Part shown: piece by piece, positions 1 through 64,000 of the stretch
Position numbering within the stretch: the stretch's first letter is position 1
Layout: the number at the start of each line of letters is the position of its first letter
Origin: Opitutia bacterium
Lineage (GTDB): Bacteria; Verrucomicrobiota; Verrucomicrobiia; Opitutales; Opitutaceae
Direction of reading: 5' to 3'
Assembly: GCA_016190985.1 (NCBI GenBank)
Contig: JACPPI010000029.1
Location: 18,269 to 82,268 of the forward strand
Length of the DNA: 64,000 nt
Position numbers and translations under genes: made by a program
The notes under the pieces: model-generated
What the model was told of the DNA's origin: nothing
Seen by the model: only the letters and a program-made list of their open reading frames with translations
Database searches by the model: none

Positions 1-266
<266 letters not shown>

Positions 267-284
267 TTATCGTTAATCAGTGAA

Positions 285-331
285 TGTAGGTTGGGCTTTG
301 TGTCACGCGTCGGGGTAAACTCCGACCCACA
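285..331. repeat. 47-bp palindromic element between sufU and sufS
   Basis: The element begins TGTAGGTTGGG and ends CCGACCCACA, with an inner GCGTCGGGGT/ACTCCGAC core, so it can fold into an imperfect hairpin in either strand. It fills most of the sufU-sufS gap. It belongs to the general class of dispersed extragenic palindromes found elsewhere in this window, but no second copy of this family was seen here. Confidence 0.6.
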
Positions 332-334
332 GTT

Positions 335-790
335 TCAATCGGAGGTTCTTTCTGTAGTCACCGGCGTGGCGTCGCCCTTGGCGGCGTTGAGTGCGGCGTG
401 CCAGCCGAGCGTGGCGCATTTGATGCGGGCGGGGAATTGGTGGACGCCGGCAAGCGCGGCGAGGTCGGACATGTCGTCCTCGGCGACCTTCCCGGTGGTC
501 ACCATCTTGTGGAGTCCGGCGTAGATGGCCTCGGCCTCGGCGATGGTCCGACCCTTGAGGTTGAGGGTCATGAGCGAGGCGCTGGCCTGGGAGATGGCGC
601 AGCCGCTGCCCTGGAAGCTGACGTCGGCGATGCGGTCGCCCTCGAGCTTCACGTAAACGGTGATCTGGTCGCCGCACATGGGGTTGTTGCCGGAGCCGAC
701 GCGGTTGGCCGCGGGCAGCACCGAGTAGTTCCGCGGGCGGCGGTTGTGGTCGAGGATGACGGACTGGTAGAGCTCGGTGAGGTCGTGCAT
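335..790 (-). CDS. sufU: Fe-S cluster assembly protein SufU
   Basis: The protein has 151 residues, the usual SufU length. The track ORF starts further upstream, but MHDLTELYQSVILDHNRRPRNY at 790 is the normal family start. The three zinc/cluster cysteines are present in MCGDQ, GCAIS and KCATLGW, and the insertion between the second and third cysteine separates SufU from IscU. In SufU systems this protein accepts the persulfide from SufS. It lies directly upstream of sufS on the same strand. The 151 bp upstream of its start hold no gene; they include a short hairpin (GCCGAGggtggaaCTCGGC) near 868. Confidence 0.93.
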   Translation of the reverse strand: MHDLTELYQSVILDHNRRPRNYSVLPAANRVGSGNNPMCGDQITVYVKLEGDRIADVSFQGSGCAISQASASLMTLNLKGRTIAEAEAIYAGLHKMVTTGKVAEDDMSDLAALAGVHQFPARIKCATLGWHAALNAAKGDATPVTTERTSD

Positions 791-941
791 CGGCCGGAAA
801 GTGAAGGGCGAGGCTACGCCGGCACGCGCGTTTGGCAAACAGAGTTTCGGGCATAACGATCTGTGCCGAGGGTGGAACTCGGCCTCTGGACGGGTTTTCA
901 GAGCGAGCGACAGAGCAACGCGTCTGGAGGCCGCGTTCACC

Positions 942-2999
942 TCACTCCGGCGGCAGGGGCGGGGCGGTCAGGCCGGTGGGCGGGGGCACGACCTCGAGCA
1001 CGCGGGCGATGAGCCGGCGGACGCGCACGACGCCGACGATGCGGCGGCCGGTCTTGTCGGCCACGACGGGGATGGTCTTGAAGCCGTGCTCGCGGAAGGC
1101 GGACGCCGCGACGAGGGCGCTGTCGGTGGCGGCGAGTGCGACGGGGTCCTTCTTCATGAAGTCGGCGAGCGGGGTTTCGGGTTTCACGCCGCTGTTCTGG
1201 GCTCGGAGCAGGTCGGTCAGCGTGATCATGCCGTCGAGCCGCGCGCCGTCGGGCGAGACGAAGAAGAAGTCGGACGGGTGCCGGGCGAACTGGTGGGTGA
1301 CCTCGAAGAGCGAGTCGGTGGGCTTGAGCAGCGGGGTGGGGGCCGGGTCGATGAACTCCGCCAGTTGGAACTGCCGCAGGGCGGCGAGCACGGCGGGGCG
1401 CTCCTGCCAGGCGGCGGAGGAACGGCGGGTGATGGCGGCGGTGAGCGCGGCGCGGAGCGGCGCGAGGGACTTGGAGATGGTGGTGAAGACGTTGCGGCCC
1501 ATGACGACGACACCGACGGGCGTGCGGGCCCGGACCGAGGCGGCACGCGGCTGGTTGCTGAGCAGCGCCTGCTCGCCGAAGAAGTTGCCCACGCCGAGCG
1601 TGGCGATGACCTCGCCCTCGGGTTTCTCGGGCGAGGCGCGCACGATCTCCACCTCGCCCGACTCGATGACGTAGAAGCCCGACGGCGGCTCGCCCTGCTT
1701 GATGATGTAGTCGCCCGGCTCGTAGTGCGCGTGCGAGACGCGCTCGGTGACGTCGGTCTTGATGCAGCTGAGGTCGCGGGGGAAGATGAGCAACCAGGCC
1801 CAATCGAAGCCGACCTGCACGCGGCGCGACCACGACGGGAGTTTGAAAAGATAGACGCCGCGCCAGGCGAACCAGGCGAGGAAGCCGGAGAGCCTGAAGC
1901 CAAACATCTCGGCCACGGCGCTGTGACCGCCGATGGAGCAGAGCTGGCCGAGCACCTTGAAGGAGAACGGACGCGTGGGCTCGCCCGCGAGGGTGCGGAC
2001 GATGTTGGCGGCGCACTGCCGGCCCTGCCGCTCGGCGAACTGGCCGGTGGGCGGCGAGGGCTGGGCGTCGTGGGCGTTGAGGATGTTGGCGCAGTCGCCG
2101 ATGGCCCAGGCGTTGGCGCGGCCGCGCAGCCGCATGTCGGTCTCGGTGAGGATGCGGCCTTTTTCCTTGGGCGTGTCGAGCCGGTCGACGACCGGCGCGG
2201 TGGTGCTGCCGATGGTGCAGACGATGGTGCCGCCGCGCACGAAGCCGTCCTTCAGGCCCACGCCCTCGCCGGTGGCGAGCATCACGCGGGCGTTGAGCCG
2301 CATGGTGACGCCGGCCTGCTCCATTTTCTTCCGGGCGAACTCGCGGAGCTGCGGGCTGATCTCGGGCAGCAACTGGTCGCGCGAGTGGATGAGCGTGACG
2401 GTGACATCCTCGGCGCTGATCTTGGAATAGAACCGCAGGCTGGAGCGGACGAGGTCGTTGATCTCGCCGGCGGTCTCGACGCCGCTGTAGCCGCCGCCCA
2501 CGACGACGAAGGACAGATACCAGCGCCGCTTCACCGGGTCGTCGCAGACCTCGGCCTTTTCCATCGAGGAGAGGATGTGGGTGCGCAGGACGGCGGCGTC
2601 GCCGACGGTTTTCAGGGGGAACGCGTGGTCCGCCATGCCGGGCACGACGTTGAGGTTGGAGATGTTGCCGCAGGCGATGACCACGTGGTCGTAGTCGAGG
2701 TGGCGCGGCTGGCCGTCGTGGCTCTCGAATTCGATGCGGCTGCCGGCGAGGTCGACATTGCGGACCTCCTCGGTGCGGCACTGGACGCGCGGCAGGAGCT
2801 GGCGCAGGGGGACGATGACATCGTCGAGGCTCAGCGACGAGCCGACGGCATCGGCCAGCAACGGGCTGAAGACGAGGTGGTTTTCCTTGTTGAAGAGGAC
2901 CAGCTCCGCGTCGCCGCCGCGCAGGTGCGCGGACAGGGTCTGGGCACACTTCACCCCGCCGAAGCCTCCGCCGATGATGACAATGCGTTTTGCAGGCAT
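942..2999 (-). CDS. NDH-2-type NADH dehydrogenase fused to cNMP-binding and CBS domains
   Basis: The protein has 685 residues starting MPAKRIVIIGGGFGG; the longer track ORF runs back through the tRNA and is not used. Residues 1-400 are a type II NADH:quinone oxidoreductase: FAD-binding GGGFGG at 10-15, NAD-binding VVVGGGYSG at 165-173, the second FAD motif WAIGDCA at 298-304, and a hydrophobic membrane-associating stretch near 368-400. Residues about 405-510 form a cyclic nucleotide-binding fold (YEPGDYIIKQGE, FGEQALL, RAASVRA). Residues about 550-670 look like a CBS pair (DFFFVSPDGARLDGMITLTDL, FKTIPVVAD). NDH-2 oxidises NADH and reduces quinone without proton pumping; the added domains suggest control by a nucleotide ligand, which is inference. 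It lies on the opposite strand from the complex I operon and shares orientation with sufU-sufS. Confidence 0.85.
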   Translation of the reverse strand: MPAKRIVIIGGGFGGVKCAQTLSAHLRGGDAELVLFNKENHLVFSPLLADAVGSSLSLDDVIVPLRQLLPRVQCRTEEVRNVDLAGSRIEFESHDGQPRHLDYDHVVIACGNISNLNVVPGMADHAFPLKTVGDAAVLRTHILSSMEKAEVCDDPVKRRWYLSFVVVGGGYSGVETAGEINDLVRSSLRFYSKISAEDVTVTLIHSRDQLLPEISPQLREFARKKMEQAGVTMRLNARVMLATGEGVGLKDGFVRGGTIVCTIGSTTAPVVDRLDTPKEKGRILTETDMRLRGRANAWAIGDCANILNAHDAQPSPPTGQFAERQGRQCAANIVRTLAGEPTRPFSFKVLGQLCSIGGHSAVAEMFGFRLSGFLAWFAWRGVYLFKLPSWSRRVQVGFDWAWLLIFPRDLSCIKTDVTERVSHAHYEPGDYIIKQGEPPSGFYVIESGEVEIVRASPEKPEGEVIATLGVGNFFGEQALLSNQPRAASVRARTPVGVVVMGRNVFTTISKSLAPLRAALTAAITRRSSAAWQERPAVLAALRQFQLAEFIDPAPTPLLKPTDSLFEVTHQFARHPSDFFFVSPDGARLDGMITLTDLLRAQNSGVKPETPLADFMKKDPVALAATDSALVAASAFREHGFKTIPVVADKTGRRIVGVVRVRRLIARVLEVVPPPTGLTAPPLPPE

Positions 3000-3077
3000 G
3001 GGGTGGTGCGAGGCCAGTGTGCCCCGGGCTATTCCCAAGGCAATACGCGGTTGGGCTACTCCACGGTCATGTGTGAG

Positions 3078-3138
3078 GCCCTCCTTCGCCAAGGCTTCAG
3101 CCGTCACCCTGCGGGCTATGGCTGACGAGACGGAGGGC
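3078..3138. repeat. Palindromic element upstream of the NDH-2 fusion gene
   Basis: The arms GCCCTCCTTCGCC and GACGGAGGGC, plus inner CTTCAGCC/GGCTATGGCTG, make an imperfect inverted repeat. A related string (CATCCTCCTTCGCCC...GGGCTACGGCGGA) occurs inside the 5' part of rarA at about 25645, so this looks like a dispersed family. Confidence 0.5.
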
Positions 3139-3142
3139 AGTT

Positions 3143-3163
3143 TTCTTTCGGTTCCCGAAAGAA
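3143..3163 (-). terminator. Hairpin immediately 3' of tRNA-Ser
   Basis: A perfect 9-bp stem (TTCTTTCGG / CCGAAAGAA) with a 3-nt loop starts three bases after the encoded CCA of the tRNA. It could end the tRNA transcript or mark processing. No T-run follows, so a classical intrinsic terminator is not proven. Confidence 0.4.
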
Positions 3164-3166
3164 GGC

Positions 3167-3256
3167 TGGCGGAGAGGGGGGGATTCGAACCCCCGATAGC
3201 CTTGCGGCTATACGTGCTTTCCAAGCACGCGCATTCGACCACTCTGCCACCTCTCC
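3167..3256 (-). tRNA. tRNA-Ser (anticodon GGA)
   Basis: On the minus strand the sequence folds as a class II tRNA. The 7-bp acceptor is GGAGAGG/CCTCTCC with discriminator G and an encoded CCA. The anticodon arm is CGTGC-TTGGAAA-GCACG with anticodon GGA. There is a long variable arm (ATAGCCGCAAGGCTAT), and the T arm is GGGGGTTCGAATCCCCC. The long variable arm and G73 fit serine; the anticodon reads UCC/UCU codons. Confidence 0.95.
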
Positions 3257-3401
3257 GTGTTCGCGAAAGGGTCGAGTTAAGTTAATAGTCGCCGCTGCGG
3301 TCAACGGTAATTCCCCGCCGGAAATTTTCTCCGCAATAAGGCCGAAAGCGCCTTGCGTGAGGGGGGTGCGGTGGTAGCTTGGGTCGATTTTTTACACGCC
3401 C

Positions 3402-3911
3402 ATGGTCAACGCCAACCCGGAGCTCGCCTATAACAGCAAAATCGAGGGTGACATCACCGTCACCCGGGCCGATGCCGCGATCAACTGGCTGCGGACAAAC
3501 TCCATGTGGCCGATGCCAATGGGCCTGGCCTGCTGTGCGATCGAGCTGATGGCTTCGGCCGCCAGCCGGTTCGACATCGCCCGCTTCGGGGCCGAGGTCA
3601 TGCGCTTCTCCCCCCGCCAGTCGGACTGCATGATCGTGGCCGGCACCGTCACCTACAAGATGGCCCCGGTGGTCCGGCGCATCTATGACCAGATGGCCGC
3701 CCCGAAATGGGTCATCGCGATGGGGGCCTGCGCCAGTTCGGGCGGCATGTATCGGAGCTACGCCACCCTGCAGGGTGTCGACCGCATCATCCCGGTGGAT
3801 GTCTACATCAGCGGCTGTCCGCCGCGCCCCGAGGCCCTGCTCGACGCCCTCATGAAGTTGCAAACCAAGGTGCGCGGCGAGCGCTCCTGCGCAAAACTCC
3901 TCAGCGCCTGA
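3402..3911 (+). CDS. nuoB: NADH-quinone oxidoreductase subunit B
   Basis: This 169-residue subunit holds cluster N2, the last Fe-S centre before quinone in complex I. The four ligand cysteines are visible: the tandem pair in LACCAIELM, then [10 protein letters not shown] and [13 protein letters not shown]. It opens the nuo operon in this window. The 145 bp between the tRNA and this start contain no nuoA, although nuoA precedes nuoB in most bacterial operons. The next gene, nuoC, starts 16 bp after its stop. Confidence 0.97.
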
Positions 3912-3927
3912 CGACTCCGCTGCGCGC

Positions 3928-4548
3928 ATGACCACCGACGTCGACCTTCCGACCGCCGTCAGCCGGCAATTCCCCTCGGCCGCGCCGCGTCCGAGCCTGG
4001 ACTGCCCGGCTTTCAACGTCCCGGCCGGCGAGGCCCTCGCGCTGCTGCAATACCTGCGCGACGCCCAAGCTTGCGATTTCCTGATGGACCTGACCGCGAT
4101 CGACGGGAGCGCCGGGCAATCCCCGCGCTTCACCGTGGTCTGGCACCTCTATTCCAGCACCAAGCACACCTACGTCCGCGTCGCGGCCCCCTGCGCCACC
4201 GACGCCGAGCCGGCGATGCCGACCGCCACGCGCCTGTGGGCGGGGGCCGACTGGCACGAGCGCGAGGTCTACGACATGTTTGGCATCAAGTTCACCGGCC
4301 ACCCCGACCTGCGCCGCATCCTGATGTGGGACGCCTATCCGTATTTCCCGCTCCGCAAGGAATTCCCGCTCGCCGGACTGCCGACCGAGATGTCCGACGC
4401 CGACATCAACGCCGAGACCGGCGTGGGCGTCATCTCCGCCCCGATGGCCGGCGGGCCGTTCGTGGCCACCCCGGGCGAGCCGATGAGCGCCGCCGAGCCG
4501 CGCGCCAAGGACGAGGCGTGGAACGAAAAAAAGGAGAAGCCAGAATGA
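3928..4548 (+). CDS. nuoC: NADH-quinone oxidoreductase subunit C
   Basis: The protein has 206 residues and is the 30-kDa-type peripheral arm subunit. The family signature is clear in the middle: GADWHEREVYDMFGIKFTGHPDLRRILM followed by YPLRKEFPL-type sequence (FPLRKEFPLAGL). It contacts NuoD and NuoB near the quinone site but binds no cofactor. It is a separate gene rather than a NuoCD fusion. The charged C-terminal tail (about residues 165-206) is longer than the conserved core. Its stop overlaps the start of the next small ORF as ATGA. Confidence 0.95.
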   Translation: MTTDVDLPTAVSRQFPSAAPRPSLDCPAFNVPAGEALALLQYLRDAQACDFLMDLTAIDGSAGQSPRFTVVWHLYSSTKHTYVRVAAPCATDAEPAMPTATRLWAGADWHEREVYDMFGIKFTGHPDLRRILMWDAYPYFPLRKEFPLAGLPTEMSDADINAETGVGVISAPMAGGPFVATPGEPMSAAEPRAKDEAWNEKKEKPE

Positions 4549-4799
4549 GCAATGGGCATGAAGAGATGATTTTGGAATTAGCACGGAAACTGAAAGCAGC
4601 ACACGTTTCTTACCGAGAACATGTCACGCTTCCGCATGCATACAATTCGACCACCAAGCACCTGCCAAAAGAGCACATTGGAGAGTTCTGGATCGAGATG
4701 GCGCAAAGCGTGATCGATTATGATCTAAGTCTGAAGCGTAGCTGGTCCGCTAATGCGGGCGACTTGAAAGGTAATCCGGAAGGCGAGAAACCCGAGTAA
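4545..4799 (+). CDS. Small unknown protein between nuoC and nuoD
   Basis: The 84-residue ORF starts MSNGHEEMILELARKLKAAH. Its ATG overlaps the nuoC stop (ATGA) and its TAA is followed directly by the nuoD start, so it is translationally embedded in the operon. The DNA is visibly poorer in GC than nuoC and nuoD and uses many A/T-ending codons, suggesting separate acquisition. The sequence is soluble and mostly helical by composition, with no signal peptide or membrane segment. It is not a known Nuo subunit that I recognise. The tight overlaps at both ends argue that it is really translated. Confidence 0.65.
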   Translation: MSNGHEEMILELARKLKAAHVSYREHVTLPHAYNSTTKHLPKEHIGEFWIEMAQSVIDYDLSLKRSWSANAGDLKGNPEGEKPE

Positions 4800-4800
4800 C

Positions 4801-6033
4801 ATGGCCGCCGATTTCTCATTTCCCGATGCCGCCGCGAAGGCCGCGACTCTCCCCAAGGAGTTCGACTCGGAAAAGATGTCGCTCTCGATGGGCCCGTCGC
4901 ACCCGTCCACCCATGGCGTGCTGCGCATCCAGTTCGAGCTCGACGGCGAGATGGTGACCAAGGCCGACCCGGTCATCGGCTACCTGCACCGGGGGGACGA
5001 GAAGATCGCCGAGAACATGACCTACAACCAGTTCGTGCCCTACACGGACCGCCTGGACTACATCGCCCCGCTGGCGAACAACATGGCCTACGCCATCGCG
5101 GTCGAGCGCCTGGCCGGCCTCGAGGTGCCGGCCCGCTGCCAGGCGATCCGCGTCCTCACCGCCGAGATGGCGCGGGTGTCGTCGCACCTGATGGGCCTCG
5201 GCGCCTACGGCATCGATGTGGGCGCGTGGACCGTGTTCATGTATTGCTTCGAGGAGCGCGAGAAACTCTACAAGCTCTTCGAGGAGCTGACCGGCGCCCG
5301 CTTCACCACCAGCTACACCCGCATCGGCGGCCTGCAACGGGACGTGCCCGCCGGCTGGACGCGAAAGGTGGACGCGTTCTGCGACCAGTTCCTGCCGATC
5401 CTCGAGGAGATCCTCTCGCTGCTCTCGCGCAACAAGATCTTCCTCGACCGCACGGTCGACATCGGCGTCATCTCGCCGGCCGACGCCGTCGCCTACGGCC
5501 TGACCGGCCCGAACCTGCGCGGCTCCGGCGTGCCGAACGATCTCCGCAAGGACCGGCCTTATTCCGGCTACGGGCAATACGAGTTCGACGTGCCCGTCGG
5601 CTCGAAGGGCGACTGCTACGACCGCTACCTCTGCCGTGGCGAGGAGATGAAGCAGTCCGTCCGCATCATCCGGCAGATCGTGAAGAATTTCCCGGGCGGC
5701 GACTGGTATGCGAAGGACGCGCGCAAGATCTTCGCCCCGCCGAAGGACAAGGTGCTCACCTCGATGGAGGAGCTGATCAACAACTTCATGATCGTGACCG
5801 AGGGCCCGCAGATGCCGGCCGGCGAGGTCTACTTCGAGGCCGAGAACCCGAAGGGCGTGCTCGGCTTCTACATCGTGAGCAAGGGCGGCGGCGTGCCCTA
5901 CCGCCTGAAGATCCGCAGCCCCTCGTTCTGCAATCTGTCCATCCTGCCCAAGCTCTGCGTCGGCCATCTCGTGTCCGACGTCGTCTCCATCCTCGGCTCG
6001 CTCGACTTCGTCATGGGCGAGTGCGACCGGTGA
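4801..6033 (+). CDS. nuoD: NADH-quinone oxidoreductase subunit D
   Basis: The 410-residue 49-kDa-type subunit forms the quinone-reduction cavity with NuoB. Family motifs are clear: SMGPSHPSTHGVLRI near residue 30, the GYLHRGDEKIAE stretch, RVSSHLMGLGAYGIDVGAWT, and the C-terminal DVVSILGSLDFVMGECDR. Length matches the family. It starts two bases after the preceding small ORF. A 142-bp gap holding a large palindrome separates it from nuoE. Confidence 0.97.
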   Translation: MAADFSFPDAAAKAATLPKEFDSEKMSLSMGPSHPSTHGVLRIQFELDGEMVTKADPVIGYLHRGDEKIAENMTYNQFVPYTDRLDYIAPLANNMAYAIAVERLAGLEVPARCQAIRVLTAEMARVSSHLMGLGAYGIDVGAWTVFMYCFEEREKLYKLFEELTGARFTTSYTRIGGLQRDVPAGWTRKVDAFCDQFLPILEEILSLLSRNKIFLDRTVDIGVISPADAVAYGLTGPNLRGSGVPNDLRKDRPYSGYGQYEFDVPVGSKGDCYDRYLCRGEEMKQSVRIIRQIVKNFPGGDWYAKDARKIFAPPKDKVLTSMEELINNFMIVTEGPQMPAGEVYFEAENPKGVLGFYIVSKGGGVPYRLKIRSPSFCNLSILPKLCVGHLVSDVVSILGSLDFVMGECDR

Positions 6034-6037
6034 TGAC

Positions 6038-6167
6038 AGTAGCGAGCATCGAGTAGCGAGTAGTGAGCATGATCAAACCAAACACAGTCACCAATCTTCA
6101 CCCGCTCAGCGGAGTTTCGCGGCTGGCCTTTCTTCTGCTCGCTAGCCGCTACTCGCTACCCGCTACT
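6038..6167. repeat. Long inverted repeat between nuoD and nuoE
   Basis: The left arm (6038-6069, AGTAGCGAGCATCGAGTAGC...) and right arm (6136-6167, TGCTCGCTAGCCGCTACTCG...) are close reverse complements. They are themselves built from reiterated AGTAGCGAG units. The loop is about 66 nt. The element fills the whole nuoD-nuoE gap and would form a stable structure in the operon mRNA. Confidence 0.7.
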
Positions 6168-6175
6168 TCCCAGCG

Positions 6176-6670
6176 ATGAATCTCAAGCCCGCCACGCTCC
6201 AGCAGATCGACGAGGTCATCACCCATTATCCGGTGAAGCGCAGCGCCGCGCTGCCGCTGCTGCACCTGGTGCAGGAGGACGCCGGCTGGATCTCCCCCGA
6301 GGCCATGGAGTGGATCGCGCAAAAACTCGGGCTGCAGCCGATCAACGTCTACGAGCTGGTCACCTTCTACCCGATGTTCCGGCAAAAACCGATCGGCCGC
6401 CGCCACATCAAGGTCTGCCGCACGCTCTCGTGCGCGCTCACGGGCGGCTACAAGGTGTGCGAGCAGTTTCAGCGGGAGTTCGGCTGCCATACCGGCGGGG
6501 TCTCGGCCGACGGCGAGGTGACGGTTGATTTTGTCGAGTGCCTGGCGAGCTGCGGCACCGGCCCGGTGGTCATGATCGACGACGACCTCCACGAGAAAGT
6601 CGATGCCGCCAAGGTGAAGGCCTTGAGCGACCAAATCAGAACCGCGGCCTCCGGCCGCCCGGCCCCATGA
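6176..6670 (+). CDS. nuoE: NADH-quinone oxidoreductase subunit E
   Basis: The 164-residue 24-kDa-type subunit is part of the NADH-dehydrogenase module and carries a [2Fe-2S] cluster (N1a). The thioredoxin-like cluster domain shows KVCRTLSCALTGGYKVCEQF and VEC-LASCGTGPVVMIDDDLHEKV, giving four ligand cysteines. The N-terminal helical region (YPVKRSAALPLLHLVQEDAGWIS) is typical. The stop overlaps the next gene's ATG. Confidence 0.96.
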   Translation: MNLKPATLQQIDEVITHYPVKRSAALPLLHLVQEDAGWISPEAMEWIAQKLGLQPINVYELVTFYPMFRQKPIGRRHIKVCRTLSCALTGGYKVCEQFQREFGCHTGGVSADGEVTVDFVECLASCGTGPVVMIDDDLHEKVDAAKVKALSDQIRTAASGRPAP

Positions 6671-6990
6671 AGAAACACCGCATCCTCAGCGTCCCGCCGA
6701 TCCGCTTCGGCATCGTGCTCGCCCTGATCAACGGCTTCGCCGGCATGATCCTGGCCCCGCTCCTCCTCATCACGCTCGGCATCGCGTTCACCGCCACGGA
6801 AAGCGGCGTCGTGATTGTGCCCAAGATTTTCCCGACCGTCCCCTGGTTCCTCGCCGGCGGCCTGGCCATCTTCACGCCTGTCATCAACGCCGTCGGCGGC
6901 TTCCTCGCCGGCGTGCTCATCGCCACGGTCTACAATTTCTCCGCCCGCTGGACGGGCGGCATCGAGATCGTCCTCGACGAGAAGCCCTGA
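6667..6990 (+). CDS. Small two-helix membrane protein between nuoE and nuoF
   Basis: The 107-residue protein overlaps the nuoE stop as ATGA and ends 3 bp before nuoF, so it is embedded in the operon. Two long hydrophobic segments (about residues 14-40 and 56-85) flank a short loop. The sequence VVIVPKIFPTVPWFLAGG and the C-terminal ARWTGGIEIVLDE suggest a small integral membrane protein with a cytosolic tail. It lacks the acidic and proline features of NuoA and is not a recognised complex I subunit. I do not know its function; a role in assembly or the membrane arm is only a guess from position. Confidence 0.75.
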   Translation: MKKHRILSVPPIRFGIVLALINGFAGMILAPLLLITLGIAFTATESGVVIVPKIFPTVPWFLAGGLAIFTPVINAVGGFLAGVLIATVYNFSARWTGGIEIVLDEKP

Positions 6991-6993
6991 CCC

Positions 6994-8352
6994 ATGCCCG
7001 CCCCGCAACAACGCCGCCTGATCTTCGCCCACATCGACGAGCCGGGCTACAGCAACGACCTCGCGTGCTACCTCCGGCACGGCGGCTACGCGGTCATGAA
7101 GCAGGCGTTCGCGCGCAAGCCCGAGGAGCTGATCGACGAGGTGAAGAAATCCGGCCTGCGCGGCCGGGGCGGCGCGGGTTTCCCCTGCGGCGTCAAATGG
7201 ACCCTCGTCGACCGCAAGAGCGGCAAGCCGATCTACCTCATCGTCAACGCCGACGAGTCCGAGCCCGGCACCTTCAAGGACCGTTGCATCATCCACCAGG
7301 ACCCGCACCAGCTCATCGAGGGCACGATGATCTCCTGTTTCGCGAACAACGTGAAGCAGGCCTACATCTACATCCGCGGCGAGATGCCGCACGGCGCGCG
7401 CATCCTGGAAAAAGCCATCGCCGAGGCCCGCGCGGCCAACCTTGTCGGCCAAAACATCCTCGGGTCGAACTACAGCTGCGAGATCTATGTCCACCGCGGC
7501 GCCGGCGCCTACATCTGCGGCGAGGAGACCGGCCTGATCGAGTCGCTCGAGGGCAAGCGCGCCCACCCGCGCATCAAGCCGCCGTATTTCCCCGCCGTGC
7601 TCGGCCTCTACCAGTGCCCGACCATCGTCAACAACGTCGAGACCCTCTGCCACGTGAAGCACATCGCCGACATGGGCGGCGAGGCCTACACCAAGATCGG
7701 CACGCCCAACAACACCGGCACGCGCATCTTCTGCGTCTCCGGCCATGTGCAGCGTCCGGGCCACTACGAGTTCGAGTGCGGCAGGATCACGCTGGGCCAG
7801 TTGCTCAACGACGTCTGCGGCGGCCCGCGGCCCGGCCGCACCTTCAAGGCCGTCATCCCCGGCGGCTCGTCGGCCAAGATCATGCGCTTCGGCGAGCGCT
7901 ACAAGGGCAAGCGCAAGGTCGGCGCCGAGATGGTGGACTACGACTGGGGCGTCGAGGATGTCCCGATGGACTTCGATTCGCTCGGCATGATCGGCACGAT
8001 GGGCGGCTCCGGCGGCGTCATCGTGATGGACGACTCGGTCAACATGGTCGAGGCGCTGGCCAACATCAACGCGTTCTACTCGCACGAGAGCTGCGGCCAG
8101 TGCACGCCCTGCCGCGAGGGCTCGCTGTGGATGAAGAAGATCACCACGCGCATGGTCCACGGCGACGCGCGCGAGCAGGACGCCGCCCTGCTCAAGGGCG
8201 TGGCCGACCAGATCCCCGGCCGCACCATCTGCGCCTTCGGCGAGGCCTGCTCGTGGCCCACCCAGAGCTTCCTCGCGAAGTTCGGCGACGAGTTCAAAAA
8301 CTACCACGAGATGAAGAAGACCGCGGCACCCTCGGCCGCCCCGCTCATCTGA
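6994..8352 (+). CDS. nuoF: NADH-quinone oxidoreductase subunit F
   Basis: The 452-residue 51-kDa-type subunit binds NADH and FMN and carries cluster N3. Visible motifs are the FMN/NADH-site glycine-rich GLRGRGGAGFPCGVKW, NADESEPGTFKDR, GAGAYICGEETGLIESLEG, and the [4Fe-4S] ligands ESCGQCTPCREGS with a distant C-terminal cysteine in GRTICAFGEACSWP. Length and order are normal. It starts 3 bp after the small membrane ORF. Confidence 0.97.
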   Translation: MPAPQQRRLIFAHIDEPGYSNDLACYLRHGGYAVMKQAFARKPEELIDEVKKSGLRGRGGAGFPCGVKWTLVDRKSGKPIYLIVNADESEPGTFKDRCIIHQDPHQLIEGTMISCFANNVKQAYIYIRGEMPHGARILEKAIAEARAANLVGQNILGSNYSCEIYVHRGAGAYICGEETGLIESLEGKRAHPRIKPPYFPAVLGLYQCPTIVNNVETLCHVKHIADMGGEAYTKIGTPNNTGTRIFCVSGHVQRPGHYEFECGRITLGQLLNDVCGGPRPGRTFKAVIPGGSSAKIMRFGERYKGKRKVGAEMVDYDWGVEDVPMDFDSLGMIGTMGGSGGVIVMDDSVNMVEALANINAFYSHESCGQCTPCREGSLWMKKITTRMVHGDAREQDAALLKGVADQIPGRTICAFGEACSWPTQSFLAKFGDEFKNYHEMKKTAAPSAAPLI

Positions 8353-8358
8353 TCTTTT

Positions 8359-8441
8359 CAACCACGAATGGACACGAATACACACGAATCAAGCGAGACC
8401 AGGAAGGCATCCCTGACCCATTCGTGTCTCTTCGTGGTTTC
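8359..8441. repeat. Inverted repeat between nuoF and nuoG
   Basis: The left arm AACCACGAATGGACACGAAT (from about 8359) pairs with the right arm ATTCGTGTCTCTTCGTGGTTT (ends 8441). The arms contain a reiterated ACACGAAT unit. Similar ACCACGGAT-type arms recur at 11564, 14926, 46132, 55994 and 63757, so this is a dispersed family or set of related families. Confidence 0.7.
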
Positions 8442-8459
8442 TAATCCTTCTTTCCAGAG

Positions 8460-10148
8460 ATGATCGCTCCGCCCAAACCCGACCTCGTGACCGTCAACAT
8501 CGACGGCAAGGACATCGCCGTGCCCAAGGGCACGAACGTGATCGAGGCCGCCCGGCACCTCGGGATCGAGATTCCGCACTACTGCTACCACCCGAAGCTG
8601 ACCGTCGCCGGCAACTGCCGCATGTGCCTCATCGAGATGGGCACGCCGGCCATGGACCCCGCCACCAAGGCGCCGATCCTGGACCCGGCCACGGGCAAGC
8701 CGAAGATCAACTGGATCCCGCGCCCGCAGATCGGCTGCGCCACCAACGTCTCGCCCGGCCTGCACGTGAAGACCGACTCGCCGATGGCGCGCGAGAGCCG
8801 CGAGGGCGTCACCGAGTTCCTCCTCATCAACCACCCGCTGGACTGCCCGATCTGCGACCAGGCCGGCGAGTGCAAGCTCCAGGAGCACTCCACCGCCTAC
8901 GGCCGCGGCTACTCGCGCTTCGTCGAGCAGAAGAACGTCAAGCCCAAGCGCACCCAGCTCGGGCCGCGCGTCACGCTCGACGACGAGCGCTGCATCCTCT
9001 GCACCCGCTGCGTGCGCTTCAGCAAGGAGGTCGCCAAGGACGACGTGCTCGGCTTCGTCGACCGGGGCAGCTACAGCACGCTGACCTGCTATCCCGGCCG
9101 GCAGCTCGAGAACAATTACTCGCTCAACACGGTGGACATCTGCCCGGTCGGCGCGCTCACCTCGACCGACTTCCGCTTCAAGATGCGCGTCTGGTTCCTC
9201 AAGCAGACGCCGTCCATCGACCCCGAATCCTCCGTCGGCGCCAACACCGACGTCTGGAGCCGCGAGGGCGTCATCTACCGCATCACCCCGCGGCAGAACG
9301 ACGCGGTGAACGACACCTGGATGGCCGATTCCGGCCGCGCGCTCTACAAACAGGTGAAAGCCGACAACCGCCTGCTCGCGCCCACGCTCAATGGCGCCGC
9401 CACCGCCAACGAGATGGCGCTCAAGGCGGTCGCCAATCTCTTCCAGGCCGGCTCGGTCGCGATCGTCGGTTCCGGCCGCAGCTCGGTCGAGGAGCAGTTC
9501 CTCACCCGGAAGCTCGCCGCCGCGCTCCAGGTTTCCGCGCACCTCGTCAGCCGGGTGGGGCTCGGCGACCGGATCCTCGTCTCCGCCGACCGCAACCCCA
9601 ACGTCCGCGGTGCGCTTGTCACCGGGCTGATCGCCGCTTTGCCGGCGTCGCAGCTCACCGCGCTCGCGGCCGACGTCGACGCGGGCCGGGTGAAGACGGT
9701 GGTATCCGTGGGCGAGGATCTCACCGCCGCCGGCCTGACCGCCGCGCAGCTCGCGAAAATCTCGATCGTCTATCTCGGCACGCACAAGAATGCCACGAGC
9801 GCCGCCGCCCAGGTCGTCATCCCGACGCTCACGGTGTTTGAGAAATCGGGCACATTTGTGAACCAGCAGTTCCGGCTCCAGAAATTCGCCCGGGCGGTCC
9901 CCGGCCCGGCGGGCGTCAACGACGACCTCATCACCCTGGCCGAACTCGTGGCGGCGGCCGGAGGCGGCATCATTTCGTTCGAGCTCGGCGCGCTGTGGAC
10001 AGTCATCGCCGCCGAGGTGAGGCCGCTCGCGACCGTCACCTACGCCAATCTTCCCGCCACCGGCCTGTTGCTCGACGCCACGCCGTGGGCCGCGCTGCCT
10101 TTCTGCGAAGGCGAGACGCTCCACTTCAAACCCGCCGCCACAGCCTGA
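8460..10148 (+). CDS. nuoG: NADH-quinone oxidoreductase subunit G (short form)
   Basis: The 562-residue 75-kDa-type subunit carries the Fe-S chain of the NADH module. It has an N-terminal [2Fe-2S] ferredoxin domain (HYCYHPKLTVAGNCRMCLIEM), a His-Cys3 [4Fe-4S] site (NHPLDCPICDQAGEC) and the following ligands RCILCTRCVRF and DICPVGALT. The C-terminal molybdopterin-type region is much shorter than in enterobacterial NuoG (about 900 residues), and the N7-type ligands are not evident. It starts after the palindrome-filled gap and ends 5 bp before the next small ORF. Confidence 0.95.
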   Translation: MIAPPKPDLVTVNIDGKDIAVPKGTNVIEAARHLGIEIPHYCYHPKLTVAGNCRMCLIEMGTPAMDPATKAPILDPATGKPKINWIPRPQIGCATNVSPGLHVKTDSPMARESREGVTEFLLINHPLDCPICDQAGECKLQEHSTAYGRGYSRFVEQKNVKPKRTQLGPRVTLDDERCILCTRCVRFSKEVAKDDVLGFVDRGSYSTLTCYPGRQLENNYSLNTVDICPVGALTSTDFRFKMRVWFLKQTPSIDPESSVGANTDVWSREGVIYRITPRQNDAVNDTWMADSGRALYKQVKADNRLLAPTLNGAATANEMALKAVANLFQAGSVAIVGSGRSSVEEQFLTRKLAAALQVSAHLVSRVGLGDRILVSADRNPNVRGALVTGLIAALPASQLTALAADVDAGRVKTVVSVGEDLTAAGLTAAQLAKISIVYLGTHKNATSAAAQVVIPTLTVFEKSGTFVNQQFRLQKFARAVPGPAGVNDDLITLAELVAAAGGGIISFELGALWTVIAAEVRPLATVTYANLPATGLLLDATPWAALPFCEGETLHFKPAATA

Positions 10149-10153
10149 AGACT

Positions 10154-10372
10154 ATGACGACCCAAGATTATCTCATTCTGGCCAGCGGGTTCATGACGCT
10201 CCTGGTAACAATCCATCTGCTCTATGGGGCCTTTGTTCTTTCGGGGAAGAAGCTGGAACCTCTGTCGGCCGCCGTTTCGCTGACAGCAAGGGGGCGCATT
10301 GTCATATTGCTCTGCGTGCTCAATTCACTCATCGGCCTCTTCCTGGCCTGGCGTGTTATTTTGCTGAATTAA
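10154..10372 (+). CDS. Small membrane protein between nuoG and nuoH
   Basis: The 72-residue ORF sits 5 bp after nuoG and 3 bp before nuoH. Two hydrophobic segments (about residues 6-30 and 48-70) are joined by a basic loop (GKKLEPLSAAVSLTARGR). The GC content is lower than in the flanking nuo genes. It resembles no Nuo subunit I know; it is too small and lacks the conserved residues of NuoA or NuoK. The tight spacing supports translation as part of the operon. Confidence 0.65.
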   Translation: MTTQDYLILASGFMTLLVTIHLLYGAFVLSGKKLEPLSAAVSLTARGRIVILLCVLNSLIGLFLAWRVILLN

Positions 10373-10375
10373 GCC

Positions 10376-11572
10376 ATGACCGAACTCTGGAACAGTCTCC
10401 CCCCGCTCCTGCAGGCCGTCATCAAGGGCCTCGCGGTGATCGGCGTCATGTTCCCGTTCGGCGGGGCCTGCTCGCTGATCGAGCGCAAGGTCTCGGCCGC
10501 GATGCAGGGCCGTCCGGGCCCGAACCGGGCGATCCCGTTCTGGTTCGCGTGGGTGCCGGGCGTCGGCCCGTTCCTCCAGCGGCTGGGCGTGTTCCACCTC
10601 CTGGCCGACGGCGGCAAGATGTTCTTCAAGGAGGACCCGGTGCCGGGCCACGTGAACAAGTTCTATTTCTACCTCGCGCCGGTCGTCGGCATGATCCCCG
10701 CGCTCACGACCGTGACCGTGGTGCCGTTCGGCGCCTACCTGGACGAAGCCGGCCGGCTCGTGCCGCTCGTGCTGGCCAACCTCGACGTCGGCATCCTGGC
10801 GGTGTTCGCCGTGTCCTCCCTCGGCGTTTACTCGCTGATCCTCGCGGGCTGGTCGTCGAACTCCAAATATCCGTTCCTCGGCGGCATCCGCGCCTCGGCG
10901 CAGCTCATCTCCTATGAGCTTTCGATGACGCTCTCCGTGCTGCCGGTGTTCCTGATGATCAACGCGCCGGGCACCGAAGGCACGCTGAGCCTGTTCCGCG
11001 TCGTGGAGTTCCAGAGCGGCACGTGGCAGGGTTTCCGGATGGCGAGCTGGCATGGCACCTGGTTCATCATGACGATGCCGCTCGCGGCGCTGGTCTTCCT
11101 CGTCGCGCTGTTCGCCGAGACCAACCGCCTGCCGTTCGACATGGCCGAGGGCGAGGCCGATCTCGTCGGCGGCTTCCACACCGAATACGGCGCCATGAAG
11201 TGGGGCCTGTTCTTCGTGGCGGAGTATTCGCACATGCTCATCGGCTCCGGCGTGTTCGTGCTGCTCTTCCTCGGCGGCTGGAATCCGCTGCCGTGGGTGC
11301 CGCTCGCCAGTGTCGCCGGCGAGCTGCACCAGCTGACGGGCTGGGCCATCGCGGTCAGCCCGCTGTTTGTCGGCCTGCTCTCCATCGGCATCTTCCTCGG
11401 CAAAACGCTGTTCTTTATCTTCCTCTTCATGTGGGTGCGCTGGACCGTCCCGCGCTTCCGCTACGACCAGGTGATGAAACTCGGCTGGCAGAAGCTGCTG
11501 CCCCTCGCCCTCGGCAACCTCATCTTCTACGCGATCCTGATCGCGTTCCTGCAGCCGAAGTTTAGCCACTGA
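10376..11572 (+). CDS. nuoH: NADH-quinone oxidoreductase subunit H
   Basis: The 398-residue membrane subunit joins the peripheral arm to the membrane arm and forms part of the quinone channel. Conserved segments include ERKVSAAMQGRPGPNR near the N-terminus, LFAETNRLPFDMAEGEADLVGGFHTEYGAMKW in the middle, and WVRWTVPRFRYDQVMKLGWQKLLPLAL near the end. Eight or so hydrophobic helices are apparent. It is somewhat longer than the E. coli protein, the extra residues lying in a loop. Confidence 0.97.
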   Translation: MTELWNSLPPLLQAVIKGLAVIGVMFPFGGACSLIERKVSAAMQGRPGPNRAIPFWFAWVPGVGPFLQRLGVFHLLADGGKMFFKEDPVPGHVNKFYFYLAPVVGMIPALTTVTVVPFGAYLDEAGRLVPLVLANLDVGILAVFAVSSLGVYSLILAGWSSNSKYPFLGGIRASAQLISYELSMTLSVLPVFLMINAPGTEGTLSLFRVVEFQSGTWQGFRMASWHGTWFIMTMPLAALVFLVALFAETNRLPFDMAEGEADLVGGFHTEYGAMKWGLFFVAEYSHMLIGSGVFVLLFLGGWNPLPWVPLASVAGELHQLTGWAIAVSPLFVGLLSIGIFLGKTLFFIFLFMWVRWTVPRFRYDQVMKLGWQKLLPLALGNLIFYAILIAFLQPKFSH

Positions 11573-11700
11573 TTTCACCGATGATCACGGATAGACCCAC
11601 CAATCTTGCGGACCGTCTTGTAGGTGGCGCGCTTGCGCGCCACGTTGCCCGCGAGCGGGCAACCTGCCTATCCGTGTCCCTCCGTGTCATCCGTGGCTAA
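11564..11700. repeat. Nested palindromes between nuoH and nuoI
   Basis: The outer arms AGCCACTGATTTCACCGATG (starting inside the nuoH stop region) and CGTGTCATCCGTGGCTAA form one inverted repeat. An independent palindrome, 11620-11667 (GTAGGTGGCGCGCTTGCGCGCCAC then GTTGCCCGCGAGCGGGCAAC), lies in its loop. One element therefore seems to have landed inside another. Confidence 0.7.
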
Positions 11701-11714
11701 AAACTGATTCTCCG

Positions 11715-12254
11715 ATGCCCTACGTTGTCGAACGCAAGCCCCTGACGCTCTCCGAGCGGCTCTACTTCCCGCAGATCCTGGCGGGCATGCGGGTCACGCT
11801 GAAGCACCTGTTCGCCCCGAACGTGACGATGGAGTATCCCGAGCAGCGCCCGGCCATCCCCGCCGGCTACCGCGGGGTGCCGACGCTGGTGAAGGACCCG
11901 CACGGCCGCGAGAAATGCGTCTCCTGCCAGCTCTGCGAGTTCGTCTGCCCGCCCAAGGCCATCCGCATCACGCCCGGCGAGGTCCCGGCCGACCAGACCG
12001 ACCGCGCGCATGTCGAGAAGGCCCCCAAGGAATTCGACATCGACATGCTCCGCTGCATCTACTGCGGCCTGTGCCAGGAGGTCTGCCCCGAGGAGGCCAT
12101 CTTCCTCCAAAACCAGTATTCCATGACCGGCTATACCCGCGCCGAGATGGTCAACGACAAGGCCCGGCTCTACGAGCTCGGCGGCACGCTGCCGGACCAG
12201 CATTTCAAGTGGGACAAGAAAAAGGCCGCCGCCGGGCATGGGAATGCGCACTGA
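11715..12254 (+). CDS. nuoI: NADH-quinone oxidoreductase subunit I
   Basis: The 179-residue TYKY-type subunit carries clusters N6a and N6b. Two ferredoxin motifs are complete: CVSCQLCEFVCPPKAI and CIYCGLCQEVCPEEAI. The C-terminal helix (YTRAEMVNDKARLYELGG) is typical. The methyltransferase gene starts nine bases after its stop, on the same strand; in most genomes nuoJ would follow here. Confidence 0.97.
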   Translation: MPYVVERKPLTLSERLYFPQILAGMRVTLKHLFAPNVTMEYPEQRPAIPAGYRGVPTLVKDPHGREKCVSCQLCEFVCPPKAIRITPGEVPADQTDRAHVEKAPKEFDIDMLRCIYCGLCQEVCPEEAIFLQNQYSMTGYTRAEMVNDKARLYELGGTLPDQHFKWDKKKAAAGHGNAH

Positions 12255-12263
12255 GCCCACGAC

Positions 12264-13295
12264 ATGATTCGCTCACCAGAAAAACTCCGCGCACCGCGCA
12301 ACCGCACGCTGACGCTCTCAGCGACGGACTGCGCGCGACTGGGCCAGGCCCTGGTGCGGCCGCCGCTGGCAGGAAATCTGGAGGCTTTGTTGGATCGTAT
12401 TATCCTTGGAGACATGACGGCCTTGTTGCCGCGGATGCCGAAGGGATGGGCCGACTTGGTTGTGGTCGATCCGCCCTACAATCTGACCAAGCAGTTCGGC
12501 GAGGCCAAGTTTGCCCGCAAGGAGGCCGGAGAATACGAGGCCTGGGTCGAGAGTTGGCTGCCAGCGGCAATCGCCACCCTCAAGCCCACCGGCAGTCTCT
12601 ACGCCTGCTGCGATTGGAAGTGCTCCATGGCTTATCAACGGGTGCTGGAGCGGCATCTCGTGGTGCGCAACCGCATCACTTGGGAACGGGAAAAGGGCCG
12701 TGGGGCCAATGCGAATTGGAAAAATGCCAGCGAGGACATCTGGTTTTGCACCGCCTCGGACGATTACTTCTTCGATGTCAATGCGGTCAAATTGAAGCGG
12801 CGGGTTATTGCACCTTACCGGGAGGGTGGAGCGCCCAAAGACTGGCAGGAAACGGCCGAAGGGGATTTTCGACTAACCCATCCCTCCAATCTCTGGACTG
12901 ATATGACAGTGCCGTTTTGGTCAATGGCGGAGAACACCGACCACCCCACACAAAAACCCGAGAAACTTATCGCCAAACTCATTCTCGCCAGCACCCGTCC
13001 CGGCGCGGTGGTGCTTGACCCCTTTTTGGGTTCGGGCACGACGGCCGCCGTCGCGGGCAAGCTCGGCCGGCATTTCGTGGGCATCGAAATTGACGAGGGC
13101 TACGCTTGCCTGGCCGCCCGGAGGGTCGAGCTGGCCGGTTCCAACAAGGAAATCCAAGGTTATGCGGGTGGGGTTTTTTGGGAGCGCAATTCTCTGCAAG
13201 CCCAGCCCAAGAAATCGACGGACGCTGATTCTGGTGCGATGGAATTGATTCCGGAATTTGAATTGGGTGAGCCCGAAGGAGACTATCACCCATGA
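12264..13295 (+). CDS. Type II DNA methyltransferase (beta-group, amino-methyl type)
   Basis: The 343-residue protein has the catalytic motif DPPYN at 69-73, HPTQKP at 227-232 and the SAM-binding DPFLGSGTT at 252-260. Catalytic motif before the SAM loop defines the beta group, which makes N6-adenine or N4-cytosine methylation. The stretch ITWEREKGRGANANWKN resembles methylases of the HpaI/HincII sort as I remember them, so an adenine target is plausible but unproven. It starts 9 bp after nuoI, and its stop overlaps the endonuclease start (ATGA). GC content is lower than in the nuo genes, which fits acquisition by transfer. No own promoter is evident, so it is probably read from the nuo operon. 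Confidence 0.9.
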   Translation: MIRSPEKLRAPRNRTLTLSATDCARLGQALVRPPLAGNLEALLDRIILGDMTALLPRMPKGWADLVVVDPPYNLTKQFGEAKFARKEAGEYEAWVESWLPAAIATLKPTGSLYACCDWKCSMAYQRVLERHLVVRNRITWEREKGRGANANWKNASEDIWFCTASDDYFFDVNAVKLKRRVIAPYREGGAPKDWQETAEGDFRLTHPSNLWTDMTVPFWSMAENTDHPTQKPEKLIAKLILASTRPGAVVLDPFLGSGTTAAVAGKLGRHFVGIEIDEGYACLAARRVELAGSNKEIQGYAGGVFWERNSLQAQPKKSTDADSGAMELIPEFELGEPEGDYHP

Positions 13296-13951
13296 AATCG
13301 GCCGTTTTTTCCGGGAACACCGCCCGCAACATCGAGAGCAAAGTGAAAAAGCTGCTGAATGAGCGGGCGGATATTCTGTCGCCAGCCACGGCCGACAGCA
13401 CGCGCGCGGCCGGAGATGCGATGCAGGGAATCCTCGAAGAAAACTTCCGGGAAATCCTTGGCGACCTGGCCGGAAAATACTCGGATAACTTTGCCCGGCG
13501 GGCGATGGCCGACCTGGCTTTCGAGGACAAAGCCGGAAACTATTATGTCGTGGACGTGAAGACCCACCGCGAAGACACCGCCTTCAATATGCCCAACCTC
13601 ACGTCGGTTGACCGGCTGGCCAGATTCTATGAGGACGATGCCAACTATTTTGTCATCCTTATGGTCAAATATGCGGTCAAAGGAACAGGAGTGGCGGTGA
13701 GTCAGGCTCACTTTCTGCCCATTGAGCACTTGAAATGGAGCTGTCTCACGATTGGCGCTTTGGGCAAGGGCCAGATACAGATCGCGAATGCCAAGCATCT
13801 GGAATTCGATACAACAGCCAGTCGCAAGTCGTGGATGCTGGAATTCTGCGACATCATGCTGGATTTTTATCCCCGCGAAGTTCGCAAGATCGGCCTTCGC
13901 ATCGCGCAGTTCGAGAAAGCAAAAACTTTCTGGCTCGCCAAGAAGAAATGA
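13292..13951 (+). CDS. Probable type II restriction endonuclease
   Basis: The 219-residue protein partners the overlapping methylase gene. A PD-(D/E)XK-like active site is visible: D74 in MADLAFED, then DVK at 88-90 (VVDVKTH), with an upstream acidic residue in the helix QGILEENFREIL. The rest (NMPNLTSVDRLARFYEDDANYF) fits a small cytosolic nuclease. I assign restriction activity from this motif plus the ATGA-coupled methylase; the recognition site is unknown. It ends 21 bp before nuoJ. AT-richer codons than the nuo genes again suggest transfer. Confidence 0.8.
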   Translation: MKSAVFSGNTARNIESKVKKLLNERADILSPATADSTRAAGDAMQGILEENFREILGDLAGKYSDNFARRAMADLAFEDKAGNYYVVDVKTHREDTAFNMPNLTSVDRLARFYEDDANYFVILMVKYAVKGTGVAVSQAHFLPIEHLKWSCLTIGALGKGQIQIANAKHLEFDTTASRKSWMLEFCDIMLDFYPREVRKIGLRIAQFEKAKTFWLAKKK

Positions 13952-13972
13952 CCGTTTCCAAGAACCGCGACC

Positions 13973-14491
13973 ATGGCTGACACCCTTTTCCTCCTCCTCT
14001 CGGCCCTGACCGTCGCCACGGCGCTGCTCGTCGTGGTGAACAAGAACGCCGTCAACGCCGCCATGTTCCTGCTGCTCTCGCTCGTCGGCCTGGCCGGCCT
14101 GTTCGTGCTGCTCGACGCCCCGCTGCTGGCCTTCGTGCTCATCCTCGTCTACGCGGGCGCGGTCGTCGCGCTGTTCCTCTTCATCATCATGCTGCTCGAC
14201 ACCACGCCGGGCAGCTTCAAGGCGTTCCAGCCGCTGACCGTCACGGCCGCCGGGCTCGGCGCCGCGCTGCTGGGCTTCGGCCTCTGGTCGCTCGTCCACC
14301 GCGCCGTGCTGCCGCTGGCGCCCAAGTCGGTGCCGGTGCCGACGATGAAGCAATATGCCGAATTGCTCTTCACCACCTACCTGCTGCCGGTGCAGGTCGT
14401 CGGCTTCCTGCTCCTGATCGCCATGCTGGGCGTCATCGTGCTGAGCAAGAAGTATACAGAGGTCGGAGAACGGAGGACGGAGAACAGATAA
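13973..14491 (+). CDS. nuoJ: NADH-quinone oxidoreductase subunit J
   Basis: The 172-residue membrane subunit has five hydrophobic helices, with the conserved [20 protein letters not shown] and the [25 protein letters not shown] region (here [17 protein letters not shown]). It connects NuoH to the antiporter-like subunits and contains the pi-bulge helix. The reading frame ends with [14 protein letters not shown]; these last residues are encoded by the left arm of a large palindrome, so the C-terminus looks repeat-derived. Confidence 0.94.
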
Positions 14492-14590
14492 TGCCGATTT
14501 TCTTCCAACTGCGCGGGTCACCCGAAACCATAACCGGTTCCGAAGCCAGGGGTTCTGTCCTCTGTCTTCTGTCCTCGGTCCTCTGCCTGT
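14456..14590. repeat. Inverted repeat overlapping the nuoJ 3' end, up to nuoK
   Basis: The left arm (14456-14488, ACAGAGGTCGGAGAACGGAG...) pairs with the right arm (14553-14590, ...CTGTCCTCGGTCCTCTG). Both are built of reiterated AGGACnGAG-like units. The left arm supplies the last codons and stop of nuoJ; the right arm ends just before the nuoK ATG. Confidence 0.7.
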
Positions 14591-14591
14591 C

Positions 14592-14921
14592 ATGACCCCG
14601 CTCCTCGCCACCGCCCCCGTCTACGGCCTGCCGTCCTACCTCTTCGTCAGCGCGCTGCTGTTCGCGATCGGCTTCTTCGGCGTGCTGCTGCGCAAAAACA
14701 CGCTCGTGATCTACATGTGCCTCGAGCTGATGCTGCTGGCCTCGACGCTCGCGCTGGTGGCCTTCTCCAAGTTCAACGGCACGCTCGACGGCAACGTCTT
14801 CGTGTTCTTCGTCCTCACGATTGCGGCGGCCGAGGTCGCCGTCGGCCTCGCCATCATCGTCGCGCTCTTCCGCCAGCGCCACACGGTCCAGGTCGAGGAA
14901 CTGAATCAGTTGAAGCATTAA
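14592..14921 (+). CDS. nuoK: NADH-quinone oxidoreductase subunit K
   Basis: The 109-residue, three-helix membrane subunit is related to MrpC. The conserved glutamate-bearing segment is clear: [23 protein letters not shown], followed by [36 protein letters not shown]. Length is standard. The start lies 2 bp after the palindrome that separates it from nuoJ. Confidence 0.97.
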
Positions 14922-14961
14922 TTAACCACGGATGGACACGAATAGACACGTAATGAGGCAG

Positions 14962-15016
14962 GGTAGGGCGAATCCTCCGGATGAGCCGCGGCTCGTCGGG
15001 GACGACTCGCCCTACC
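14962..15016. repeat. Palindromic element between nuoK and nuoL
   Basis: GGTAGGGCGAATCCTCCGGATGAG and CTCGTCGGGGACGACTCGCCCTACC form an imperfect 55-bp palindrome. Just upstream, at 14926-14952, is a single arm of the ACCACGGATGGACACGAATAG family without its partner. Together they fill the 114-bp nuoK-nuoL gap. Confidence 0.65.
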
Positions 15017-15035
15017 GTTCCGCCGCTTTCTGCTG

Positions 15036-16934
15036 ATGCACCCGATGCTCAACCACGCCATCCTGGTCCTCCTGCTGCCGCTCGCCTCGGCGGCGGTGAT
15101 CGGGCTGTTCCTGCGCCGGCAGGGCGCGCTGGCGGCGTGGATCTCCACGGTCACGGCCGGCACCATCGCTGCGATCTCCATCATCCTCCTGCTCCACGGC
15201 GAGCGCTTCGAGGACTCGGTCGAGTGGCTGCGCTTCGGCACCTTCAGCGTGTCGCTCGGCATCAAGTTCGACGACCTCGCGGCGCTGATGCTGTTCATCG
15301 TCGGCTTCGTCGGCTTCCTGATCCACGTCTTCTCGCTCGGCTACATGCACGACGACCCGGCGCGCGCCCGGTTCTTCGGCGGCCTGTCCATCTTCATGTT
15401 CTCGATGATCGGCATCGTCCTCGCCGACAATCTGTTCATGATTTTTATCTTCTGGGAGCTGGTCGGCTTCAGCTCCTGGCTGCTGATCAACCACTATCAT
15501 GAGAAGCAGTCCGCGGCCGACGCCTCGAAGAAGGCCTTCATCGTCAACCGCGTCGGCGACTTCGGTTTCCTGCTCGGCATCATCTGGTGCTACTACGCCA
15601 CTTCATCAGGCGGCGCCGCCAGCACGGTCAATTTTACGGAGCTGGCTAAGCTGACCGCTGGTGGAGCGCTCCCGCACGGTGAGTGGATCGCGCTCCTGCT
15701 GTTCTGCGGCGCGATGGGCAAGTCGGCCCAGATGCCGTTGCAGGTGTGGCTGCCCGACGCGATGGAGGGCCCGACGCCGGTCTCCGCGCTCATCCACGCC
15801 GCCACCATGGTCGCCGCCGGCATCTACATGCTCTGCCGCATCAATGTCCTCATGGTGCCGTCGGCGCTCGAGGTCATCACGTGGGTCGGCACAATCACCG
15901 CGCTCTACGCCGCGCTTTGCGCCATCGTCCAGCGCGACATCAAGAAGGTGCTGGCCTACTCCACGCTCTCCCAGCTCGGCTACATGGTCGCAGCGTTTGG
16001 GTTGGGTTCGACCAGCACCTATGCGTTGATTGATCTCCCTGTCGCCACCGTGGCAACCGGCGTCGGCGCCGCGATGTTCCACCTGACGACCCACGCCTTC
16101 TTCAAGGCGCTGCTCTTCCTTGGTTCCGGTTCGGTCATCATCGGCTGCCACCACGAGCAGGACATCTTCAAGATGGGCGGGCTGCGTTCGAAGATGCCCG
16201 TGACCTTCTTCACCTTCACGATCGGCGTGCTGGCGATCATCGGCCTGCCGTTCTTTGCGGGGTTCTTCTCGAAGGACGCCATCCTCTATCTCGCGATGGA
16301 GAAGAACACCGCGGTGTTCGCGATCCTGGCCTTCACCGCCGTGCTGACCTCGTTCTACATGGTTCGCCTCTGGAAGATCACCTTTCTCGGCGAAACCCGC
16401 TCCGACGCCGCGAAGCATGCGCATGAAAGCGGGTTCTCCATGACATTGCCGCTGGTCGTCCTCGCACTTCTTTCCGTCGCCGGTGGCTACTCGGGCGTGT
16501 TCGACCGGCTCGCCGGTTCGGTCGCCGGGCTGGTGCCCGAGCCCGACGCCTCGGGGCACACCATCATCCTGCTCGTCTCGCTCGCGGTCATGACGGTCGG
16601 CGCCAGTGCGGCGCTGCTTTTCTACCAATCCGCTGCGACCGACACGCTGGAGGAGAAATTCCGCTTCGGATTCAGCTGGCTCACCTGGCTCAAGGAATCA
16701 TTCGACCGGGCCTACAATTATTACGTGGCCAAGGTGCAGCAGCGTGTCGCCATGCTGCTGAACTTCCTGGAGCAGATCTTCCTCGCCGGCCTGATCATCC
16801 GCGGGCTGGCCGGTTTTGTCGGCCTCATCGGCTACGGCGCGCGGGCGGTCTACACCGGCAGCCTGCACACCTATGTCTTCTGGTTCCTGCTCGGCGCCGC
16901 GCTGCTCTGGGCCTTCGCCGCCGGGATCTTTTAA
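15036..16934 (+). CDS. nuoL: NADH-quinone oxidoreductase subunit L
   Basis: The 632-residue antiporter-like proton-channel subunit lies at the distal end of the membrane arm. Characteristic segments are FIFWELVGFSSWLLINHYHEK, KAFIVNRVGDFGFLLG, GKSAQMPLQVWLPDAMEGPTPVSALIHAATMVAAGIY and AYSTLSQLGYMVAAFGLG. A long C-terminal amphipathic region and final helix match the lateral helix. Length is close to the E. coli protein. Confidence 0.97.
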   Translation: MHPMLNHAILVLLLPLASAAVIGLFLRRQGALAAWISTVTAGTIAAISIILLLHGERFEDSVEWLRFGTFSVSLGIKFDDLAALMLFIVGFVGFLIHVFSLGYMHDDPARARFFGGLSIFMFSMIGIVLADNLFMIFIFWELVGFSSWLLINHYHEKQSAADASKKAFIVNRVGDFGFLLGIIWCYYATSSGGAASTVNFTELAKLTAGGALPHGEWIALLLFCGAMGKSAQMPLQVWLPDAMEGPTPVSALIHAATMVAAGIYMLCRINVLMVPSALEVITWVGTITALYAALCAIVQRDIKKVLAYSTLSQLGYMVAAFGLGSTSTYALIDLPVATVATGVGAAMFHLTTHAFFKALLFLGSGSVIIGCHHEQDIFKMGGLRSKMPVTFFTFTIGVLAIIGLPFFAGFFSKDAILYLAMEKNTAVFAILAFTAVLTSFYMVRLWKITFLGETRSDAAKHAHESGFSMTLPLVVLALLSVAGGYSGVFDRLAGSVAGLVPEPDASGHTIILLVSLAVMTVGASAALLFYQSAATDTLEEKFRFGFSWLTWLKESFDRAYNYYVAKVQQRVAMLLNFLEQIFLAGLIIRGLAGFVGLIGYGARAVYTGSLHTYVFWFLLGAALLWAFAAGIF

Positions 16935-17050
16935 CCGCTAAAATTCGCTAATTCGCGCTAATCATGAACCAAACAAGCCAACCGCAGTTTGCCGCTCCCA
17001 ACGCCGGTGGGGTGATTTCATTAGCGTTCATTGGCGTCAATTAGCGGTTT
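16932..17050. repeat. Inverted repeat between nuoL and nuoM
   Basis: The left arm AACCGCTAAAATTCGCTAAT (from 16932, overlapping the nuoL stop) pairs with TTGGCGTCAATTAGCGGTTT (to about 17050). The arms reiterate a CGCTAAT unit. The same family occurs at 20475-20617 near the thyX-like gene. Confidence 0.7.
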
Positions 17051-17059
17051 CTCTTTTTC

Positions 17060-18586
17060 ATGTTGTCCAACGCCCAATTTCTGCAGCTCGCCATCGCCAC
17101 CCCGCTCGGGGCCGCGCTCATCATCGCGTGCGGGCTGCCCAAGCGGTTCGCGGTGAAACTGGCGGCCGTGGCCTTCACCCTGCCGGCGCTCATCGCCCTG
17201 TGGCTGTGGTCGCAGTTCCCGGCGGAGAACGCGCACCAATACTCCTTCCTCAGCACGACCTACACCGGCCTGGCGGACTTCGGCATCAGCCTGAAGCTCG
17301 GCCTCAACGGCATCGCGCTGCCGATGTTCCTGCTCGCGGCCCTCGTCGGCGCGGCGGCCGGGTTCTACGCGCTGCGCTCGGGCGCCGAGCGGTTGAAGCT
17401 CTACCTGCTGCTCCTGCTCATCATGCACGGCGGCCTGCTGGGCGTGTTCGCCTCGGTGGACATCTTCTTCTTCTATTTCTTCCACGAGCTGGCCCTGATC
17501 CCCACCTTCATCATGGTCGGCGTGTGGGGCGGCCGCGACCGCCACTACGCGGCGATGAAGCTGACGATCTACCTCACGGCCGGCGCCATGCTCTCGCTGC
17601 TCGGCCTGATCGCCCTCTACGTGAAGAGCGGCGCGAACTCCTTCGACCTGATCGAGCTGACCGACGCCATCGCCGCCGGCGGCCTCGACGTCCGGGCGCA
17701 AAACTGGGTCGGCGGCCTGCTCCTGCTCGGCTTCGGCACGCTCGTCTCGCTCTGGCCGCTGCACACCTGGGCCCCGCTCGGCTACGGCGCGGCGCCCAGC
17801 TCGGCCGCCATGCTGCACGCCGGCGTGCTCAAGAAATTCGGCCTCTACGGCCTGATTCAGATCGCGCTGCCGCTGCTGCCGATCGGGATGCAGCACTGGG
17901 CCTGGAAACTCGCCCTGCTGGCCGCCTTCGGCAACGTGCTCGTCGTCGGCTTCGTCACCCTGGCGCAGCGCGACCTCAAGCAGATGCTCGGCTACAGCTC
18001 GGTCATGCACATGGGCTACTGTTTCCTCGGCATCGCCTGCTACTCGGTGATCGGCTCCGGAGGCGTGGTCCTGCTGATGGTGGCGCACGGCCTGTCCGTC
18101 GCGCTGCTGTTCCTGCTCGCGACCAGCGTCCACCACCGCACGCACAGCTTTGACCTGGCCGAGATGGGCGGCCTGGCGCAGAAGACGCCCGTGCTCGCGG
18201 CCTTCTTCGTCGCCGCCACCATGGCCAGCATCGGCCTGCCCGGCTTCGCCAACTTCCCCGGCGAGCTGACCGTCTTCGTGGCGCTGTGGAAATTCTCCCC
18301 CGGGCTGACGGCGGTCGCCGTCGCCGGCGTGGTCATCTCGGCCGTCTACGGCCTGCGGGCCGCCGCCCGGATCTTCTTCGGCCCGGCCAGCGAGCAGTTG
18401 CAGCGCGTCCACGCGCGGCACCCGCCGACGGACCTCGACTGGCGCGAGAAGCTGCCCGCCCTCATCCTGCTCGCCGCGCTCCTGTTCTTCGGCTTCTACC
18501 CCAAGGCCATTTCGCAGCCGGTCGACCAGGCGCTGGGCCATTCGGCCGCCACCCAGGCGCTCTTCGCGCCCATGAAGACCCGCTGA
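17060..18586 (+). CDS. nuoM: NADH-quinone oxidoreductase subunit M
   Basis: The 508-residue antiporter-like subunit has the M-type signature FFYFFHELALIPTFIMVGVWGGRDRHYAAMK, followed by LWPLHTWAPLGYGAAPSSAAMLHAGVLKKFGLYGL and GYSSVMHMGYCFLGIA. The proton-path Glu and Lys positions (HEL, LKKFG) are present. About fourteen hydrophobic helices are apparent. It ends 9 bp before nuoN. Confidence 0.97.
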   Translation: MLSNAQFLQLAIATPLGAALIIACGLPKRFAVKLAAVAFTLPALIALWLWSQFPAENAHQYSFLSTTYTGLADFGISLKLGLNGIALPMFLLAALVGAAAGFYALRSGAERLKLYLLLLLIMHGGLLGVFASVDIFFFYFFHELALIPTFIMVGVWGGRDRHYAAMKLTIYLTAGAMLSLLGLIALYVKSGANSFDLIELTDAIAAGGLDVRAQNWVGGLLLLGFGTLVSLWPLHTWAPLGYGAAPSSAAMLHAGVLKKFGLYGLIQIALPLLPIGMQHWAWKLALLAAFGNVLVVGFVTLAQRDLKQMLGYSSVMHMGYCFLGIACYSVIGSGGVVLLMVAHGLSVALLFLLATSVHHRTHSFDLAEMGGLAQKTPVLAAFFVAATMASIGLPGFANFPGELTVFVALWKFSPGLTAVAVAGVVISAVYGLRAAARIFFGPASEQLQRVHARHPPTDLDWREKLPALILLAALLFFGFYPKAISQPVDQALGHSAATQALFAPMKTR

Positions 18587-18595
18587 CCTCCCGCC

Positions 18596-20116
18596 ATGTC
18601 CACCGAATTCCTCCAGGCCGTCGCTGACTCGAACCAATGGTGGGCCCTCGGGCCGGAGCTGACCGTGGCCTGCGGGGCGCTGGCCCTGCTGGTGCTGGAA
18701 ATCCTCGTGCCGAAAAAGGACCTGCGCTTTGTCCCGCACCTCGCCGTGCTGACGCTGCTGTCCACGCTGATCGTGGTGGCGCTCAACTTCGACCAGACCT
18801 TCGGCGGCGAGGCCCTCTTCGGCGGGCTCATCAAGCTCAGCGCGCCCGGCCAGGTCGCCCGCGTGTTTTTCCTGCTCTCGTCGCTGCTGGTGTGCTTCCT
18901 CGCCACCATCTGCCTGCCGCGGGCGCGCGCGCCGCGCGTGGAGTTTTATCACATCGTGCTGGTGGTGACGGCCGCGCTCATGCTGCTGGCGCAGGCGAAC
19001 CACTTCGTGATGTTCTTCGTCGCGCTCGAGACGGTGACGATCGGGTTCTACATCCTCGTCAGCTATTACCGGGAGCGGGCGCTGTCGCTCGAGGCCGGCC
19101 TGAAATACCTGGTGCTCGGCGCGCTCAGCTCGGCGATCCTGCTCTTCGGCATCGTGCTGCTCTACGGCGCGGTCGGCCGGGTGGAGCAGGGCGGCATCGT
19201 GCATACGGGTTTCGAATACGGCACCGTGCTCGCCTTCCTGCGCGAGAATCCCGGCAACTTCCTCGCCACGGCCGGCGCGCTGCTGGTGCTCGGCGGCGTG
19301 GCCTTCAAGATCGGCGCGTTCCCGTTCCAGATCTGGGTGCCCGATGTCTACCAGGGCGCGCCGACGCCCGTGACGGCCTTTCTCGCCGTGTCGTCCAAGG
19401 CGGCCGGCTTCGCCGTGCTGCTGACGCTGGTGCTGAATGTCTTCGCGCCGTTGCAGGCCGTGCTTGTGCCTGTGCTCTCGCTGCTGGCGGGCGCGACGAT
19501 CATCTTCGGCAACCTCTCGGCGCTCACCCAGCGCAACACCAAGCGCCTGATGGGCCTCTCCGGCGTCGCGCATGCGGGCTACCTGCTGCTCGGGGTCATC
19601 GCCGCGTTCACCGTGCCGTGGGCCGCCGGCGCGGTGTGGTTCTATCTCTTCACCTACCTGCTGGCCTCGATGGCGGTGTTCGGCGTCATGGCCTACGTGG
19701 CCGGCCCGGACGACCGCGCCGAGGAGCTCGACGACTACGCGCAACTCGCCAAGGACCGGCCGTTCCTCGGCGGCGTGCTGGCCGTGGGTGTCGGCTCGCT
19801 CGCGGGCATCCCGCCGCTGGCCGGCTTCATGGGCAAGCTGCTGCTCTTCGTCGCGGCCTTCCAGGCGCAACTCTACGGGCTGCTGGTGGTGGCGGTCGGC
19901 GGCGTGGTGGTCTCCATCTTCTATTATTTCGGCTGGATCCGCGCGGCCTGGTTCGAGATCTGGACGCCGCCCGCGCCCGGCGCGGCCCCGGCTCCACGGC
20001 CGTCGCCCACCGCCCTGCCTTTCATCGGCGTGGTCACGCTGGCCGCCCTCGTGCTCGCCACCGTGCTGCTCGGGTTCTATCCGCAGCCGCTGGCCGGCTG
20101 GCTGCTGGCCCGTTGA
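18596..20116 (+). CDS. nuoN: NADH-quinone oxidoreductase subunit N
   Basis: The 506-residue antiporter-like subunit is the third of the NuoL/M/N set. Family stretches include FVALETVTIGFYILVSYYRERALSLEAGLKYLVLGALSSAILLFG, KIGAFPFQIWVPDVYQGAPTPVTAFLAVSSKAAGFA and LMGLSGVAHAGYLLLGV. It is the last nuo gene. The DNA just after it carries the first copy of a 42-bp direct repeat of the downstream gene's start. Confidence 0.97.
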   Translation: MSTEFLQAVADSNQWWALGPELTVACGALALLVLEILVPKKDLRFVPHLAVLTLLSTLIVVALNFDQTFGGEALFGGLIKLSAPGQVARVFFLLSSLLVCFLATICLPRARAPRVEFYHIVLVVTAALMLLAQANHFVMFFVALETVTIGFYILVSYYRERALSLEAGLKYLVLGALSSAILLFGIVLLYGAVGRVEQGGIVHTGFEYGTVLAFLRENPGNFLATAGALLVLGGVAFKIGAFPFQIWVPDVYQGAPTPVTAFLAVSSKAAGFAVLLTLVLNVFAPLQAVLVPVLSLLAGATIIFGNLSALTQRNTKRLMGLSGVAHAGYLLLGVIAAFTVPWAAGAVWFYLFTYLLASMAVFGVMAYVAGPDDRAEELDDYAQLAKDRPFLGGVLAVGVGSLAGIPPLAGFMGKLLLFVAAFQAQLYGLLVVAVGGVVVSIFYYFGWIRAAWFEIWTPPAPGAAPAPRPSPTALPFIGVVTLAALVLATVLLGFYPQPLAGWLLAR

Positions 20117-20123
20117 TCCGCCG

Positions 20124-20166
20124 ATGAAGGTCACCGGTCTCGCCATCGTGCCGCCGCCCGCGGCCA
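20124..20166 (+). repeat. Direct repeat, left copy (duplicated start of the thyX-like gene)
   Basis: ATGAAGGTCACCGGTCTCGC through CCGCCCGCGGCC is repeated almost exactly at 20697-20739, where it encodes the first 14 codons of the thyX-like gene. Two mismatches are visible within 42 bp. The left copy is open only as a 34-codon stub (MKVTGLAIVPPPAAN...) and is probably a remnant. Confidence 0.8.
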
Positions 20167-20224
20167 ATGTGGCCCCGGACAAAGGGAGGGTTGAAACCAG
20201 GCTGCCGATATGCGCACTGCCCCC

Positions 20225-20482
20225 ATGACCCTGAAGGAACTCTATGCCGAGACGCGCCGGTTGCCCCGGGAGCAGGCGGCCGAGCTGATGGATCTGCTGT
20301 TGGTCGACACCTTCAGCGAACCCGATGCCACCGTCGAGGAGGCGTGGGGCCGCGAGATCGACCGGCGGCTGGCCGAATTGGAAAGCGGCCAGGTCAAGGG
20401 TATCCCGGCCGAGGAGGTCATGGCCAAGGCGCACAAGAGTGTGGATCTTGGCTCTCGGAATACACAGATGAGAGACCGCTAA
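20225..20482 (+). CDS. Addiction-module antitoxin-like protein (orphan)
   Basis: The 85-residue protein starts MTLKELYAETRRLPREQAAELMDLLL and continues DATVEEAWGREIDRRLAELESGQVKGIPAEEVMAK. This is the pattern of the Unstab_antitox/addiction-module protein family that normally pairs with a RelE/ParE-type toxin. No toxin ORF follows. The C-terminal residues (DLGSRNTQMRDR) run into the left arm of a palindrome that supplies the stop codon, so the original 3' end may be lost. The gene lies between the two 42-bp direct repeats. An in-frame ATG at 20210 is an alternative start. Confidence 0.65.
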   Translation: MTLKELYAETRRLPREQAAELMDLLLVDTFSEPDATVEEAWGREIDRRLAELESGQVKGIPAEEVMAKAHKSVDLGSRNTQMRDR

Positions 20483-20617
20483 TTTTCGCTAATTGGCGCT
20501 AATCAGGGAAGGAGATCGCGGTTGAATCACCAGCCTTCCGTCTGATCGGTGGACAGAATCTCCAGGAAATTACCGACCGACAGTCTGCATTGGCGGCGAT
20601 TGGCGAAAATTAGCGGT
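20475..20617. repeat. Inverted repeat between the antitoxin-like gene and thyX-like gene
   Basis: The arms ACCGCTAATTTTCGCTAATT (20475-) and GATTGGCGAAAATTAGCGGT (-20617) pair, and match the family at 16932-17050. The left arm encodes the stop of the antitoxin-like ORF. Confidence 0.7.
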
Positions 20618-20696
20618 GACTGATTGCGGTATTCAGGGGGATTCACCGCAGAATTTCTTCGCCAGTGTCCGCGAAACTGTTTCGTGTGGGCCGCGC

Positions 20697-22043
20697 ATGA
20701 AGGTCACCGGTCTCGCCCTTGTGCCGCCGCCCGCGGCCGCCCAGCTCCCCAAGGTCACGCCCGAGCTGCTCGCCTCGGTGCTGGCCCGTTACTCCCGCAG
20801 CAACGACGGCCTGGCGAAAATCCTGGAGAAGGTGGACATCGCCAACCCCGACGAGTCCATCGACCGCATCCTGAAATTCGTCGACTACGGCCACGCCTCC
20901 ATCGGCGGCCTGACCGGCGGCCTGGCCATCGCGCTCGACGACGTGTCGATGTGGCTGGCCTACAAAATATTTGAGCTCGCCCAGATGGCGGACGGGCAGG
21001 AGTCGAGCACGCGCTACATCACGATGGCGCCGGCGAACCTGCCGGCGCCGGACGAGATCGGCATCCCGGCCGACCTCGCGCCGCGCTGGTCGGCGGCGAT
21101 GGCCCGGGCCTTCGCCGCCTACCAGGCCGAATACGAGCGGCTGGACCGGGCGGCGCTGGCCAACCCATCGCTCGTGCGCCTGCCGAAGGACGCCAAGCCT
21201 GCCGTCGTGACCCGCCTCCGCAAGAACTACGCGCTGGACCGCGCGCGCTACTTCATCCCGCTGGCCACGCGCACCAACCTCGGCCTCGTGCAAAGCTCGC
21301 GCATGTGGGCCGCCACGGTGAAGCACCTGGACTCGCTCGGCATGCCCGAGGCCACGCGCGCGGCGCAGCTCATCCGCGAGGAGCTGCTGAAGTCATCGCC
21401 GCGGCTGATGCGCCACAGCTCGGCGGAGAAATCCTACCAGGCGCAGGCGCGGCAGGAGCTGGCCGCCAGCCTCGCGCTCGGGCTCGCGCGGTTGTCGACC
21501 ACGCCCCTGGCCGACGAGGTCTGGGTGAAGGTGGACCGCGACACGCCGCCGTGGCTGCGCGAGGAGCAGCCGGTGGCCGAGGCCCTCAAGCACCGCGCCA
21601 ACCGCTACGGCTACCAGGGCAAGGCGACGCGCCGGATGCGCGTGAGTTTTGCCTGGAACAACCTGGCGATCGCCGAGCTGCGCGACCTCAACCGCCACCG
21701 CACGGGCCACCGTTACACGCCGCTGATCCAGGCCGGCTTTTATCTGCCGCCGGAGATCACCCCCGCCGCGCACCAGGCCCTGCTCGACGAGCAGGCGGCG
21801 CTGACCCGCGAGCTGATGGCGCGCGGGTCGGCGGCCTATGTCTACTCGTTGCTGCTCGGGGCGCAGACGCCCTTCGAGCACAGCACGCACGCCGACAAGT
21901 TCATCTACGAGGCCGAGCTGCGCACGGGGATGGGGGCGCATTTCCGCTATGCCGAACACCTCGGCGCGGCGCTCCGGGAGTTTTCCCGGCAGGTGCCGGA
22001 GGCCAAAGACTGGGTCGTCGAGGGCACCGCCGAGCCAGAATAG
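20697..22043 (+). CDS. ThyX-like FAD-dependent thymidylate synthase, tandem-domain form
   Basis: The 448-residue product starts MKVTGLALVPPPAA; the track ORF extends upstream without support. The N-terminal half carries ARYSRS near residue 33, VDYGHASIGGLTGG and GQESSTRYITM, which match the ARxSR and ExSxRY parts of ThyX. The C-terminal half carries ELRDLNRHRTGHRYTPL, matching the RHR part. ThyX uses methylene-tetrahydrofolate, NADPH and FAD to make dTMP, but it is usually about 220 residues with RHRxxSxNExSxRY in one piece. Here the motif elements are split over two ThyX-like halves, so catalytic competence should not be assumed. The first 14 codons are duplicated at 20124. Confidence 0.65.
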   Translation: MKVTGLALVPPPAAAQLPKVTPELLASVLARYSRSNDGLAKILEKVDIANPDESIDRILKFVDYGHASIGGLTGGLAIALDDVSMWLAYKIFELAQMADGQESSTRYITMAPANLPAPDEIGIPADLAPRWSAAMARAFAAYQAEYERLDRAALANPSLVRLPKDAKPAVVTRLRKNYALDRARYFIPLATRTNLGLVQSSRMWAATVKHLDSLGMPEATRAAQLIREELLKSSPRLMRHSSAEKSYQAQARQELAASLALGLARLSTTPLADEVWVKVDRDTPPWLREEQPVAEALKHRANRYGYQGKATRRMRVSFAWNNLAIAELRDLNRHRTGHRYTPLIQAGFYLPPEITPAAHQALLDEQAALTRELMARGSAAYVYSLLLGAQTPFEHSTHADKFIYEAELRTGMGAHFRYAEHLGAALREFSRQVPEAKDWVVEGTAEPE

Positions 22044-22093
22044 GCTTGCCGCTATTTCCCCCCGCGCGAACATCCTGGCAGCTTGCCGCGCGT

Positions 22094-22408
22094 ATGTTTT
22101 GCCGAGCGAAAACCAGCGTCCTTCTGCCCCTCGTCGGCGCCCTCGCGGCCTCCGGCGCGCCCCTCGATCCCGAGCAGCGGAACCCGGCGTTCCAACCCGG
22201 CGGCAACTCCCGTCTCGGCTCACCGGCGGTCCTGCGTCCGGCCGACGCCACCGTGTCCACCAAGCGCTGGCACGGCTCCGGCGTGCGGAAAATCTCTCCC
22301 GGCGCCCAGGCCCTGGTCCGGGCCGAGCTGGGTGGAGTGGCCTTCGCCAAGGCGGGTGACGCCAAGGTCGGGCCGGGCGCGGTCCCCAAAGCCGGAGGCC
22401 GCCGATGA
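22094..22408 (+). CDS. Small exported protein of unknown function
   Basis: The 104-residue ORF starts MFCRAKTSVLLPLVGALAASG, a plausible signal peptide with cleavage near SGA-PL. The mature part is Pro/Gly/Arg rich (RNPAFQPGGNSRLGSPAVLRPAD) with no recognised domain. Its stop overlaps the ATG of the next gene (ATGA), which supports translation. I cannot assign a function. Confidence 0.5.
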   Translation: MFCRAKTSVLLPLVGALAASGAPLDPEQRNPAFQPGGNSRLGSPAVLRPADATVSTKRWHGSGVRKISPGAQALVRAELGGVAFAKAGDAKVGPGAVPKAGGRR

Positions 22409-23190
22409 GCGCGAGCGGCCGCTTCAAGGTGCTGCAGTTCAACATGCAGTTTGGACAGCCCTGGGATGACGCCTATCCGGACCATGCGCCGATCGACCTC
22501 CAGAAGACCATTGACGAGATCCGCTCGCACGACGCCGACATTGTGATGCTTCAGGAGGTCGAGCGCACGCTGCCCGGCGGCGCGCAAGCCGAGCCCCCGC
22601 CGCACTACACGCGCCTTAAACAGGAATTCCCCCACCAGGACAGTTTCTTCTGCTATCCCAAGCCCGACCCGCGCGAACTGCCCTTCGGCATCGGGCTGGC
22701 CATTTTCTCGAAGACACCGCTGCACGGGCACATCTGCCAGAACCTGCCCTCGCCGCCGGTGGAGTTTGACTTTTTCGGCGAGAAAAAAACGCCGACCGAC
22801 CGGCTGCTCATCGGCGCGACCACGGCCATCCACGGCCGGGACGTGCGGCTGTTCAACACCCATCTGCTCGCGTTCTTCATGCTCAAGTCCAGCAGCGAGT
22901 CCCACCTGAGCCAGCGCAAGCTGGTCGAGGAGCAGCTCCGGCAGTCGATGGGGATGCCCACGCTGCTCACGGGGGATTTCAACGTCAGCAAGCACGAGTC
23001 GCTGATCCAGCAATTTGGGGAGGCCGGCTACCGGACCGTGCAGTCCAAGGAGATCACCTGGCGCCGCCGGCCCTACGTGCTCGACCACATCTTCCACAAC
23101 GGCTGGCTGCGCCCCGCCGGCTGGCGGGTGACGCCCACGATGTCCTCGGACCACCACGCGCTGACGGCGGAGTTCGAGTTCGCGCGGTGA
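22405..23190 (+). CDS. Endonuclease/exonuclease/phosphatase family protein
   Basis: The 261-residue protein shows the EEP metal-dependent hydrolase motifs in order: LQFNMQ, MLQEVE (metal-binding Glu), LFNTHLLAF, TGDFN (catalytic Asp/Asn), LDHIFHN and SDHHALTAEF (catalytic Asp-His). This superfamily includes DNase I-like nucleases and phosphodiesterases, and the substrate cannot be told from sequence. There is no signal peptide. It is coupled to the upstream small exported ORF by a 4-bp overlap. Confidence 0.85.
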   Translation: MSASGRFKVLQFNMQFGQPWDDAYPDHAPIDLQKTIDEIRSHDADIVMLQEVERTLPGGAQAEPPPHYTRLKQEFPHQDSFFCYPKPDPRELPFGIGLAIFSKTPLHGHICQNLPSPPVEFDFFGEKKTPTDRLLIGATTAIHGRDVRLFNTHLLAFFMLKSSSESHLSQRKLVEEQLRQSMGMPTLLTGDFNVSKHESLIQQFGEAGYRTVQSKEITWRRRPYVLDHIFHNGWLRPAGWRVTPTMSSDHHALTAEFEFAR

Positions 23191-23322
23191 CACACCCCGA
23201 CGCTTCGCGCCACCCCTCTTGATAGAGGGGATCTGGTGAGCCGTTTTGTTTGGGTCCCCTCTTGAGCGGGGCCTGTCGTCCGAAGGCTTGGCGAAGGCTG
23301 ATGCCCGCAGGGCGGGGTGTGC
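23191..23322. repeat. Long imperfect palindrome downstream of the EEP gene
   Basis: The ends CACACCCCGACGCTTCGCG and GCAGGGCGGGGTGTG pair, and an inner pair CCCCTCTTGATAGAGGGG / GTCCCCTCTTGAGCGGGG adds more stems. It begins at the stop of the EEP gene, so it may also act as a transcription end. Confidence 0.6.
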
Positions 23323-23349
23323 TATGCCAATTACGTTGTGAATTGACAC

Positions 23350-23404
23350 TGTAGGGGCGGACCTTGCGTCCGCCCGCGAGGGCGTGGACCAGCCACGTCC
23401 CTGC
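23350..23404. repeat. Palindromic element, GTAGGGGCGGACC family
   Basis: TGTAGGGGCGGACCTTGCGTCCGCC is followed by CGTGGACCAGCCACGTCCCTGCA, giving two adjacent hairpins whose outer ends also pair. A half-element of similar type (TAGGGGCGCAGTCTTGCTGCGCCC) lies at 26976-26999. No gene is present in this intergenic stretch. Confidence 0.6.
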
Positions 23405-23433
23405 AATAGAGCCAAACCGAACCGTAACTGGTA

Positions 23434-23715
23434 TTATTTCCCCCGCCGCACGCGCTCCTTCTCCTCCTCGCGTTCCTCCTCAAGGCGGGCTTTCTCCCCG
23501 GCGATCTGTTTCCGGATCTTGTCGGCCTCGTCGAAATTCCGCGCGGCGAGCGCGGCGTCGAGCTGCTGCTTGAGGAAGATCTCCCGCTCGGCGACCTTGC
23601 CCTGATAGACGCGGTCGATCTCCGCGAGCCGGGCCTTTTGCGCCGGCGTCAGCGGGGCGGCGGCGGGGCCGGACTTGTCCAGGCGTTCCAGGGCGAGTTC
23701 GTAGGCGCTTTTCAT
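23434..23715 (-). CDS. Coiled-coil protein of unknown function
   Basis: The 93-residue protein is charged and almost entirely helical. After MKSAYELALERLDKSG it contains RNFDEADKIRKQIAGEKARLEEEREEEKERVRRGK, resembling a UVR-type helical hairpin followed by a Glu/Arg-rich coiled coil. There is no signal peptide or catalytic motif. It stands alone on the minus strand upstream of comEC-like gene in the same direction but separated by 81 bp. Its function is not known to me. Confidence 0.7.
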   Translation of the reverse strand: MKSAYELALERLDKSGPAAAPLTPAQKARLAEIDRVYQGKVAEREIFLKQQLDAALAARNFDEADKIRKQIAGEKARLEEEREEEKERVRRGK

Positions 23716-23796
23716 GCATCCCGTCTAACCGCGCCCCGGGCAAAATACAGGCAAATTCACTTGTAACCTATTAGGTTACAAGTGACCTGACGCGCT

Positions 23797-25449
23797 TCAG
23801 CCGAGCTTCACGCCCAATATGAGCAGGAGCGCCAGCGCCACGGCCGGCGGCCAGTAGCCGCCATGGCGCCGCGACCACCGGCCCGCCGCGCCGGCCAGCA
23901 GCACGACGGTGAGCAGGACCAGCGAGGCCGGCGCCAGCCAGTCCGCCCGGAAATGCGCGGGGAAATACGCTCCCGGCAGCTCGATGCCGTGCAGGAGCAG
24001 CCAGTCCATGAGGCGGATGGTCAGGGCCGCGCCGGCGTTGCAGAGCCCGCTCACAAGGCGCAACCCCGCCAGTCCCGCCAGCAGCGACACAAACCCCGCG
24101 CCCATGACGACCGACGAGAGCGGGATGATGAGGAGGTTCGCGAGCAGCGAGCCCGGCGAAAAAACCGCGAAGTAACCGATGCCCGACGGGGCGCTGGCCA
24201 GAAACGCGGTCCAGCAGCCGGCGGCGCCGCCGAGCAGCCAGCGGCCGGCCCATTCCACGGTTTTGTGCCCCCAATGCCAGTCGGCCCGGGGCAGCAGGGC
24301 GAACGGCCGCCACGCCGCCAGCCATTTTTCCGCGAGCGGCCGGCCCATCACCACCAGCGCGGCCACGACGGTGTAGGACATCTGGAAGCCGGTGCTGAAG
24401 AGTTGCAACGGATCGAGCAGCAGCGTCGCGAGCGCCGAGGCGGTGAGCGCCGCCAGGGCGTTGCCCGGCAGCCGGAACACCTCCGAGGCAAAGAGGAAGG
24501 CGATCATCAGGAAGGCCCGCACGGCGGGCGAGCTGGCCCCGGTGATCTGCACGTAGAGCCACAGCACGGCGAGGCTCACCAGCACGGCGGCGCGGCGCGG
24601 CACGCGCAGCAGGTTGAACAGCAGGTAGAGCGCCCCGCCGATGACGCCCACGTGCAGCCCGCTGATCGAAAAAATATGAAACGTGCCGCTGCGCATGAAG
24701 GCGTTCTGCTGCTCGGTCGTGAGCACCGCCTTGTCGCCGAGCAGCATGGCGAGATAGAGCGAGGCGGTCTGCGACTGCGGCTCCAGGCCGTGGCGGAGGA
24801 TGCCCTCGAGCCGGTCCTGGGCCGCGACACAGAAAGCCTGAAACCGGCTGGGCGGCGCGGCCTCGCCGATGATCTGGGCCCGCGTGAGCCGCTGGCGGAT
24901 GCCGAGGTTGGCCAGGTAGTCGTTGAAACCGGCGCCGGCCGGTTCGGCCGGCAGCAGTTCCAGAACCCCGCGGATCACGTATGATCCCGAGCGCTGCGGC
25001 GGCACGCTGATGCGCCGGATGGCCGAGAAATAAATCCGCCGGCCGGCCAATTCTCCGTCGGCTTCCCCGGTGGCGGCGATTTCCGCCAGCCCGGTCAGGC
25101 TGCGCGCGGCGGCGGCGGCCGGAAAAACCTGCAGCACCCTCATCGTCACGGTCACCTCGCGCGGCGGCCGCGATTCCACCAGGTGCAGGGCCGGGTGCCG
25201 GAGATGGAGCAGGACAAATCCGCCCAGTCCCGCTGCGGCAAAAAGGCAGACGCCCCAGGCAACGCCCGCTGCGCGGCCGTCCCGGCGGGCCAGCCCCACC
25301 GCGCCGACGCCGGCCAGCAGCGCCGCCCCCAACAACGGACCCAAGCCGAATCCCGGGGCGGGCCAGAGATGGGCCGCCGCCAGCCCGGCGATCAGCGGCA
25401 CGAGCAGCCACAGCAACGGCGCGCGGAGGTGGAAGGCGGGCGAGGACAT
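23797..25449 (-). CDS. ComEC/Rec2-family DNA-uptake channel without a beta-lactamase domain
   Basis: The start is set at MSSPAFHLRAPLLWLLVP (25449), giving 550 residues; the longer track ORF is not needed. An N-terminal DUF4131-like OB region (residues about 60-190) is followed by the Competence domain with the hallmark FHIFSISGLHVGVIGG and multiple membrane helices. ComEC carries single-stranded DNA across the inner membrane during transformation. The C-terminal metallo-beta-lactamase domain found in many longer ComEC proteins is absent; the protein ends soon after the last helices. It diverges from rarA, with 109 bp between the starts. Confidence 0.85.
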   Translation of the reverse strand: MSSPAFHLRAPLLWLLVPLIAGLAAAHLWPAPGFGLGPLLGAALLAGVGAVGLARRDGRAAGVAWGVCLFAAAGLGGFVLLHLRHPALHLVESRPPREVTVTMRVLQVFPAAAAARSLTGLAEIAATGEADGELAGRRIYFSAIRRISVPPQRSGSYVIRGVLELLPAEPAGAGFNDYLANLGIRQRLTRAQIIGEAAPPSRFQAFCVAAQDRLEGILRHGLEPQSQTASLYLAMLLGDKAVLTTEQQNAFMRSGTFHIFSISGLHVGVIGGALYLLFNLLRVPRRAAVLVSLAVLWLYVQITGASSPAVRAFLMIAFLFASEVFRLPGNALAALTASALATLLLDPLQLFSTGFQMSYTVVAALVVMGRPLAEKWLAAWRPFALLPRADWHWGHKTVEWAGRWLLGGAAGCWTAFLASAPSGIGYFAVFSPGSLLANLLIIPLSSVVMGAGFVSLLAGLAGLRLVSGLCNAGAALTIRLMDWLLLHGIELPGAYFPAHFRADWLAPASLVLLTVVLLAGAAGRWSRRHGGYWPPAVALALLLILGVKLG

Positions 25450-25558
25450 GGCGATCTCCGCGCCCAGCGTCCGGCGGGCGGGGCACGGAGGCGAACAGCT
25501 TTCGGGGCCGCCTTCAAACTTGTTTCTCCTCCCGCGCGGTCCCACCCTGTCCGTCCGC

Positions 25559-26977
25559 ATGGCCCGCTCCGTCGATGATTCCGGCTCCCTTTTTGGCGAC
25601 GAACCCTCGCGCGCCGACCCTCCGCTGCCAGGCAGGCCCGCCGCGCATCCTCCTTCGCCCGATGGGCTACGGCGGACAAGTCAGCCGCTCGCCGCGCGGA
25701 TGCGCCCGCAGTCGCTCGGGGAACTCGTCGGTCAGGAGCACATCCTGCAGGCAGGCAGCCTGCTGCCCCGGCTGATCGCCAGCAACCGCTTCGGCAGCCT
25801 GCTCTTCTACGGCCCGCCGGGCTGCGGCAAGACGAGCCTCGCCGAGGTCATCGCCCGCGAGACGAAAAGCCGCTTCGTGCGCGTCAACGCCGTTATGTCC
25901 AACGTGGCCGAGCTGCGCGAAATCCTCGCGGCGGCCCGGCGGCGGACCGAGGCCGCGACGGATGCGACGGCCCCGGCGGCGACGATCCTCTTCATCGACG
26001 AGCTGCACCGCTTCAACAAGTCGCAGCAGGACCTGCTGCTGCCCGACGTGGAGGAGGGCAGCGTGCGCCTGATCGGGGCGACCACGCACAACCCCGGATT
26101 CTATGTCAATCCGCCGCTGCTCAGCCGCAGTCACCTGTTCCGGCTCGAACCCCTCGCGGCCGGCGCCGTGGCCGGCGTCTTACGGCGCGCCCTCACCGAT
26201 GTGGAGCGCGGCCTCGGCGGGCGCGGGCACACGGCGCCGGACAAGGTGCTGGCCGATCTCGCCGTGCTGTGCGACGGCGACCTCCGCCGCGCGCTCAACG
26301 CCCTCGAGGTCATCGCGCTCTCGTTGCCGGAGCAGGCGGCCATCGGCGAAAAGGAGCTGGAGCTCTTCGCCCGCGAGCGGCGCATCCGCTACGACGCCGA
26401 CGAGGACGAGCACTACGACACCATCTCGGCCTTCATCAAGAGCTGTCGCGGCAGCGATCCCGACGCGGCGATGTATTGGCTGGCGAAGATGCTGGCCGGC
26501 GGCGAGGACCCGCGCTTCATCGCCCGGCGGCTCGTGATCCTCGCCAGCGAGGACGTGGGCCTGGCCGACCCGCAGGCGCTGCCGCTCACGGTGGCGGCGC
26601 ACCACGCCTGCGATTTCATCGGCCTGCCCGAGGCCGAGCTGACGCTCGCGCACGCCACGCTCTACATCGCCACGGCGCCGAAGAGCAACTCGGCGACCCT
26701 CGCGCTCGCCGCGGCCCACGGCGTGCTCAAGGAGGCGCCCGTGCAGGCCGTGCCGGTGCCGCTCCGCGACAAGAGCGGGGCCGCCAGCAAGCAGGCCGGC
26801 CACGGGAAGGGCTACCTGTATTCGCACGACTACCCGGAGAACATCTCCGGCCAGGCTTATCTCGAAAAACCGCTCGCGCTCTACACGCCCAAGACGGCCG
26901 GCTGGGAGGCGAAGATCGCCGAGCGGCTGGCGCGGTGGCGGGAGCTAAGGGCGAAGATGACCCAGGGCCCGAAGTAG
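25559..26977 (+). CDS. rarA: Replication-associated recombination protein A (RarA/MgsA)
   Basis: The 472-residue AAA+ ATPase starts MARSVDDSGSLFGDEP. PLAARMRPQSLGELVGQEHIL begins the conserved part, then Walker A GPPGCGKTSLAEVIA, Walker B ATILFIDELHRFNKSQQD and sensor GATTHNPGFYVNPPLLSRS. The tetramerisation region with ISAFIKSCRGSDPDAAMYWLAKML and RLVILASEDVGLADP is present. RarA acts at stalled replication forks. The variable N-terminal extension includes a stretch (DNA about 25645-25680) that resembles the palindrome at 3078-3138, so part of the extension may be repeat-derived. Confidence 0.93.
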   Translation: MARSVDDSGSLFGDEPSRADPPLPGRPAAHPPSPDGLRRTSQPLAARMRPQSLGELVGQEHILQAGSLLPRLIASNRFGSLLFYGPPGCGKTSLAEVIARETKSRFVRVNAVMSNVAELREILAAARRRTEAATDATAPAATILFIDELHRFNKSQQDLLLPDVEEGSVRLIGATTHNPGFYVNPPLLSRSHLFRLEPLAAGAVAGVLRRALTDVERGLGGRGHTAPDKVLADLAVLCDGDLRRALNALEVIALSLPEQAAIGEKELELFARERRIRYDADEDEHYDTISAFIKSCRGSDPDAAMYWLAKMLAGGEDPRFIARRLVILASEDVGLADPQALPLTVAAHHACDFIGLPEAELTLAHATLYIATAPKSNSATLALAAAHGVLKEAPVQAVPVPLRDKSGAASKQAGHGKGYLYSHDYPENISGQAYLEKPLALYTPKTAGWEAKIAERLARWRELRAKMTQGPK

Positions 26978-27060
26978 GGGCGCAGTCTTGCTGCGCCCAC
27001 GTGTCTGCTTTTGTGGGAGCGACCTTGGTCGCGACAGTCGCGTGCAAGCACGCTCCCACA
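26976..27060. repeat. Palindromic elements after rarA, including a 49-bp TGTGGGAGCGACC element
   Basis: TAGGGGCGCAGTCTTGCTGCGCCC (26976-26999) is a short hairpin starting at the rarA stop. At 27012-27060 is a 49-bp element beginning TGTGGGAGCGACCTTGGTCG and ending CACGCTCCCACA. Nearly the same 49-bp sequence occurs at 35647-35695, and a third, also 49 bp, lies inside the xanthine dehydrogenase gene at 63035-63083. Confidence 0.8.
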
Positions 27061-27151
27061 CTCTCAGCACAGGGCAGGTCAGGCGCCGGGGTGTTGGGTG
27101 CATGAGCCGTAAAACGGGCCTTTATCCCCCGGTCGCCCTCCACCCCGGGCT

Positions 27152-27180
27152 TGCACGGGCGGATTGGCTGGCTAGAGTGC
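27152..27180 (+). promoter_or_regulatory. Candidate sigma-70-like promoter of the exported protein gene
   Basis: TTGCAC and TAGAGT are separated by about 16 bp and end only a few bases before the ATG, so the message would have a very short leader. This is judged by eye only. Confidence 0.3.
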
Positions 27181-27184
27181 GGCC

Positions 27185-27697
27185 ATGAAATTGCTCGCCG
27201 TCGCCACCTGTCTTTTGTTCGCCACCGGCCTGATTCAGGCGCAGACGCCCGCGGCAGCCAAGTCGGCCGACCTGAAGGCTCCGGCGCCCGATGCGGCCGC
27301 ACCCAAGGCGCCCGCAGGCAAAGCCGCCACCGCGGCCCCTCCGGCCAAGAAAGTTGAAAAGAAAAAAGAGGAGCTGCCGAAGATTCCCGGCACCGTGATC
27401 AACCGGCCCAACGGCACGTTCCTCGGCCTCGAGGTGGTGGGCGGCAACTTCAAGCTCACGTTCTACGACAAGAAGCACAAGCCCATGGCGGTGGACGTGA
27501 CCCGCGCCACGGCGCGCTGGCCCAATCCGCGTTCGCCCGGCGACAACCGCACCGTGCTCAACGGCAGCGGCGCCGCCCTCGTGGGCCAGAAGCCGGTCGT
27601 GCCCCCGTTCAAATTCAACGTGTTCCTCACGCTGCTCGTGGGCGAGGGCGAGGAGGCCAAGGCGGTCGAGAATTACACCGTGGCGTTCAAGGGCTGA
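27185..27697 (+). CDS. Exported protein with Ala/Pro/Lys-rich linker, function unknown
   Basis: The 170-residue protein has a clear signal peptide (MKLLAVATCLLFATGLIQAQ, cleavage near AQT). A low-complexity linker follows (about residues 22-62, Ala/Pro/Lys), then a compact domain GTVINRPNGTFLGLEVVGGNFKLTFYDKKHKPM...VLNGSGAALVG. The linker may span peptidoglycan or act as a tether. No catalytic motif is visible and I do not recognise the family. The TTGCAC-16-TAGAGT sequence just upstream may be its promoter. Confidence 0.75.
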   Translation: MKLLAVATCLLFATGLIQAQTPAAAKSADLKAPAPDAAAPKAPAGKAATAAPPAKKVEKKKEELPKIPGTVINRPNGTFLGLEVVGGNFKLTFYDKKHKPMAVDVTRATARWPNPRSPGDNRTVLNGSGAALVGQKPVVPPFKFNVFLTLLVGEGEEAKAVENYTVAFKG

Positions 27698-27806
27698 ACC
27701 ATGCGCCCAGGCCCAAACCTAGCGGCTTCGCCGGGTTCTCAAGCAACTTGGCAAACGTCAAGACCCGATGCCTTCAGGTCGGATTTGAACACTCATTGAA
27801 GCGAAA

Positions 27807-28583
27807 ATGCTCAAGCCGAACTTGATCGTCACATTTCTAGCCTGGCTGCTGTTCTCAGCCGTAGGCGCACTTTCGGCGGAACGGGATCCCAACATGCTGC
27901 ATGTCCTAAGCAGCAACGCCAGTCACCCGGCAATTTCCAAACTGGTTCCGTTGTTTGAGCAGCAATTCCAGGCCAAAGTGCGGGTTGAATATGCCAATAA
28001 TCCAATACTCAAGCAGCAGATCGAAGCAGGAGCTGAATTCGATGTGGTGATTATCGAGCCCAAGATGCTTCAGGAGCTTGCGCAACGGGGCTTGGTTGCT
28101 GAAAACTCGATCGTCCCGTTAGCGGCAATCGGCATGGCATTAGTATCGAAAGAAGGTGCTCCTGCGGTGGATATCGGCTCCGTGGAATCCTTCAAAAAGG
28201 TCCTGCTTTCAGCAAAATCAATCGCCTACACCGCTGACGGGCACAGCGGGGCGGTTTTTCTAAGCACACTCGAAAAATTAGGCCTCACCGAGCAAATGAA
28301 ACCGAAACTCGTGCCGGTTGTGGGCCGGCTTTCCACTCTGGCCGTGGCGGAGGGTGAAGCGCAATACACAGCCTTTCCTTTGGCGGGTTCTGTTCCGGGT
28401 GGCCAAATGGCGGGTAAGTTCCCGGATGCAGTGCAAACATATATCGGGATTTCGGCCGCCAAAAGCTCACGCTCGCTCGGTCCGGTATTACGAGATAAAT
28501 TCCTGAAGTATCTTCAGTCGGAGCCGGCCAGGACTCTGTTTGGATCCATGGGGTTTTCGCCGGCACCGTCCAGGCAGAAATAG
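27807..28583 (+). CDS. ModA-like periplasmic substrate-binding protein (orphan)
   Basis: The 258-residue protein has a signal peptide (LIVTFLAWLLFSAVGALSA) and a type 2 periplasmic-binding fold of the molybdate/oxyanion kind: FEQQFQAKVRVEYANNPILKQQIEAGAEFDVVIIEP, SIAYTADGHSGAVFLSTLEKLG and the C-terminal FLKYLQSEPARTLFGSMGF. ModA proteins deliver molybdate to an ABC transporter, but no modB/modC is nearby, so ligand and role are open. Codon use is visibly less GC-rich than in neighbours, suggesting transfer. It stands alone between the exported protein gene and ribB. Confidence 0.8.
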   Translation: MLKPNLIVTFLAWLLFSAVGALSAERDPNMLHVLSSNASHPAISKLVPLFEQQFQAKVRVEYANNPILKQQIEAGAEFDVVIIEPKMLQELAQRGLVAENSIVPLAAIGMALVSKEGAPAVDIGSVESFKKVLLSAKSIAYTADGHSGAVFLSTLEKLGLTEQMKPKLVPVVGRLSTLAVAEGEAQYTAFPLAGSVPGGQMAGKFPDAVQTYIGISAAKSSRSLGPVLRDKFLKYLQSEPARTLFGSMGFSPAPSRQK

Positions 28584-28741
28584 ACCCGGCCCTGCCCAAG
28601 ATGCCCGGTTTCGGTTTTTGAGAGCGCCAACCGTCCGGTGCCAGCCCGCTGCCAGTCAGCTGCGGAGGATGGCCGGGAACGGGCGGCCAACCCCGGATTT
28701 GACAGCGGCGGCGGGGTTGCAAAGCTTGACCGCTTTCCACC

Positions 28742-29836
28742 ATGTCCGCCGCCACGCCCTTTGACTCCATCGAGCACGCGATCCAGACGATCGCCGCCGG
28801 GGGCTTGATCGTCGTCACGGACGACGAGGGCCGAGAGAACGAGGGCGACCTGGTCATGGCGGCGGAGAAGGCGACGCCGGAGCTGGTCAACATGATGATC
28901 CGCCACGCCCGCGGCCTGATCTGCGTGCCGATGGTGGAGCCGCAGTTGAAGCGCCTCGGCATCAATCCCATGGTGCAGCAGAACCGCGAGGCCCACGGCA
29001 CGGCCTTCACCGTGTCGGTGGACGCGGCCGAGGGCATCACGACGGGCATCAGCGCCTTTGACCGCGCCCGCACCATCCGGCTGCTGGCCGACCCGGCGAC
29101 CCGCTCGGACGAGCTGGTGCAGCCGGGCCACATCTTCCCGTTGTGCTCCCGGTCCGGCGGCGTGCTGGAGCGCGCCGGCCACACCGAGGCGGCGGTGGAC
29201 CTCGCCGCGCTGGCCGGGCTGAAACCCGCCGCCGTGATCTGCGAGGTGCTGAGCGAGGACGGCACCATGGCGCGCCTGCCCGAGCTGATTGAATTCAAGC
29301 AGCGGCACAAGCTGCCCCTCATCTCCATCTCCGCGCTGATCGAATACCGGCACCGCCGCGAGCAGCTGGTGGAGCAGGTGGCGACGCGGCCCTTCGCCTC
29401 GGAATACGGCGAGTTCCAGCTCCACGTTTTCCGCAGCAAGGTCGACGGGCGGCACCACCTCGCCTTCACCAAGGGCCGGCTCGACGCCGCGCCCACGCTG
29501 GTGCGTGTCCACACGGAGAACCTGCTGAGCGACGTCTTCCACGCGCGCGACATGGGCGGCCACCGCTCGCTGCTGGCCTCGCTGGAGCGCGTGGCCCAGG
29601 CCGGCCACGGCGTGATCGTCTACATGGAGCAGACCGGCCGCATGCAGGAGGCCCTGCTGAACGCCGGCCAGCGGGCCCCCGGCGGCGGTCCCGCCAACCT
29701 GCGCGACTACGGGATCGGTGCCCAGATCCTGACCGCCCTCGGCCTGAAGAAAATCCGCCTGCTGCAACACTCGCCCCGCCGCGTCGTCGGCCTCGACGGC
29801 TACGGGCTGGAGATCGTGGAGCAGATACCGGTCTGA
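28742..29836 (+). CDS. ribB: 3,4-dihydroxy-2-butanone 4-phosphate synthase with degenerate GTP cyclohydrolase II domain
   Basis: The 364-residue protein has an intact RibB half (residues about 1-205): VVTDDEGRENEGDLVMAAE, ARGLICVPM, GITTGISAFDRA and RSGGVLERAGHTEAAVDL. This half makes the four-carbon unit of riboflavin from ribulose 5-phosphate. The second half aligns with GTP cyclohydrolase II, but the zinc-binding Cys-rich stretch (normally around LRCDCGPQL) reads SDVFHARDMGGHRSLLASL. No zinc cysteines remain, and the QEGRGIGL segment reads MEQTGRMQEALL. The NLRDYGIGAQILTALGLKKIRLL region is kept. The domain therefore probably lacks GTP cyclohydrolase activity (RibBX-like). It begins the ribB-ribH-nusB operon. 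Confidence 0.92.
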   Translation: MSAATPFDSIEHAIQTIAAGGLIVVTDDEGRENEGDLVMAAEKATPELVNMMIRHARGLICVPMVEPQLKRLGINPMVQQNREAHGTAFTVSVDAAEGITTGISAFDRARTIRLLADPATRSDELVQPGHIFPLCSRSGGVLERAGHTEAAVDLAALAGLKPAAVICEVLSEDGTMARLPELIEFKQRHKLPLISISALIEYRHRREQLVEQVATRPFASEYGEFQLHVFRSKVDGRHHLAFTKGRLDAAPTLVRVHTENLLSDVFHARDMGGHRSLLASLERVAQAGHGVIVYMEQTGRMQEALLNAGQRAPGGGPANLRDYGIGAQILTALGLKKIRLLQHSPRRVVGLDGYGLEIVEQIPV

Positions 29837-29882
29837 GATTTCGATTGCGGCACGACCGCTTCCACTCTGCCCTGAACCCTCC

Positions 29883-30392
29883 ATGAGCCTCGCCGCGCCC
29901 AAAGAAATCACGCTCGATGGTGCCCCGTTTTCGGTCGGCATCGTCGCCGCGCGCTTCAACCCCGCGCTGGTGGAGGCGCTGCTGCGCGCCGTGCGGGCCG
30001 GACTGGCCGCCGCCGGGGTGAAGACATCGCGCGTCACGGTCCTCCGCGTGCCGGGCTCGCACGAGTTGCCCGTCGCGGCCCAGTGGCTGGCGCGGGGCGG
30101 CCGGCGCGATGTCGTCGTCGCCCTCGGCGTGCTGATCGGCGGCGACACCAACCACCACGAGATGGTGGGGCAGAGCGTGTCGCACGCGTTCCAGCAGGTG
30201 GCGCTCGCGACCGGCGTTCCGGTCGTCAACGGCGTCATCGTGGCCGACAATGTGAAGCAGGCGCGGGCGCGCTGCACCGGCCGCATCAACCGCGGCGCGG
30301 AGTTCGCGCGCGCCGCGCTGGAGATGGCGGCGCTGAAGCGCGCCACGCCTGTTTCGCCCAGGCTACGCAGGCCAAGACGGAGGAATTCATGA
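29883..30392 (+). CDS. ribH: 6,7-dimethyl-8-ribityllumazine synthase
   Basis: The 169-residue protein joins the RibB product with the ribityl-pyrimidine to make lumazine. Family motifs are VGIVAARFNPALVEALL, VPGSHELPVAAQWLA, ALGVLIGGDTNHHEMV (catalytic His region) and PVVNGVIVADNVKQARAR. After ALEMAALK the C-terminus continues as a basic tail (RPRRRNS) encoded by a short palindrome-like stretch, possibly repeat-derived. The stop overlaps the nusB start (ATGA). Confidence 0.95.
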   Translation: MSLAAPKEITLDGAPFSVGIVAARFNPALVEALLRAVRAGLAAAGVKTSRVTVLRVPGSHELPVAAQWLARGGRRDVVVALGVLIGGDTNHHEMVGQSVSHAFQQVALATGVPVVNGVIVADNVKQARARCTGRINRGAEFARAALEMAALKRATPVSPRLRRPRRRNS

Positions 30393-30835
30393 CCAGCCAG
30401 TTCACCCAGCGCCGGGAGTGCCGCGCCGCGGCCTTCCAGTATCTTTATTCCTGGAGCGTCAACCAGCCCTCCAGCCCGACGGACGACCTGCGGCTGTTCT
30501 TCGAGCACCTGGACAAGCCGCGCGAGCACTACGCCTTCGCCGAGGAGCTGATCCACGGCACGATCGAGCACGTGGCCGAGATCGACGGCCACATCAAGGC
30601 GCTGGCGCACAACTGGGAGTTCGACCGCGTCGCCCGGATCGACCTCGCCATCCTGCGCCTCGCGATGTTCGAGATGCTCTACCGCAAGGACATCCCGCCC
30701 GTCGTCTCGATCAACGAGGCCATCGACCTGAGCAAGCAGTATTCCAGCGCCGACGCGAAGCGGTTCATCAACGGCATCCTCGACCGCATGAAGGACAAGC
30801 TCGGCCGCGACTCGCGCAAGCCGGCCACGGAGTGA
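30389..30835 (+). CDS. nusB: Transcription antitermination factor NusB
   Basis: The 148-residue all-helical protein starts MTSQFTQRRECRAAAFQYLYSW, the usual RxxAxQxLY start, and ends with VSINEAIDLSKQYSSADAKRFINGILDRM, the family signature. NusB binds boxA RNA with NusE to prevent premature termination in rRNA operons. A ribH-nusB pairing is common in bacteria. Its start overlaps ribH by 4 bp. Confidence 0.95.
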   Translation: MTSQFTQRRECRAAAFQYLYSWSVNQPSSPTDDLRLFFEHLDKPREHYAFAEELIHGTIEHVAEIDGHIKALAHNWEFDRVARIDLAILRLAMFEMLYRKDIPPVVSINEAIDLSKQYSSADAKRFINGILDRMKDKLGRDSRKPATE

Positions 30836-30872
30836 TGTGGAGAATTGTAATCTGGAACTCAGGAAATCAGGG

Positions 30873-31262
30873 ATGGCCGAGCTAGGAAACAAAGAGCTCA
30901 GTGGCCGGGTGATCGAGGCCGCCATCAGGGTCCATCAGGTCCTTGGGCCTGGTTTCATCGAGGCCGTCTATGAAAACGCCCTGTGCATTGAACTGGCCAA
31001 GCGCGGCCTCCGTTTTGAGCGCCAAAAGACGATTGCGATCCGCTACGAAGGGGTGGCCGTCGGAGAGCATCGTTTGGATCTTTTGATTGAAGGTGTGTTG
31101 CTGGTGGAACTGAAAGCGGTCAGCGAACTGAACAAGGTGTTCTTCGCCATCGGGCGGTCCTATATGAAGGCCGCCGGGGTCGAGGACGGCTTGATTCTCA
31201 ATTTCTCCACCATGTCACTGACCGTAAAAAGGGTCGGGCGGGAATGGATCAATCCTTCCTGA
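30873..31262 (+). CDS. GxxExxY-family protein
   Basis: The 129-residue protein from MAELGNKELSG has the name-giving motif GPGFIEAVYENALCIEL near residue 28 and the PD-(D/E)XK-like core HRLDLLIEGVLLVELKAVSEL (D..E-x-K). It belongs to the PDDEXK_3/GxxExxY group, whose cellular function is not established. A good GGAA/AGGG ribosome site precedes the ATG; the track's GTG start at 30837 is less likely. GC content is lower than in nusB and ftsY, hinting at mobility. It sits between nusB and ftsY on the same strand. Confidence 0.85.
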   Translation: MAELGNKELSGRVIEAAIRVHQVLGPGFIEAVYENALCIELAKRGLRFERQKTIAIRYEGVAVGEHRLDLLIEGVLLVELKAVSELNKVFFAIGRSYMKAAGVEDGLILNFSTMSLTVKRVGREWINPS

Positions 31263-31277
31263 GTTCCAGATAAATTC

Positions 31278-32201
31278 ATGTTGTCGATTTTCAGAAAATT
31301 CAAGGACGGGCTGACCAGGACCGTCGCCGCCATCGGGGCCAAGACCCACGGGCTCTTTGGCGGCCGCCGGATCGACGCGGCCTCGCTCGCGGAGCTGGAG
31401 GAGGCGCTCTACACCGCCGACTTCGGCGTCGAGACGACCACGGAAATCCTCGAGGAGATCAAGGCCGCCTACCGCAAGGATGCCACGCTCCAAGGCCGGC
31501 AGGCCGCCGCCATCGGCGCGGCCGTGCTGCGGCGCGTGCTCGCGGGCAGTGAAGGCCGGCTGGAGCAGCCGGCCACGAAGCCCTGCGTCATCGCCATGAT
31601 CGGCGTCAACGGCTCGGGCAAGACGACGACCACGGCCAAGCTCGCGCACCGGCTCAAGGGCGAGGGCCGGTCCGTGATCGTGGCGGCGTGCGACACCTTC
31701 CGCGCCGCGGCGGTCGAGCAGCTCAAGAGCTGGGCCACGCGGTTGCAGATCGAGATCGTGGCCAGCCACACGGGGGCGGACTCGGCGGCGGTGGCCTTCG
31801 ACGCCTGGCAGGCGGCCAAGGCGCGCGGCCACGACTGGCTGATCGTCGACACGGCGGGCCGGCTGCACACCAAGGGCAACCTGATGGAGGAGCTGGCGAA
31901 GATCCGCCGCGTGCTGCAGAAAAACGATCCCGCCGCGCCGCAGCACCGCTGGCTCGTGGTCGACGGCTCGCTCGGGGCCAACTCGATCGAGCAGGCGAAG
32001 GTGTTCCACCAGAGCTTCGGCCTCACCGGACTGGTGGTCACGAAGCTCGACGGCACGAGCCGGGGCGGGGCGCTCGCCGGCATCTGGCGGCAGCTGCGGA
32101 TCCCGATCTATTTCATCGGCCTCGGCGAGCAGCCCGACGACCTCCAGCCGTTCTCGGTTGAGAACTACGCGAAAGCGGTCTTCGGGCTGGAGGCCGAGTA
32201 G
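31278..32201 (+). CDS. ftsY: Signal recognition particle receptor FtsY
   Basis: The 307-residue SRP GTPase has an N domain (residues 1-90, helical) and a G domain with GVNGSGKTTTTAKLA (P-loop), DTFRAAAVEQL, DTAGRLHTKGNLMEEL, TKLDGTSRGG and the closing GLGEQPDDLQPFSVENYAKAVFG. It docks ribosome-SRP complexes at the membrane. The long acidic A domain of E. coli FtsY is missing, as in many bacteria. Confidence 0.96.
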   Translation: MLSIFRKFKDGLTRTVAAIGAKTHGLFGGRRIDAASLAELEEALYTADFGVETTTEILEEIKAAYRKDATLQGRQAAAIGAAVLRRVLAGSEGRLEQPATKPCVIAMIGVNGSGKTTTTAKLAHRLKGEGRSVIVAACDTFRAAAVEQLKSWATRLQIEIVASHTGADSAAVAFDAWQAAKARGHDWLIVDTAGRLHTKGNLMEELAKIRRVLQKNDPAAPQHRWLVVDGSLGANSIEQAKVFHQSFGLTGLVVTKLDGTSRGGALAGIWRQLRIPIYFIGLGEQPDDLQPFSVENYAKAVFGLEAE

Positions 32202-32217
32202 GAGCTGCCCCGGCCCA

Positions 32218-32342
32218 AGAGCCTGTCCGGAAATCCGCACGTTGGTATTCGTGGGCCAGCGACCTTGGTCGCGCCCCAGAGGGCAACGAGCGCGTGCGAG
32301 CACGCTGCCCCACCACAGAAGCCCGGTTTCCGGACAGCCTCT
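32218..32342. repeat. Nested palindromes downstream of ftsY
   Basis: An outer inverted repeat (GAGCCTGTCCGGAAATC / GTTTCCGGACAGCCTC) encloses a second palindrome at about 32251-32314 (GTGGGCCAGCGACCTTGGTCG ... CGAGCACGCTGCCCCAC). The inner one is a relative of the 49-bp TGTGGGAGCGACC family. Confidence 0.65.
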
Positions 32343-32410
32343 AAGTCAACCATTGGTTGACATCAGCGCGGAGCCGGCGCCGGGAGCTGATGTCAACTAA
32401 TAGTTGACTT
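32343..32410. terminator. Large stem-loop between convergent ftsY and the TonB receptor gene
   Basis: The arms AAGTCAACCATTGGTTGACA...(32343-32367) and ...TGTCAACTAATAGTTGACTT (32386-32410) match at about 23 of 25 positions. Each arm contains its own small palindrome (GTCAACcattGGTTGAC). Its place between convergent genes fits a bidirectional transcription end, though there is no T-run. Confidence 0.5.
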
Positions 32411-32444
32411 GGGCCTTGGGGCGCTGCGGAAACGGAGTGGCGGG

Positions 32445-34529
32445 TCAGAAGGTGGCGCGCACCCCGAGGGTCACGCTGCGGCCGGGCAGGGGCGCGATGT
32501 CCTTGAGGAAAGAGGTGCTCACGCGGGCGTCCGCGTCCGTGAGATTGGAACCGCGGACGAAAAGCTCCCATTCCACCCGCGACCGGGTGAAGCGGTAGCT
32601 GGCGTCGGCGCCGGCCAGGGTGTAGCCGGCGGTCTCGGTTTCGCCCGGCGCGGCGCGGCCCTGGCGAAACGAGTGCCGCAGGCCGAGGCCGGCATTCCAC
32701 GGGCCGGTGCTGTAGCGCAGGGCGGCGCCGGCGCGCAGGGGCGGGATGCGCGGCAGCGGCTCGTCGTCGGTCGTCTGCTGGGCGTGGACAGAGTCGCCCG
32801 TCAGGTCGAGGTGCAGCCGGCTGCTGTTGGTGTCCACAAAGTGAAGGGCCAGTTCCACCTCGCCGCCGTAGAAGACCGCGTCCTTGGCGATGAACTGGTA
32901 GATGGGCAGGAAGGAGTCGCCCGGCGGCACCGGATACGCGCGGAAAGCCTCCGTGCCTTGGTCGAAGTAGCGCGCCGGGTCCCGTTGCCCGAAGATGAAG
33001 CCCTTGATCCGGTTCACAAAGACGCCGGCCGAGCCGGTGACGAAGCCCGCGCGCTTGCGCAGGGTGAGGTCGAGGCCCAGGGAGTTTTCCCGGCCGAGGG
33101 CGGCGGTGCCGATCTCATACGCCCCGGTGCCGCCATGCGGCCCGTTGGAATAAAGCTCCGCCGCCACGGGGAGGCGCCGCGTGCAGGCCAGGGCCAGGCC
33201 GAGGGAATAGTCCTTGGCCGGATACAGGACGGCGCCGGCCGACAGGTTCAGGCCTTGGTCGGCGCGCTTTCCACCGGAGGCGGCGGCGTAGCCGGGATAG
33301 GCGGGCAGCGAGGGGCCGACCGCGCCGAGCCGGATGCTTTGCGCTTCCCAGCGGGCGCCGAACTGGAGGGTGAGCGCCGGGCCGGTCTTGTAGGACTGCA
33401 GAAAAAACAGCGCGTGATTGGCGGTCAGGGTCGGCGGGGTGACGACCTCCGCCCCGGTGGCGGAAAAATCGCTGCGCGAGGCCTGGAGGCCGACGGTGCC
33501 GGTGAGATCACCGGTGTCCCGCTGGACGAGTTCGAGGCGGCCCTCGTAGGCCTTGTTCCTGAACGTGGTGTTGGGCCGGCCTGTGGGGGCGTCGACCTCG
33601 GAATGGGTGTAGTCGGCGAGGCCAAAGCGGAGCTTCGCCGCCTTGAAGACCGCGAACGGCCGGGTGAACTCGGCGCGGAGGTCGGCGCGGCGCTGCCGCA
33701 GGTCGATGTAGATCGGTTCGCCCACGGGCACGCCGTAGACTGTGGCGTATTCGCCCACGGCCACGCCGATGTTCCCGGCCGCGCCGAAGCGGGTGGCGCC
33801 GACGGAGACGCTTTTCGTGGCGACCGCGCTGTTGACCAGGGTGCCCTGGTCGGCGGGGTTGGCGGGATCGGCGAAACCGGGGATGCGCAGGTCGCCGGTC
33901 TCGCTGCGCAGGAGGTTCACCTGCAAGGCGCGGGTGGGGCCGCCGGCCGTGACGGCGAGCACCCCGGTGCGCGCGTTGGACGCGGAACCATAGCGGAATT
34001 CCGCGCGGCCGCCGAGGGCGTGCGCGGGCGCGGCCGAGGGGATGCGGTTGTCGATGACGTTGACCACGCCGCCCATGGCGGAACTGCCGTAGAGCAGGGT
34101 CGCCGGGCCGCGCAGCACCTCGATGCGCTCGACGAGGAGCGGCTCGACGCTGACGTTGTGGTCGGGGCTGACGCTGGAGGCGTCCAGCGCGCCGACGCCG
34201 TTGTCGAGCATGCGCACACGGTCGCCGCCGAGCCCGCGGATGATGGGGCGGCTGGCGCCGGGGCCATAGGCGGTGGCGTTGATGCCGGGCACGGCGGCGA
34301 GGGTGTCGCCGAGGGTGGCCGCGACGCTGCGCCGGAGTTGCTCGCTCGCCAGCACGGCGGTGCCCTGGGCGAGGTCGAAGGAGGATTTCCGGTCCGGCCC
34401 GGCGCTGACAACCATGGTTTCGAGGGCAAGGGGTTCGTCGTGGTCGGAAGCGGGCTTGGCGGGGATGATCTGGGCGTGGGCCAGACCGGCGAGAACAGTG
34501 AAGAGGGGAAAGGCGCGGAAAGTTTTCAT
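32445..34529 (-). CDS. TonB-dependent receptor, ZnuD-like
   Basis: Starting at MKTFRAFPLFTVLAGLAHAQ (signal peptide) the protein has 694 residues. The plug domain (about 35-160) reads TLGDTLAAVPGINATAYGPGASRPIIRGLGGDRVRMLDNGVG and VERIEVLRGPATLLYGSSAMGGVVNVIDNRIP. These segments closely resemble zinc-uptake receptors of the ZnuD type. The rest is an outer-membrane beta barrel ending in a terminal Phe (LGVRATF). It probably imports zinc or another metal with TonB energy; the ligand is inferred from resemblance only. A small His-containing protein gene precedes it on the same strand. Confidence 0.85.
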   Translation of the reverse strand: MKTFRAFPLFTVLAGLAHAQIIPAKPASDHDEPLALETMVVSAGPDRKSSFDLAQGTAVLASEQLRRSVAATLGDTLAAVPGINATAYGPGASRPIIRGLGGDRVRMLDNGVGALDASSVSPDHNVSVEPLLVERIEVLRGPATLLYGSSAMGGVVNVIDNRIPSAAPAHALGGRAEFRYGSASNARTGVLAVTAGGPTRALQVNLLRSETGDLRIPGFADPANPADQGTLVNSAVATKSVSVGATRFGAAGNIGVAVGEYATVYGVPVGEPIYIDLRQRRADLRAEFTRPFAVFKAAKLRFGLADYTHSEVDAPTGRPNTTFRNKAYEGRLELVQRDTGDLTGTVGLQASRSDFSATGAEVVTPPTLTANHALFFLQSYKTGPALTLQFGARWEAQSIRLGAVGPSLPAYPGYAAASGGKRADQGLNLSAGAVLYPAKDYSLGLALACTRRLPVAAELYSNGPHGGTGAYEIGTAALGRENSLGLDLTLRKRAGFVTGSAGVFVNRIKGFIFGQRDPARYFDQGTEAFRAYPVPPGDSFLPIYQFIAKDAVFYGGEVELALHFVDTNSSRLHLDLTGDSVHAQQTTDDEPLPRIPPLRAGAALRYSTGPWNAGLGLRHSFRQGRAAPGETETAGYTLAGADASYRFTRSRVEWELFVRGSNLTDADARVSTSFLKDIAPLPGRSVTLGVRATF

Positions 34530-34628
34530 GACAAGGACAGGATTCGTGAGGGGGGACAGCCTGCCGGCACGCGGCCGGACAGGATTAATCAACGGCGGAC
34601 CCGAAGGCCGCCGGACAACGGACTGAAC

Positions 34629-34952
34629 TTAGCCGCGCGGAGGACCGCAGCCCGGCGGCAGCCGGACATCGGCCGCCGCCGTCGGAACGGACGTCACCGC
34701 GGCCGTATCGCCGGCGGGGAAAAGCGCCGGGGCGGCCGCGATCACGGCGGCCTCGGCGCCGCCCTCGGCGCCCTCACGAAACAGCGTGATGGCGCAGAAG
34801 TGGCCGACGTGGCCGGCGTCGTCGTGCAAGGCGCCATGCAGGAGTGGACTGGCGGCGAACAACCCCAGCGTCCAGACCGTCAGGGCGCAGAAAACCGCGA
34901 GCCCGCGCGGGACGGGGGGGAGCTTGGCGCGGCGGAAGGGTGGCGGGCTCAC
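34629..34952 (-). CDS. Small membrane/exported protein upstream of the ZnuD-like receptor
   Basis: The 107-residue protein has one hydrophobic segment (about residues 18-36, GLAVFCALTVWTLGLFAAS). A His-rich stretch HGALHDDAGHVGHFCAITLF follows, then an Ala/Pro-rich tail. The histidines and the neighbouring metal receptor suggest metal binding or metal-linked regulation; this is inference. It resembles small DUF2946-like proteins seen beside such receptors, but the match is weak. It lies 99 bp upstream of the receptor gene in the same direction. Confidence 0.55.
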   Translation of the reverse strand: MSPPPFRRAKLPPVPRGLAVFCALTVWTLGLFAASPLLHGALHDDAGHVGHFCAITLFREGAEGGAEAAVIAAAPALFPAGDTAAVTSVPTAAADVRLPPGCGPPRG

Positions 34953-35050
34953 AAGGGCGAGACAGGAGCCGCTTTTCGTGGCAGGTCAAGCGGGATGATG
35001 GGCCCGGAAATACGGTTGCGCGTCCCTCCTCGTTCCTGGAATATGGGGCT

Positions 35051-35599
35051 GTGAAATACTTGCCTTGGCACGGTTGGCTGTTGGTGGCGCTGGCGGTCGC
35101 GGGTCACGCGCAGGAGAAATTCACGGACCGCCTGTCGGCCGAGGAGAAAAAGGCCGTCGGCCTTGAGCTGCTGTCGCCGGAGCAGGTGGCGGCCCTGAAC
35201 GCGCTGGTGCAAAAGGACCGGCAGCAGGGCGTCGGGCAGATCCGCGAGCAGGCCAGGGCGGAATTGCGCGAGGAGGTGAAGGCGCAGGTCAAGGCCGAGG
35301 TCAAGGAGCAGGTGAAAGCCGAAGCCACGGCCCAGGCCAAGGCCGAGGTGCGCACGGAGCAGCAAAAGCAGCGCGAGTCCGAGTCGCGCGTCCTGAGCCG
35401 GATATTGGGCCGATACGACGGCTGGGACGGCGCCACCCAGTTCAGGCTGGAGAACGGCCAGGTCTGGCGGCAGTCCGAGCCGGGAGTCTTTTATACCAAG
35501 CCGGTGGAGAACGCCGCCGTGCTGATCGAGAAGGTCTACGGCGGCTGGCGCCTCTACGACCAGAGCGGCGGCTGGGTGCGCGTGGTGCGGATCAAGTAG
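35051..35599 (+). CDS. Exported coiled-coil protein of unknown function
   Basis: A GTG at 35051 preceded by GGGG gives 182 residues; upstream track extension is unsupported. The signal peptide reads VKYLPWHGWLLVALAVAGHAQ. A helical region carries the repeating pattern KAQVKAEVKEQVKAEATAQAKAEV (about residues 75-110). A C-terminal domain follows (GATQFRLENGQVWRQSEPGVFYTKPVENAAVLIEKVYGGWRLYD). A similar LENGQVW motif is known from uncharacterised periplasmic proteins. No function can be assigned. Confidence 0.7.
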   Translation: MKYLPWHGWLLVALAVAGHAQEKFTDRLSAEEKKAVGLELLSPEQVAALNALVQKDRQQGVGQIREQARAELREEVKAQVKAEVKEQVKAEATAQAKAEVRTEQQKQRESESRVLSRILGRYDGWDGATQFRLENGQVWRQSEPGVFYTKPVENAAVLIEKVYGGWRLYDQSGGWVRVVRIK

Positions 35600-35646
35600 G
35601 AACCCGGGCTTCTCTCCGCCGAGCCAACATTCAACTTGCGGGCTTT

Positions 35647-35695
35647 TGTGGGAGCGACCTTGGTCGCGACTGTCGCGTGCGAGCACGCTCCCACA
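35647..35695. repeat. 49-bp palindromic element, TGTGGGAGCGACC family
   Basis: This copy begins TGTGGGAGCGACCTTGGTCG and ends CACGCTCCCACA. It differs from the copy at 27012-27060 at only two positions that I can see and has exactly the same length. It lies between the 3' ends of convergent genes. Confidence 0.8.
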
Positions 35696-35746
35696 GTGAA
35701 CAGCGGGGAACCGTAACGCTGCAAAGCGAAGTCGTCTCGCCGCCGC

Positions 35747-37252
35747 TCAGTGCACGCCGCCCATCAGCTTGCGCACCCAGGGCACGAGGGCGAACAGCAC
35801 GAGCGTGCAGACGCCGACCGCCAGCGCCTGGTGCCAGAAGAACGTGGCCAGCTCGCCCGCGTTGGTGCTCTTGAATTCGCCCGCCACCACGCCGGCCAGC
35901 TTGTTGCCCAGCGCGGCGGCGAGGAACCAGATGCCCATCACGAGGCCGAGCAGCCGGGGCGGGGCGAGCTTGGTCATGGTGCTGAGGCCGACGGGGCTGA
36001 GCAGCATCTCGCCGACGGTCTGGAGCAGAAAAAGCACGAGCAGCCACAGCGGGCTGATCAGGCCGCCCGCCGTGAGCTTCGCGGCGGGCACCATCCAGGC
36101 AAAGGACAGCGCCACGAACAGCAGGCCGAGCGCGAATTTCACCGGGCTCGAGGGCTGCTTCGGGCCGAGCCTGATCCAGAGCCAGGCGAACACCGGCGCG
36201 AGCAGGATGACCCAGACCGAATTGACGGATTGCCACCAGGAGGACGGAAACCCCCAGCCAAAAATACGATTGTCGGTCAGGCGGTCGGCGAAGAGCGCGA
36301 TGCTCGAGCCGGTCTGCTCGAAGATGGCCCAGAAGATTTCCGCCGCGAAGAAGAACACAAGAATTGCGGCGATGCGTTTGCTTTCCTGGCTCGGCCTGAA
36401 CGCAAAGAACAGGATCAGCGCGACTTGGAGCCCGAAGAGCAGATAAACGATCCACTTGTAGGCATCGCTGAACCACATCGCGGTGATGAGCGCGAGCGAG
36501 CCGAGCAACACCAGCCCGACCCGGCCCCAGGGGCGCGAACCGTCGGCTTCGGGGGGAGGAACGTTCCCGACGTGGGCGAGGCGCCCGCGCTGCAGGACGT
36601 AGACGATCAACCCCAGGGTCATGCCGACGCCGGCGGCGGCGAAGCCCCAATGCCAGCTGCTGCGCGGGTCGAGGCCCCAGCGGCCCAGCGTGGCGCGCCA
36701 GCCTTCGCCCTGGGCGAGGTAGCCGCACACCAGCGGCGAGATGAAGGCGCCGAGGTTGATGCCCATGTAGAAAAGGGAGAACCCGGCGTCGCGCCGGGCG
36801 TCCGCCGGCGAGTAAAGGCTGCCGACCATCGTGGAGATGTTCGGCTTCAGCAGGCCCGTGCCGGCCGCGACCAGAGCCAGGCCGATGAAAAACGTGATCT
36901 CCGAATCCAGGGCCATGGTGAAATGGCCCGAGGCGATCACGATGCCGCCGATGAGCACGGCGCGGCGCGCCCCGATGAAGTTGTCGGCGATGAATCCGCC
37001 CAGGATCGAGAGCAGGTAGCCGCTCATCGTGTAGGTGCCGTAGATTCCGGCCGCTTTCCTGTCGTCGTAACCCAGCCCGCCTTCGGCGACGGCCAGCACC
37101 ATGAAATACGTCAGGATGGCCCGCATGCCATAGAACGAGAACCGCTCCCACATCTCGGCAAAGAAGAGGGTGGTCAGTCCGCGGGGATGGCCGCCGATTC
37201 CGCCGGTGTCATTCTCGACCGGGCCGGCCGCAGGGGTGGGGGTAGGGGTCAT
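35747..37252 (-). CDS. Proton-coupled oligopeptide transporter (POT/PTR family)
   Basis: The 501-residue transporter carries the POT signature EMWERFSFYGMRAILTYFM (ExxERFxYYG type) in the first helix and the second signature around GTGLLKPNISTMVG and FSLFYMGINLGAFISPLVCGYLA. About fourteen hydrophobic helices are visible. It imports di- and tripeptides with protons. The N-terminus is Pro/Thr rich (MTPTPTPAAGPVEND). It is monocistronic by spacing; the divergent gene starts 132 bp away. Confidence 0.92.
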   Translation of the reverse strand: MTPTPTPAAGPVENDTGGIGGHPRGLTTLFFAEMWERFSFYGMRAILTYFMVLAVAEGGLGYDDRKAAGIYGTYTMSGYLLSILGGFIADNFIGARRAVLIGGIVIASGHFTMALDSEITFFIGLALVAAGTGLLKPNISTMVGSLYSPADARRDAGFSLFYMGINLGAFISPLVCGYLAQGEGWRATLGRWGLDPRSSWHWGFAAAGVGMTLGLIVYVLQRGRLAHVGNVPPPEADGSRPWGRVGLVLLGSLALITAMWFSDAYKWIVYLLFGLQVALILFFAFRPSQESKRIAAILVFFFAAEIFWAIFEQTGSSIALFADRLTDNRIFGWGFPSSWWQSVNSVWVILLAPVFAWLWIRLGPKQPSSPVKFALGLLFVALSFAWMVPAAKLTAGGLISPLWLLVLFLLQTVGEMLLSPVGLSTMTKLAPPRLLGLVMGIWFLAAALGNKLAGVVAGEFKSTNAGELATFFWHQALAVGVCTLVLFALVPWVRKLMGGVH

Positions 37253-37384
37253 GACCGTTCATTCGGGCGGGGAAACCGGCCGAGGGCAAGAGCGGAGCCT
37301 GGCCTCTGCACAGTCCGCTTGGGCCCAGGCCAAATCAACCCGGCCCGCTATCGACAACGGGGCGGCGGCCCCTCAAATCACCGC

Positions 37385-38221
37385 ATGGATTTTTGGCGCA
37401 ACTGGTGGCGGCGAGGCCCGGTGTTCAGGGCGCGCGGCCTGCCACCGCGGCGCGTGACGGTTTACCTGCCGCCGGGCCATGTGGCGGCGCGGGCGCGGCC
37501 CTATCCGCTGCTGCTCGCACTCGACGGGCAGACGATGCCCGCGTGGCGGCTGGCGGAAACCTTGGATGAACTCGCGCGCACCGGGCAGATGGAGCCGGCC
37601 GTGGTGGCGGCGGTGCCGGCCTCGGCGCGGCGCGTCGACGAGTATGGCACGGCGGACGCGCTGGACTTTGCCGGGCGCGGGCGGCACGCGAAGGCGTTTC
37701 AGGAACTGCTCGCGGACGAGGTGGTGCCGTGGCTGCGCCAGAACCACCGCGTGAGCCCGGACGCGGCGCACACGGGGATCTTCGGCGCGTCGATGGGCGG
37801 GCTGTGCGCCCTGGACACGGCGTGGCGGCGGCCGCAGGTGTTCGGCTTCGCGGGGATTTTCTCCGGCTCCCTGTGGTGGCGGGCGGACGATTCCAGCCCG
37901 GCCGCGCAGCAGGCCAGCCGGATCATGCACCGCCAGGTGCGGGCCACGGCGGAGCGGCCCGCCCTGCGGCTGTGGTTCCAGGCCGGCACGCGCGACGAGA
38001 CCGAGGATCGCGACGGCAACGGTGTCATCGACGCCATCCAGGACACGACCGAGCTGATGGACGAGTTGGTGGCGAAAGGCTTCCGGCCCGGCCACGACCT
38101 CGCCTACCACGAGGCCGCGGGCGGCGAGCACCACGAGAGCACCTGGGCCCGGGCGCTGCCGGAGTTTCTGCGCTGGGCGCTGCCGCCTTCTCCGAGCGCA
38201 ACGAGAAGCAACGGGCTTTGA
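37385..38221 (+). CDS. Enterochelin-esterase-like alpha/beta hydrolase
   Basis: Starting at MDFWRNWWRRGPVFRARGL the protein has 278 residues; the 823-residue track ORF is a read-through of an open frame. The esterase D/Fes fold is shown by VTVYLPPGHVAARARPYPLLLALDGQ, the nucleophile GIFGASMGGLCALDTAW (Ser in GASMGG) and a late GGEHHESTWARALPEFLRWAL (catalytic His). No signal peptide is seen, so action is probably cytosolic. Because it converges on a TonB receptor with its AraC regulator, release of iron from an imported siderophore ester is a reasonable guess. Confidence 0.8.
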   Translation: MDFWRNWWRRGPVFRARGLPPRRVTVYLPPGHVAARARPYPLLLALDGQTMPAWRLAETLDELARTGQMEPAVVAAVPASARRVDEYGTADALDFAGRGRHAKAFQELLADEVVPWLRQNHRVSPDAAHTGIFGASMGGLCALDTAWRRPQVFGFAGIFSGSLWWRADDSSPAAQQASRIMHRQVRATAERPALRLWFQAGTRDETEDRDGNGVIDAIQDTTELMDELVAKGFRPGHDLAYHEAAGGEHHESTWARALPEFLRWALPPSPSATRSNGL

Positions 38222-38305
38222 GCAATGGCTGGCGGAGGGGATCGCGGCGGCGGTGGACGCCCCAGCCCGGACGGGATGAAGAGCCGAGGCGCAGAACGCG
38301 GCGGA

Positions 38306-40513
38306 TCAGAATTCGAGCCTGAGACCGGCGTAGAAATTGCGCGGCGCCGCGGGGTCGATGCCGTTGGCGCGGACGCGGGAGTAGTATTTCTCGTCGAGGA
38401 GGTTGTTGATGCCGGCGAGGAGCGCGATCCCGGCGCTCCGGCCCGCGACCTCGCCGCGCCACGGGTAAAACTCCGCAGTGAGGTCGAACACGACGTAGGC
38501 GGGGATCAGCCAGTCGGCGGCCGGGGTGCGCGTGTTGGCGTCGTCGGCGAAGTGCTCGCTCAGGTAGGTGCCCAGCAAGGCGATCTTCGCGCGGCCGGGC
38601 TGCCGGAACACGAGGCCCGACCGGATCATCAGGCCGGGCGCATACTGGGGGGTGCGCCCGGCGAGCGGACCGGAGACGAATTCGGCGCGAAGGAGCTGGA
38701 TGTTGCCGTGCCAGGTGAGGGACGCGCCCTCGACCCCGGCATGCAGGCGCCACAGGTCGACCTCGGTGGCGGCGCTGACGCCGTAGTTGATCGAGCGGCC
38801 CACGTTCTGGATGTTCCGGCCGACCCGGCCGAAGCGATCGTAGTAGTCGACGGCGAAGAGGCTGACGTCATACCACACGCCGGGGGCGGGCCGCCCGCGC
38901 CGGCCCAGCTCGTAGTTCAGCACGTGCCCGGGCTTCAGATCGCTGCTGATCGTGTCGTTCGCGCCGGTGGGGACGGCGTCGGAGTAGGTCATCGGCTTGT
39001 AGCCTTGGGAAAAGTTGGCGTAGAACTCGCCCTTGGGGCCGGCGGTGAGCGTGGCGGCGAGGGCGAAGAGCGGCTGCGTGGCGGTGTCGCGCTTCTCCCC
39101 GAGCGGCGTGCCGGCGGCGGACTTGGCGTTGTTTTGCGCCTCGGCGATGCCTTGCCGGAGGATCTCGATGCGGACGCCGGGCGTGACGGTCAGGCGGCCC
39201 GATCGGAAAATGTTTTCCGCGAAGAACGAACCGTAGCGGCTCGAGCGCTCGGCCTTGAAGGTGCGGGCCCCGGTGTCGGCTGCGGGCGTCGCGCCCGTGC
39301 TCGTCTCGATCGGCGAATCCAGATTCATCCAGGTCGTGCCGGCGGTGAAGGTGTTTGCGTGGTTCCCGGAGCCGTAGTCCATCCGGTAGCGGAAGTCGGC
39401 GGCATAGGTGTAGTATTCATGGAGATTTATGGTGTTGGTCGTGCCGGTCGGGACGAGGCCGAAGCCGGAGCCGTTCTGCCGCTTGCTGTAGCGGGAGGAT
39501 CGCGAGGCCCACACGGTCGCGGAGAGGCGCGCATCGTCGGCGTAGTCCCGGTCGTAGCGCAGGACGGCGGCGGTGCGCTCGACGCGCACGCGGTCGTAGA
39601 GGTTCTGGCTCTGGGCGCGGGACTGGCCGATGTTCAGGCGCCCCGGGCCGGTCGCGCGGGTGAGTCCGCCGGGTTCGCCGGAGTCGGCGTCGTAGGCATC
39701 GAGATCGAGCACGAGCCGGGCGGTCGGTCCCGTGTCGAGGACGAGCTTCAGGTTCGCCCCGTTGAGCTTGAAGTCGCTGTTCGCGTCGCGAAAGCTGTCG
39801 CCCGAGCGGTGGTCGAAAAAGCCGAGGTAGGCGCCGCCGTTGAGGCCGCCCTCGAGGGTCGTGAAGGTCGAGTAAAGGCTGTTGCTGCCGAAGACGTGCT
39901 GGCTCGTGCTGCTGGCGGCGTGCCGGCGGCTCGGCTCGTGGGTCACATAGTTGAGGGCGCCGCTGGGCTGGGGCCCGTAGAGCAGGGCGGCGCCGCCCGC
40001 CACGAACTCGAGGCGGTCGACCGACTCGAAGGGCGGGGCGTAGTAAACGGTCGGGTAGCCGAAGGGATCGAGGACAAAGGGAATCCCGTCCTTCAGGACG
40101 AGGAGATTCTGCGACTCGTGCGGATCGCCGATGCCGCGGAAACTCAGGCTGAGCAGCGACGCGTTCGACAGCTCGCTGGTGAGGAGGCCGGGCGTCTTCG
40201 CGAAGGCCTGCCGGTAGTTGTCCGTCTGGATCTGCGGCATCGCGTCGAAGTCGATCACGAGCGTCTTCTTGCCGGCGAAAATGCTCGTGCCCCGGGTGTC
40301 GGGAAGAAACGGGGTTTGCACGCGGTCGTCGCGGAGCGTCTCGGCCTGGACCTTGAAGGCGGGGAGCTCCAGCGCCGCACTCTCCGGCGCGGGCGGCGCC
40401 TCCCGGGCGGAGAGCGGCGCGGCGGCAAGCAGCCCGAGGGCGAGCGTGGCGGCGGGCAGCGCGCGACGGAGCCTGGCGGGACGGGTGGCGGGAGACGGGA
40501 ACGGGGGTTTCAT
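38306..40513 (-). CDS. TonB-dependent receptor, probable siderophore receptor
   Basis: From MKPPFPSPATRPARLRRALP the protein has 735 residues with a signal peptide ending near LSAREA. The plug includes NYRQAFAKTPGLLTSELSNASLLSLSFRGIGDPHESQNLLVLKDGIPFVLDPFG and RLEFVAGGAALLYGPQPSGALNYVTHEP; the barrel follows and ends YAGLRLEF with the terminal Phe. The pattern is that of FecA/FhuE-type ferric-siderophore receptors. An AraC-family regulator gene lies 56 bp upstream on the same strand. Confidence 0.88.
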   Translation of the reverse strand: MKPPFPSPATRPARLRRALPAATLALGLLAAAPLSAREAPPAPESAALELPAFKVQAETLRDDRVQTPFLPDTRGTSIFAGKKTLVIDFDAMPQIQTDNYRQAFAKTPGLLTSELSNASLLSLSFRGIGDPHESQNLLVLKDGIPFVLDPFGYPTVYYAPPFESVDRLEFVAGGAALLYGPQPSGALNYVTHEPSRRHAASSTSQHVFGSNSLYSTFTTLEGGLNGGAYLGFFDHRSGDSFRDANSDFKLNGANLKLVLDTGPTARLVLDLDAYDADSGEPGGLTRATGPGRLNIGQSRAQSQNLYDRVRVERTAAVLRYDRDYADDARLSATVWASRSSRYSKRQNGSGFGLVPTGTTNTINLHEYYTYAADFRYRMDYGSGNHANTFTAGTTWMNLDSPIETSTGATPAADTGARTFKAERSSRYGSFFAENIFRSGRLTVTPGVRIEILRQGIAEAQNNAKSAAGTPLGEKRDTATQPLFALAATLTAGPKGEFYANFSQGYKPMTYSDAVPTGANDTISSDLKPGHVLNYELGRRGRPAPGVWYDVSLFAVDYYDRFGRVGRNIQNVGRSINYGVSAATEVDLWRLHAGVEGASLTWHGNIQLLRAEFVSGPLAGRTPQYAPGLMIRSGLVFRQPGRAKIALLGTYLSEHFADDANTRTPAADWLIPAYVVFDLTAEFYPWRGEVAGRSAGIALLAGINNLLDEKYYSRVRANGIDPAAPRNFYAGLRLEF

Positions 40514-40569
40514 CGGCCGCGATGATGCCAGAAAGCGGCCGGGAGATTCCACCCGGGGCGGGCGGAAAA

Positions 40570-41412
40570 CTACCTGCGCGCGGCCAGCTGGAACTGCTTG
40601 GGATTGAGGCCGAATTCGCGGCGGAAGGCGGCGGCAAAATTGCTCGGGTTGCTGTAGCCGACGCGCGTGGCGGCCTCGAGGACGGTGCAGTCGCCGCTCT
40701 CCAGCAGGGCGCGGGCGCGCAGCATGCGGCGGGCCCGCAGGCGGCCGAAGACCGTCTGGCCGAACTGGCGGCGGAAGCCGCGCTTCAGGCTCGTCTCGCT
40801 CAAGCCGGCCTGGCGGGCGAGTGCGGCCAGCGTCGGCGGGTTGGCGAGATCGGTTTCCAGCAGGCGGGCGGCTTCGGCGAGGCGTGCGTCCACGCCGGGA
40901 GGCAGGGCGCGGCTGGACGGCAGGGCGCCCGGGGCCTGGGCCAGGAATTCCACAAGCAGGTCGTGGGCGCGGGCCGCCAGGGCCCATTGGCGAACCGGCC
41001 CGAAGAACGGGCAGCGCCGGATGGATTCGATGGCGAGGCGCACCGCCGGGGTGAGGGGTTGTGGCAGGGTGGCGGCACGCCGGGCGATCGCCTCGTGCAC
41101 CGGCAGCAGTCCCGGGGTGCGCTCGTCCGCGGCCAGATCCGTGAGGGCGCGGCCCCAAACGAGCACGCCCACGGCGAAGCCGCCGCCGGTGGCATCCGCC
41201 AAGGCGGCGACGGAGCCCGCCTGCATGGCCCCGGACCCGCCCGGTGCCTCGCCGGGGCGGTAGAGGAACAGCGCCGCCTGGCGGCGGCCGACAGCCGATC
41301 TCGCCCGGGTGGCAACGGCGGCGGCATCACCCCAATACAGCGTCAGCCCGTCTTGCACGGGGTGCGATTGGACGGCGGCGGCAGGAGGAGGGGTGCGGGC
41401 GGGTTGGGTCAC
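40570..41412 (-). CDS. AraC-family transcriptional regulator
   Basis: The 280-residue protein ends in the two-helix-turn-helix AraC domain: LAALARQAGLSETSLKRGFRRQFGQTVFGRLRARRMLRARALL and VLEAATRVGYSNPSNFAAAFRREFGLNPKQF. The N-terminal half (about 1-170) is a ligand-sensing region without clear cupin motifs, similar in layout to PchR/YbtA regulators of siderophore uptake. It is placed directly before the TonB receptor gene, which it likely controls. Confidence 0.87.
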   Translation of the reverse strand: MTQPARTPPPAAAVQSHPVQDGLTLYWGDAAAVATRARSAVGRRQAALFLYRPGEAPGGSGAMQAGSVAALADATGGGFAVGVLVWGRALTDLAADERTPGLLPVHEAIARRAATLPQPLTPAVRLAIESIRRCPFFGPVRQWALAARAHDLLVEFLAQAPGALPSSRALPPGVDARLAEAARLLETDLANPPTLAALARQAGLSETSLKRGFRRQFGQTVFGRLRARRMLRARALLESGDCTVLEAATRVGYSNPSNFAAAFRREFGLNPKQFQLAARR

Positions 41413-41571
41413 GGCGTGGCGTGGCGTGGCGTCACGCGCCGCGTTGGGCGCGATCCGGGCGATTCCGGCAGGTGCACGCGGCGCGGCAAGCGTGGATTTT
41501 TCACTCCGGCCTTGCCTGGCCCGCTTGTCGGTCGAGGAAGGCGATCTGACCGCGGGCCGGCCGCGCGGCGA

Positions 41572-42072
41572 TCAGCGGTCGAGCAGGGCGATCCGCCGCG
41601 GCAGCTCCTCCGGCAGGGGTTGGAAAGCGGCGATGACGACGCCGACCAGGTTGCCGGGCCGCACCGGTTCGAGGTCGGGGCGGGGGTTGTTGAGCCCGGC
41701 GACGCGCCAGCCGTCGCGCGCCCGGGCCACCAGCACATGGGCGACGATTTTCCGGGCGCGGTTGCGGTAGAGGACGGTCTGCCCCGGCTCGAGCAATTCG
41801 TAGGGATACTGCTGCAACACGAGGATGGCGCCCGGCGCGTAGAGCGGTTGCATCGACTGGCCCGAGCCGACGAGCACGAAGGAGTCGGGCGCTTTTTCCG
41901 AGAGGAGGCCGGCCCGCTGCCAGGCTTCGGCTTCAGGCAGCGGCACGGCGCGCGGCGACCGGCCGGTGAAGACTCCGCGGATCCAACGGCCGTCAACTTC
42001 GTGCGCGGCACCGATGCCGCCGGACCAGAAAAGCAATCCCATCAAGGTCCATCGTGCGGCGCGTCGGAACAT
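41572..42072 (-). CDS. Exported S24/S26 (LexA-like fold) peptidase-like protein
   Basis: The 166-residue protein has an N-terminal hydrophobic signal (RRAARWTLMGLLFWSGGIGA). The fold marker is VLVGSGQSMQPLYAPGAILVL, the GxSMxP nucleophile loop of signal peptidases and LexA-type proteins. PGQTVLYRNRARKIVAHVLVA follows, then RVAGLNNPRPDLEPV and NLVGVVIAAF. A lysine in RKIVAH could be the general base. It is much smaller than a leader peptidase and its export signal is odd for S24 proteins, so the substrate is unknown. It diverges from aroB. Confidence 0.65.
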   Translation of the reverse strand: MFRRAARWTLMGLLFWSGGIGAAHEVDGRWIRGVFTGRSPRAVPLPEAEAWQRAGLLSEKAPDSFVLVGSGQSMQPLYAPGAILVLQQYPYELLEPGQTVLYRNRARKIVAHVLVARARDGWRVAGLNNPRPDLEPVRPGNLVGVVIAAFQPLPEELPRRIALLDR

Positions 42073-42187
42073 GCCAAAGGTTTTTCCCGCCGCCCGGTCA
42101 ACGCGAGCCGAAGTTGCTAGAGTTCATTCCTCAGGCCGTCTGGGTGTTGCCTGCCACGGAAAGGTAGGGTCGCGGCCGGGACGGGCA

Positions 42188-42216
42188 TTGACCTGCGCGG
42201 CGGGCTCTTGTTTAAG
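42188..42216 (+). promoter_or_regulatory. Candidate aroB promoter
   Basis: TTGACC and TTTAAG are separated by 17 bp and end six bases before the aroB ATG. The spacing suits a sigma-70-type promoter with a very short leader. By-eye call only. Confidence 0.35.
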
Positions 42217-42222
42217 GCCACG

Positions 42223-43305
42223 ATGGCTGAGACACTCACCGTGGAGCTGGGCCCGCGCAGCTACCCGATACATTTCCTCTCGGGGAAGGATTCTGTGGCG
42301 GCGGTCGCGGGGGATCTGCGGCGGCAGGGCCGGCCGGCGGCCTTGTTGACCGACGCCGGCGTGGCCGGCGCGCACGGAATCTATCTGGACCGGAACTTCG
42401 GCGCGCTGCCCCGGCTCACCCTGGCTCCGGGCGAGCAGTCGAAATCGCTGGAATGCTACGGCCGCGTGCTCGATTTCCTGGCGGCGGAGCGCATCACCCG
42501 CCAAGGCGTGCTCTGGGTGGTCGGGGGCGGCGTGATGGGCGACCTTGGTGGCTTTGCCGCGGCGTCCTATCTGCGGGGCATCGACTACATCCAGGTGCCG
42601 ACGACACTGCTCGCGATGGTGGACAGCTCCGTGGGGGGCAAGACGGGCATCAACCTCATCGCCGGCAAGAATCTGGCCGGCGCGTTCCACCACCCGCGGG
42701 CGGTTTACATCGCGCCGGACCTGCTGGCCACGCTGCCGGAGCGGGAATTTGCCGCCGGCATGGCCGAGGTGATCAAATACGGCCTGCTCGGCGACGCGGC
42801 GCTCTTCGCGCGGCTCGAGAAATCCGCGCTGACCCCGGGCAGCCCCGGCCTGACTGAGGTCATCCGCCGCTGCTGCGAGCTGAAGGCCGGCATCGTGCGG
42901 GCGGACGAGTTTGAGCGCGCGCCCGAGGGCGGCCGCGCGCTCCTGAACCTCGGCCACACCTTCGGGCACGCCATCGAGCAGGTCACCGGTTACACCGCCT
43001 ACCTTCATGGCGAGTCGGTCGCCATCGGGCTCGCGGGCGCCGTCCGTCTCTCACAGAAACTCGGGCTGGTGCCCGCCGCCGATGTCACCCGCGTCGAGCG
43101 CGTGCTGGCGGCGCACGGGCTGCCGGTGCGGCTGCGCACGCCGCTGGCCATGGCGGCGTTGCAGGCGGCCACCGCGCGCGACAAGAAAAACCGGGAAGAC
43201 GGAGTGCGCTTCGTGGTGCTCGATGCCCTCGGCGCGGCCGCCACCCGCGCCGGCGTCCCGCCGGCCACCGTCGAGGCGGTGTGGCGGGAGCTGGGTGCCG
43301 CTTAG
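42223..43305 (+). CDS. aroB: 3-dehydroquinate synthase
   Basis: The 360-residue enzyme makes 3-dehydroquinate from DAHP in the shikimate pathway, with NAD and a divalent metal. Motifs: LAPGEQSKSLE, VVGGGVMGDLGGFAAASYLRGIDYIQVPTTLLAMVDSSVGGKTGIN, FHHPRAVYIAPDLL, EVIKYG, LNLGHTFGHAIEQVTGY (metal His) and LHGESVAIG. Start taken at MAETLTVELGPR; the track start is 5 codons upstream. Confidence 0.96.
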   Translation: MAETLTVELGPRSYPIHFLSGKDSVAAVAGDLRRQGRPAALLTDAGVAGAHGIYLDRNFGALPRLTLAPGEQSKSLECYGRVLDFLAAERITRQGVLWVVGGGVMGDLGGFAAASYLRGIDYIQVPTTLLAMVDSSVGGKTGINLIAGKNLAGAFHHPRAVYIAPDLLATLPEREFAAGMAEVIKYGLLGDAALFARLEKSALTPGSPGLTEVIRRCCELKAGIVRADEFERAPEGGRALLNLGHTFGHAIEQVTGYTAYLHGESVAIGLAGAVRLSQKLGLVPAADVTRVERVLAAHGLPVRLRTPLAMAALQAATARDKKNREDGVRFVVLDALGAAATRAGVPPATVEAVWRELGAA

Positions 43306-43349
43306 ATTTTGCCTGCTATCCGGGCGCCAACCGCTACGTTGATCGACCC

Positions 43350-43991
43350 ATGTCAGCCATCGACGAAGGCATAGTCCGCGAGTATTTCGAGCAAAACGGC
43401 TTCCTCGTGCGCCAGGTCCGCAAATACCAGGTGCAAGCCCGGCTCAAGACCGGCGCCGAGGAGGTGGATCTCGTCGTCTACAATCCCGCCTACAAGCGCA
43501 ATTCCCGCCGCGCCGAGTTCTTCCTGTTCGCCAACGAGCTGGCCTACGTCCACCGCGCCATCGTGGTGGTCAAGGGCTGGCACACCGGCAAGTTCACGCC
43601 CAACATGCTCAAGAGCAGCCCCGAGATCTTCCGCTTCCTCGAGGAAAAAGTGCTCAAGGAGGTCACGCGCTTCTTCCCGGTGGACGCGGAGGAGCCGGGC
43701 AACGCCCCCGACGTCACCAAGATCCTCGTGCTGCCGAGCCTGCCCACCGCCGAGCCCTTCCGCTCCCAGAGCGTGGCCATGCTCAAGGAGCACGGCATCG
43801 ACGCCATCATTTCGTTCCGCTCCATGCTCCTCGACATCATCGAGCGCGTGGAGATCAACAAGAGCTACGGCAAGTCCGACACCCTGCAGGTCATCCGCAT
43901 CCTGAAAAACTACGACCTGCTCAAGGACGCGCAGCTCGACCTGCTGGCCGAGCGCCAGCCCGGCCAGCGCCGGAACAACCCCCGGGAATGA
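43350..43991 (+). CDS. Conserved protein of unknown function upstream of lpxA
   Basis: From MSAIDEGIVREYFEQNGFLVRQVRKYQ the protein has 213 residues and is soluble. Its sequence (EEVDLVVYNPA..., LAYVHRAIVVVKGWHTGKFTPNML, DVTKILVLPSLPT, GIDAIISFRSMLLDIIERVEINKSYGKSD) has the look of a nuclease-like alpha/beta fold with an E-VDLVV strand. No complete PD-(D/E)XK site is evident. The stop overlaps the lpxA start (ATGA), so it is translationally coupled to lipid A synthesis. I cannot name a function. Confidence 0.75.
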   Translation: MSAIDEGIVREYFEQNGFLVRQVRKYQVQARLKTGAEEVDLVVYNPAYKRNSRRAEFFLFANELAYVHRAIVVVKGWHTGKFTPNMLKSSPEIFRFLEEKVLKEVTRFFPVDAEEPGNAPDVTKILVLPSLPTAEPFRSQSVAMLKEHGIDAIISFRSMLLDIIERVEINKSYGKSDTLQVIRILKNYDLLKDAQLDLLAERQPGQRRNNPRE

Positions 43992-44746
43992 GCATCCACT
44001 CCACCGCCATCGTCGAGGAGGGCGTCACGCTCGGCGCGGGCTGCGTCGTGCACGCCGGCGCGATCATCAAAAAACACTCCGTGCTCGGCGCGGGCGTCGT
44101 GGTGCATCCTTTCGCCGTCATCGGCGGCGACCCGCAATACCTGAAGTTCGACCCGTCGATCATGTCCGGCGTGCGCATCGGCGCCGGCACCGTGATCCGC
44201 GAGCACGTGACGGTCAACCGCTCCATCCATGCCGGCCAGGCCACCGTGATCGGCGCGCGCTGTTTCCTGATGGCCAACTCGCATGTCGGCCACGACAGCG
44301 TGGTGGCGGACGACGTGGTGCTCGCCAACAACGTCATGCTCGCCGGCCACGTGCAGGTCGGCGGCCACACCTTTCTCGGCGGCGGGGCGGGCTTCCACCA
44401 GTTCTGCCGCGTCGGCGAGGGCGTCATGGTCAGCGGCCTCGCCCGGATCGCGCTCGACATCCCGCCCTTCGCCATGGCCGCCGAGCGCAACGAGATCATC
44501 GGCCTCAACCTCATCGGCCTCAAGCGCCGCGGCTTCAGCCGCGCCGCCATCGGCGAGATCAAGGAGGCCTTCCGCGCCGTCTATTTCACGCCGGGCAACA
44601 TCCGCGATGTGGCGAAGGCCGCGCTGGCGGGCGACGCCTTCAAGACCGACGAGGCGCGGCGGTTTCTGACTTTCTTCACCGAGGGCAAACGCGGCTTTGC
44701 GCGCGCCCGCCGCGAGGCGATGGCGGGGGACGGCGATGGCGACTAG
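43988..44746 (+). CDS. lpxA: Acyl-ACP:UDP-N-acetylglucosamine O-acyltransferase
   Basis: The 252-residue left-handed beta-helix enzyme performs the first step of lipid A synthesis. It starts with hexapeptide repeats (VEEGVTLGAGCVVHAGAIIKKHSVLGAGVVV), has FAVIGGDPQYLKF and GTVIREHVTVNRSI, and the catalytic-histidine loop LMANSHVGHDSVVADDVVLANNVMLAGHV. GLNLIGLKRRGFSRAAIGEIKEAFRAVYF begins the helical C-terminal domain. The pdxA start lies 11 bp before its end. Confidence 0.95.
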   Translation: MSIHSTAIVEEGVTLGAGCVVHAGAIIKKHSVLGAGVVVHPFAVIGGDPQYLKFDPSIMSGVRIGAGTVIREHVTVNRSIHAGQATVIGARCFLMANSHVGHDSVVADDVVLANNVMLAGHVQVGGHTFLGGGAGFHQFCRVGEGVMVSGLARIALDIPPFAMAAERNEIIGLNLIGLKRRGFSRAAIGEIKEAFRAVYFTPGNIRDVAKAALAGDAFKTDEARRFLTFFTEGKRGFARARREAMAGDGDGD

Positions 44747-45719
44747 ACTCGCCATCACCTGCGGCGATCCCGCCGGCGTCGGTCCCGAGATCATCGCCGC
44801 GTGGTTCGCCGCCCATCCCGGCGAGGCGGCGGAGGTCGCCGTCATCGGCCCGGCCCGGTGGCTGGAGACACTGCCGGCGGCCGCCACGAAAATTCCGGTC
44901 GGGCTGGCGGAATTCGCAGCGACGCCCGGCCGGTCCGACGGTGAAGGCGCGTTGGTCGCCTGGGCGGCGATGGAGCGCGCCGCCGCCGGCTGCAAGTCCG
45001 GCGAATTTTCCGGAGTCGTCACCGGGCCGGTCAGCAAGACCGCGCTGGCCAAGATCGGCTACGAATTTCCCGGGCAGACGGAATTTTTCGCCGCGCGCTG
45101 GGGTGGCGAGCCGGTCATGGCCTTTTGCGGCGGCCGGTTGCGCGTGGTGCTGGCGACCTGGCATGTGCCGCTCGTCGAGGTGCCGCAGTTGCTCGGGCCG
45201 CAGCTCTTGCGCCGCACGGTCGCGGCGGCCGACACGCTGGCCCGGGCTTTTCCCCCTGTGGGAGCGAGCTTGCTCGCGACCGGGCTGGAGTCGCGAGCAA
45301 GCTCGCTCCCCCAAAATTTTATTCCCCGCATCGGCGTCTGCGGGCTCAACCCGCACGCGGGGGAGGGCGGCCTGCTCGGCGAGGAGGAGAAGGATTTCCT
45401 CAATCCGGCGCTGGAGCACCTGCGCGCGGAATTTCCCGGGCTCTCACGGTGCGAGCCGGGCGACACATTGTTCGCGCGCGCGCTGCGCGGCGAGTTCGAC
45501 GTCGTCGTGGCGCTGTATCACGATCAGGGCCTCGCGCCGCTGAAGGCCGTCGATTTCGACGAGGCCGTGAACGTCACCCTCGGCCTGCGGTTCGTGCGCA
45601 CCAGCCCGGACCACGGCACGGCCTTTGGGATCGCGGGGCAGGGAAAGGCCAGCGGGCGCAGTTTCGCCAACGCCGTGGCCGTGGCGCGGCGCTTGATAAA
45701 ATTCCGTTCCCGGGCATGA
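44736..45719 (+). CDS. pdxA: 4-hydroxythreonine-4-phosphate dehydrogenase with repeat-encoded insertion
   Basis: Starting at MATRLAITCGDPAGVGPEI the enzyme has 327 residues and acts in pyridoxal phosphate synthesis. Family motifs include VVTGPVSKTALAKIGYEFPGQTEFF, GVCGLNPHAGEGGLLGEEE, LYHDQGLAPLKAVDFDEAVNVTLGL and RTSPDHGTAFGIAGQGKA. Residues about 174-193 (PVGASLLATGLESRASSLPQ) are not part of the normal family and are encoded by an in-frame 57-bp palindrome at 45257-45313. The insertion sits in the loop before the RIGVCGLNPHAGEGG strand. It overlaps lpxA at the start and the A-type carrier gene at the end (ATGA). Confidence 0.94.
   Translation: MATRLAITCGDPAGVGPEIIAAWFAAHPGEAAEVAVIGPARWLETLPAAATKIPVGLAEFAATPGRSDGEGALVAWAAMERAAAGCKSGEFSGVVTGPVSKTALAKIGYEFPGQTEFFAARWGGEPVMAFCGGRLRVVLATWHVPLVEVPQLLGPQLLRRTVAAADTLARAFPPVGASLLATGLESRASSLPQNFIPRIGVCGLNPHAGEGGLLGEEEKDFLNPALEHLRAEFPGLSRCEPGDTLFARALRGEFDVVVALYHDQGLAPLKAVDFDEAVNVTLGLRFVRTSPDHGTAFGIAGQGKASGRSFANAVAVARRLIKFRSRA
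45257..45313. repeat. In-frame palindrome inside pdxA, TGTGGGAGCGAGC family
   Basis: TGTGGGAGCGAGCTTGCTCG, then a CGGGCTGG centre, then GAGCAAGCTCGCTCCC form an almost perfect stem. At 57 bp it equals 19 codons. The outer arms are shared with the 49-bp elements at 27012, 35647 and 63035. Confidence 0.9.
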
Positions 45720-46108
45720 GTGTCGGCGTGTCCACCACCGCCATCCTGCCGCCGCTGCCCGAGGGGGTGCGCGAGGGCAACGAGAACCTCGTGCGCCTGA
45801 CCCCCGCCGCGGGCGGCAAGGTCGCGGCGCTGGTCGCCCGCGAGCAGACCGGCGACTACCTGCGCATCGCGATCACCGGCGGCGGCTGCAACGGCCTCAG
45901 CTACAAGCTCAAGTTCGCGCCCGAGCCGCGCCGGGGCGACATCCTGGTGCGCTCGGCCGGCGTGCCCGTGGTCGTGGACCCCAAGACCGCCCTCTATCTC
46001 AAGGGCACCGTGCTCGACTACTCGGACAAGATGGTCGCCGGCGGTTTCAAGTTCTCCAACCCCAACGCCAAGGCCTCCTGCTCCTGCGGCGAGAGCTTCA
46101 GCGTGTGA
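45716..46108 (+). CDS. A-type iron-sulfur carrier protein (HesB/IscA/SufA family)
   Basis: The 130-residue protein overlaps the pdxA stop by 4 bp. After an N-terminal extension of about 25 residues it shows RLTPAAGGKVAALV, ITGGGCNGLSYKL (first Cys) and the C-terminal pair NPNAKASCSCGESFSV. The C-(x~64)-CxC arrangement is the cluster-binding signature. Such proteins carry Fe-S clusters from scaffolds such as SufU to target enzymes. Whether it is SufA, ErpA or IscA cannot be told by eye. Confidence 0.92.
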   Translation: MSVGVSTTAILPPLPEGVREGNENLVRLTPAAGGKVAALVAREQTGDYLRIAITGGGCNGLSYKLKFAPEPRRGDILVRSAGVPVVVDPKTALYLKGTVLDYSDKMVAGGFKFSNPNAKASCSCGESFSV

Positions 46109-46131
46109 AGCGGATCCGACCCAGGCAATGG

Positions 46132-46280
46132 ACCGCGGATGACGCGGATTGCACCGATCAAGGCATTCGCGGAAGCCTGCCCCTTCCTTTCCTCTCCTTC
46201 AGGCGGGGTTGTGGGCCGGGCCTTTGGCGCTCCCTTGTTTGGCCGCAGATATATCCGTGTCATCGGTGAAATCCGTGGTT
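46132..46280. repeat. Inverted repeat between the A-type carrier gene and infC
   Basis: The arms ACCGCGGATGACGCGGATTG (46132-) and ATCCGTGTCATCGGTGAAAT...CCGTGGTT (-46280) pair and belong to the ACCACGGAT/ATCCGTGG group seen at 11564 and 55994. The 291-bp gap has no gene; the 70 bp before infC show no clear L20-type leader. Confidence 0.65.
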
Positions 46281-46399
46281 TCAACCGCATCGTTCAGGGT
46301 GAATCCGGCCGGTTTCCCTCGCAATAATAGATGTTGTCATCCCCGGCGTTAGGGGCAAAAACACCCGCGACCAACGTCCTCGCAATCCAACCAACCTGA

Positions 46400-47047
46400 A
46401 TGGCACTTCCTTCCTCTTCGCCCGGCGGCCGCACCCCCTATAACCGCGACAATCGTCGCAACAACGACCCCTTCGCCGCCATCCGCCGCAACATGCGGAT
46501 CAAGTCGCCCCAGGTCCGCGTCATCAGCCCCGAAGGCCGCCAGCTGGGCATCCTCGACACGCAGAAGGCCATCGCCCTCGCGATGCAGTTCAACCTCGAC
46601 CTCGTCGAGGTCGCCGCCACCGCCACGCCGCCGGTGTGCCGCATCATGGATTTCGGCAAATACGTCTACGAGGAGCAGAAGAAGCACGCCCACAGCAAGC
46701 CCGCCGGGGCCAAGCTCAAGGAGATCGAGTTCACCGTCCGCATCGAGCAGCACGACTTCATCACCAAGGTCCGCCACGCCGAGGAATTCCTCGACCACGG
46801 CAACAAGGTGAAGCTCCGCCTCAAGTTCCGCGGCCGCGAGATGGCCCACACCGAGATGGGCTTCGACGTCATGAAGCGCGCCCTCACCGCGCTCGAGACC
46901 ATGGGCACGCCCGATTCCCTGCCCAAGCTGAACGGCAAGCAGATCAACGTCATGCTCTCGCCGCTGCCGGTGAACAAGCGCAAGCCCAAGTTCCACGTCC
47001 GCGAGCCGCACGCCCCGGCCGCGCCGCCGCCCGCCGCGGCGCACTAG
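46400..47047 (+). CDS. infC: Translation initiation factor IF-3
   Basis: The 215-residue protein has the N domain NMRIKSPQVRVISPEGRQLGILDTQKAIALAMQFNLDLVEVAATATPPVCRIMDFGKYVYEEQKK and the C domain LKEIEFTVRIEQHDFITKVRHAEEFLDHGNKVKLRLKFRGREMAHTEMG, both standard. A Ser/Gly/Asn/Arg-rich N-terminal extension of about 30 residues and an Ala/Pro-rich tail are added. It starts with ATG rather than the rare AUU of enterobacterial infC, so that form of autoregulation is not evident. Confidence 0.96.
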   Translation: MALPSSSPGGRTPYNRDNRRNNDPFAAIRRNMRIKSPQVRVISPEGRQLGILDTQKAIALAMQFNLDLVEVAATATPPVCRIMDFGKYVYEEQKKHAHSKPAGAKLKEIEFTVRIEQHDFITKVRHAEEFLDHGNKVKLRLKFRGREMAHTEMGFDVMKRALTALETMGTPDSLPKLNGKQINVMLSPLPVNKRKPKFHVREPHAPAAPPPAAAH

Positions 47048-47063
47048 ACTCGTGGGTCATGCC

Positions 47064-48329
47064 ATGAGCACGGCGCCTGTAGCGGCGGTCTATAACCGCC
47101 GGCTTCAGTTAACGGCGGTCACAGACCGCCGCTACAGGTCGGGCCCGCTCGTTGTCCGCGCGCTTTTGCCGTTCCTCGCCTTGCTGACCGCCTGCACCGC
47201 CCCGGCGCAGACGCCCCCGACACCCGCCCCGGTCGCGGCTCCCGCCAGGGCCGAGCCCGTCCGCGCCGCACCTTTGCCGGGCGACCGGCCCGGACAAACA
47301 CCGGCCGGCCAGCAGGCCGGAACGGTGCCCCGCCCGGCCCAGCTCTGGCCGGTCACCCGGATTCATGGCCTGGACCGTGTCGGCGCGCGCGACATCGCCA
47401 AGCGTTACGGACTCAAGACGACGTGGACCAAAGCGGGCGCGGTCATGGCGCTCAGCGACGCGCAGGGGGTGCGCTTCACCTTCGAGCGGGACGAACGGGA
47501 CTTCCGCCTGGATGGCGCGCGGGTCTTTCTCGGCGAACCGGCCGTGCTGAACGGCGACGACCTCTGGCTCACCAAGGTCGATGTCATCAAGACCGTCGCG
47601 CCGCTCTTCGCGCCGTCCGACCACGCGGCCTTCCTGCCCGCCGCACCCCGGGTCATCGTCCTCGATCCCGGCCACGGCGGGACCGATCCCGGCAAACAAA
47701 ACCTCCGCCTCAAACTCGACGAGAAGGACATGACGCTCGACGTTTCGCTGCGGCTCAAAAAGCTGCTCGAACTCCGCGGCTACCGGGTGGTCATGACCCG
47801 CACCACCGACACGCGCTTCTCCAACAGCCCGAACGTCGACCTGCCGCTGCGCGCCGACGTGGCCAACAAGGCGGCGGCCGATCTCTTCCTCAGCATCCAC
47901 TTCAACGCCGTGGACCGCGATCCCCAGCGCGTGTCGGGCGTCGAGACCTATGTGCTCGCGCCGCAAGGCCAGGCCTCGACCCAGCCCGAGCAGGACCGCA
48001 GCATGATCGCGACGCACTATCCCGGCAACCGGCAGGACACGGCCAATGCGCTGCTGGGTTACACGCTGCACCGCCAGCTGGTGACCGGCCTCAAGAGTTC
48101 CGACCGCGGCTACAAGCGCTACCGCCTCGCCGTGCTCCGCACCCTCAACTGCCCCGGTGCGCTGGTCGAGTGCGCCTACTTGTCGAACGACGCCGAGGCG
48201 AAACGCGTCGCCACGCCGGAATTCCGCCAGCAGATCGCCGAGGCACTGGCCGAGGGGATTTCCAACTACAGCGCGACCCTCGCGGCCTTGCGGTCAACCC
48301 CATCTCCTGAGCCGACAATGACCCGCTGA
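47064..48329 (+). CDS. N-acetylmuramoyl-L-alanine amidase lipoprotein with repeat-encoded N-terminus
   Basis: From the ATG at 47064 the protein has 421 residues (GTG at 47052 is an alternative). Residues 5-25 (PVAAVYNRRLQLTAVTDRRYR) are encoded by a palindrome. ALLPFLALLTAC then forms the hydrophobic core and a lipobox (LTAC), with no start codon between palindrome and core. A Pro/Ala linker and an AMIN- or copper-oxidase-N-like domain follow (LKTTWTKAGAVMALSDAQGVRFTFERDE). The Amidase_3 domain has VIVLDPGHGGTDPGKQ (zinc His), MTRTTDTRFS, FLSIHFNA (zinc His) and ALVECAYLSND (catalytic Glu). It cleaves the stem peptide from muramic acid in the periplasm. Confidence 0.88.
   Translation: MSTAPVAAVYNRRLQLTAVTDRRYRSGPLVVRALLPFLALLTACTAPAQTPPTPAPVAAPARAEPVRAAPLPGDRPGQTPAGQQAGTVPRPAQLWPVTRIHGLDRVGARDIAKRYGLKTTWTKAGAVMALSDAQGVRFTFERDERDFRLDGARVFLGEPAVLNGDDLWLTKVDVIKTVAPLFAPSDHAAFLPAAPRVIVLDPGHGGTDPGKQNLRLKLDEKDMTLDVSLRLKKLLELRGYRVVMTRTTDTRFSNSPNVDLPLRADVANKAAADLFLSIHFNAVDRDPQRVSGVETYVLAPQGQASTQPEQDRSMIATHYPGNRQDTANALLGYTLHRQLVTGLKSSDRGYKRYRLAVLRTLNCPGALVECAYLSNDAEAKRVATPEFRQQIAEALAEGISNYSATLAALRSTPSPEPTMTR
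47077..47138. repeat. Palindrome inside the amidase 5' coding region, CTGTAGCGGCGGTCT family
   Basis: CTGTAGCGGCGGTCTATAAC and CACAGACCGCCGCTACAG form near-perfect outer arms, with an inner ACCGCCG/CGGCGGT pair. The 62-bp element begins 13 bases after the ATG and is read in frame as an arginine-containing segment. Confidence 0.88.
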
Positions 48330-48382
48330 CATAGTCACTCTTCGCTTCGCTCGGAATCGCAAAACTGCTAGAGCTTCCACCC

Positions 48383-49414
48383 ATGAAGAAATCATCGTTC
48401 CGTCCGCTGCTGGTGCCCGCCGTCCTCCTCGCCGCCGTGACGGCCTCCGCCTGGGACTACACGGGCCACCGCATGGTCAACCAGCTGGCGCTGGCCGCGC
48501 TGCCGGCGGATTTCCCCGCCTTTGTCCGCGAGCCGGCCAATGCCGAGCGCATCGCCTTCCTCGCCGGCGAGCCCGACCGCTGGCGCAACGTGCCCGACCC
48601 GATGATGAAGCAGTCGGGTGGCAGTTGGACCGACCATTTCTGCGACCTCGAGCAACTGCCCGCCGCCGGCCTCGATCCCGCCAAAGTGCCGTCGTTCCGC
48701 TACGACTTCATCCTCCAGTTCGCCGCCGGCCGCGCGACGCACCTCGACAAGTTCCCGATGATCGACCCGGCCAAGGACACCGACCACACCGCCGAGTGGC
48801 CGGGCTTCGCGCCGTGGGCGATCACGGAGTATTACCTGCGCCTCAAATCGGGCTTCTCCTACCTCAAGGCGCTGGAGGAGCTGGGCACGCCCGAGGAAGT
48901 GGCCAACGCCCGCGCCAACATCGTCTACATCATGGGCGTCATGGGCCACTACGTCGGGGATTGCGCCCAGCCGCTGCACACCACCGTCCACCACAACGGC
49001 TGGGTCGGGGCCAACCCCAACGACTACACCAGGTGGTCCGGCATCCACAGCTGGATCGACGGCGGCTTCGTCGCCAAGGCCGGCCTCAAACTGGAGGACA
49101 TCATGCCGCGCGGCACCCCGGCCGCGCCCCTCGCCCTCACCCCCCGGCCCGACGGCCGCGATCCCTTCTTTGTCGAGGCGATGAACTACCTGCTCGAGCA
49201 GAACAAGCTGGTTGAGCCGCTCTACGTGTTGGAAAAGAAAGGCGTGTTCAAGGCCGAGGTCGCCGCCACCAGCGTCGAGGGCCAGGAATTCATCAAGGCC
49301 CGCCTGCTCACCGGCGGGCAGATGCTCGCGAGCATCTGGGCCACCGCCTGGAAAAACGCCGCGCCCGACACCTATCTTCGGGGCCAGTTGATCAAGCGCT
49401 CGGCTGCAAAATGA
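48383..49414 (+). CDS. Exported S1/P1-nuclease-like zinc phosphodiesterase
   Basis: The 343-residue protein has a signal peptide (SSFRPLLVPAVLLAAVTASA) cut just before WDYTGHRMVNQLALAAL. A Trp at or near the mature N-terminus followed by GH is the zinc-binding start of S1/P1 nucleases and phospholipase C. Further zinc ligands are seen in WTDHFCDLE, THLDKFPMID and the signature IVYIMGVMGHYVGDCAQPLHTTVHHNGW. It probably degrades nucleic acid or phosphate esters in the periplasm. It is longer than the plant-type enzymes. Confidence 0.8.
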   Translation: MKKSSFRPLLVPAVLLAAVTASAWDYTGHRMVNQLALAALPADFPAFVREPANAERIAFLAGEPDRWRNVPDPMMKQSGGSWTDHFCDLEQLPAAGLDPAKVPSFRYDFILQFAAGRATHLDKFPMIDPAKDTDHTAEWPGFAPWAITEYYLRLKSGFSYLKALEELGTPEEVANARANIVYIMGVMGHYVGDCAQPLHTTVHHNGWVGANPNDYTRWSGIHSWIDGGFVAKAGLKLEDIMPRGTPAAPLALTPRPDGRDPFFVEAMNYLLEQNKLVEPLYVLEKKGVFKAEVAATSVEGQEFIKARLLTGGQMLASIWATAWKNAAPDTYLRGQLIKRSAAK

Positions 49415-49417
49415 TCC

Positions 49418-49847
49418 TCAAGGGCCGGCCGCCGGCCAGACCAGCGCCACCGCGGCGGCGGCGATGAGGGCGCCGCCGAGCAGCGTCTTCAGGGCGAGGG
49501 ACTCGCCCAGGAACAGGGCGGCGAAGGCCGCACAAACACCACGCTGAGTTTGCCGATGGGCGCGACTTTGGACGCCTCCCCCAGCTGCAGGGCCCGGAAA
49601 TAGCACAACCAAGACAGGCCGGTCGCGAGGCCGGGCAGCACCAGGTAGAGCCACGTGCGCCGGGAGAGGCTGCCCCTGCCGGCGGCCTGGCCGGTGGCAA
49701 TGACGACGCCCCAGGCGAACACCAGCACGGCAGCGGTGCGCACGGCGGTGGCGAGGTTGGAATTCACCCCTGTCACGCCGAGTTTGGCGAGAATCGCGGT
49801 GGCACCGCAAAGAGGGCATAGAGCAGGGACCAGAAGAGCCAGTTCAT
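49418..49847 (-). pseudogene. EamA-family transporter gene with two frameshifts
   Basis: Read in the minus direction the pieces join as MNWLFWSLLYALFA, then GVNSNLATAVRTAAVLVFAWGVV...GLSWLCYFRALQLGEASKVAPIGKLSVVFV, then CAAFAALFLGESLALKTLLGGALIAAAAVALVWPA. This is a complete single-domain EamA/DMT membrane protein of about 140 residues. The frame changes once near 49800 (GCGGTGCC) and again near 49537 (TGTGCGGCC), each explained by loss of one G. It follows the DUF190 gene in the crcB group. Either it is a recent pseudogene or the assembly has indel errors at G runs. Confidence 0.75.
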
Positions 49848-50185
49848 GGGACGGGGGGTGTGCGATAGTGGATGATCCGCGCCTTCTCGATCGTCACCAG
49901 GCCGCCGCCCATCATGCCGTCGAGCACGGGCAGGAAGGCGTTGATCTTCTCCTCGCGGTCCACAATCTCGATAATGACGGGCAGGTCGGTGGACAGGGCC
50001 AGCACCTTGCTCGTGTGGATGCGGCTCGCCCTGCCGAAGCCCATGGCACCTCGCAGCACGGTGGCGCCGGCCAGGTGCGTTTCGCGCGCCTTGAGCACAA
50101 TGGCCTCGTGGAGGGGCAGGTGGCCATGGCGGTCGGATTCGCCGATGAAGATGCGCAGCAGGACTGATTCGGTGGGTAGTTCCAT
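49844..50185 (-). CDS. DUF190-family protein of the crcB operon
   Basis: From MELPTESVLLRIFIGESDRHG the protein has 113 residues. The DUF190 pattern is clear: LHEAIVLKARETHLAGATVLRGAMGFGRASRIHTSKVLALSTDLPVIIEIVDREEKINAFLPVLDGMM. This small ferredoxin-like-fold family is commonly encoded beside crcB fluoride channels and resembles PII-type trimers. It starts 1 bp after crcB and is presumably under the same fluoride riboswitch. Confidence 0.9.
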   Translation of the reverse strand: MELPTESVLLRIFIGESDRHGHLPLHEAIVLKARETHLAGATVLRGAMGFGRASRIHTSKVLALSTDLPVIIEIVDREEKINAFLPVLDGMMGGGLVTIEKARIIHYRTPPVP

Positions 50186-50186
50186 G

Positions 50187-50585
50187 TCAGGCTCCCTTGA
50201 GTTGGTTGAGATAGGCGGCGGCAAGGTGGCCCAGCCAGACGGCGACGAAGCAGGCGGCCACCGAGCCGAGCGTGTTGGCGCCCGCTTGCAGCCATTCGCC
50301 GTCGCGGGCGAGGTTGAGGGTCTGCAGACTGAAGGAGGAAAAGGTCGTGTAACCGCCCAGCACGCCCGTCATGACGAACTGCCGGGCGTTGTCGCTGGCA
50401 AAGACCCGCCCCCCCGGGCCGGTGAGCGTGAAGAAAAATCCGATGACAAAGGACCCCGTCACGTTAACCAGCAAGGTGCCCCACGGGAAGGTGGCCCCGA
50501 GGTGATCGGCCGTCAGGCCGGAAAGCCAGTAGCGCGCCACACTGCCGAACGCGCCACCTGCGGCGATAAGAAGATAGATGATCAT
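50187..50585 (-). CDS. crcB: Fluoride ion channel CrcB/Fluc
   Basis: The 132-residue, four-helix membrane protein exports fluoride. Signatures: AAGGAFGSVARYWLSGL, FPWGTLLVNVTGSFVIGFFF and MTGVLGGYTTFSSFSLQTLNL (the central-sodium and Phe-box segments). It is the first gene after the fluoride riboswitch and is followed by the DUF190 gene. Confidence 0.96.
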   Translation of the reverse strand: MIIYLLIAAGGAFGSVARYWLSGLTADHLGATFPWGTLLVNVTGSFVIGFFFTLTGPGGRVFASDNARQFVMTGVLGGYTTFSSFSLQTLNLARDGEWLQAGANTLGSVAACFVAVWLGHLAAAYLNQLKGA

Positions 50586-50624
50586 GATGGACCTGTTATG
50601 AGCCGGTTGGGAGATGGACTGAAA

Positions 50625-50693
50625 CAGGAGTCATCAGCCTGCATCGCGCAGGCGGTTTACCCCAGAGGGGGAAGGCGGAATCCATCGCCGCCG
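50625..50693 (-). promoter_or_regulatory. Fluoride riboswitch (crcB motif)
   Basis: On the minus strand the leader reads GGCGGCGATGGATTCCGCC, then TAAACCGCC, then GCTGATGACTCCTG. These are the conserved pieces of the fluoride aptamer in the correct order and spacing, with pseudoknot and P1-P3 helices possible. It lies 40 bp upstream of crcB, so fluoride binding should turn on this operon. Confidence 0.95.
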
Positions 50694-50785
50694 ACAGCAA
50701 ATGACTTTGCCGGTGCTTTGGCAAGCCGCACAAAACGGTTCTCGAAAAGTGTCCGGCCGCTCCCAATGTATCGGGTGTGGTCACG

Positions 50786-52384
50786 ATGCGCGCAATTTTC
50801 ATTCTGCTTGTCCTCGGTGGGTGGGGCCGTTTGCCAGCGGATGACCTCGCGGCGCGCGTCGTCATCCTGGCAAATTCGCGCCAACCCGAGTCGGTGCGAC
50901 TGGCCGGGTTCTACGCCGAAAAGCGCGCGGTGCCGGCGGCCAACATCCTCGCGCTGCCGCTGCCCGAGACCGAGGACATCACGTGGCGGGAATTCATCGA
51001 CCAGGTCTGGCAACCGTTGCAGGACGAGCTGTTCCGGCGCGGCTGGATCGAGGGCACGAGCAGCAGCCTGCTCGACCGGCTGGGGCGGCGGCGCTATGCG
51101 TTTTCGGGCAACCGGATTTCCTATCTCGTCGTGTGCCGGGGCGTGCCGTTGCGCATCCACAACGATCCGACGCTGCTGCCGGACCAGCCGGAGCGGAAAA
51201 TCCCCGGCGAACTCAACAAGAACGAGGCGGCGGTCGACTCCGAACTGAGTCTGCTCGCGCACAACACCTACGAGATCACCGCCATGGTGCCCAATCCGCT
51301 TTTCGCCAACGAGCGCCCACCCACGCTGGAGGCGGAGCTGGTGGTGAAGGTCTCCCGGCTCGACGGACCGACGTGGGAGAGCGCCCGGCGGCTCGTGACC
51401 TCCGCGCTCGAAGCCGAGCGCACCGGCCTGCTCGGCCGCTATTACGCCGATCTCAAGGGCCCGCATCCCGAGGGCGACCAATGGCTGGCGGCGACGGCGA
51501 AGCAGCTGCAGGAACTCGGTTTCGACGGCGACACGGAGTCCACCGGAGCGACCTTCGATGCCGCCGCGCGCTTTGATGCGCCCGTCCTGTATTTCGGCTG
51601 GTATGCGGGGAGCCTCAACGGCCCGTTCGCGCGCGAGGGCTTCGCGTTTCCGCCCGGCGCCGTGGCGCTGCACATCCACAGTTTTTCCGCGCCGACCCTG
51701 CGCTCCGACAGCATCGGCTGGGGCGGGCCGCTGGTGGCGCATGGAGTCGCGGCCACCGTGGGCAACGTCTTCGAGCCCTACTTGGGATATACTCATAGGC
51801 CCAATTTCCTGCTGCGCGCCCTGAGCCAGGGGAAAAACTTCGGCGACGCGGTGTATTACGCGCTGCCGGCGCTGAGCTGGCAGGCCGTGGCCATCGGCGA
51901 CCCGCTCTACCGTCCGTTCAAGGTGCCGCTGGAGGAGCAGGGGGCATCGCCCTACGCCGTCCTGCGCCGCGCGAACCTGCTCCTGGCGAAGGCCGAAAAA
52001 CCGGCGGCGCTGGCGCTGCTGCGGGCCGAGCAACGCGAACGCCCCAGCCTCGCCGTCGGGCTGGCGCTGGCGAAGCATGCGGCCGCCGATGCCGAGGCGG
52101 CGGCCGTGGCCTCGGCCCTCGGGGTTGCCGCGCTGCTCAAGGATATCCGGCCGCAGGACTGGCCGCTGCTGCGCGAGGCTGCCGCTTTGCTCGCGGCCAA
52201 CGGCGCGCGGCCGGCCGCCCTGCAGGTCTACGCCAACCTCGCCCGCGCCCCGGCGCCGACGCCGGAAGCGATGAAGGCGATGTTGACCGAAGCGTGCCGC
52301 ACGGCCGACGCTGCCGGCGACTTGCAGCGCTCGCTCGATTTCGCGCGGCAGCTCAACGAGCTGACGCCGCCCGCGGCGAAATAA
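50786..52384 (+). CDS. TIGR03790-family exported protein
   Basis: The 532-residue protein starts MRAIFILLVLGGWGRLPADDL (short signal peptide; GTG at 50777 is possible). Conserved parts are ARVVILANSRQPESVRLAGFYAEKRAVPAANILALPLPETEDITWREF, SYLVVCRGVPLRI, APVLYFGWYAGSLNGPFAREGFAFPPGAVALHIHSFSAPTLR and GWGGPLVAHGVAATVGNVFEPYL. This is the TIGR03790 pattern, common in Verrucomicrobiota and of unknown function. A C-terminal helical repeat region (from about residue 395, TPR-like) follows. The short leader faces the crcB riboswitch divergently. Confidence 0.85.
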   Translation: MRAIFILLVLGGWGRLPADDLAARVVILANSRQPESVRLAGFYAEKRAVPAANILALPLPETEDITWREFIDQVWQPLQDELFRRGWIEGTSSSLLDRLGRRRYAFSGNRISYLVVCRGVPLRIHNDPTLLPDQPERKIPGELNKNEAAVDSELSLLAHNTYEITAMVPNPLFANERPPTLEAELVVKVSRLDGPTWESARRLVTSALEAERTGLLGRYYADLKGPHPEGDQWLAATAKQLQELGFDGDTESTGATFDAAARFDAPVLYFGWYAGSLNGPFAREGFAFPPGAVALHIHSFSAPTLRSDSIGWGGPLVAHGVAATVGNVFEPYLGYTHRPNFLLRALSQGKNFGDAVYYALPALSWQAVAIGDPLYRPFKVPLEEQGASPYAVLRRANLLLAKAEKPAALALLRAEQRERPSLAVGLALAKHAAADAEAAAVASALGVAALLKDIRPQDWPLLREAAALLAANGARPAALQVYANLARAPAPTPEAMKAMLTEACRTADAAGDLQRSLDFARQLNELTPPAAK

Positions 52385-52386
52385 AA

Positions 52387-52407
52387 AGCCCGCCGGTAGG
52401 CGGGCTC
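52387..52407 (+). terminator. Hairpin after the TIGR03790 gene
   Basis: AGCCCGCC-ggta-GGCGGGCT is a perfect 8-bp GC-rich stem just three bases after the stop. It is preceded by AAAAA (a T-run on the other strand) but is not followed by T's, so it would terminate better for transcripts arriving from clpP's side. Confidence 0.5.
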
Positions 52408-52408
52408 A

Positions 52409-52464
52409 GGTGGAGCGCGTTGACCTCAACGCGCTTAAGCGGCCTGAGGTCAGGCCGCTCCACC
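52409..52464. repeat. Palindromic element, GGTGGAGCG family
   Basis: GGTGGAGCGCGTTGACCTCAACGCG, a CTTAAG centre and GCCTGAGGTCAGGCCGCTCCACC make a cruciform-like pair of hairpins with matching outer arms. Its reverse complement is nearly identical to an in-frame element inside the allantoate amidohydrolase gene at 56927-56986. Confidence 0.85.
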
Positions 52465-52465
52465 C

Positions 52466-53119
52466 TCAGATCTTGTCCACGATCTTGTCGGCGAGGCCGT
52501 AGGCGATGGCTTCCTCGGCGTTCAGGTAGAAGTCGCGGTCGGAATCCTTGGCGACCTTGTCGAACGACTGGCCCGAGGCGGTGGCGAGGATCTGGTTCAG
52601 CTCGGTGCGGAGTTTTTCCATTTCCTTCGCCTGGATGTTGATGTCCGAGGCGGGGCCGACCATCCGGCCGGTGATGAGCGGCTGGTGGATGAGCACGCGG
52701 GCGTGCGGAAAGATGTAGCGGCGGCCCTTCTTCGCGGCACAGAGGAGGATCGAGCCCATGGATGCGGCCATGCCGGTGACGACGATGCTCACGGGGGAGG
52801 AGATGAGCTTGATGGTGTCGTAGACCGCCATGCCGGCCGTGATCGAGCCGCCCGGCGTGTTCATGTAGAAGGTGATCTCCTTGCCCGGGCCGGTGGTCTC
52901 GAGATAAAGCAGCTTCTCGGTCAAGTCCTTCGCGGTCTCGTCGGTCACCGCGCCCCAGAGGAAGATTTTCCGCTGTTCCAGGAACTTCTTCTGGATCAGG
53001 GCGCCGACCGGGGTGACGGTGGGCTTGGGGGTGGCGTCTTCGCGCTCGTCGTCGTCCTCATCGTCGAGGCGGGGCGTGAGGGGATTCTGGTATTCGCGGG
53101 AGAGATTGTGGGCGGACAT
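52466..53119 (-). CDS. clpP: ATP-dependent Clp protease proteolytic subunit
   Basis: The 217-residue serine peptidase has the triad in normal places: Ser120 in VVTGMAASMGSILL, His145 in ARVLIHQPL and Asp in VAKDSDRDFYL. YMNTPGGSITAGMAVYDTI forms the oxyanion/substrate strand. An acidic N-terminal extension (DDEDDDERED, about residues 19-28) precedes the usual axial loops and is longer than in E. coli. No clpX follows in the window; the serine protease gene is upstream on the same strand. Confidence 0.95.
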   Translation of the reverse strand: MSAHNLSREYQNPLTPRLDDEDDDEREDATPKPTVTPVGALIQKKFLEQRKIFLWGAVTDETAKDLTEKLLYLETTGPGKEITFYMNTPGGSITAGMAVYDTIKLISSPVSIVVTGMAASMGSILLCAAKKGRRYIFPHARVLIHQPLITGRMVGPASDINIQAKEMEKLRTELNQILATASGQSFDKVAKDSDRDFYLNAEEAIAYGLADKIVDKI

Positions 53120-53191
53120 GGCGTCGAAACGTGCACCGCCCGGGCCGTTTTGCGAGTAGTTTTTGTTCTCCGGTGCGAAGCGGGGCCGCGC

Positions 53192-54757
53192 CTACTTTTT
53201 AGTCGGCTTGGCGTTCCAGATCTCGAGCAACCCTGGGGTGGCTTGGGCCCGCACACCGTTGTCGCTAAGAATCTCCTCGGTGGCGGCGACCATCTCACTG
53301 CGGTTGAAGACCAGTTTTTCCATCTCGCGACCAGCAAACTCGAAGATGAGAAACTCGTCCTTCGAGTCACGGAGCAGTTCCACCAAATGCGCAAGATTAC
53401 GGATTATGACGCCGTTCACGCTGCGGACGACATGGGCACCGGCCTGGCCGTAACCCTTGACGAGCTTGTGTGGAAAAAATGGTGACGAGACGACCACCAG
53501 CTGCTCATCCGGGAAGGCCGGCAGGTCGCCAAGGCGGGTGAGCAGCGGGCTCGCGAGTGCACCGAAAAAGATCAGGGTGGCACTGTTGTTGGAGTAGCCG
53601 CCGACAAACTGGCTGCTCCCGAGTGAAAAGACCAGCGGCCCGTAGACGAAATACGGAGGATAGTCGCCACGGAGATTCGCCACAAGGGCCGGCCGGTCGG
53701 ATCCAACGGGCATGGCAATTTTCAGGGGCTTGCGATTGCGGACGACGGTAAGCGGAACTTTGCCATCATGTGCGACCTGCTGGATGAGATATTGGAAGCG
53801 AATGCGCAGGTTGTCGCCTAGCTTGATCATCCCCTGATCATCGATGGGCGAGTCGCCGATATGAGTGATGACGTCCCACGGTTTCAGCGGATTATCCTGC
53901 ATGCCGGAGTAAGGGGTGTTGACGACCATGCCCTGCACGTCCTTGTCGAGCTTGAGGAAGGTCCGCAAGGCGGGGTTTTCGAGGGTTTGCAGTGCGTCGA
54001 ACATGGCCGGCTTGGAGTCGGTGCGGCCGGCCGCGACATCCTTCAGGAAGAGCTCGATCTCCTCGTTTGGGATGATGTAGCCGATGTTTTGTGCATTGGC
54101 CAGCTGACTGAAGGCGAGGCCGATCATCTTGTCCTCCACCAGTGCAGGGCCACCGCTGTTGCCGGGATTGATCGCGGCATCAATTTGGATCCGGATGCCC
54201 GCGGCAGGAAAATTATAGGGAGCATATTCTATGCGGGAAATGATGCCCTTGGTGATGGAAAGAGACTGGCCTCCGGTTGGGTAACCGTAGGCCAGGACCG
54301 CGTCCTTGATGTTAGGCAGAACCGGAGCGCGGGCCAGTGGCTGGTGGGCGTCGAAGAGTGTTTCGTCATCGAGCTTTAGGATGGCCAGGTCGATGCCGGG
54401 CGCGAACGCGACGACCGTGGCCGAAATCTTGTCGCCGGCTTGGTTCGCCTGCACTTGCACCTGGCTTGCGAACGCGACGACGTGTGCGTTGGTGAGGATG
54501 CGATGACCTTCGATGACAACCCCGGAGCCCGAGACTTCTGCCGGCGCCTGTTTGGTCCAGGGGCGATAGTAGTCGGGGTAGCGCACCGTGGAAAAAATCT
54601 TCACCACGGAATTTTCCACCGAGTTGGTTTTGCCGACCGCAGGCGTCGTCGCCGGCTCCGTTGCCGGGGTCTGCGCCGGAGCAAAGCAGGGAAACGCGAG
54701 GCCAACCGCAAGCAGCAGGTGCAGGATGGCCCGGTGAGCGCTAAGGATGGGATTCAT
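53192..54757 (-). CDS. Periplasmic trypsin-like serine protease with PDZ domains (HtrA/Deg-like)
   Basis: Starting at MNPILSAHRAILHLLLAVGLAFP (signal peptide ending near APAQ) the protein has 521 residues. The 731-residue track ORF reads through the guaD gene and is not used. The protease domain has the triad ILTNAHVVAF (His), GIDLAILKLDD (Asp) and IDAAINPGNSGGPALVEDKM (Ser). The C-terminal half contains PDZ-like regions (GMVVNTPYSGMQDNPLKPWDVITHIGDSPIDDQG; AHVVRSVNGVIIRNLAHLVELL). Layout resembles plant-type Deg proteases with a long C-terminal part. A role in protein quality control is likely. Confidence 0.88.
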   Translation of the reverse strand: MNPILSAHRAILHLLLAVGLAFPCFAPAQTPATEPATTPAVGKTNSVENSVVKIFSTVRYPDYYRPWTKQAPAEVSGSGVVIEGHRILTNAHVVAFASQVQVQANQAGDKISATVVAFAPGIDLAILKLDDETLFDAHQPLARAPVLPNIKDAVLAYGYPTGGQSLSITKGIISRIEYAPYNFPAAGIRIQIDAAINPGNSGGPALVEDKMIGLAFSQLANAQNIGYIIPNEEIELFLKDVAAGRTDSKPAMFDALQTLENPALRTFLKLDKDVQGMVVNTPYSGMQDNPLKPWDVITHIGDSPIDDQGMIKLGDNLRIRFQYLIQQVAHDGKVPLTVVRNRKPLKIAMPVGSDRPALVANLRGDYPPYFVYGPLVFSLGSSQFVGGYSNNSATLIFFGALASPLLTRLGDLPAFPDEQLVVVSSPFFPHKLVKGYGQAGAHVVRSVNGVIIRNLAHLVELLRDSKDEFLIFEFAGREMEKLVFNRSEMVAATEEILSDNGVRAQATPGLLEIWNAKPTKK

Positions 54758-54816
54758 GCTATAGCCTCCACCGTTGAAGTGGCGTCGTCCCCGAGCAAGG
54801 CCAGAGTCGCACGTGC

Positions 54817-55287
54817 TCAATACTTCACCTTGTCCGACTTGGCCGCCCAGCCCTTGAAAGTGGCGAGGCCCTCGGCGCGGAGCACCTGCTGGATCTTGAT
54901 GGCGCGCTTCTCCAGCGGGAGCGGAATCTGGCGGTAGATGAAGTCGTCGTCGAAGCCGATGTCGGCGGCGTCCTGCCGGGAGTTGGCGAACCAGATCGCC
55001 GGGATGCGCGCCCAGTAGATGGCCGACAGGCACATCGGGCAGGGCTCGCAGCTGGTGTAGAGCTCGCAGTCGGTGAGCTGAAAGGTCTTCAGCCTCGCGC
55101 AGGCGTCGCGGATGGCCGTGACCTCGGCGTGGGCCGTGGGATCGTTGGTGGACGTGACGCGGTTGTTGCCCCGGCCGACGATCTTGCCGGATCGGACGAT
55201 GACGCAGCCGAACGGCCCGCCCCGGCCCGAATGCATCCCCTCGTCGGCGAGCTTGATGGCTTCGCGCATGAATTTCCCGTGGCTCAT
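54817..55287 (-). CDS. guaD: Guanine deaminase (cytidine-deaminase fold)
   Basis: From MSHGKFMREAIKLADEGMHSGRGGPFG the enzyme has 156 residues, the same size as the Bacillus GuaD. Zinc ligands are in PTAHAEVTAIRDAC (HAE) and SCEPCPMCLSAIYWARI (PCxxC). The C-terminal segment DDDFIYRQIPLPLEKRAIK is typical of GuaD rather than tRNA adenosine deaminase. It converts guanine to xanthine, which the xanthine dehydrogenase of this locus would oxidise. It is divergent from the other purine genes. Confidence 0.88.
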   Translation of the reverse strand: MSHGKFMREAIKLADEGMHSGRGGPFGCVIVRSGKIVGRGNNRVTSTNDPTAHAEVTAIRDACARLKTFQLTDCELYTSCEPCPMCLSAIYWARIPAIWFANSRQDAADIGFDDDFIYRQIPLPLEKRAIKIQQVLRAEGLATFKGWAAKSDKVKY

Positions 55288-55310
55288 GGGGCGGATGAGA
55301 ACACAGCGCG

Positions 55311-55405
55311 GTTGAAAGTTGAAGGGTGAAAGTGGAAAGCGGGGTATGACCGGGTCGGGTATGATGGGCCGGTTTTTCAACTCTCACCTTTCAACTTTCA
55401 ACTCA
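55311..55405. repeat. Inverted repeat between guaD and uraD
   Basis: GTTGAAAGTTGAAGGGTGAAAG (from 55311) pairs with CTCACCTTTCAACTTTCAAC (to about 55402). The arms reiterate a TTGAAAG unit. The element sits in the shared upstream region of the divergent guaD and uraD genes, so it may lie in their leaders. Confidence 0.7.
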
Positions 55406-55481
55406 GCGGCCTTGCGCCGCTGTCCGCACTCTGATGCTGACAGGCGCGGGCCAGGGCGATTCTCTGTCCGTGGTTCAACCC

Positions 55482-55994
55482 ATGCCCGCGCTCTCCGATC
55501 TCAACCAGGCCGACCGGGCCGCATTCACCGCGGCGCTCGGCCATCTGTTCGAGCATTCGCCGTGGGTGGCGGAGGAGACCTGGGCCAAGCGACCGTATGC
55601 CAGCGCCGAGGCCCTGCACGCTGCGCTGTGTGCCACCATGCGCGCCGCGCCCATGGAGCGGCAGCTCGCCCTTATCCTCGCACACCCCGATCTGGCCGGC
55701 CGCCTGGCGCAGCAGAAGAAACTCACCGCCGAATCCACGCGTGAGCAGGCCAGCGCCGGCCTCGACCACCTCAACGACGCCGAGCTGGCGGAGTTCACAC
55801 GCAACAACAACGCCTACCGGACGAAGTTCGGTTTTCCCTTCATCATCTGCGCCCGACTCAACGCCAAGGCCGCCATCCTCGCTGCGATGCAGGCCCGGTT
55901 GCCGAATTCACCGGTAGCGGAGCACGCCGCCGCCCTCGGCGAGGTCGAAAAAATCGCCTGGCTCCGGCTCAGCGATCTGCTCAAGGCAGTTTGA
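55482..55994 (+). CDS. uraD: 2-oxo-4-hydroxy-4-carboxy-5-ureidoimidazoline decarboxylase
   Basis: From MPALSDLNQADRAAFTAALGHLFEHSPWVAEETW the protein has 170 residues; an in-frame ATG at 55434 would add 16. The helical OHCU decarboxylase family is recognised by LILAHPDLAGRLAQQKKLTAEST, SAGLDHLNDAELAEFTRNNNAYRTKFGFPFIICARL and a late EVEKIAWLRLSDLL. It makes S-allantoin from the HIU hydrolase product. It begins the plus-strand purine operon. Confidence 0.93.
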   Translation: MPALSDLNQADRAAFTAALGHLFEHSPWVAEETWAKRPYASAEALHAALCATMRAAPMERQLALILAHPDLAGRLAQQKKLTAESTREQASAGLDHLNDAELAEFTRNNNAYRTKFGFPFIICARLNAKAAILAAMQARLPNSPVAEHAAALGEVEKIAWLRLSDLLKAV

Positions 55995-56073
55995 CCACGG
56001 ATTTCACTGATTGGCACAGATGATCCAATCACTACACTGCCTTTATCCGTGTATATCCGTGAAATCTGTGGTT
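55994..56073. repeat. Inverted repeat between uraD and uraH
   Basis: ACCACGGATTTCACTGATTG and ATATCCGTGAAATCTGTGGTT pair over about 26 bp. The left arm overlaps the uraD stop. It is one of the ACCACGGAT group. Confidence 0.7.
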
Positions 56074-56086
56074 AAAAAATAATCCC

Positions 56087-56431
56087 ATGCCCGGCAAACT
56101 CAGCACCCACGTCCTCGACCTCACCACCGGCCGGCCCGCCGCCGGTATGCGCATCGAACTCTGGAACCACGACGGCAAGCCGCACCTGCTCAAGGCCGTC
56201 GTGACCAACCTCGACGGCCGCACCGACGAGCCCCTGCTCGTCGGCCCGACCATGGCGGCCGGCACCTACGAGCTGCTGTTCTTCGTGAAGGACTATTTCG
56301 TCACGCACCACAAGGACAGCCCCTTCCTCGACCGCGTGCCCGTCCGCTTCGCCCTCGCCGACGCGAAGGCCGGCTACCACGTCCCGCTGCTCGTCACCCC
56401 CTGGGCCTACCAGACCTACCGCGGGAGCTGA
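56087..56431 (+). CDS. uraH: 5-hydroxyisourate hydrolase
   Basis: The 114-residue transthyretin-like protein has [34 protein letters not shown] and [18 protein letters not shown]. The C-terminal YRGS tetrapeptide and the two active-site histidines mark it as HIU hydrolase rather than transthyretin. It hydrolyses the urate oxidase product to OHCU, the uraD substrate. The next gene begins 5 bp after its stop. Confidence 0.96.
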
Positions 56432-56436
56432 ATGCC

Positions 56437-57774
56437 ATGGCCCACGCTGCGCAGGAACTCGTCCGCAAACTCGGCCGGCTCAGCCGGGTGACGGACGAGC
56501 CGGGCAAGTTGACGCGGACGTTCCTGTCGCCGGCGATGAAGCGGGCGAACGCGCTCGTGGCCGGTTGGATGAAGGACGCCGGGCTGAAGGTGCGGGTGGA
56601 CAGCGTTGGCAATCTCATCGGCTGTTATGAAGCGGCCAACCCGAAGTCGAAAACCCTTCTGCTCGGCTCGCATCTCGACACCGTGCGCGACGCGGGAAAA
56701 TTCGACGGGCCGCTTGGCGTGTTGCTGCCGATCGTGGCGCTGGCAGACCTGAAGCGCCGCGGGGTGAAGCTGCCGTTCGATGTCGAGGTGCTCGGCTTCT
56801 CCGAGGAGGAGGGGGTGCGGTTCGCCAGCGCCTACCTCGGGAGCAAAGGCTACTGCGGCAAGCTCACCGCCAAGGACCTGGCCATGATCGATGCCGACGG
56901 CGTCAGCGTGAGCGAAGCGATTGAAAGGTGGAACGGCCTGACCCCAGGACGTTCAAGCAAGCGCGTTGGGGTCAACGCGCTCCACCTCAAGGCCGCCCAC
57001 AAGCGCGGCGATCTGCTGGGTTACGTCGAGGTGCACATCGAGCAGGGCCCGGTGCTGGAGGCGAAGAAACTCGCCGTGGGCGTGGTCTCCGCCATTGCCG
57101 GGCAGAGCCGCTTCAAGCTGACGTGGACGGGCCAGGCCGGTCACGCCGGCATGACGCCGATGGCGCTGCGCCGCGATGCGCTGGCCGGCGCGGCGGAGTT
57201 TGTTTCCGGGGTCGAGGCGATCGCCCGGCGCACGCCGGGATTGGTGGCGACGGTCGGCGCGCTGACGGTTTCGCCCGGAGCGGCCAACGTGATTCCCGGC
57301 GAGGTGGTGCACACGCTCGATGTCCGCCACGCCGACGACCGCCGGCGCCGTCAGGCGCTGATGGCGATCGGCCGTCTGGCCACACAGATCGCCAATCGCC
57401 GCGAGTTGGAACGCCGCTGGCAACGGACGCAGGAAAACGGCGCCGTGACCTGCTCACCGGCGCTCACCGCCCAGCTGGCGCGCAGTATGAAAGCAATCCA
57501 GGGCAAAAGCGTTTCGCTCGTCAGCGGCGCCGGGCACGACGGCGTCGTGATGTCGGCGCTGTGCCCGGTGGCGATGCTCTTCGTGCGCTGTCGCGGCGGA
57601 CTCAGCCACCATCCCGACGAATACGCCTCGCCCAAGGACCTCGGCGTCGCGCTGGCGGTGATGACGGATTTTCTGGAGCGGCTGGCCGCGGAGCAGGGCC
57701 TGACGCCGTTGCCCGCTGCTGCGGGCCCGGTGTTTGTCCCCGGTTCTCGCCGGGGGCGAAACCGAGGCAAATGA
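56437..57774 (+). CDS. allC: Allantoate amidohydrolase (M20 family) with repeat-encoded insertion
   Basis: The 445-residue M20 hydrolase has metal-binding LLLGSHLDTVRDAGKFDGPLGV, GFSEEEGVRFASAYLGS, VEVHIEQGPVLEAKKLAVGVV and GAGHDGVVM, plus RCRGGLSHHPDEYASPKDLG. It could be an N-carbamoyl amidohydrolase (HyuC) by sequence; allantoate as substrate is inferred from the purine neighbours. Residues about 164-183 (RWNGLTPGRSSKRVGVNALH) are encoded by an in-frame palindrome at 56927-56986. They replace the ordinary linker before the VEVHIEQGP strand. Its stop overlaps the allantoinase start (ATGA). Confidence 0.9.
   Translation: MAHAAQELVRKLGRLSRVTDEPGKLTRTFLSPAMKRANALVAGWMKDAGLKVRVDSVGNLIGCYEAANPKSKTLLLGSHLDTVRDAGKFDGPLGVLLPIVALADLKRRGVKLPFDVEVLGFSEEEGVRFASAYLGSKGYCGKLTAKDLAMIDADGVSVSEAIERWNGLTPGRSSKRVGVNALHLKAAHKRGDLLGYVEVHIEQGPVLEAKKLAVGVVSAIAGQSRFKLTWTGQAGHAGMTPMALRRDALAGAAEFVSGVEAIARRTPGLVATVGALTVSPGAANVIPGEVVHTLDVRHADDRRRRQALMAIGRLATQIANRRELERRWQRTQENGAVTCSPALTAQLARSMKAIQGKSVSLVSGAGHDGVVMSALCPVAMLFVRCRGGLSHHPDEYASPKDLGVALAVMTDFLERLAAEQGLTPLPAAAGPVFVPGSRRGRNRGK
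56927..56986. repeat. In-frame palindrome inside the allantoate amidohydrolase gene
   Basis: GGTGGAACGGCCTGACCCCAGG, ACGTTCAAGCAAG, then CGCGTTGGGGTCAACGCGCTCCACC form two hairpins with pairing ends. It matches the reverse complement of the 52409-52464 element with a few substitutions and 4 extra bases, giving 60 bp (20 codons). Confidence 0.88.
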
Positions 57775-59171
57775 AACGGCGCGGCAAAACCCTCGTCGAG
57801 GCTTCCGAGCCGGAGGTGCTGGACCTGGTGGTCCGGAGCGGACGCGTCGTGACGCCCGACGGCGTGCAGGCGGCCGAGCTCGGCATCCTGCACGGCAAGA
57901 TCGTGCGGCTGGCGCCGGAGGTCACCGACCCGGCGCACGCCGAGCTCGACGCGGCCGGCCGCTATGTCTTCCCCGGCATCATCGACGCCCATGTGCATTT
58001 CAACGAGCCTGGCCGGACGGAGTGGGAGGGGCTCGCCTACGGCTCGCTCGCGCTCGCGGCCGGCGGCGGCACCTGCTTCTTCGACATGCCGCTCAACTCC
58101 GAGCCGCCGGTGCTCGATGCCGCCGCGCTGCGCGTGAAACGCGAACTGGCCGAGCAGCAGTCATGCACGGATTTCGCGCTCTGGGGCGGGCTGGTGCCGG
58201 GCAACCTCGACAAGCTTGCCGGCCTGCGCGACGCCGGGGCGATCGGCCTGAAGGCCTTCATGGCCAACAGCGGCATCGACAGTTTTCCGCGCGTGGACGC
58301 CAAGTCGCTCCACGAGGGCATGCGCCGTGCGGCCAGGCTCGGCCTGCTCGTGGCGGTGCACGCCGAGGACGACGCACTCGCGGCCAAATTCACGGCGGAG
58401 CAGAAGGCCAAGGGCAAACACGACGCCAAGGCCTGGCTCGCGTCGCGGCCGGTCGAGGTCGAGTTGGCGGCCATCCGGCAGGCCATCGAGTTCGCCGGCG
58501 AGACCGGTTGCGCGCTGCACGTCGTGCATGTCAGCAGCCCCGAGGGCGTCGCGCTCATCACCGAGGCGCGGGCCCAGCGCGTGGATGTGACGGCCGAGAC
58601 CTGCTCCCACTACCTGCTGTTGAACGACAAGGACGTGGCGAAGACCGGCGCACCCGCCAAATGCGCCCCGCCGATCCGCGACGAGAAACGCCGCCTGGCG
58701 CTGTGGGCGGAACTGCGTGCGGGAAACATCCAGACGGTCGGGTCCGACCACTCGCCGTCACCGCCGGAGATGAAGACCTCCAAGGATTTCTTCGAGATCT
58801 GGGGCGGCATCGCCGGTGTGCAGCACGGTTTCCAGTTGCTGATGAACGAAGGCGCGGCCACCGCCGACAGGCACCTGCCGCTACTCGCCGCGGTTTTGGC
58901 GCGCAATGTCGCCCGCCGGTTCCGGCTCGACGACCGCAAGGGCCTGCTCGCCGAGGGGCGCGACGCGGATTTTTCCCTGGTCGAGTTCGGCCCCAAGCGG
59001 ACGATCCAGGCCGACGAGTTGTGGACCCGGCACCGGATCAGCCCCTATGTCGGCCGGGCGACCAAGGCGCGTGTGACCCATACTTATGTCCGGGGCTGTC
59101 CGGTGTGGGCTGACGGCAGGGTTGCATCCGGCTCGCCGAAAGGTCATTTTTTGCGCCCTACACCCCATTGA
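57771..59171 (+). CDS. allB: Allantoinase
   Basis: From MKRRGKTLVEASEPEVLDLVVRSGRVV the enzyme has 466 residues; the 747-residue track ORF starts in another gene's frame. The amidohydrolase metal centre is visible: PGIIDAHVHFNEPGRTEWEG (His pair), IGLKAFMANS (carboxylated Lys), VAVHAEDDAL, HVVHVSSPEG and GSDHSPSPPEM (Asp). It opens the hydantoin ring of allantoin to give allantoate. Overlaps with allC by 4 bp. Confidence 0.94.
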   Translation: MKRRGKTLVEASEPEVLDLVVRSGRVVTPDGVQAAELGILHGKIVRLAPEVTDPAHAELDAAGRYVFPGIIDAHVHFNEPGRTEWEGLAYGSLALAAGGGTCFFDMPLNSEPPVLDAAALRVKRELAEQQSCTDFALWGGLVPGNLDKLAGLRDAGAIGLKAFMANSGIDSFPRVDAKSLHEGMRRAARLGLLVAVHAEDDALAAKFTAEQKAKGKHDAKAWLASRPVEVELAAIRQAIEFAGETGCALHVVHVSSPEGVALITEARAQRVDVTAETCSHYLLLNDKDVAKTGAPAKCAPPIRDEKRRLALWAELRAGNIQTVGSDHSPSPPEMKTSKDFFEIWGGIAGVQHGFQLLMNEGAATADRHLPLLAAVLARNVARRFRLDDRKGLLAEGRDADFSLVEFGPKRTIQADELWTRHRISPYVGRATKARVTHTYVRGCPVWADGRVASGSPKGHFLRPTPH

Positions 59172-59173
59172 CC

Positions 59174-59917
59174 ATGCCCGACCTCTTCGGCCACACCCGC
59201 GCCCGCATCGCCGCCCGCCACGCCCTCATCACGCCGGGCAATCACGTCAACAGCTCGGTCCCGGGCATCGCGGGCGCGACGGCGGTCGTGCTGATCAACG
59301 AGGCCATGGGCGCGAAGTTCGCGCAGCTGCTCGTGACCTTCGCCGCCGACGGCCGCGCCGCGCAGCCCGCGAGCGGCACGCAGACCTTCGGCTATGTGAT
59401 GCACGGCGGCGGCGCGCTGACGGTCGGCAAGGACAAGGCGAAAATCGCCGCCGGGGGTTTCTTCTACGTGCCCGCCGGGCAGCCGTGGAGCCTGACCGCA
59501 CCGAAGGCCGGCACGCAGCTCACGCTCTTTCAGAAGAGATATGTCGCGCTGCCCGGCACGCCGCTGCCCAAGGCCATCATCGGCGACGCGGCCAAGGTGA
59601 AAGGCACGCCCTTCCTCGGCGACCCGGCGGCCAATCTGCAGGTGCTGCTGCCCGACGAGCCGGCCTTTGACCTGGCCGTGAACATCTTTGCCTACCAGCC
59701 CGGCGGCCACCTGCCGTTCGTCGAGGTGCACGTCATGGAGCACGGCCTGCTCATGCTCGGCGGCGCGGGCGTTTACCGGCTCGAGGACAGCTGGTATCCG
59801 GTGCAGGCGGGCGACGTGATCTGGATGGCGCCGTATTGCGCGCAGTGGTTTGTCGCCATGGGCAAGGTTCCGGCGAGCTATCTCTATTACAAGGATGTCA
59901 ACCGTCCGGCCATCTGA
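59174..59917 (+). CDS. allE: (S)-ureidoglycine aminohydrolase, bicupin
   Basis: The 247-residue double cupin has PGNHVNSSVPGIAGATAVVLINEAMGAKFAQLLV at the N-terminus. The metal-binding second cupin reads PGGHLPFVEVHVMEHGLLMLGGAGVYRLEDSWYPVQAGDVIWMAPYCAQWF. It releases ammonia from ureidoglycine produced by allantoate amidohydrolase and also protects stereochemistry. ATG at 59174 is chosen; TTG at 59168 overlaps the allB stop. Its end overlaps the xanthine dehydrogenase start by 23 bp. Confidence 0.92.
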   Translation: MPDLFGHTRARIAARHALITPGNHVNSSVPGIAGATAVVLINEAMGAKFAQLLVTFAADGRAAQPASGTQTFGYVMHGGGALTVGKDKAKIAAGGFFYVPAGQPWSLTAPKAGTQLTLFQKRYVALPGTPLPKAIIGDAAKVKGTPFLGDPAANLQVLLPDEPAFDLAVNIFAYQPGGHLPFVEVHVMEHGLLMLGGAGVYRLEDSWYPVQAGDVIWMAPYCAQWFVAMGKVPASYLYYKDVNRPAI

Positions 59918-62900
59918 CCCGGCGGCCCCGCCCAGTCTCGACCTCATCGTCAACGGCCGGGCCGTCTCCACCGCGGGGGTCGCGCCCACCACCACGCTGC
60001 TCGCGTGGCTGCGCGCCCACGGCCTGACCGGCGCGAAGGAAGGCTGCGCCGAGGGCGACTGCGGCGCGTGCTCCGTGGCGCTCGTCGATCGCGACGCGAA
60101 CGGCCGGGCGGCCTACCGCGCCTTCAACAGCTGCATCGCGCTGGTGCCGATGTTTGCCGGCCGTGAGATCGTCACCGTCGAGGGCCTGGCCCAATGCGGC
60201 GCGGACAAAAAGCAGCTGCACCCGGTGCAGGCCGCGATGGTCGAGCACTACGGCTCACAATGCGGCTACTGCACGCCGGGCTTTGTCGTCTCGATGTTCG
60301 AGGCCTACTACCGCGACGGCTGCAAGGAGCCGTGGCAGATCAGCGACCAGCTCTGCGGCAACCTCTGCCGCTGCACGGGCTACCGGCCGATCCGCGACGC
60401 CGCGGTCGCGGCGCTCGAACAGCGCCCGGTGGCGGACGATGTTTTCGCGCAACGGCTCACCCGGCCGGCACGTCCGCCTGATGCGCTCAACTACACCGTC
60501 GGTGAGGCGAAATTCTTCCGCCCCACGTCGCTGCCCGGCCTGTTCACCCTGCTGGAATCCTACCCGACGGCCCAGCTCGTGGCCGGCGCGACCGAGATCG
60601 GCGTGGAGCTGAACAAGAAATTCAAGGCCTTCCCGCTGCTCATCTCGACCGAGGGCGTGCCGGAGCTGACGCGCATCACGGCGACGGACGAGGCCTGGCA
60701 CATCGGCGCCGGCGCCACGCTGACCAATGTCGAGGAGGCGCTCGGCGGCGAATTTCCCTCCGTCGCGAAGATGCTGCGCGTCTTTGCCGCCCGCCAGATC
60801 CGCAACCGCGCCACGCTCGGCGGCAACCTCGTGACCGCCTCGCCGATCGGCGACAGCGCCCCGGTGCTGCTGACCCTCGACGCCAGCGTCGTGCTCGTCA
60901 CCGCCAAGGCCGAGCGCACGGTGCCGCTCAAGGATTTCTTCACCGCCTACCGCAAGACCGTGCTCCGGCCCGGCGAGGTCATGCGCGAGATCGTGCTGCC
61001 GCGCGGCGGGCCGAAGCGCGGGCGGACGCGGCGGGTGGATTTCCTCAAGGTTTCCAAGCGCCGCGAGCTGGACATCAGCATCGTGGCGGCGGCGTTCTGC
61101 GTGGACCTCGACGAGGCGGGCACCGTGCGCCGGGCGCGCATCGCCTACGGCGGCGTGGCGGCGATGCCGCTGCGCGCGCTCAAGGCCGAGAAGGCGCTGG
61201 TCGGCAGGAAACTGGACGACTCCGCGGTGGCGCACATCCTCCATGGCACCTTCAAGCCGATCGACGACGCGCGTGGCGGCGCCGACTACCGGCGCGAGCT
61301 GGTCGTCAGCCTCTGGGCGAAGTTTGTCTCGGGTGAGCGGAGCCAGGCGCAGGACGCCGATCTCGGCTTTGCCGGCGACCACCGGTGGCCGGTGGCCGAT
61401 GCCTCCCGGAATCTCGGCCACGAAAGCGCCGTCGGGCACGTGACCGGCCGGGCCATGTATGTCGATGACACGGCGCAGCGCCGGAAGATGCTCGACTGCT
61501 GGCCGGTGTGCTCGCCGCACGCGCGCGCGCGAATCCTGCGCCGCGACGCCATCAAGGCCCGGCAGGCCCTCGGCATCCACGCCGTGCTGCTGGCCGAGGA
61601 CATCCCGGGCGAGAACAACACCGGCCCGGTGCGGCACGACGAGCCGCTGCTCGCGAAGGACGAGGTTCTTTTCCACGGCCAGATCGTCGCGTGGGTGGTC
61701 GGCGAGACGCTGGCGCAGTGCCGCGCGGCGGCGGCGCTGGTCGAGGTGGACTACGAGCCGTTGCCCGCGATCATCGGCCTGCCGGCGGCCCTCGCGGCGG
61801 GCAGCTACCACACCGAGCCGCATGCGCTGAAGCGGGGCGATGCGGCGGCGGCGTTCGCGGCCGCGCCGGAGAAACTCGAAGGCGAGTTCGGGTTCGGCGG
61901 GCAGGAGCATTTCTACCTGGAGACGCATGCGGCCTGGGCCGAGGCCGGCGAGGACGGCACCGTGCTGGTGAACTCCTCGACGCAGCATCCGTCGGAGATC
62001 CAGGCCATCGTGGCCGAGGTGCTGCATGTGGCGCGGCACAAGGTTGTCGTGCAGGCCCCGCGCATGGGCGGTGGCTTCGGCGGCAAGGAGACTCAGGGCA
62101 ACGGCTTCGCGGCGCTGGTGGCGCTGGCGGCGGTGAAGACCGGCCGGCCGGTGCGCGTGCAGCTCGACCGCGATCTCGACATGAAGCTGACGGGCAAGCG
62201 GCACCCGTTTCACTCGAAATTCTCGGTCGGCTACAACCGCGAAGGCCGGCTGCTGGCGGCGTCGGTGGCCTTGGTGTCGGACGGCGGCTGGTCGCTCGAC
62301 CTGTCCACGGCGATTTGCGACCGGGCCTTGTTCCACCTCGACAACGCCTATTACATCCCGACCGTGGATTTCAGCGGGCGCGTGGCCAAGACCAACGTGA
62401 CCTCGCACACCGCGTTCCGCGGCTTCGGCGGGCCGCAGGGCATCATGGTCATCGAGGAGATCATGGACCGCGTGGCGCGGCGGCTCGGCCTGCCGCCCGA
62501 GGCCGTGCGCGAGCGCAACCTCTACCACGGCACGGGCGAGACCAACCGCACGCACTACAAGGAGGACATCGGCGACAACCGCATCCAGGACATCTGGGCG
62601 CAAGTGCTCGCCAAGGCGGACTTCGCGAAGCGCCGCGCCGAGGTGGACGCCTGGAATCAGGCGAACCCGCACATGAAGCGCGGGCTGGCGGTGACGCCGG
62701 TGAAATTCGGCATCAGTTTCACGCTGTCGCACTACAACCAGGCCGGCGCGCTGGTGCACATCTACCAGGACGGCTCGGTGCAGGTGAACCACGGCGGCAC
62801 GGAGATGGGGCAGGGGTTGCACACGAAAATTCTCGGCGTGGCGATGCGCGAGCTCGGGTTGCCGGCTTCGAGCATCCGATTGATGACGACCAGCACCGAC

Positions 62901-63752
62901 AAGGTGCCGAACACCTCGGCCACGGCCGCCTCGAGCGGGGCGGACCTGAACGGCGCGGCGGTCGCGGCGGCCTGCGTGACCTTGCGGGAAAGATTGCTGC
63001 CGGTGGCGGCGGGCTTGCTGGGTGCGGCTTCACCTGTGGGAGCGAGCTCGCTCGCGACTGTCGCGACCAAGGTCGCTCCCACAAATACTGATCTCCAGGA
63101 AATCGTTTTCGAAAACGGCGAGGTGTTTGCGAAGTCGAATCCGACCGTCCGCCTTCCCTTCGCCAAGGTCGTCGCCAAGGCCTACACCGAGCGCATCAGC
63201 CTTTCCTCGACCGGCTACTACAAGACACCCGGCGTGAAGTGGGACTGGGTGAAGGCCGAGGGCCGGCCGTTCCACTACTTCGCCTGCGGCGCGGCCGTGG
63301 CCGAGGTGGAGGTGGACGGATTTTCCGGCATGCACCGCGTGCGGCGGGTGGACATCGTCCATGACGTCGGCGACTCGCTCAACCCCGGCGTGGACCGCGG
63401 CCAGATCGAGGGCGGCTTCGTGCAGGGCATGGGCTGGCTGACGCGCGAAGAGTTGAAATGGGACCAGGAAGGAAAACTGCTCACGCACAGCGCCAGCACC
63501 TACCAGATCCCCGCGTTCAGCGACGCGCCGGTCGAGTTCAACGTCACGCTGCTGCCCATGGCGGCGCAGCCCAACGTCGTCCACGGCAGCAAGGCCGTGG
63601 GCGAGCCGCCGCTGATGCTGGCGTTCTCGGTGCGCGAGGCCCTGCGCGACGCCGTGGCGGCGTTTGGTGCGGCCGGAGGCGAGGTGCGGCTGGCCTCACC
63701 CGCGACCGGCGAGGCGATCTTCGCGGCGATTCAGCAGAGGCTGAAACATTGA
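59895..63752 (+). CDS. xdh: Single-chain xanthine dehydrogenase (XdhA-XdhB fusion)
   Basis: From MSTVRPSDPAAPPSLDLIVNG the protein has 1285 residues in the order of the eukaryotic enzyme. First are the [2Fe-2S] ferredoxin domain (KEGCAEGDCGACS at 49-60) and helical [2Fe-2S] domain (CGYCTPGF ... NLCRCTGYRPIRDA). The FAD domain spans about 200-480 (VAGATEIGVELNKK, IRNRATLGGNL). The molybdopterin domain runs from about 510 (RMGGGFGGKETQ, TAFRGFGGPQG, EMGQGLHTK, catalytic Glu in VGEPPLML). It oxidises hypoxanthine and xanthine to urate with NAD. Most bacteria split this into two subunits. Residues about 1047-1063 (PVGASSLATVATKVAPT) come from an in-frame palindrome. It ends the purine operon seen here. 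Confidence 0.93.
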   Translation: MSTVRPSDPAAPPSLDLIVNGRAVSTAGVAPTTTLLAWLRAHGLTGAKEGCAEGDCGACSVALVDRDANGRAAYRAFNSCIALVPMFAGREIVTVEGLAQCGADKKQLHPVQAAMVEHYGSQCGYCTPGFVVSMFEAYYRDGCKEPWQISDQLCGNLCRCTGYRPIRDAAVAALEQRPVADDVFAQRLTRPARPPDALNYTVGEAKFFRPTSLPGLFTLLESYPTAQLVAGATEIGVELNKKFKAFPLLISTEGVPELTRITATDEAWHIGAGATLTNVEEALGGEFPSVAKMLRVFAARQIRNRATLGGNLVTASPIGDSAPVLLTLDASVVLVTAKAERTVPLKDFFTAYRKTVLRPGEVMREIVLPRGGPKRGRTRRVDFLKVSKRRELDISIVAAAFCVDLDEAGTVRRARIAYGGVAAMPLRALKAEKALVGRKLDDSAVAHILHGTFKPIDDARGGADYRRELVVSLWAKFVSGERSQAQDADLGFAGDHRWPVADASRNLGHESAVGHVTGRAMYVDDTAQRRKMLDCWPVCSPHARARILRRDAIKARQALGIHAVLLAEDIPGENNTGPVRHDEPLLAKDEVLFHGQIVAWVVGETLAQCRAAAALVEVDYEPLPAIIGLPAALAAGSYHTEPHALKRGDAAAAFAAAPEKLEGEFGFGGQEHFYLETHAAWAEAGEDGTVLVNSSTQHPSEIQAIVAEVLHVARHKVVVQAPRMGGGFGGKETQGNGFAALVALAAVKTGRPVRVQLDRDLDMKLTGKRHPFHSKFSVGYNREGRLLAASVALVSDGGWSLDLSTAICDRALFHLDNAYYIPTVDFSGRVAKTNVTSHTAFRGFGGPQGIMVIEEIMDRVARRLGLPPEAVRERNLYHGTGETNRTHYKEDIGDNRIQDIWAQVLAKADFAKRRAEVDAWNQANPHMKRGLAVTPVKFGISFTLSHYNQAGALVHIYQDGSVQVNHGGTEMGQGLHTKILGVAMRELGLPASSIRLMTTSTDKVPNTSATAASSGADLNGAAVAAACVTLRERLLPVAAGLLGAASPVGASSLATVATKVAPTNTDLQEIVFENGEVFAKSNPTVRLPFAKVVAKAYTERISLSSTGYYKTPGVKWDWVKAEGRPFHYFACGAAVAEVEVDGFSGMHRVRRVDIVHDVGDSLNPGVDRGQIEGGFVQGMGWLTREELKWDQEGKLLTHSASTYQIPAFSDAPVEFNVTLLPMAAQPNVVHGSKAVGEPPLMLAFSVREALRDAVAAFGAAGGEVRLASPATGEAIFAAIQQRLKH
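63035..63083. repeat. In-frame 49-bp palindrome inside xdh, TGTGGGAGCGA family
   Basis: TGTGGGAGCGAGCTCGCTCG, CGACTGTCGCG, then ACCAAGGTCGCTCCCACA form the hairpin. Length (49 bp) equals the intergenic copies at 27012 and 35647. The open frame continues through it, adding about 17 residues between the LRERLLPVAAGLLG helix and LQEIVFENG. Confidence 0.9.
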
Positions 63753-63773
63753 CCACGGATCAAACATCCTCTG

Positions 63774-63849
63774 CGTGTCATCCTGAGTGAAGCGAAGGAT
63801 CCAGCTCTTTTACGGATGCAGTGGATTCTTCACTCCGCTCAGAATGACA
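63774..63849. repeat. Inverted repeat downstream of xdh
   Basis: GTGTCATCCTGAGTGAAGCG and CTTCACTCCGCTCAGAATGACA pair (GATCC/GGATT inner ends). A lone ACCACGGAT arm precedes it at 63752. The remaining 150 bp to the window edge have no CDS I can support. Confidence 0.7.
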
Positions 63850-64000
63850 TGAATTTGAATCAGTAGCATCTCACAGCGGATGAGCAAGCCGATGCAACCG
63901 CTTGCGATTGAACGCAAGCCGGGGCGCGTGAAGGAAAGTAGCGGTTGATAATTTTCTGGATGAAAAGTGATCTTACTCGGGTGCGTTCACGCGGGCTGTC

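Follow-up and report, generated by a model that had tools for sequence, protein, structure and literature searches.

The window (the whole stretch of 64,000 nucleotides that was analysed, from an Opitutia bacterium) carries near its start a gene for a protein in which an NDH-2-type flavoprotein is followed by a cNMP-binding (CNB) domain and a pair of CBS domains (Table 1). Its 685 codons contain no internal stop and show strong coding periodicity and codon-position bias, with a GC3 of 0.94-0.97 in each of the three parts. Pfam matches to Pyr_redox_2 (E 4e-38, residues 5-326), NDH2_C (E 2e-10, residues 350-409), cNMP_binding (E 5e-22, residues 425-508) and CBS (E 2e-15, two stretches) all lie above the curated cut-offs. 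A domain search and a structure prediction had been proposed as checks on an original prediction, made from the letters of the DNA, that an NDH-2, a Crp-type ligand domain and a CBS pair are fused at this position. The Pfam matches and the intact reading frame bear out both the architecture and the coordinates, and in AlphaFold models the local confidence is good for each of the three parts (mean pLDDT of 86.7 for the whole protein and 88.4 for the C-terminal half alone).

Table 1 Features of the fusion gene and its surroundings (positions are those of the window).
Feature	Position	Strand	Basis or remark
Whole gene, 685 aa: NDH-2-type flavoprotein, cNMP-binding domain and CBS pair	942..2999	-	ATG 2999, TGA 942-944
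NDH-2-type part, residues 1-410: two Rossmann domains and NDH2_C membrane-interaction region	1770..2999	-	Pfam, fold match
GxGxxGxE of the NAD(P)H site, residues 168-175 (G168, G170, G173, E175)	2475..2498	-	(near-)invariant in family
H205, end of the second NAD(P)H-domain strand	2385..2387	-	phmmer alignment
Quinone-site motif G-Q-F-A-E-R, residues 319-324	2028..2045	-	variant of AQxAxR
cNMP-binding (CNB) domain, residues about 418-530	1410..1748	-	Pfam, phmmer to PKG/PKA-R, fold match
Phosphate-binding cassette FGEQALLSNQPRAAS, residues 474-488, with E476 and R485	1536..1580	-	alignment
CBS1, residues about 548-608; GMITLTDLL (GhhTxxD) at 590-598	1176..1358	-	Pfam, fold match
CBS2, residues about 609-670; nucleotide motif lost (GVVRVRRLI)	990..1175	-	Pfam stretch 612-668
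sufU-like gene (NifU_N), downstream of the fusion gene	335..790	-	Pfam
tRNA-Ser (GGA), between the fusion gene and nuoB	3167..3256	-	directly upstream of the fusion gene
Divergent complex I operon, first genes nuoB, C, D, E, F, G	3402..10148	+	Pfam for B, C, D, F, G

The complex I operon was also described in the original prediction as lying in the opposite orientation, and it does diverge from the fusion gene, with nuoB starting at 3402 on the forward strand. The order complex I genes, fusion gene and sufU is found in eight named loci, with nuoB 0.3 to 5 kb away, all of them from Opitutaceae or close Verrucomicrobia. Other close relatives keep sufU with no complex I nearby; sufU is the steadier neighbour and is found after the fusion gene in almost every Opitutaceae locus whose flank is long enough (among L044-L058). 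Farther downstream of the fusion gene in L046 there is a SufS-like gene. In members from other phyla neither complex I nor sufU is adjacent, save for a single locus (L064) with sufU only. This locus comes from a MAG called Magnetospirillum, where a contig of 1.4 Mb carries a 69-78% identical copy with sufU after it, the reading frame of the copy seemingly being shifted near residues 224-230; the contig is probably one of Opitutaceae that was misnamed in binning.

Adjacency to complex I was rejected as a general rule, as it is limited to part of the Opitutaceae. The suggestion, drawn from the position of the gene, that the cell chooses between two entry routes for electrons is thereby weakened, and the argument is local to one family. 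Both routes, complex I and a single NDH-2, are present in the source genome; no second NDH-2 was found there, the other Pyr_redox_2 proteins matching at best with E 0.03. No CRP-type site lies upstream of the gene (across the window, 10 matches versus 11.5 expected by chance), and neither a sigma-70-like promoter nor a gene-end terminator was found within 300-3500.

Relatives were sought by scanning one genome per species across 84,980 species. Full-length relatives are encoded by Opitutaceae and other Verrucomicrobiota, SAR324, Nitrospira and Obscuribacterales (Melainabacteria), and by MAGs of Blastocatellia (Acidobacteriota), 'Deltaproteobacteria' (Myxococcota) and Dadabacteria; because many relatives are MAGs, single phylum assignments can be wrong. 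The full architecture recurs in several phyla with 44-91% identity over the whole length, and Pfam places Pyr_redox_2 together with cNMP_binding in 39/39 sampled relatives, 33 of which also have CBS, so that a chance or assembly fusion was rejected. Strong matches to the query occur in 29 of the 387 genomes of the window's own phylum, some of these matches being unfused or CBS-less forms. A 1127-residue 'fusion' in G429 (L146) was discarded, since it is merely an unfused NDH-2 within an extended open frame.

In a quick tree of the enzyme part, the proteins with the full architecture form a single clade, clade A (100% SH-aLRT), from which its sister, the Verrucomicrobial clade B, a Nitrospirales group and the forms with CNB and without CBS are separate. 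The tree of the CNB domain splits clade A from the CBS-less forms weakly (support of 59), and hence no single origin is claimed for the fusion. Purifying selection acts on all three parts: dN/dS between Opitutaceae proteins is 0.09-0.23 for the NDH-2 part, 0.15-0.53 for CNB and 0.06-0.39 for CBS.

Residues 3-401 of the model have the NDH-2 fold and match the S. aureus enzyme (5na1; Z 46.5, 389 residues, rmsd 2.1) and that of C. thermarum (4nwz; Z 46.4); over residues 1-400, the likeness to these structures and to yeast Ndi1 is at Z 41-48. The dinucleotide motifs of the GxGxxG type (G10/G12/G15 and G168/G170/G173), the catalytic Glu of GxGxxGxE (E175, equivalent to E172 in S. aureus and kept in 22/22 clade A sequences), the invariant GD pair contacting FAD (G301-D302) and the membrane-interacting C-terminal region (NDH2_C, residues 350-409) are all held in common with the known enzymes. 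The window protein differs from them in its C-terminal CNB and CBS domains, in a GQxAxR quinone motif and at two further positions, where Glu is replaced by His and Trp by Cys. NDH-2 quinone motifs are AQxAxQ, AQxAxR and APxAxQ, of which AQxAxR is a known alternative (PMC5299459). GQFAER is AQxAxR with the first Ala changed to Gly, as in 19/22 clade A sequences; relatives have AQFAxR.

The two remaining differences concern the electron donor. The WxxG motif near the NADH adenine is 99% conserved in an NDH-2 survey that left out sequences with extra fused domains, and was a trait of that set and not a criterion for inclusion in it (PMC5299459). In the window protein WxxG is absent (C261-T-I-G264), with Cys in place of Trp; most members of the fused family have Cys or Ser at this position, and two of three unfused relatives have Trp. 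H205 stands where the S. aureus NDH-2 has Glu and is invariant in clades A and B; it is also found in unfused relatives, and is thus a trait of the branch and not of the fusion. Both deviations lie at the adenine end of the NAD(P)H site, where a missing acid often accompanies NADPH use. NADH as the donor is an assumption, and the departure of H205 and C261 from the NDH-2 norm makes NADPH use possible; since the Trp of WxxG is missing, the enzyme is called 'NDH-2-type' here, with NADH or NADPH as possible donor. These two residues, together with the synteny with sufU, would also suit an enzyme that takes NADPH or another donor instead of main-chain NADH and feeds, for example, a redox step near Fe-S assembly. 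That alternative appears rather unlikely, given that GxGxxGxE with E175, the GD pair, NDH2_C and the NDH-2 fold are all present and that H205 belongs to the branch.

The CNB domain matches the folds of PKG II, PKA-R, HCN and SthK (Z about 16-17), cAMP- and cGMP-bound domains among them. Its cassette aligns without gaps with the PKG/PKA cassettes (phmmer), and E476 and R485 are in register with the ribose-binding Glu and the phosphate-binding Arg. Clade A keeps the Glu in 22/22 sequences and both the Arg and Ala487 in 19/22. Clade B keeps the Glu (34/34) and has lost the Arg throughout, to Trp in 25 sequences and Tyr in nine. Based on these sequence comparisons, the CNB domain of the window protein is predicted to keep an intact-looking canonical cAMP pocket. 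In an Opitutaceae-rich branch of the family (L039, L042, L088, L095, L105, L107 and L118), NDH-2 is followed by a shortened, degenerate CNB with neither FGE nor the Arg, and the CBS pair is missing; this is apparently a decayed sensor.

Class III cyclases can produce cAMP or cGMP. Ser/Thr after the cassette Arg has been linked to cGMP preference in PKG, while the PKA cassette has Ala at this position (PRAAT). The ability of the cyclases to make either nucleotide and the Ser/Thr found after the Arg in 12/22 clade A sequences are compatible with cGMP rather than cAMP as the CNB ligand. With the PKA-like Ala of the window protein (PRAAS) against it, this is considered improbable.

The two CBS domains are packed as a pair, as seen from the two Pfam stretches and from a match to the pair fold (Z about 16-17), whose neighbours include CBSX2 with AMP and AcuB with ADP, AMP or ATP (Z about 16). 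In the window protein the GhhT/SxxD motif is present in CBS1 (GMITLTD) and absent from CBS2 (GVVRVRR). The same pattern is seen in clade A, with the motif kept in CBS1 (Thr 19/22, Asp 20/22) and lost from CBS2, whereas in clade B it is CBS1 that is degenerate and CBS2 that carries the complete motif (Asp 34/34). A single canonical motif thus remains in each clade, in agreement with a single working site in every pair. The CBS pair had been put forward as one of a kind that often binds adenosine nucleotides; the motif for this is kept in CBS1 and lost in CBS2, and the pair may sense adenine nucleotides. Missing ligand pockets had been named as the outcome that would count against the original prediction; judged from the residues, the cNMP pocket is intact and one of the two CBS motifs is kept, so this outcome was not observed.

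The retention of one GhhTxxD site per clade, in different CBS repeats, and the AMP-, ADP- and ATP-bound proteins among the fold neighbours would also be expected if the CBS pair were the working sensor (for AMP/ATP, or for NAD(H) or SAM) and the CNB domain a relic or a binder of some other ligand. In clade A, however, conservation is stronger in the CNB cassette than in the CBS domains (mean column entropy of 1.08 bits versus about 1.7), and CNB fusions that keep the Arg and have no CBS occur in Planctomycetota, Ignavibacteriota, Acidobacteriota and Myxococcota. A sensor of the CBS type with an idle CNB domain therefore seems a poor fit and is given little weight.

With seven matches to class III cyclases in the source genome, a source of the cNMP ligand within it is plausible. 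Among 48 genomes that encode a relative of the fused or CNB type, the median number of cyclases per Mb is 0.89 where the CNB Arg is kept (n=27) versus 0.21 where it is lost (n=21), an about fourfold difference (Mann-Whitney p 2e-4, uncorrected for kinship). Outside the Verrucomicrobiota the corresponding p is 0.01, with just four genomes lacking the Arg and kinship again uncorrected. As the association is confounded by kinship and genome completeness, it is supporting and not decisive. A genome of the same genus as the source (G375) has no match, yet six cyclases. In the SAR324 genome G484, a 9.7 Mb MAG that contains L059, class III cyclase matches number 88, many more than in any other genome checked.

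Two further proteins of the source genome carry CNB domains. The first (G000:C33 around 3687-3941; L023, 478-2289, forward strand) is an NrfD-type membrane protein (PF03916) whose CNB domain, with the canonical cassette FGEVSSLTGTARVAT, is apparently inserted between membrane segments. The second (G000:C4 around 85772-86662; L024, 418-2265, reverse strand) is a redox protein in which tandem cNMP-binding domains are fused to 4Fe-4S ferredoxin domains. CNB domains on electron-transfer proteins thus recur in the source organism.

The pTM values of the AlphaFold models (0.61 for the whole protein, 0.67 for the C-terminal half) are too low for domain placement, which the model leaves undefined and which was dropped; an allosteric path is consequently unreadable from it. 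A short, flexible linker (residues about 411-419) is one of two stretches where the model is least certain. The undefined interdomain placement is in keeping with a mainly structural role for CNB and CBS, in setting the oligomeric state or in docking to the membrane or a partner, with no regulatory ligand. The same role would account for clade B, where the whole fusion is kept with Trp or Tyr for the Arg (34/34) and a degenerate CBS1. For structure alone there would be no need to keep the clade A cassette at the level of single residues (Glu, Arg and Ala487, as given above), and retention of the Arg tracks cyclase number; a purely structural role is thus held to be unlikely.

Taken together, the most probable reading, to which we assign a probability of about 0.58, is cAMP-gated NAD(P)H:quinone oxidoreduction by an enzyme with its own C-terminal sensor and a second nucleotide input; that ligands bind, which way they shift the activity and which donor and acceptor serve are inferred. 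The protein would be an NDH-2-type, peripheral-membrane enzyme that passes electrons from NAD(P)H to quinone, with its activity set allosterically by that sensor. The CNB domain would bind 3',5'-cAMP (or another cyclic mononucleotide) from the class III cyclases of the cell, and the single remaining site of the CBS pair would bind AMP, ADP or ATP. Binding would shift the CNB/CBS module, through linker 411-419, relative to the membrane-facing C-terminal helices and the quinone entrance, such that the quinone pool would receive electrons without proton pumping only in some nucleotide states.

The fusion in clade B without the Arg (34/34), and the Opitutaceae relatives without CBS and most of the CNB motif, indicate that the sensor is dispensable for persistence of the module. 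A wider proposal, that in a widespread NDH-2-type family cAMP and adenylate state gate the non-pumping entry of electrons into respiration post-translationally and through a single polypeptide, and that the cAMP pocket has been lost repeatedly in cyclase-poor lineages, is tentative and falls a little short of an even chance.

Both halves of the combination have precedents. Kannan et al. (2007) catalogued fusions of CNB with pyridine nucleotide-disulphide oxidoreductases and, separately, with tandem CBS domains, and suggested NADH- and ATP-related roles for such fusions (PMC2246266, Table 1). Their 'Bact_Pyrredox' family resembles the window protein in having CNB behind the oxidoreductase domain and a canonical cassette, but has tandem CNB and no CBS, whereas the window protein has one CNB and a CBS pair (PMC2246266). 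In their 'CBS' family the tandem CBS is C-terminal to CNB, as in the window protein, and linked sensing of cAMP and energy has already been suggested for it (PMC2246266); no NDH-2 part is described for this family, and its cassette, GERALLAGGPYSLTARA, is without the Arg, like that of clade B and unlike that of the window protein. Thioredoxin reductases with an N-terminal CNB, such as ATII-TrxR, likewise place CNB on a flavoprotein with two dinucleotide-binding domains, but the enzyme is a different one, the CNB is at the opposite end and there is no CBS (PMC6544261). The EF-hand NDH-2s also have a built-in signal-binding module (PMC5299459), which in their case lies inside the enzyme and responds to calcium, whereas that of the window protein is C-terminal and would respond to nucleotides. 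No description of the NDH-2-CNB-CBS triple was found in the literature searched, which covered few subscription journals. What appears to be new here is the combination of NDH-2 with CNB and CBS; fusions of CNB with oxidoreductases and with CBS have been known since 2007.

In bacteria, cAMP is known mostly as a signal for transcription. The clades that keep the Arg and those that lose it, and the forms with and without CBS, provide natural controls within the family, which makes the idea testable. If it is true, a second messenger would act directly, fast and without gene expression, on pumping versus non-pumping NAD(P)H oxidation.

Follow-up and report, generated by a model that had tools for sequence, protein, structure and literature searches.

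The window, the 64,000-nucleotide stretch of DNA analysed here, contains an open reading frame (ORF) on the forward strand (59850–63752) in which the XdhA and XdhB parts of xanthine dehydrogenase (XDH) are fused, with scores above the NCBIfam cut-offs for both (TIGR02965, 966 bits; TIGR02963, 473 bits) and translation likely starting at an ATG codon at ~59895. Genes for allantoinase and ureidoglycine aminohydrolase precede the XDH ORF, which thus fits a purine-degradation cluster. Within it, at 63035–63083 (+), lies an imperfect palindrome of 49 bp, composed of two 24-nt arms, TGTGGGAGCGAGCTCGCTCGCGAC (63035–63058, + strand) and TGTGGGAGCGACCTTGGTCGCGAC (63060–63083, − strand), that are 88% complementary and separated by a 1-nt spacer; its RNA folds into a strong predicted hairpin (−34.4 kcal/mol, z −6.3). 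Together with its flanking bases the element encodes PVGASSLATVATKVAPT, and the frame is open throughout, with no interruption around it. An earlier note had described a 49-bp repeat at this place within the molybdopterin domain of XDH; the arms, spacer and uninterrupted ORF bear out the element, and the Pfam domain MoCoBD_2 (919–1227), which spans the insert, bears out its position. Arm pairing, copy number and RNA fold identify it as an inverted pair of repetitive extragenic palindromic (REP) sequences, REPIN-like, of the family termed A below. A second repeat-like palindrome directly follows the xdh stop codon (63776–63850; TGTCATCCTGAGTGAAGCGAAGGATC ... GATTCTTCACTCCGCTCAGAATGACA), and its opening 12 bases recur in L136, L209, L231 and L269.

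The arm of the XDH element belongs to a sequence of high copy number. With at most one mismatch, TGTGGGAGCGA occurs nine times in the window, where 1.6 occurrences are expected, and none of 100 shuffles reaches nine; the 24-nt arm TGTGGGAGCGANCTNGNTCGCGAC, searched genome-wide with up to three mismatches so that more diverged copies are missed, has 127 matches (61 + 66) in the 2.95-Mb genome and none for its reversed control. Counted from pattern matches and fetched genome stretches, at least 67 family-A elements are present in this Opitutaceae genome (G000); 49 of the 67 are inverted pairs, most of them 49–62 bp long and with spacers mainly of 1, 8, 9 or 14 nt, the 1-nt spacer of the XDH copy being found in 21. 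A codon-usage test places ~51 of the 67 outside coding frames; two intergenic 49-bp pairs in the window lie just downstream of an ORF end (27012–27060, +) and between convergent ORFs (35647–35695, +). The terminal tag of family A is GTGG (tGTGGgag), not the GTAG borne by the related REP families found at the XDH site. A REP-associated tyrosine transposase (RAYT) of 174 aa is encoded at C30:79392–79916 (NF047646, 85.5 bits against a cut-off of 80), with family-A arms on both of its sides (79306–79367 and 79919–80017; pairs within C30:79306–80017). High copy number, inverted pairs, a mostly extragenic position and a RAYT gene between copies are features of the REP/REPIN class (GTAG superfamily), and we read the XDH segment as a REPIN-type element of a GTAG/GTGG-tagged REP family whose RAYT resides in the same genome. 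To our knowledge, introns and inteins are all far longer than the 49-bp XDH element.

The remaining ~16 of the 67 elements lie within ORFs by the codon-usage test, a heuristic for which Pfam checks cover two UvrA-like proteins, Mfd, QueG, PdxA and XDH only, all of them confirmed as carriers. Judging by the look of the sequence, further carriers are presumably a helicase, an aldehyde dehydrogenase, a lipoate-ligase-like protein and two glycosyltransferase paralogs, to which we would add what we take to be an MFS transporter, a sulfatase and a CbiX-like protein. The UvrA-like ORFs L199 (G000 C3:20079–23102) and L001 (C3:23382–26443) have one family-A REP each, and one of the two lies within a 2029-aa frame, apparently a doubled UvrA; the neighbouring glycosyltransferase-like paralogs L013 and L014 carry a 62-bp element at an equivalent position (aa 434 and 437; G000 C32:122843–122904 and 125147–125208), and the helicase-like gene L043 contains two inserted REPs, each read in phase 0 (G000 C21:36015 and 36186).

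The claim that two unrelated enzymes carry one repeat family in frame, with the peptide PVGAS-LAT in common, holds for XDH and PdxA, both confirmed by profile (pdxA, 44697–45719, +; TIGR00557, 300.6 bits, above cut-off) and both with the element read in phase 2 (offsets of 3185 and 560 from the respective ORF starts). Their likeness is one of family and frame; the sub-type differs, the pdxA pair (45257–45313, +) being 57 bp long with a 9-nt spacer. Nor does the shared frame extend beyond these two genes as a general property. Among 12 copies with the TGTGGGAGCGA arm along the gene, six are in phase 0 (CGSELARD), five in phase 2 (VGAS-LAT) and one in phase 1, three more single arms in ORFs read SRASxLPQ, and neither arm contains a stop codon in the frames observed. 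Since intragenic copies use all three frames, a common frame is rejected as a rule for family A, and that of the XDH and pdxA elements looks like coincidence.

Comparison with XDH orthologs without the repeat, proposed in the earlier note, identifies the segment as an insertion and not an ancestral part of XDH: the 13 orthologs of the genus comprise seven with empty sites, two that carry this element and four in which other palindromes occupy the position. In the wider ortholog scan (73 rows in the tree), one XDH loop is filled, always in frame, by four or more REP families of unrelated sequence in different Verrucomicrobiota: family A in the window, L082 and L084; family B (GTAGGTCGGG) in L137, L054 and L102; family C/C2 (GTRGGAGSGGCTTTA) in L138, L092 and L086; and the CGTC-type family D (GACGTGAGGAGnCTC) in L118, L123 and L125, from subdivision-3 and related Verrucomicrobia. 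Inserts at the loop keep the frame in all orthologs, the B and C elements (48 and 72 bp) both being multiples of three. These families are themselves repetitive in carrier genomes, with family B at 83 copies in G005, 43 in G013 and 306 in G057, family C/C2 at 48 in G010, 17 in G015 and 194 in G057 (C is low, at 4, in G058), and family D at 54 in G060 and 39 in G061 (low, at 2, in G059), against 0 to 1 control match per strand in most genomes. Across 274 kb of XDH ORFs, 12 orthologs carry a REP of families A–D at the loop; away from it, such REPs are limited to L123 and L125 (D) and L102 (B), the D copies lying in a second part of the enzyme, the linker that joins the iron-sulphur domain to the FAD domain. 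A looser family-E pattern matches some XDH ORFs, including this linker in L082 and L090. With positions mapped by hand, the linker palindromes of L082, L090, L123 and L125 lie near query aa 190–212, and the off-loop family-B copy of L102 near query aa 299.

XDH is not alone in having one loop reused by different REPs: similar turnover is found in mfd, where G000 and four relatives carry family A, the site in G013, G018, G012 and G035 holds different palindromes whose ends are GTAGGGCG-like, and several other genomes have short empty sites. The pdxA element is common to G000 and G004 only, with a 15-nt empty site in most other orthologs; at the UvrA site of L199, two relatives have family A, and matches to any further recognised REP family are unconvincing.

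Traces of an older occupant are discernible beside the XDH insert. Directly 3' of the A element, L056 has AAAATCCGACCTACAGG, which matches the family-B end AAAGCCCGACCTACAGG at 15 of 17 positions, and the corresponding segment of the window (63083–63099, +), probably what is left of an earlier family-B REP, matches at 12 of 17, as does that of L053; the figure for L054, which bears B, is 14 of 17. The A-bearing loop exceeds the 63-nt empty sites by 66 nt, 17 more than the 49-bp element itself. From these sequence comparisons, family A appears to have inserted into an older B copy in the XDH loop, with B partly lost. A targeted form of re-colonisation, in which new REPs prefer existing REPs or hairpin-forming DNA and an early insertion turns the loop into a landing pad, would agree with the B-like ends beside family A in the window, L053 and L056, with the retention of B at the same place in L054, and with the several families at one site in both XDH and mfd. 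This preference is possible but doubtful, as a clear nested remnant is seen in one loop only, and the pattern could also arise from empty sites and a tolerant loop by themselves.

The A-bearing XDH genes do not form one clade (AU test, p = 4e-44), whereby a single clean vertical inheritance of the insert is rejected on the XDH tree, although XDH itself may recombine; the result counts against the explanation otherwise preferred here, in which a single insertion must be supplemented by loss, replacement or between-species exchange of the loop. Arrival of family A at the XDH site through repeated independent insertion or between-species recombination, in place of inheritance, is an alternative that can be entertained tentatively, being suggested by the scatter of A-bearing genes on the tree and by the sequence beside the insert, where L084 is closer to the window (48/60) than to its sister L090 (18/46). 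The XDH copies of the window and L084 are identical (49/49) between flanks that are ~85% identical. Against independent arrival, XDH is the only place in G000 and G007 with the exact 49-mer, which differs by three bases from the common genomic form, and the shared junctions and B remnant favour one insertion, which local recombination may have moved. That the common genomic form converted the XDH copy is not supported, the exact 49-mer being unique to XDH in both genomes.

What we regard as the simplest mechanism, and a likely one, is RAYT-driven insertion of low specificity, followed by selection for in-frame copies in tolerant loops. The RAYT of the genome very probably moves the non-autonomous family-A palindrome, and a REPIN would have entered XDH in an ancestor common to some or all of the lineage, landing in a surface-type loop at a helix–strand junction of the molybdopterin domain that may already have held older, unrelated family-B remains. 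Insertion would proceed with little target specificity, selection would remove out-of-frame and core insertions, and in-frame copies in flexible loops or linkers would persist as a translated, probably neutral, extra peptide; with few insert-tolerant loops, and perhaps also old REPs as landing sites, the same loop would come to be filled by families that differ among lineages. The flanks of 98 arm ends have only a −1 pyrimidine in common, and no strict target sequence was found beyond it. In the modelled XDH domain, insert residues 181–189 have pLDDT <50 and lie between a helix (141–175) and a strand (200–203), consistent with a predicted flexible loop; when the query is aligned to mammalian XDH, its residues 1053–1091 stay unmatched between adjacent chain positions. 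A missing target motif and an insert in a low-confidence loop, unaligned to the mammalian enzyme, point to insertion with low preference and subsequent selection for frame and flexible sites.

The neutrality of the extra peptide is called into question by the conservation of the arms. Between G000 and G004, 46 of 48 third codon positions are kept in the arms of the XDH, pdxA and mfd elements, against 1120 of 1611 in the flanking host genes, and 13 of 22 bases are kept in the spacers; the G000 copies entered this comparison on the strength of their match to the consensus, so that part of the arm conservation is bias, and the corrected value is p ~0.02 (a rough hand estimate, with half of the flank divergence assumed on the G000 branch). 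A useful peptide or hairpin, acting for example as a translation pause or domain spacer and kept by selection, would account for the low synonymous divergence of the arms relative to flanks and spacer, for the very stable RNA hairpin and for the full identity of the XDH copy between the window and L084. It is nevertheless improbable, given that the peptide is wholly different where other families or frames fill the site, that many orthologs have none, and that the conservation is inflated by the choice of copies. No benefit to the XDH enzyme is in evidence, and the extra peptide is probably neutral.

Several properties of family A have precedents in published repeat systems. In Pseudomonas fluorescens SBW25, inverted REP pairs form a unit and the RAYT gene is flanked by the same REP, as here, whereas 14 of 1,067 REP 16-mers overlap genes in that genome (Bertels and Rainey 2011, PMC3116915), compared with the ~16 of 67 elements within ORFs described above. 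The main text of Di Nocera et al. (2013, PMC3733652) describes GTAG REPs located inside genes, with the highest numbers in Opitutus terrae, and with REP dimers 1–2 bp apart (GTAG-17), a GTGG-tagged variant in O. terrae (GTAG-20), and inserts inside ORFs that encode 20–30 amino acids, uvrA genes being among those struck, including in O. terrae. Family A resembles the O. terrae REPs of that text in bacterial family, dimers, GTGG tags, in-ORF inserts, uvrA as a host gene and RAYT-flanking REPs; XDH and pdxA were not found as REP carriers in its main text, and its recB case, with different REPs at about one site, involves two Xanthomonas only, unlike the four or more families at one site across a phylum observed here. 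Thus in-frame REPs in Opitutus genes are already published, and no earlier description was found of the occupation of one XDH loop by many REP families. The Rickettsia palindromic elements (reviewed in PMC10969869) are similar in being palindromic DNA placed in frame in many unrelated genes and readable as an extra peptide, but their length is given as ~150 bp, whereas family A is mostly 49–62 bp and of different sequence.

For annotation, the short peptides VGASLLAT, CGSELARD and others derived from these repeats should be read as mobile DNA and not as conserved motifs. The XDH loop provides a natural series in closely related species, empty or filled by several unrelated palindromes, and opens two questions to test, namely whether REPs target old REPs, and how selection confines mobile DNA to tolerant loops. 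A broader proposal, that protein loops of Verrucomicrobiota are inherited landing pads passed between REP families, with the translated palindromes kept at the DNA level while host genes drift, is rather unlikely; if true, such loops would constitute a lasting niche for mobile DNA inside coding sequence.
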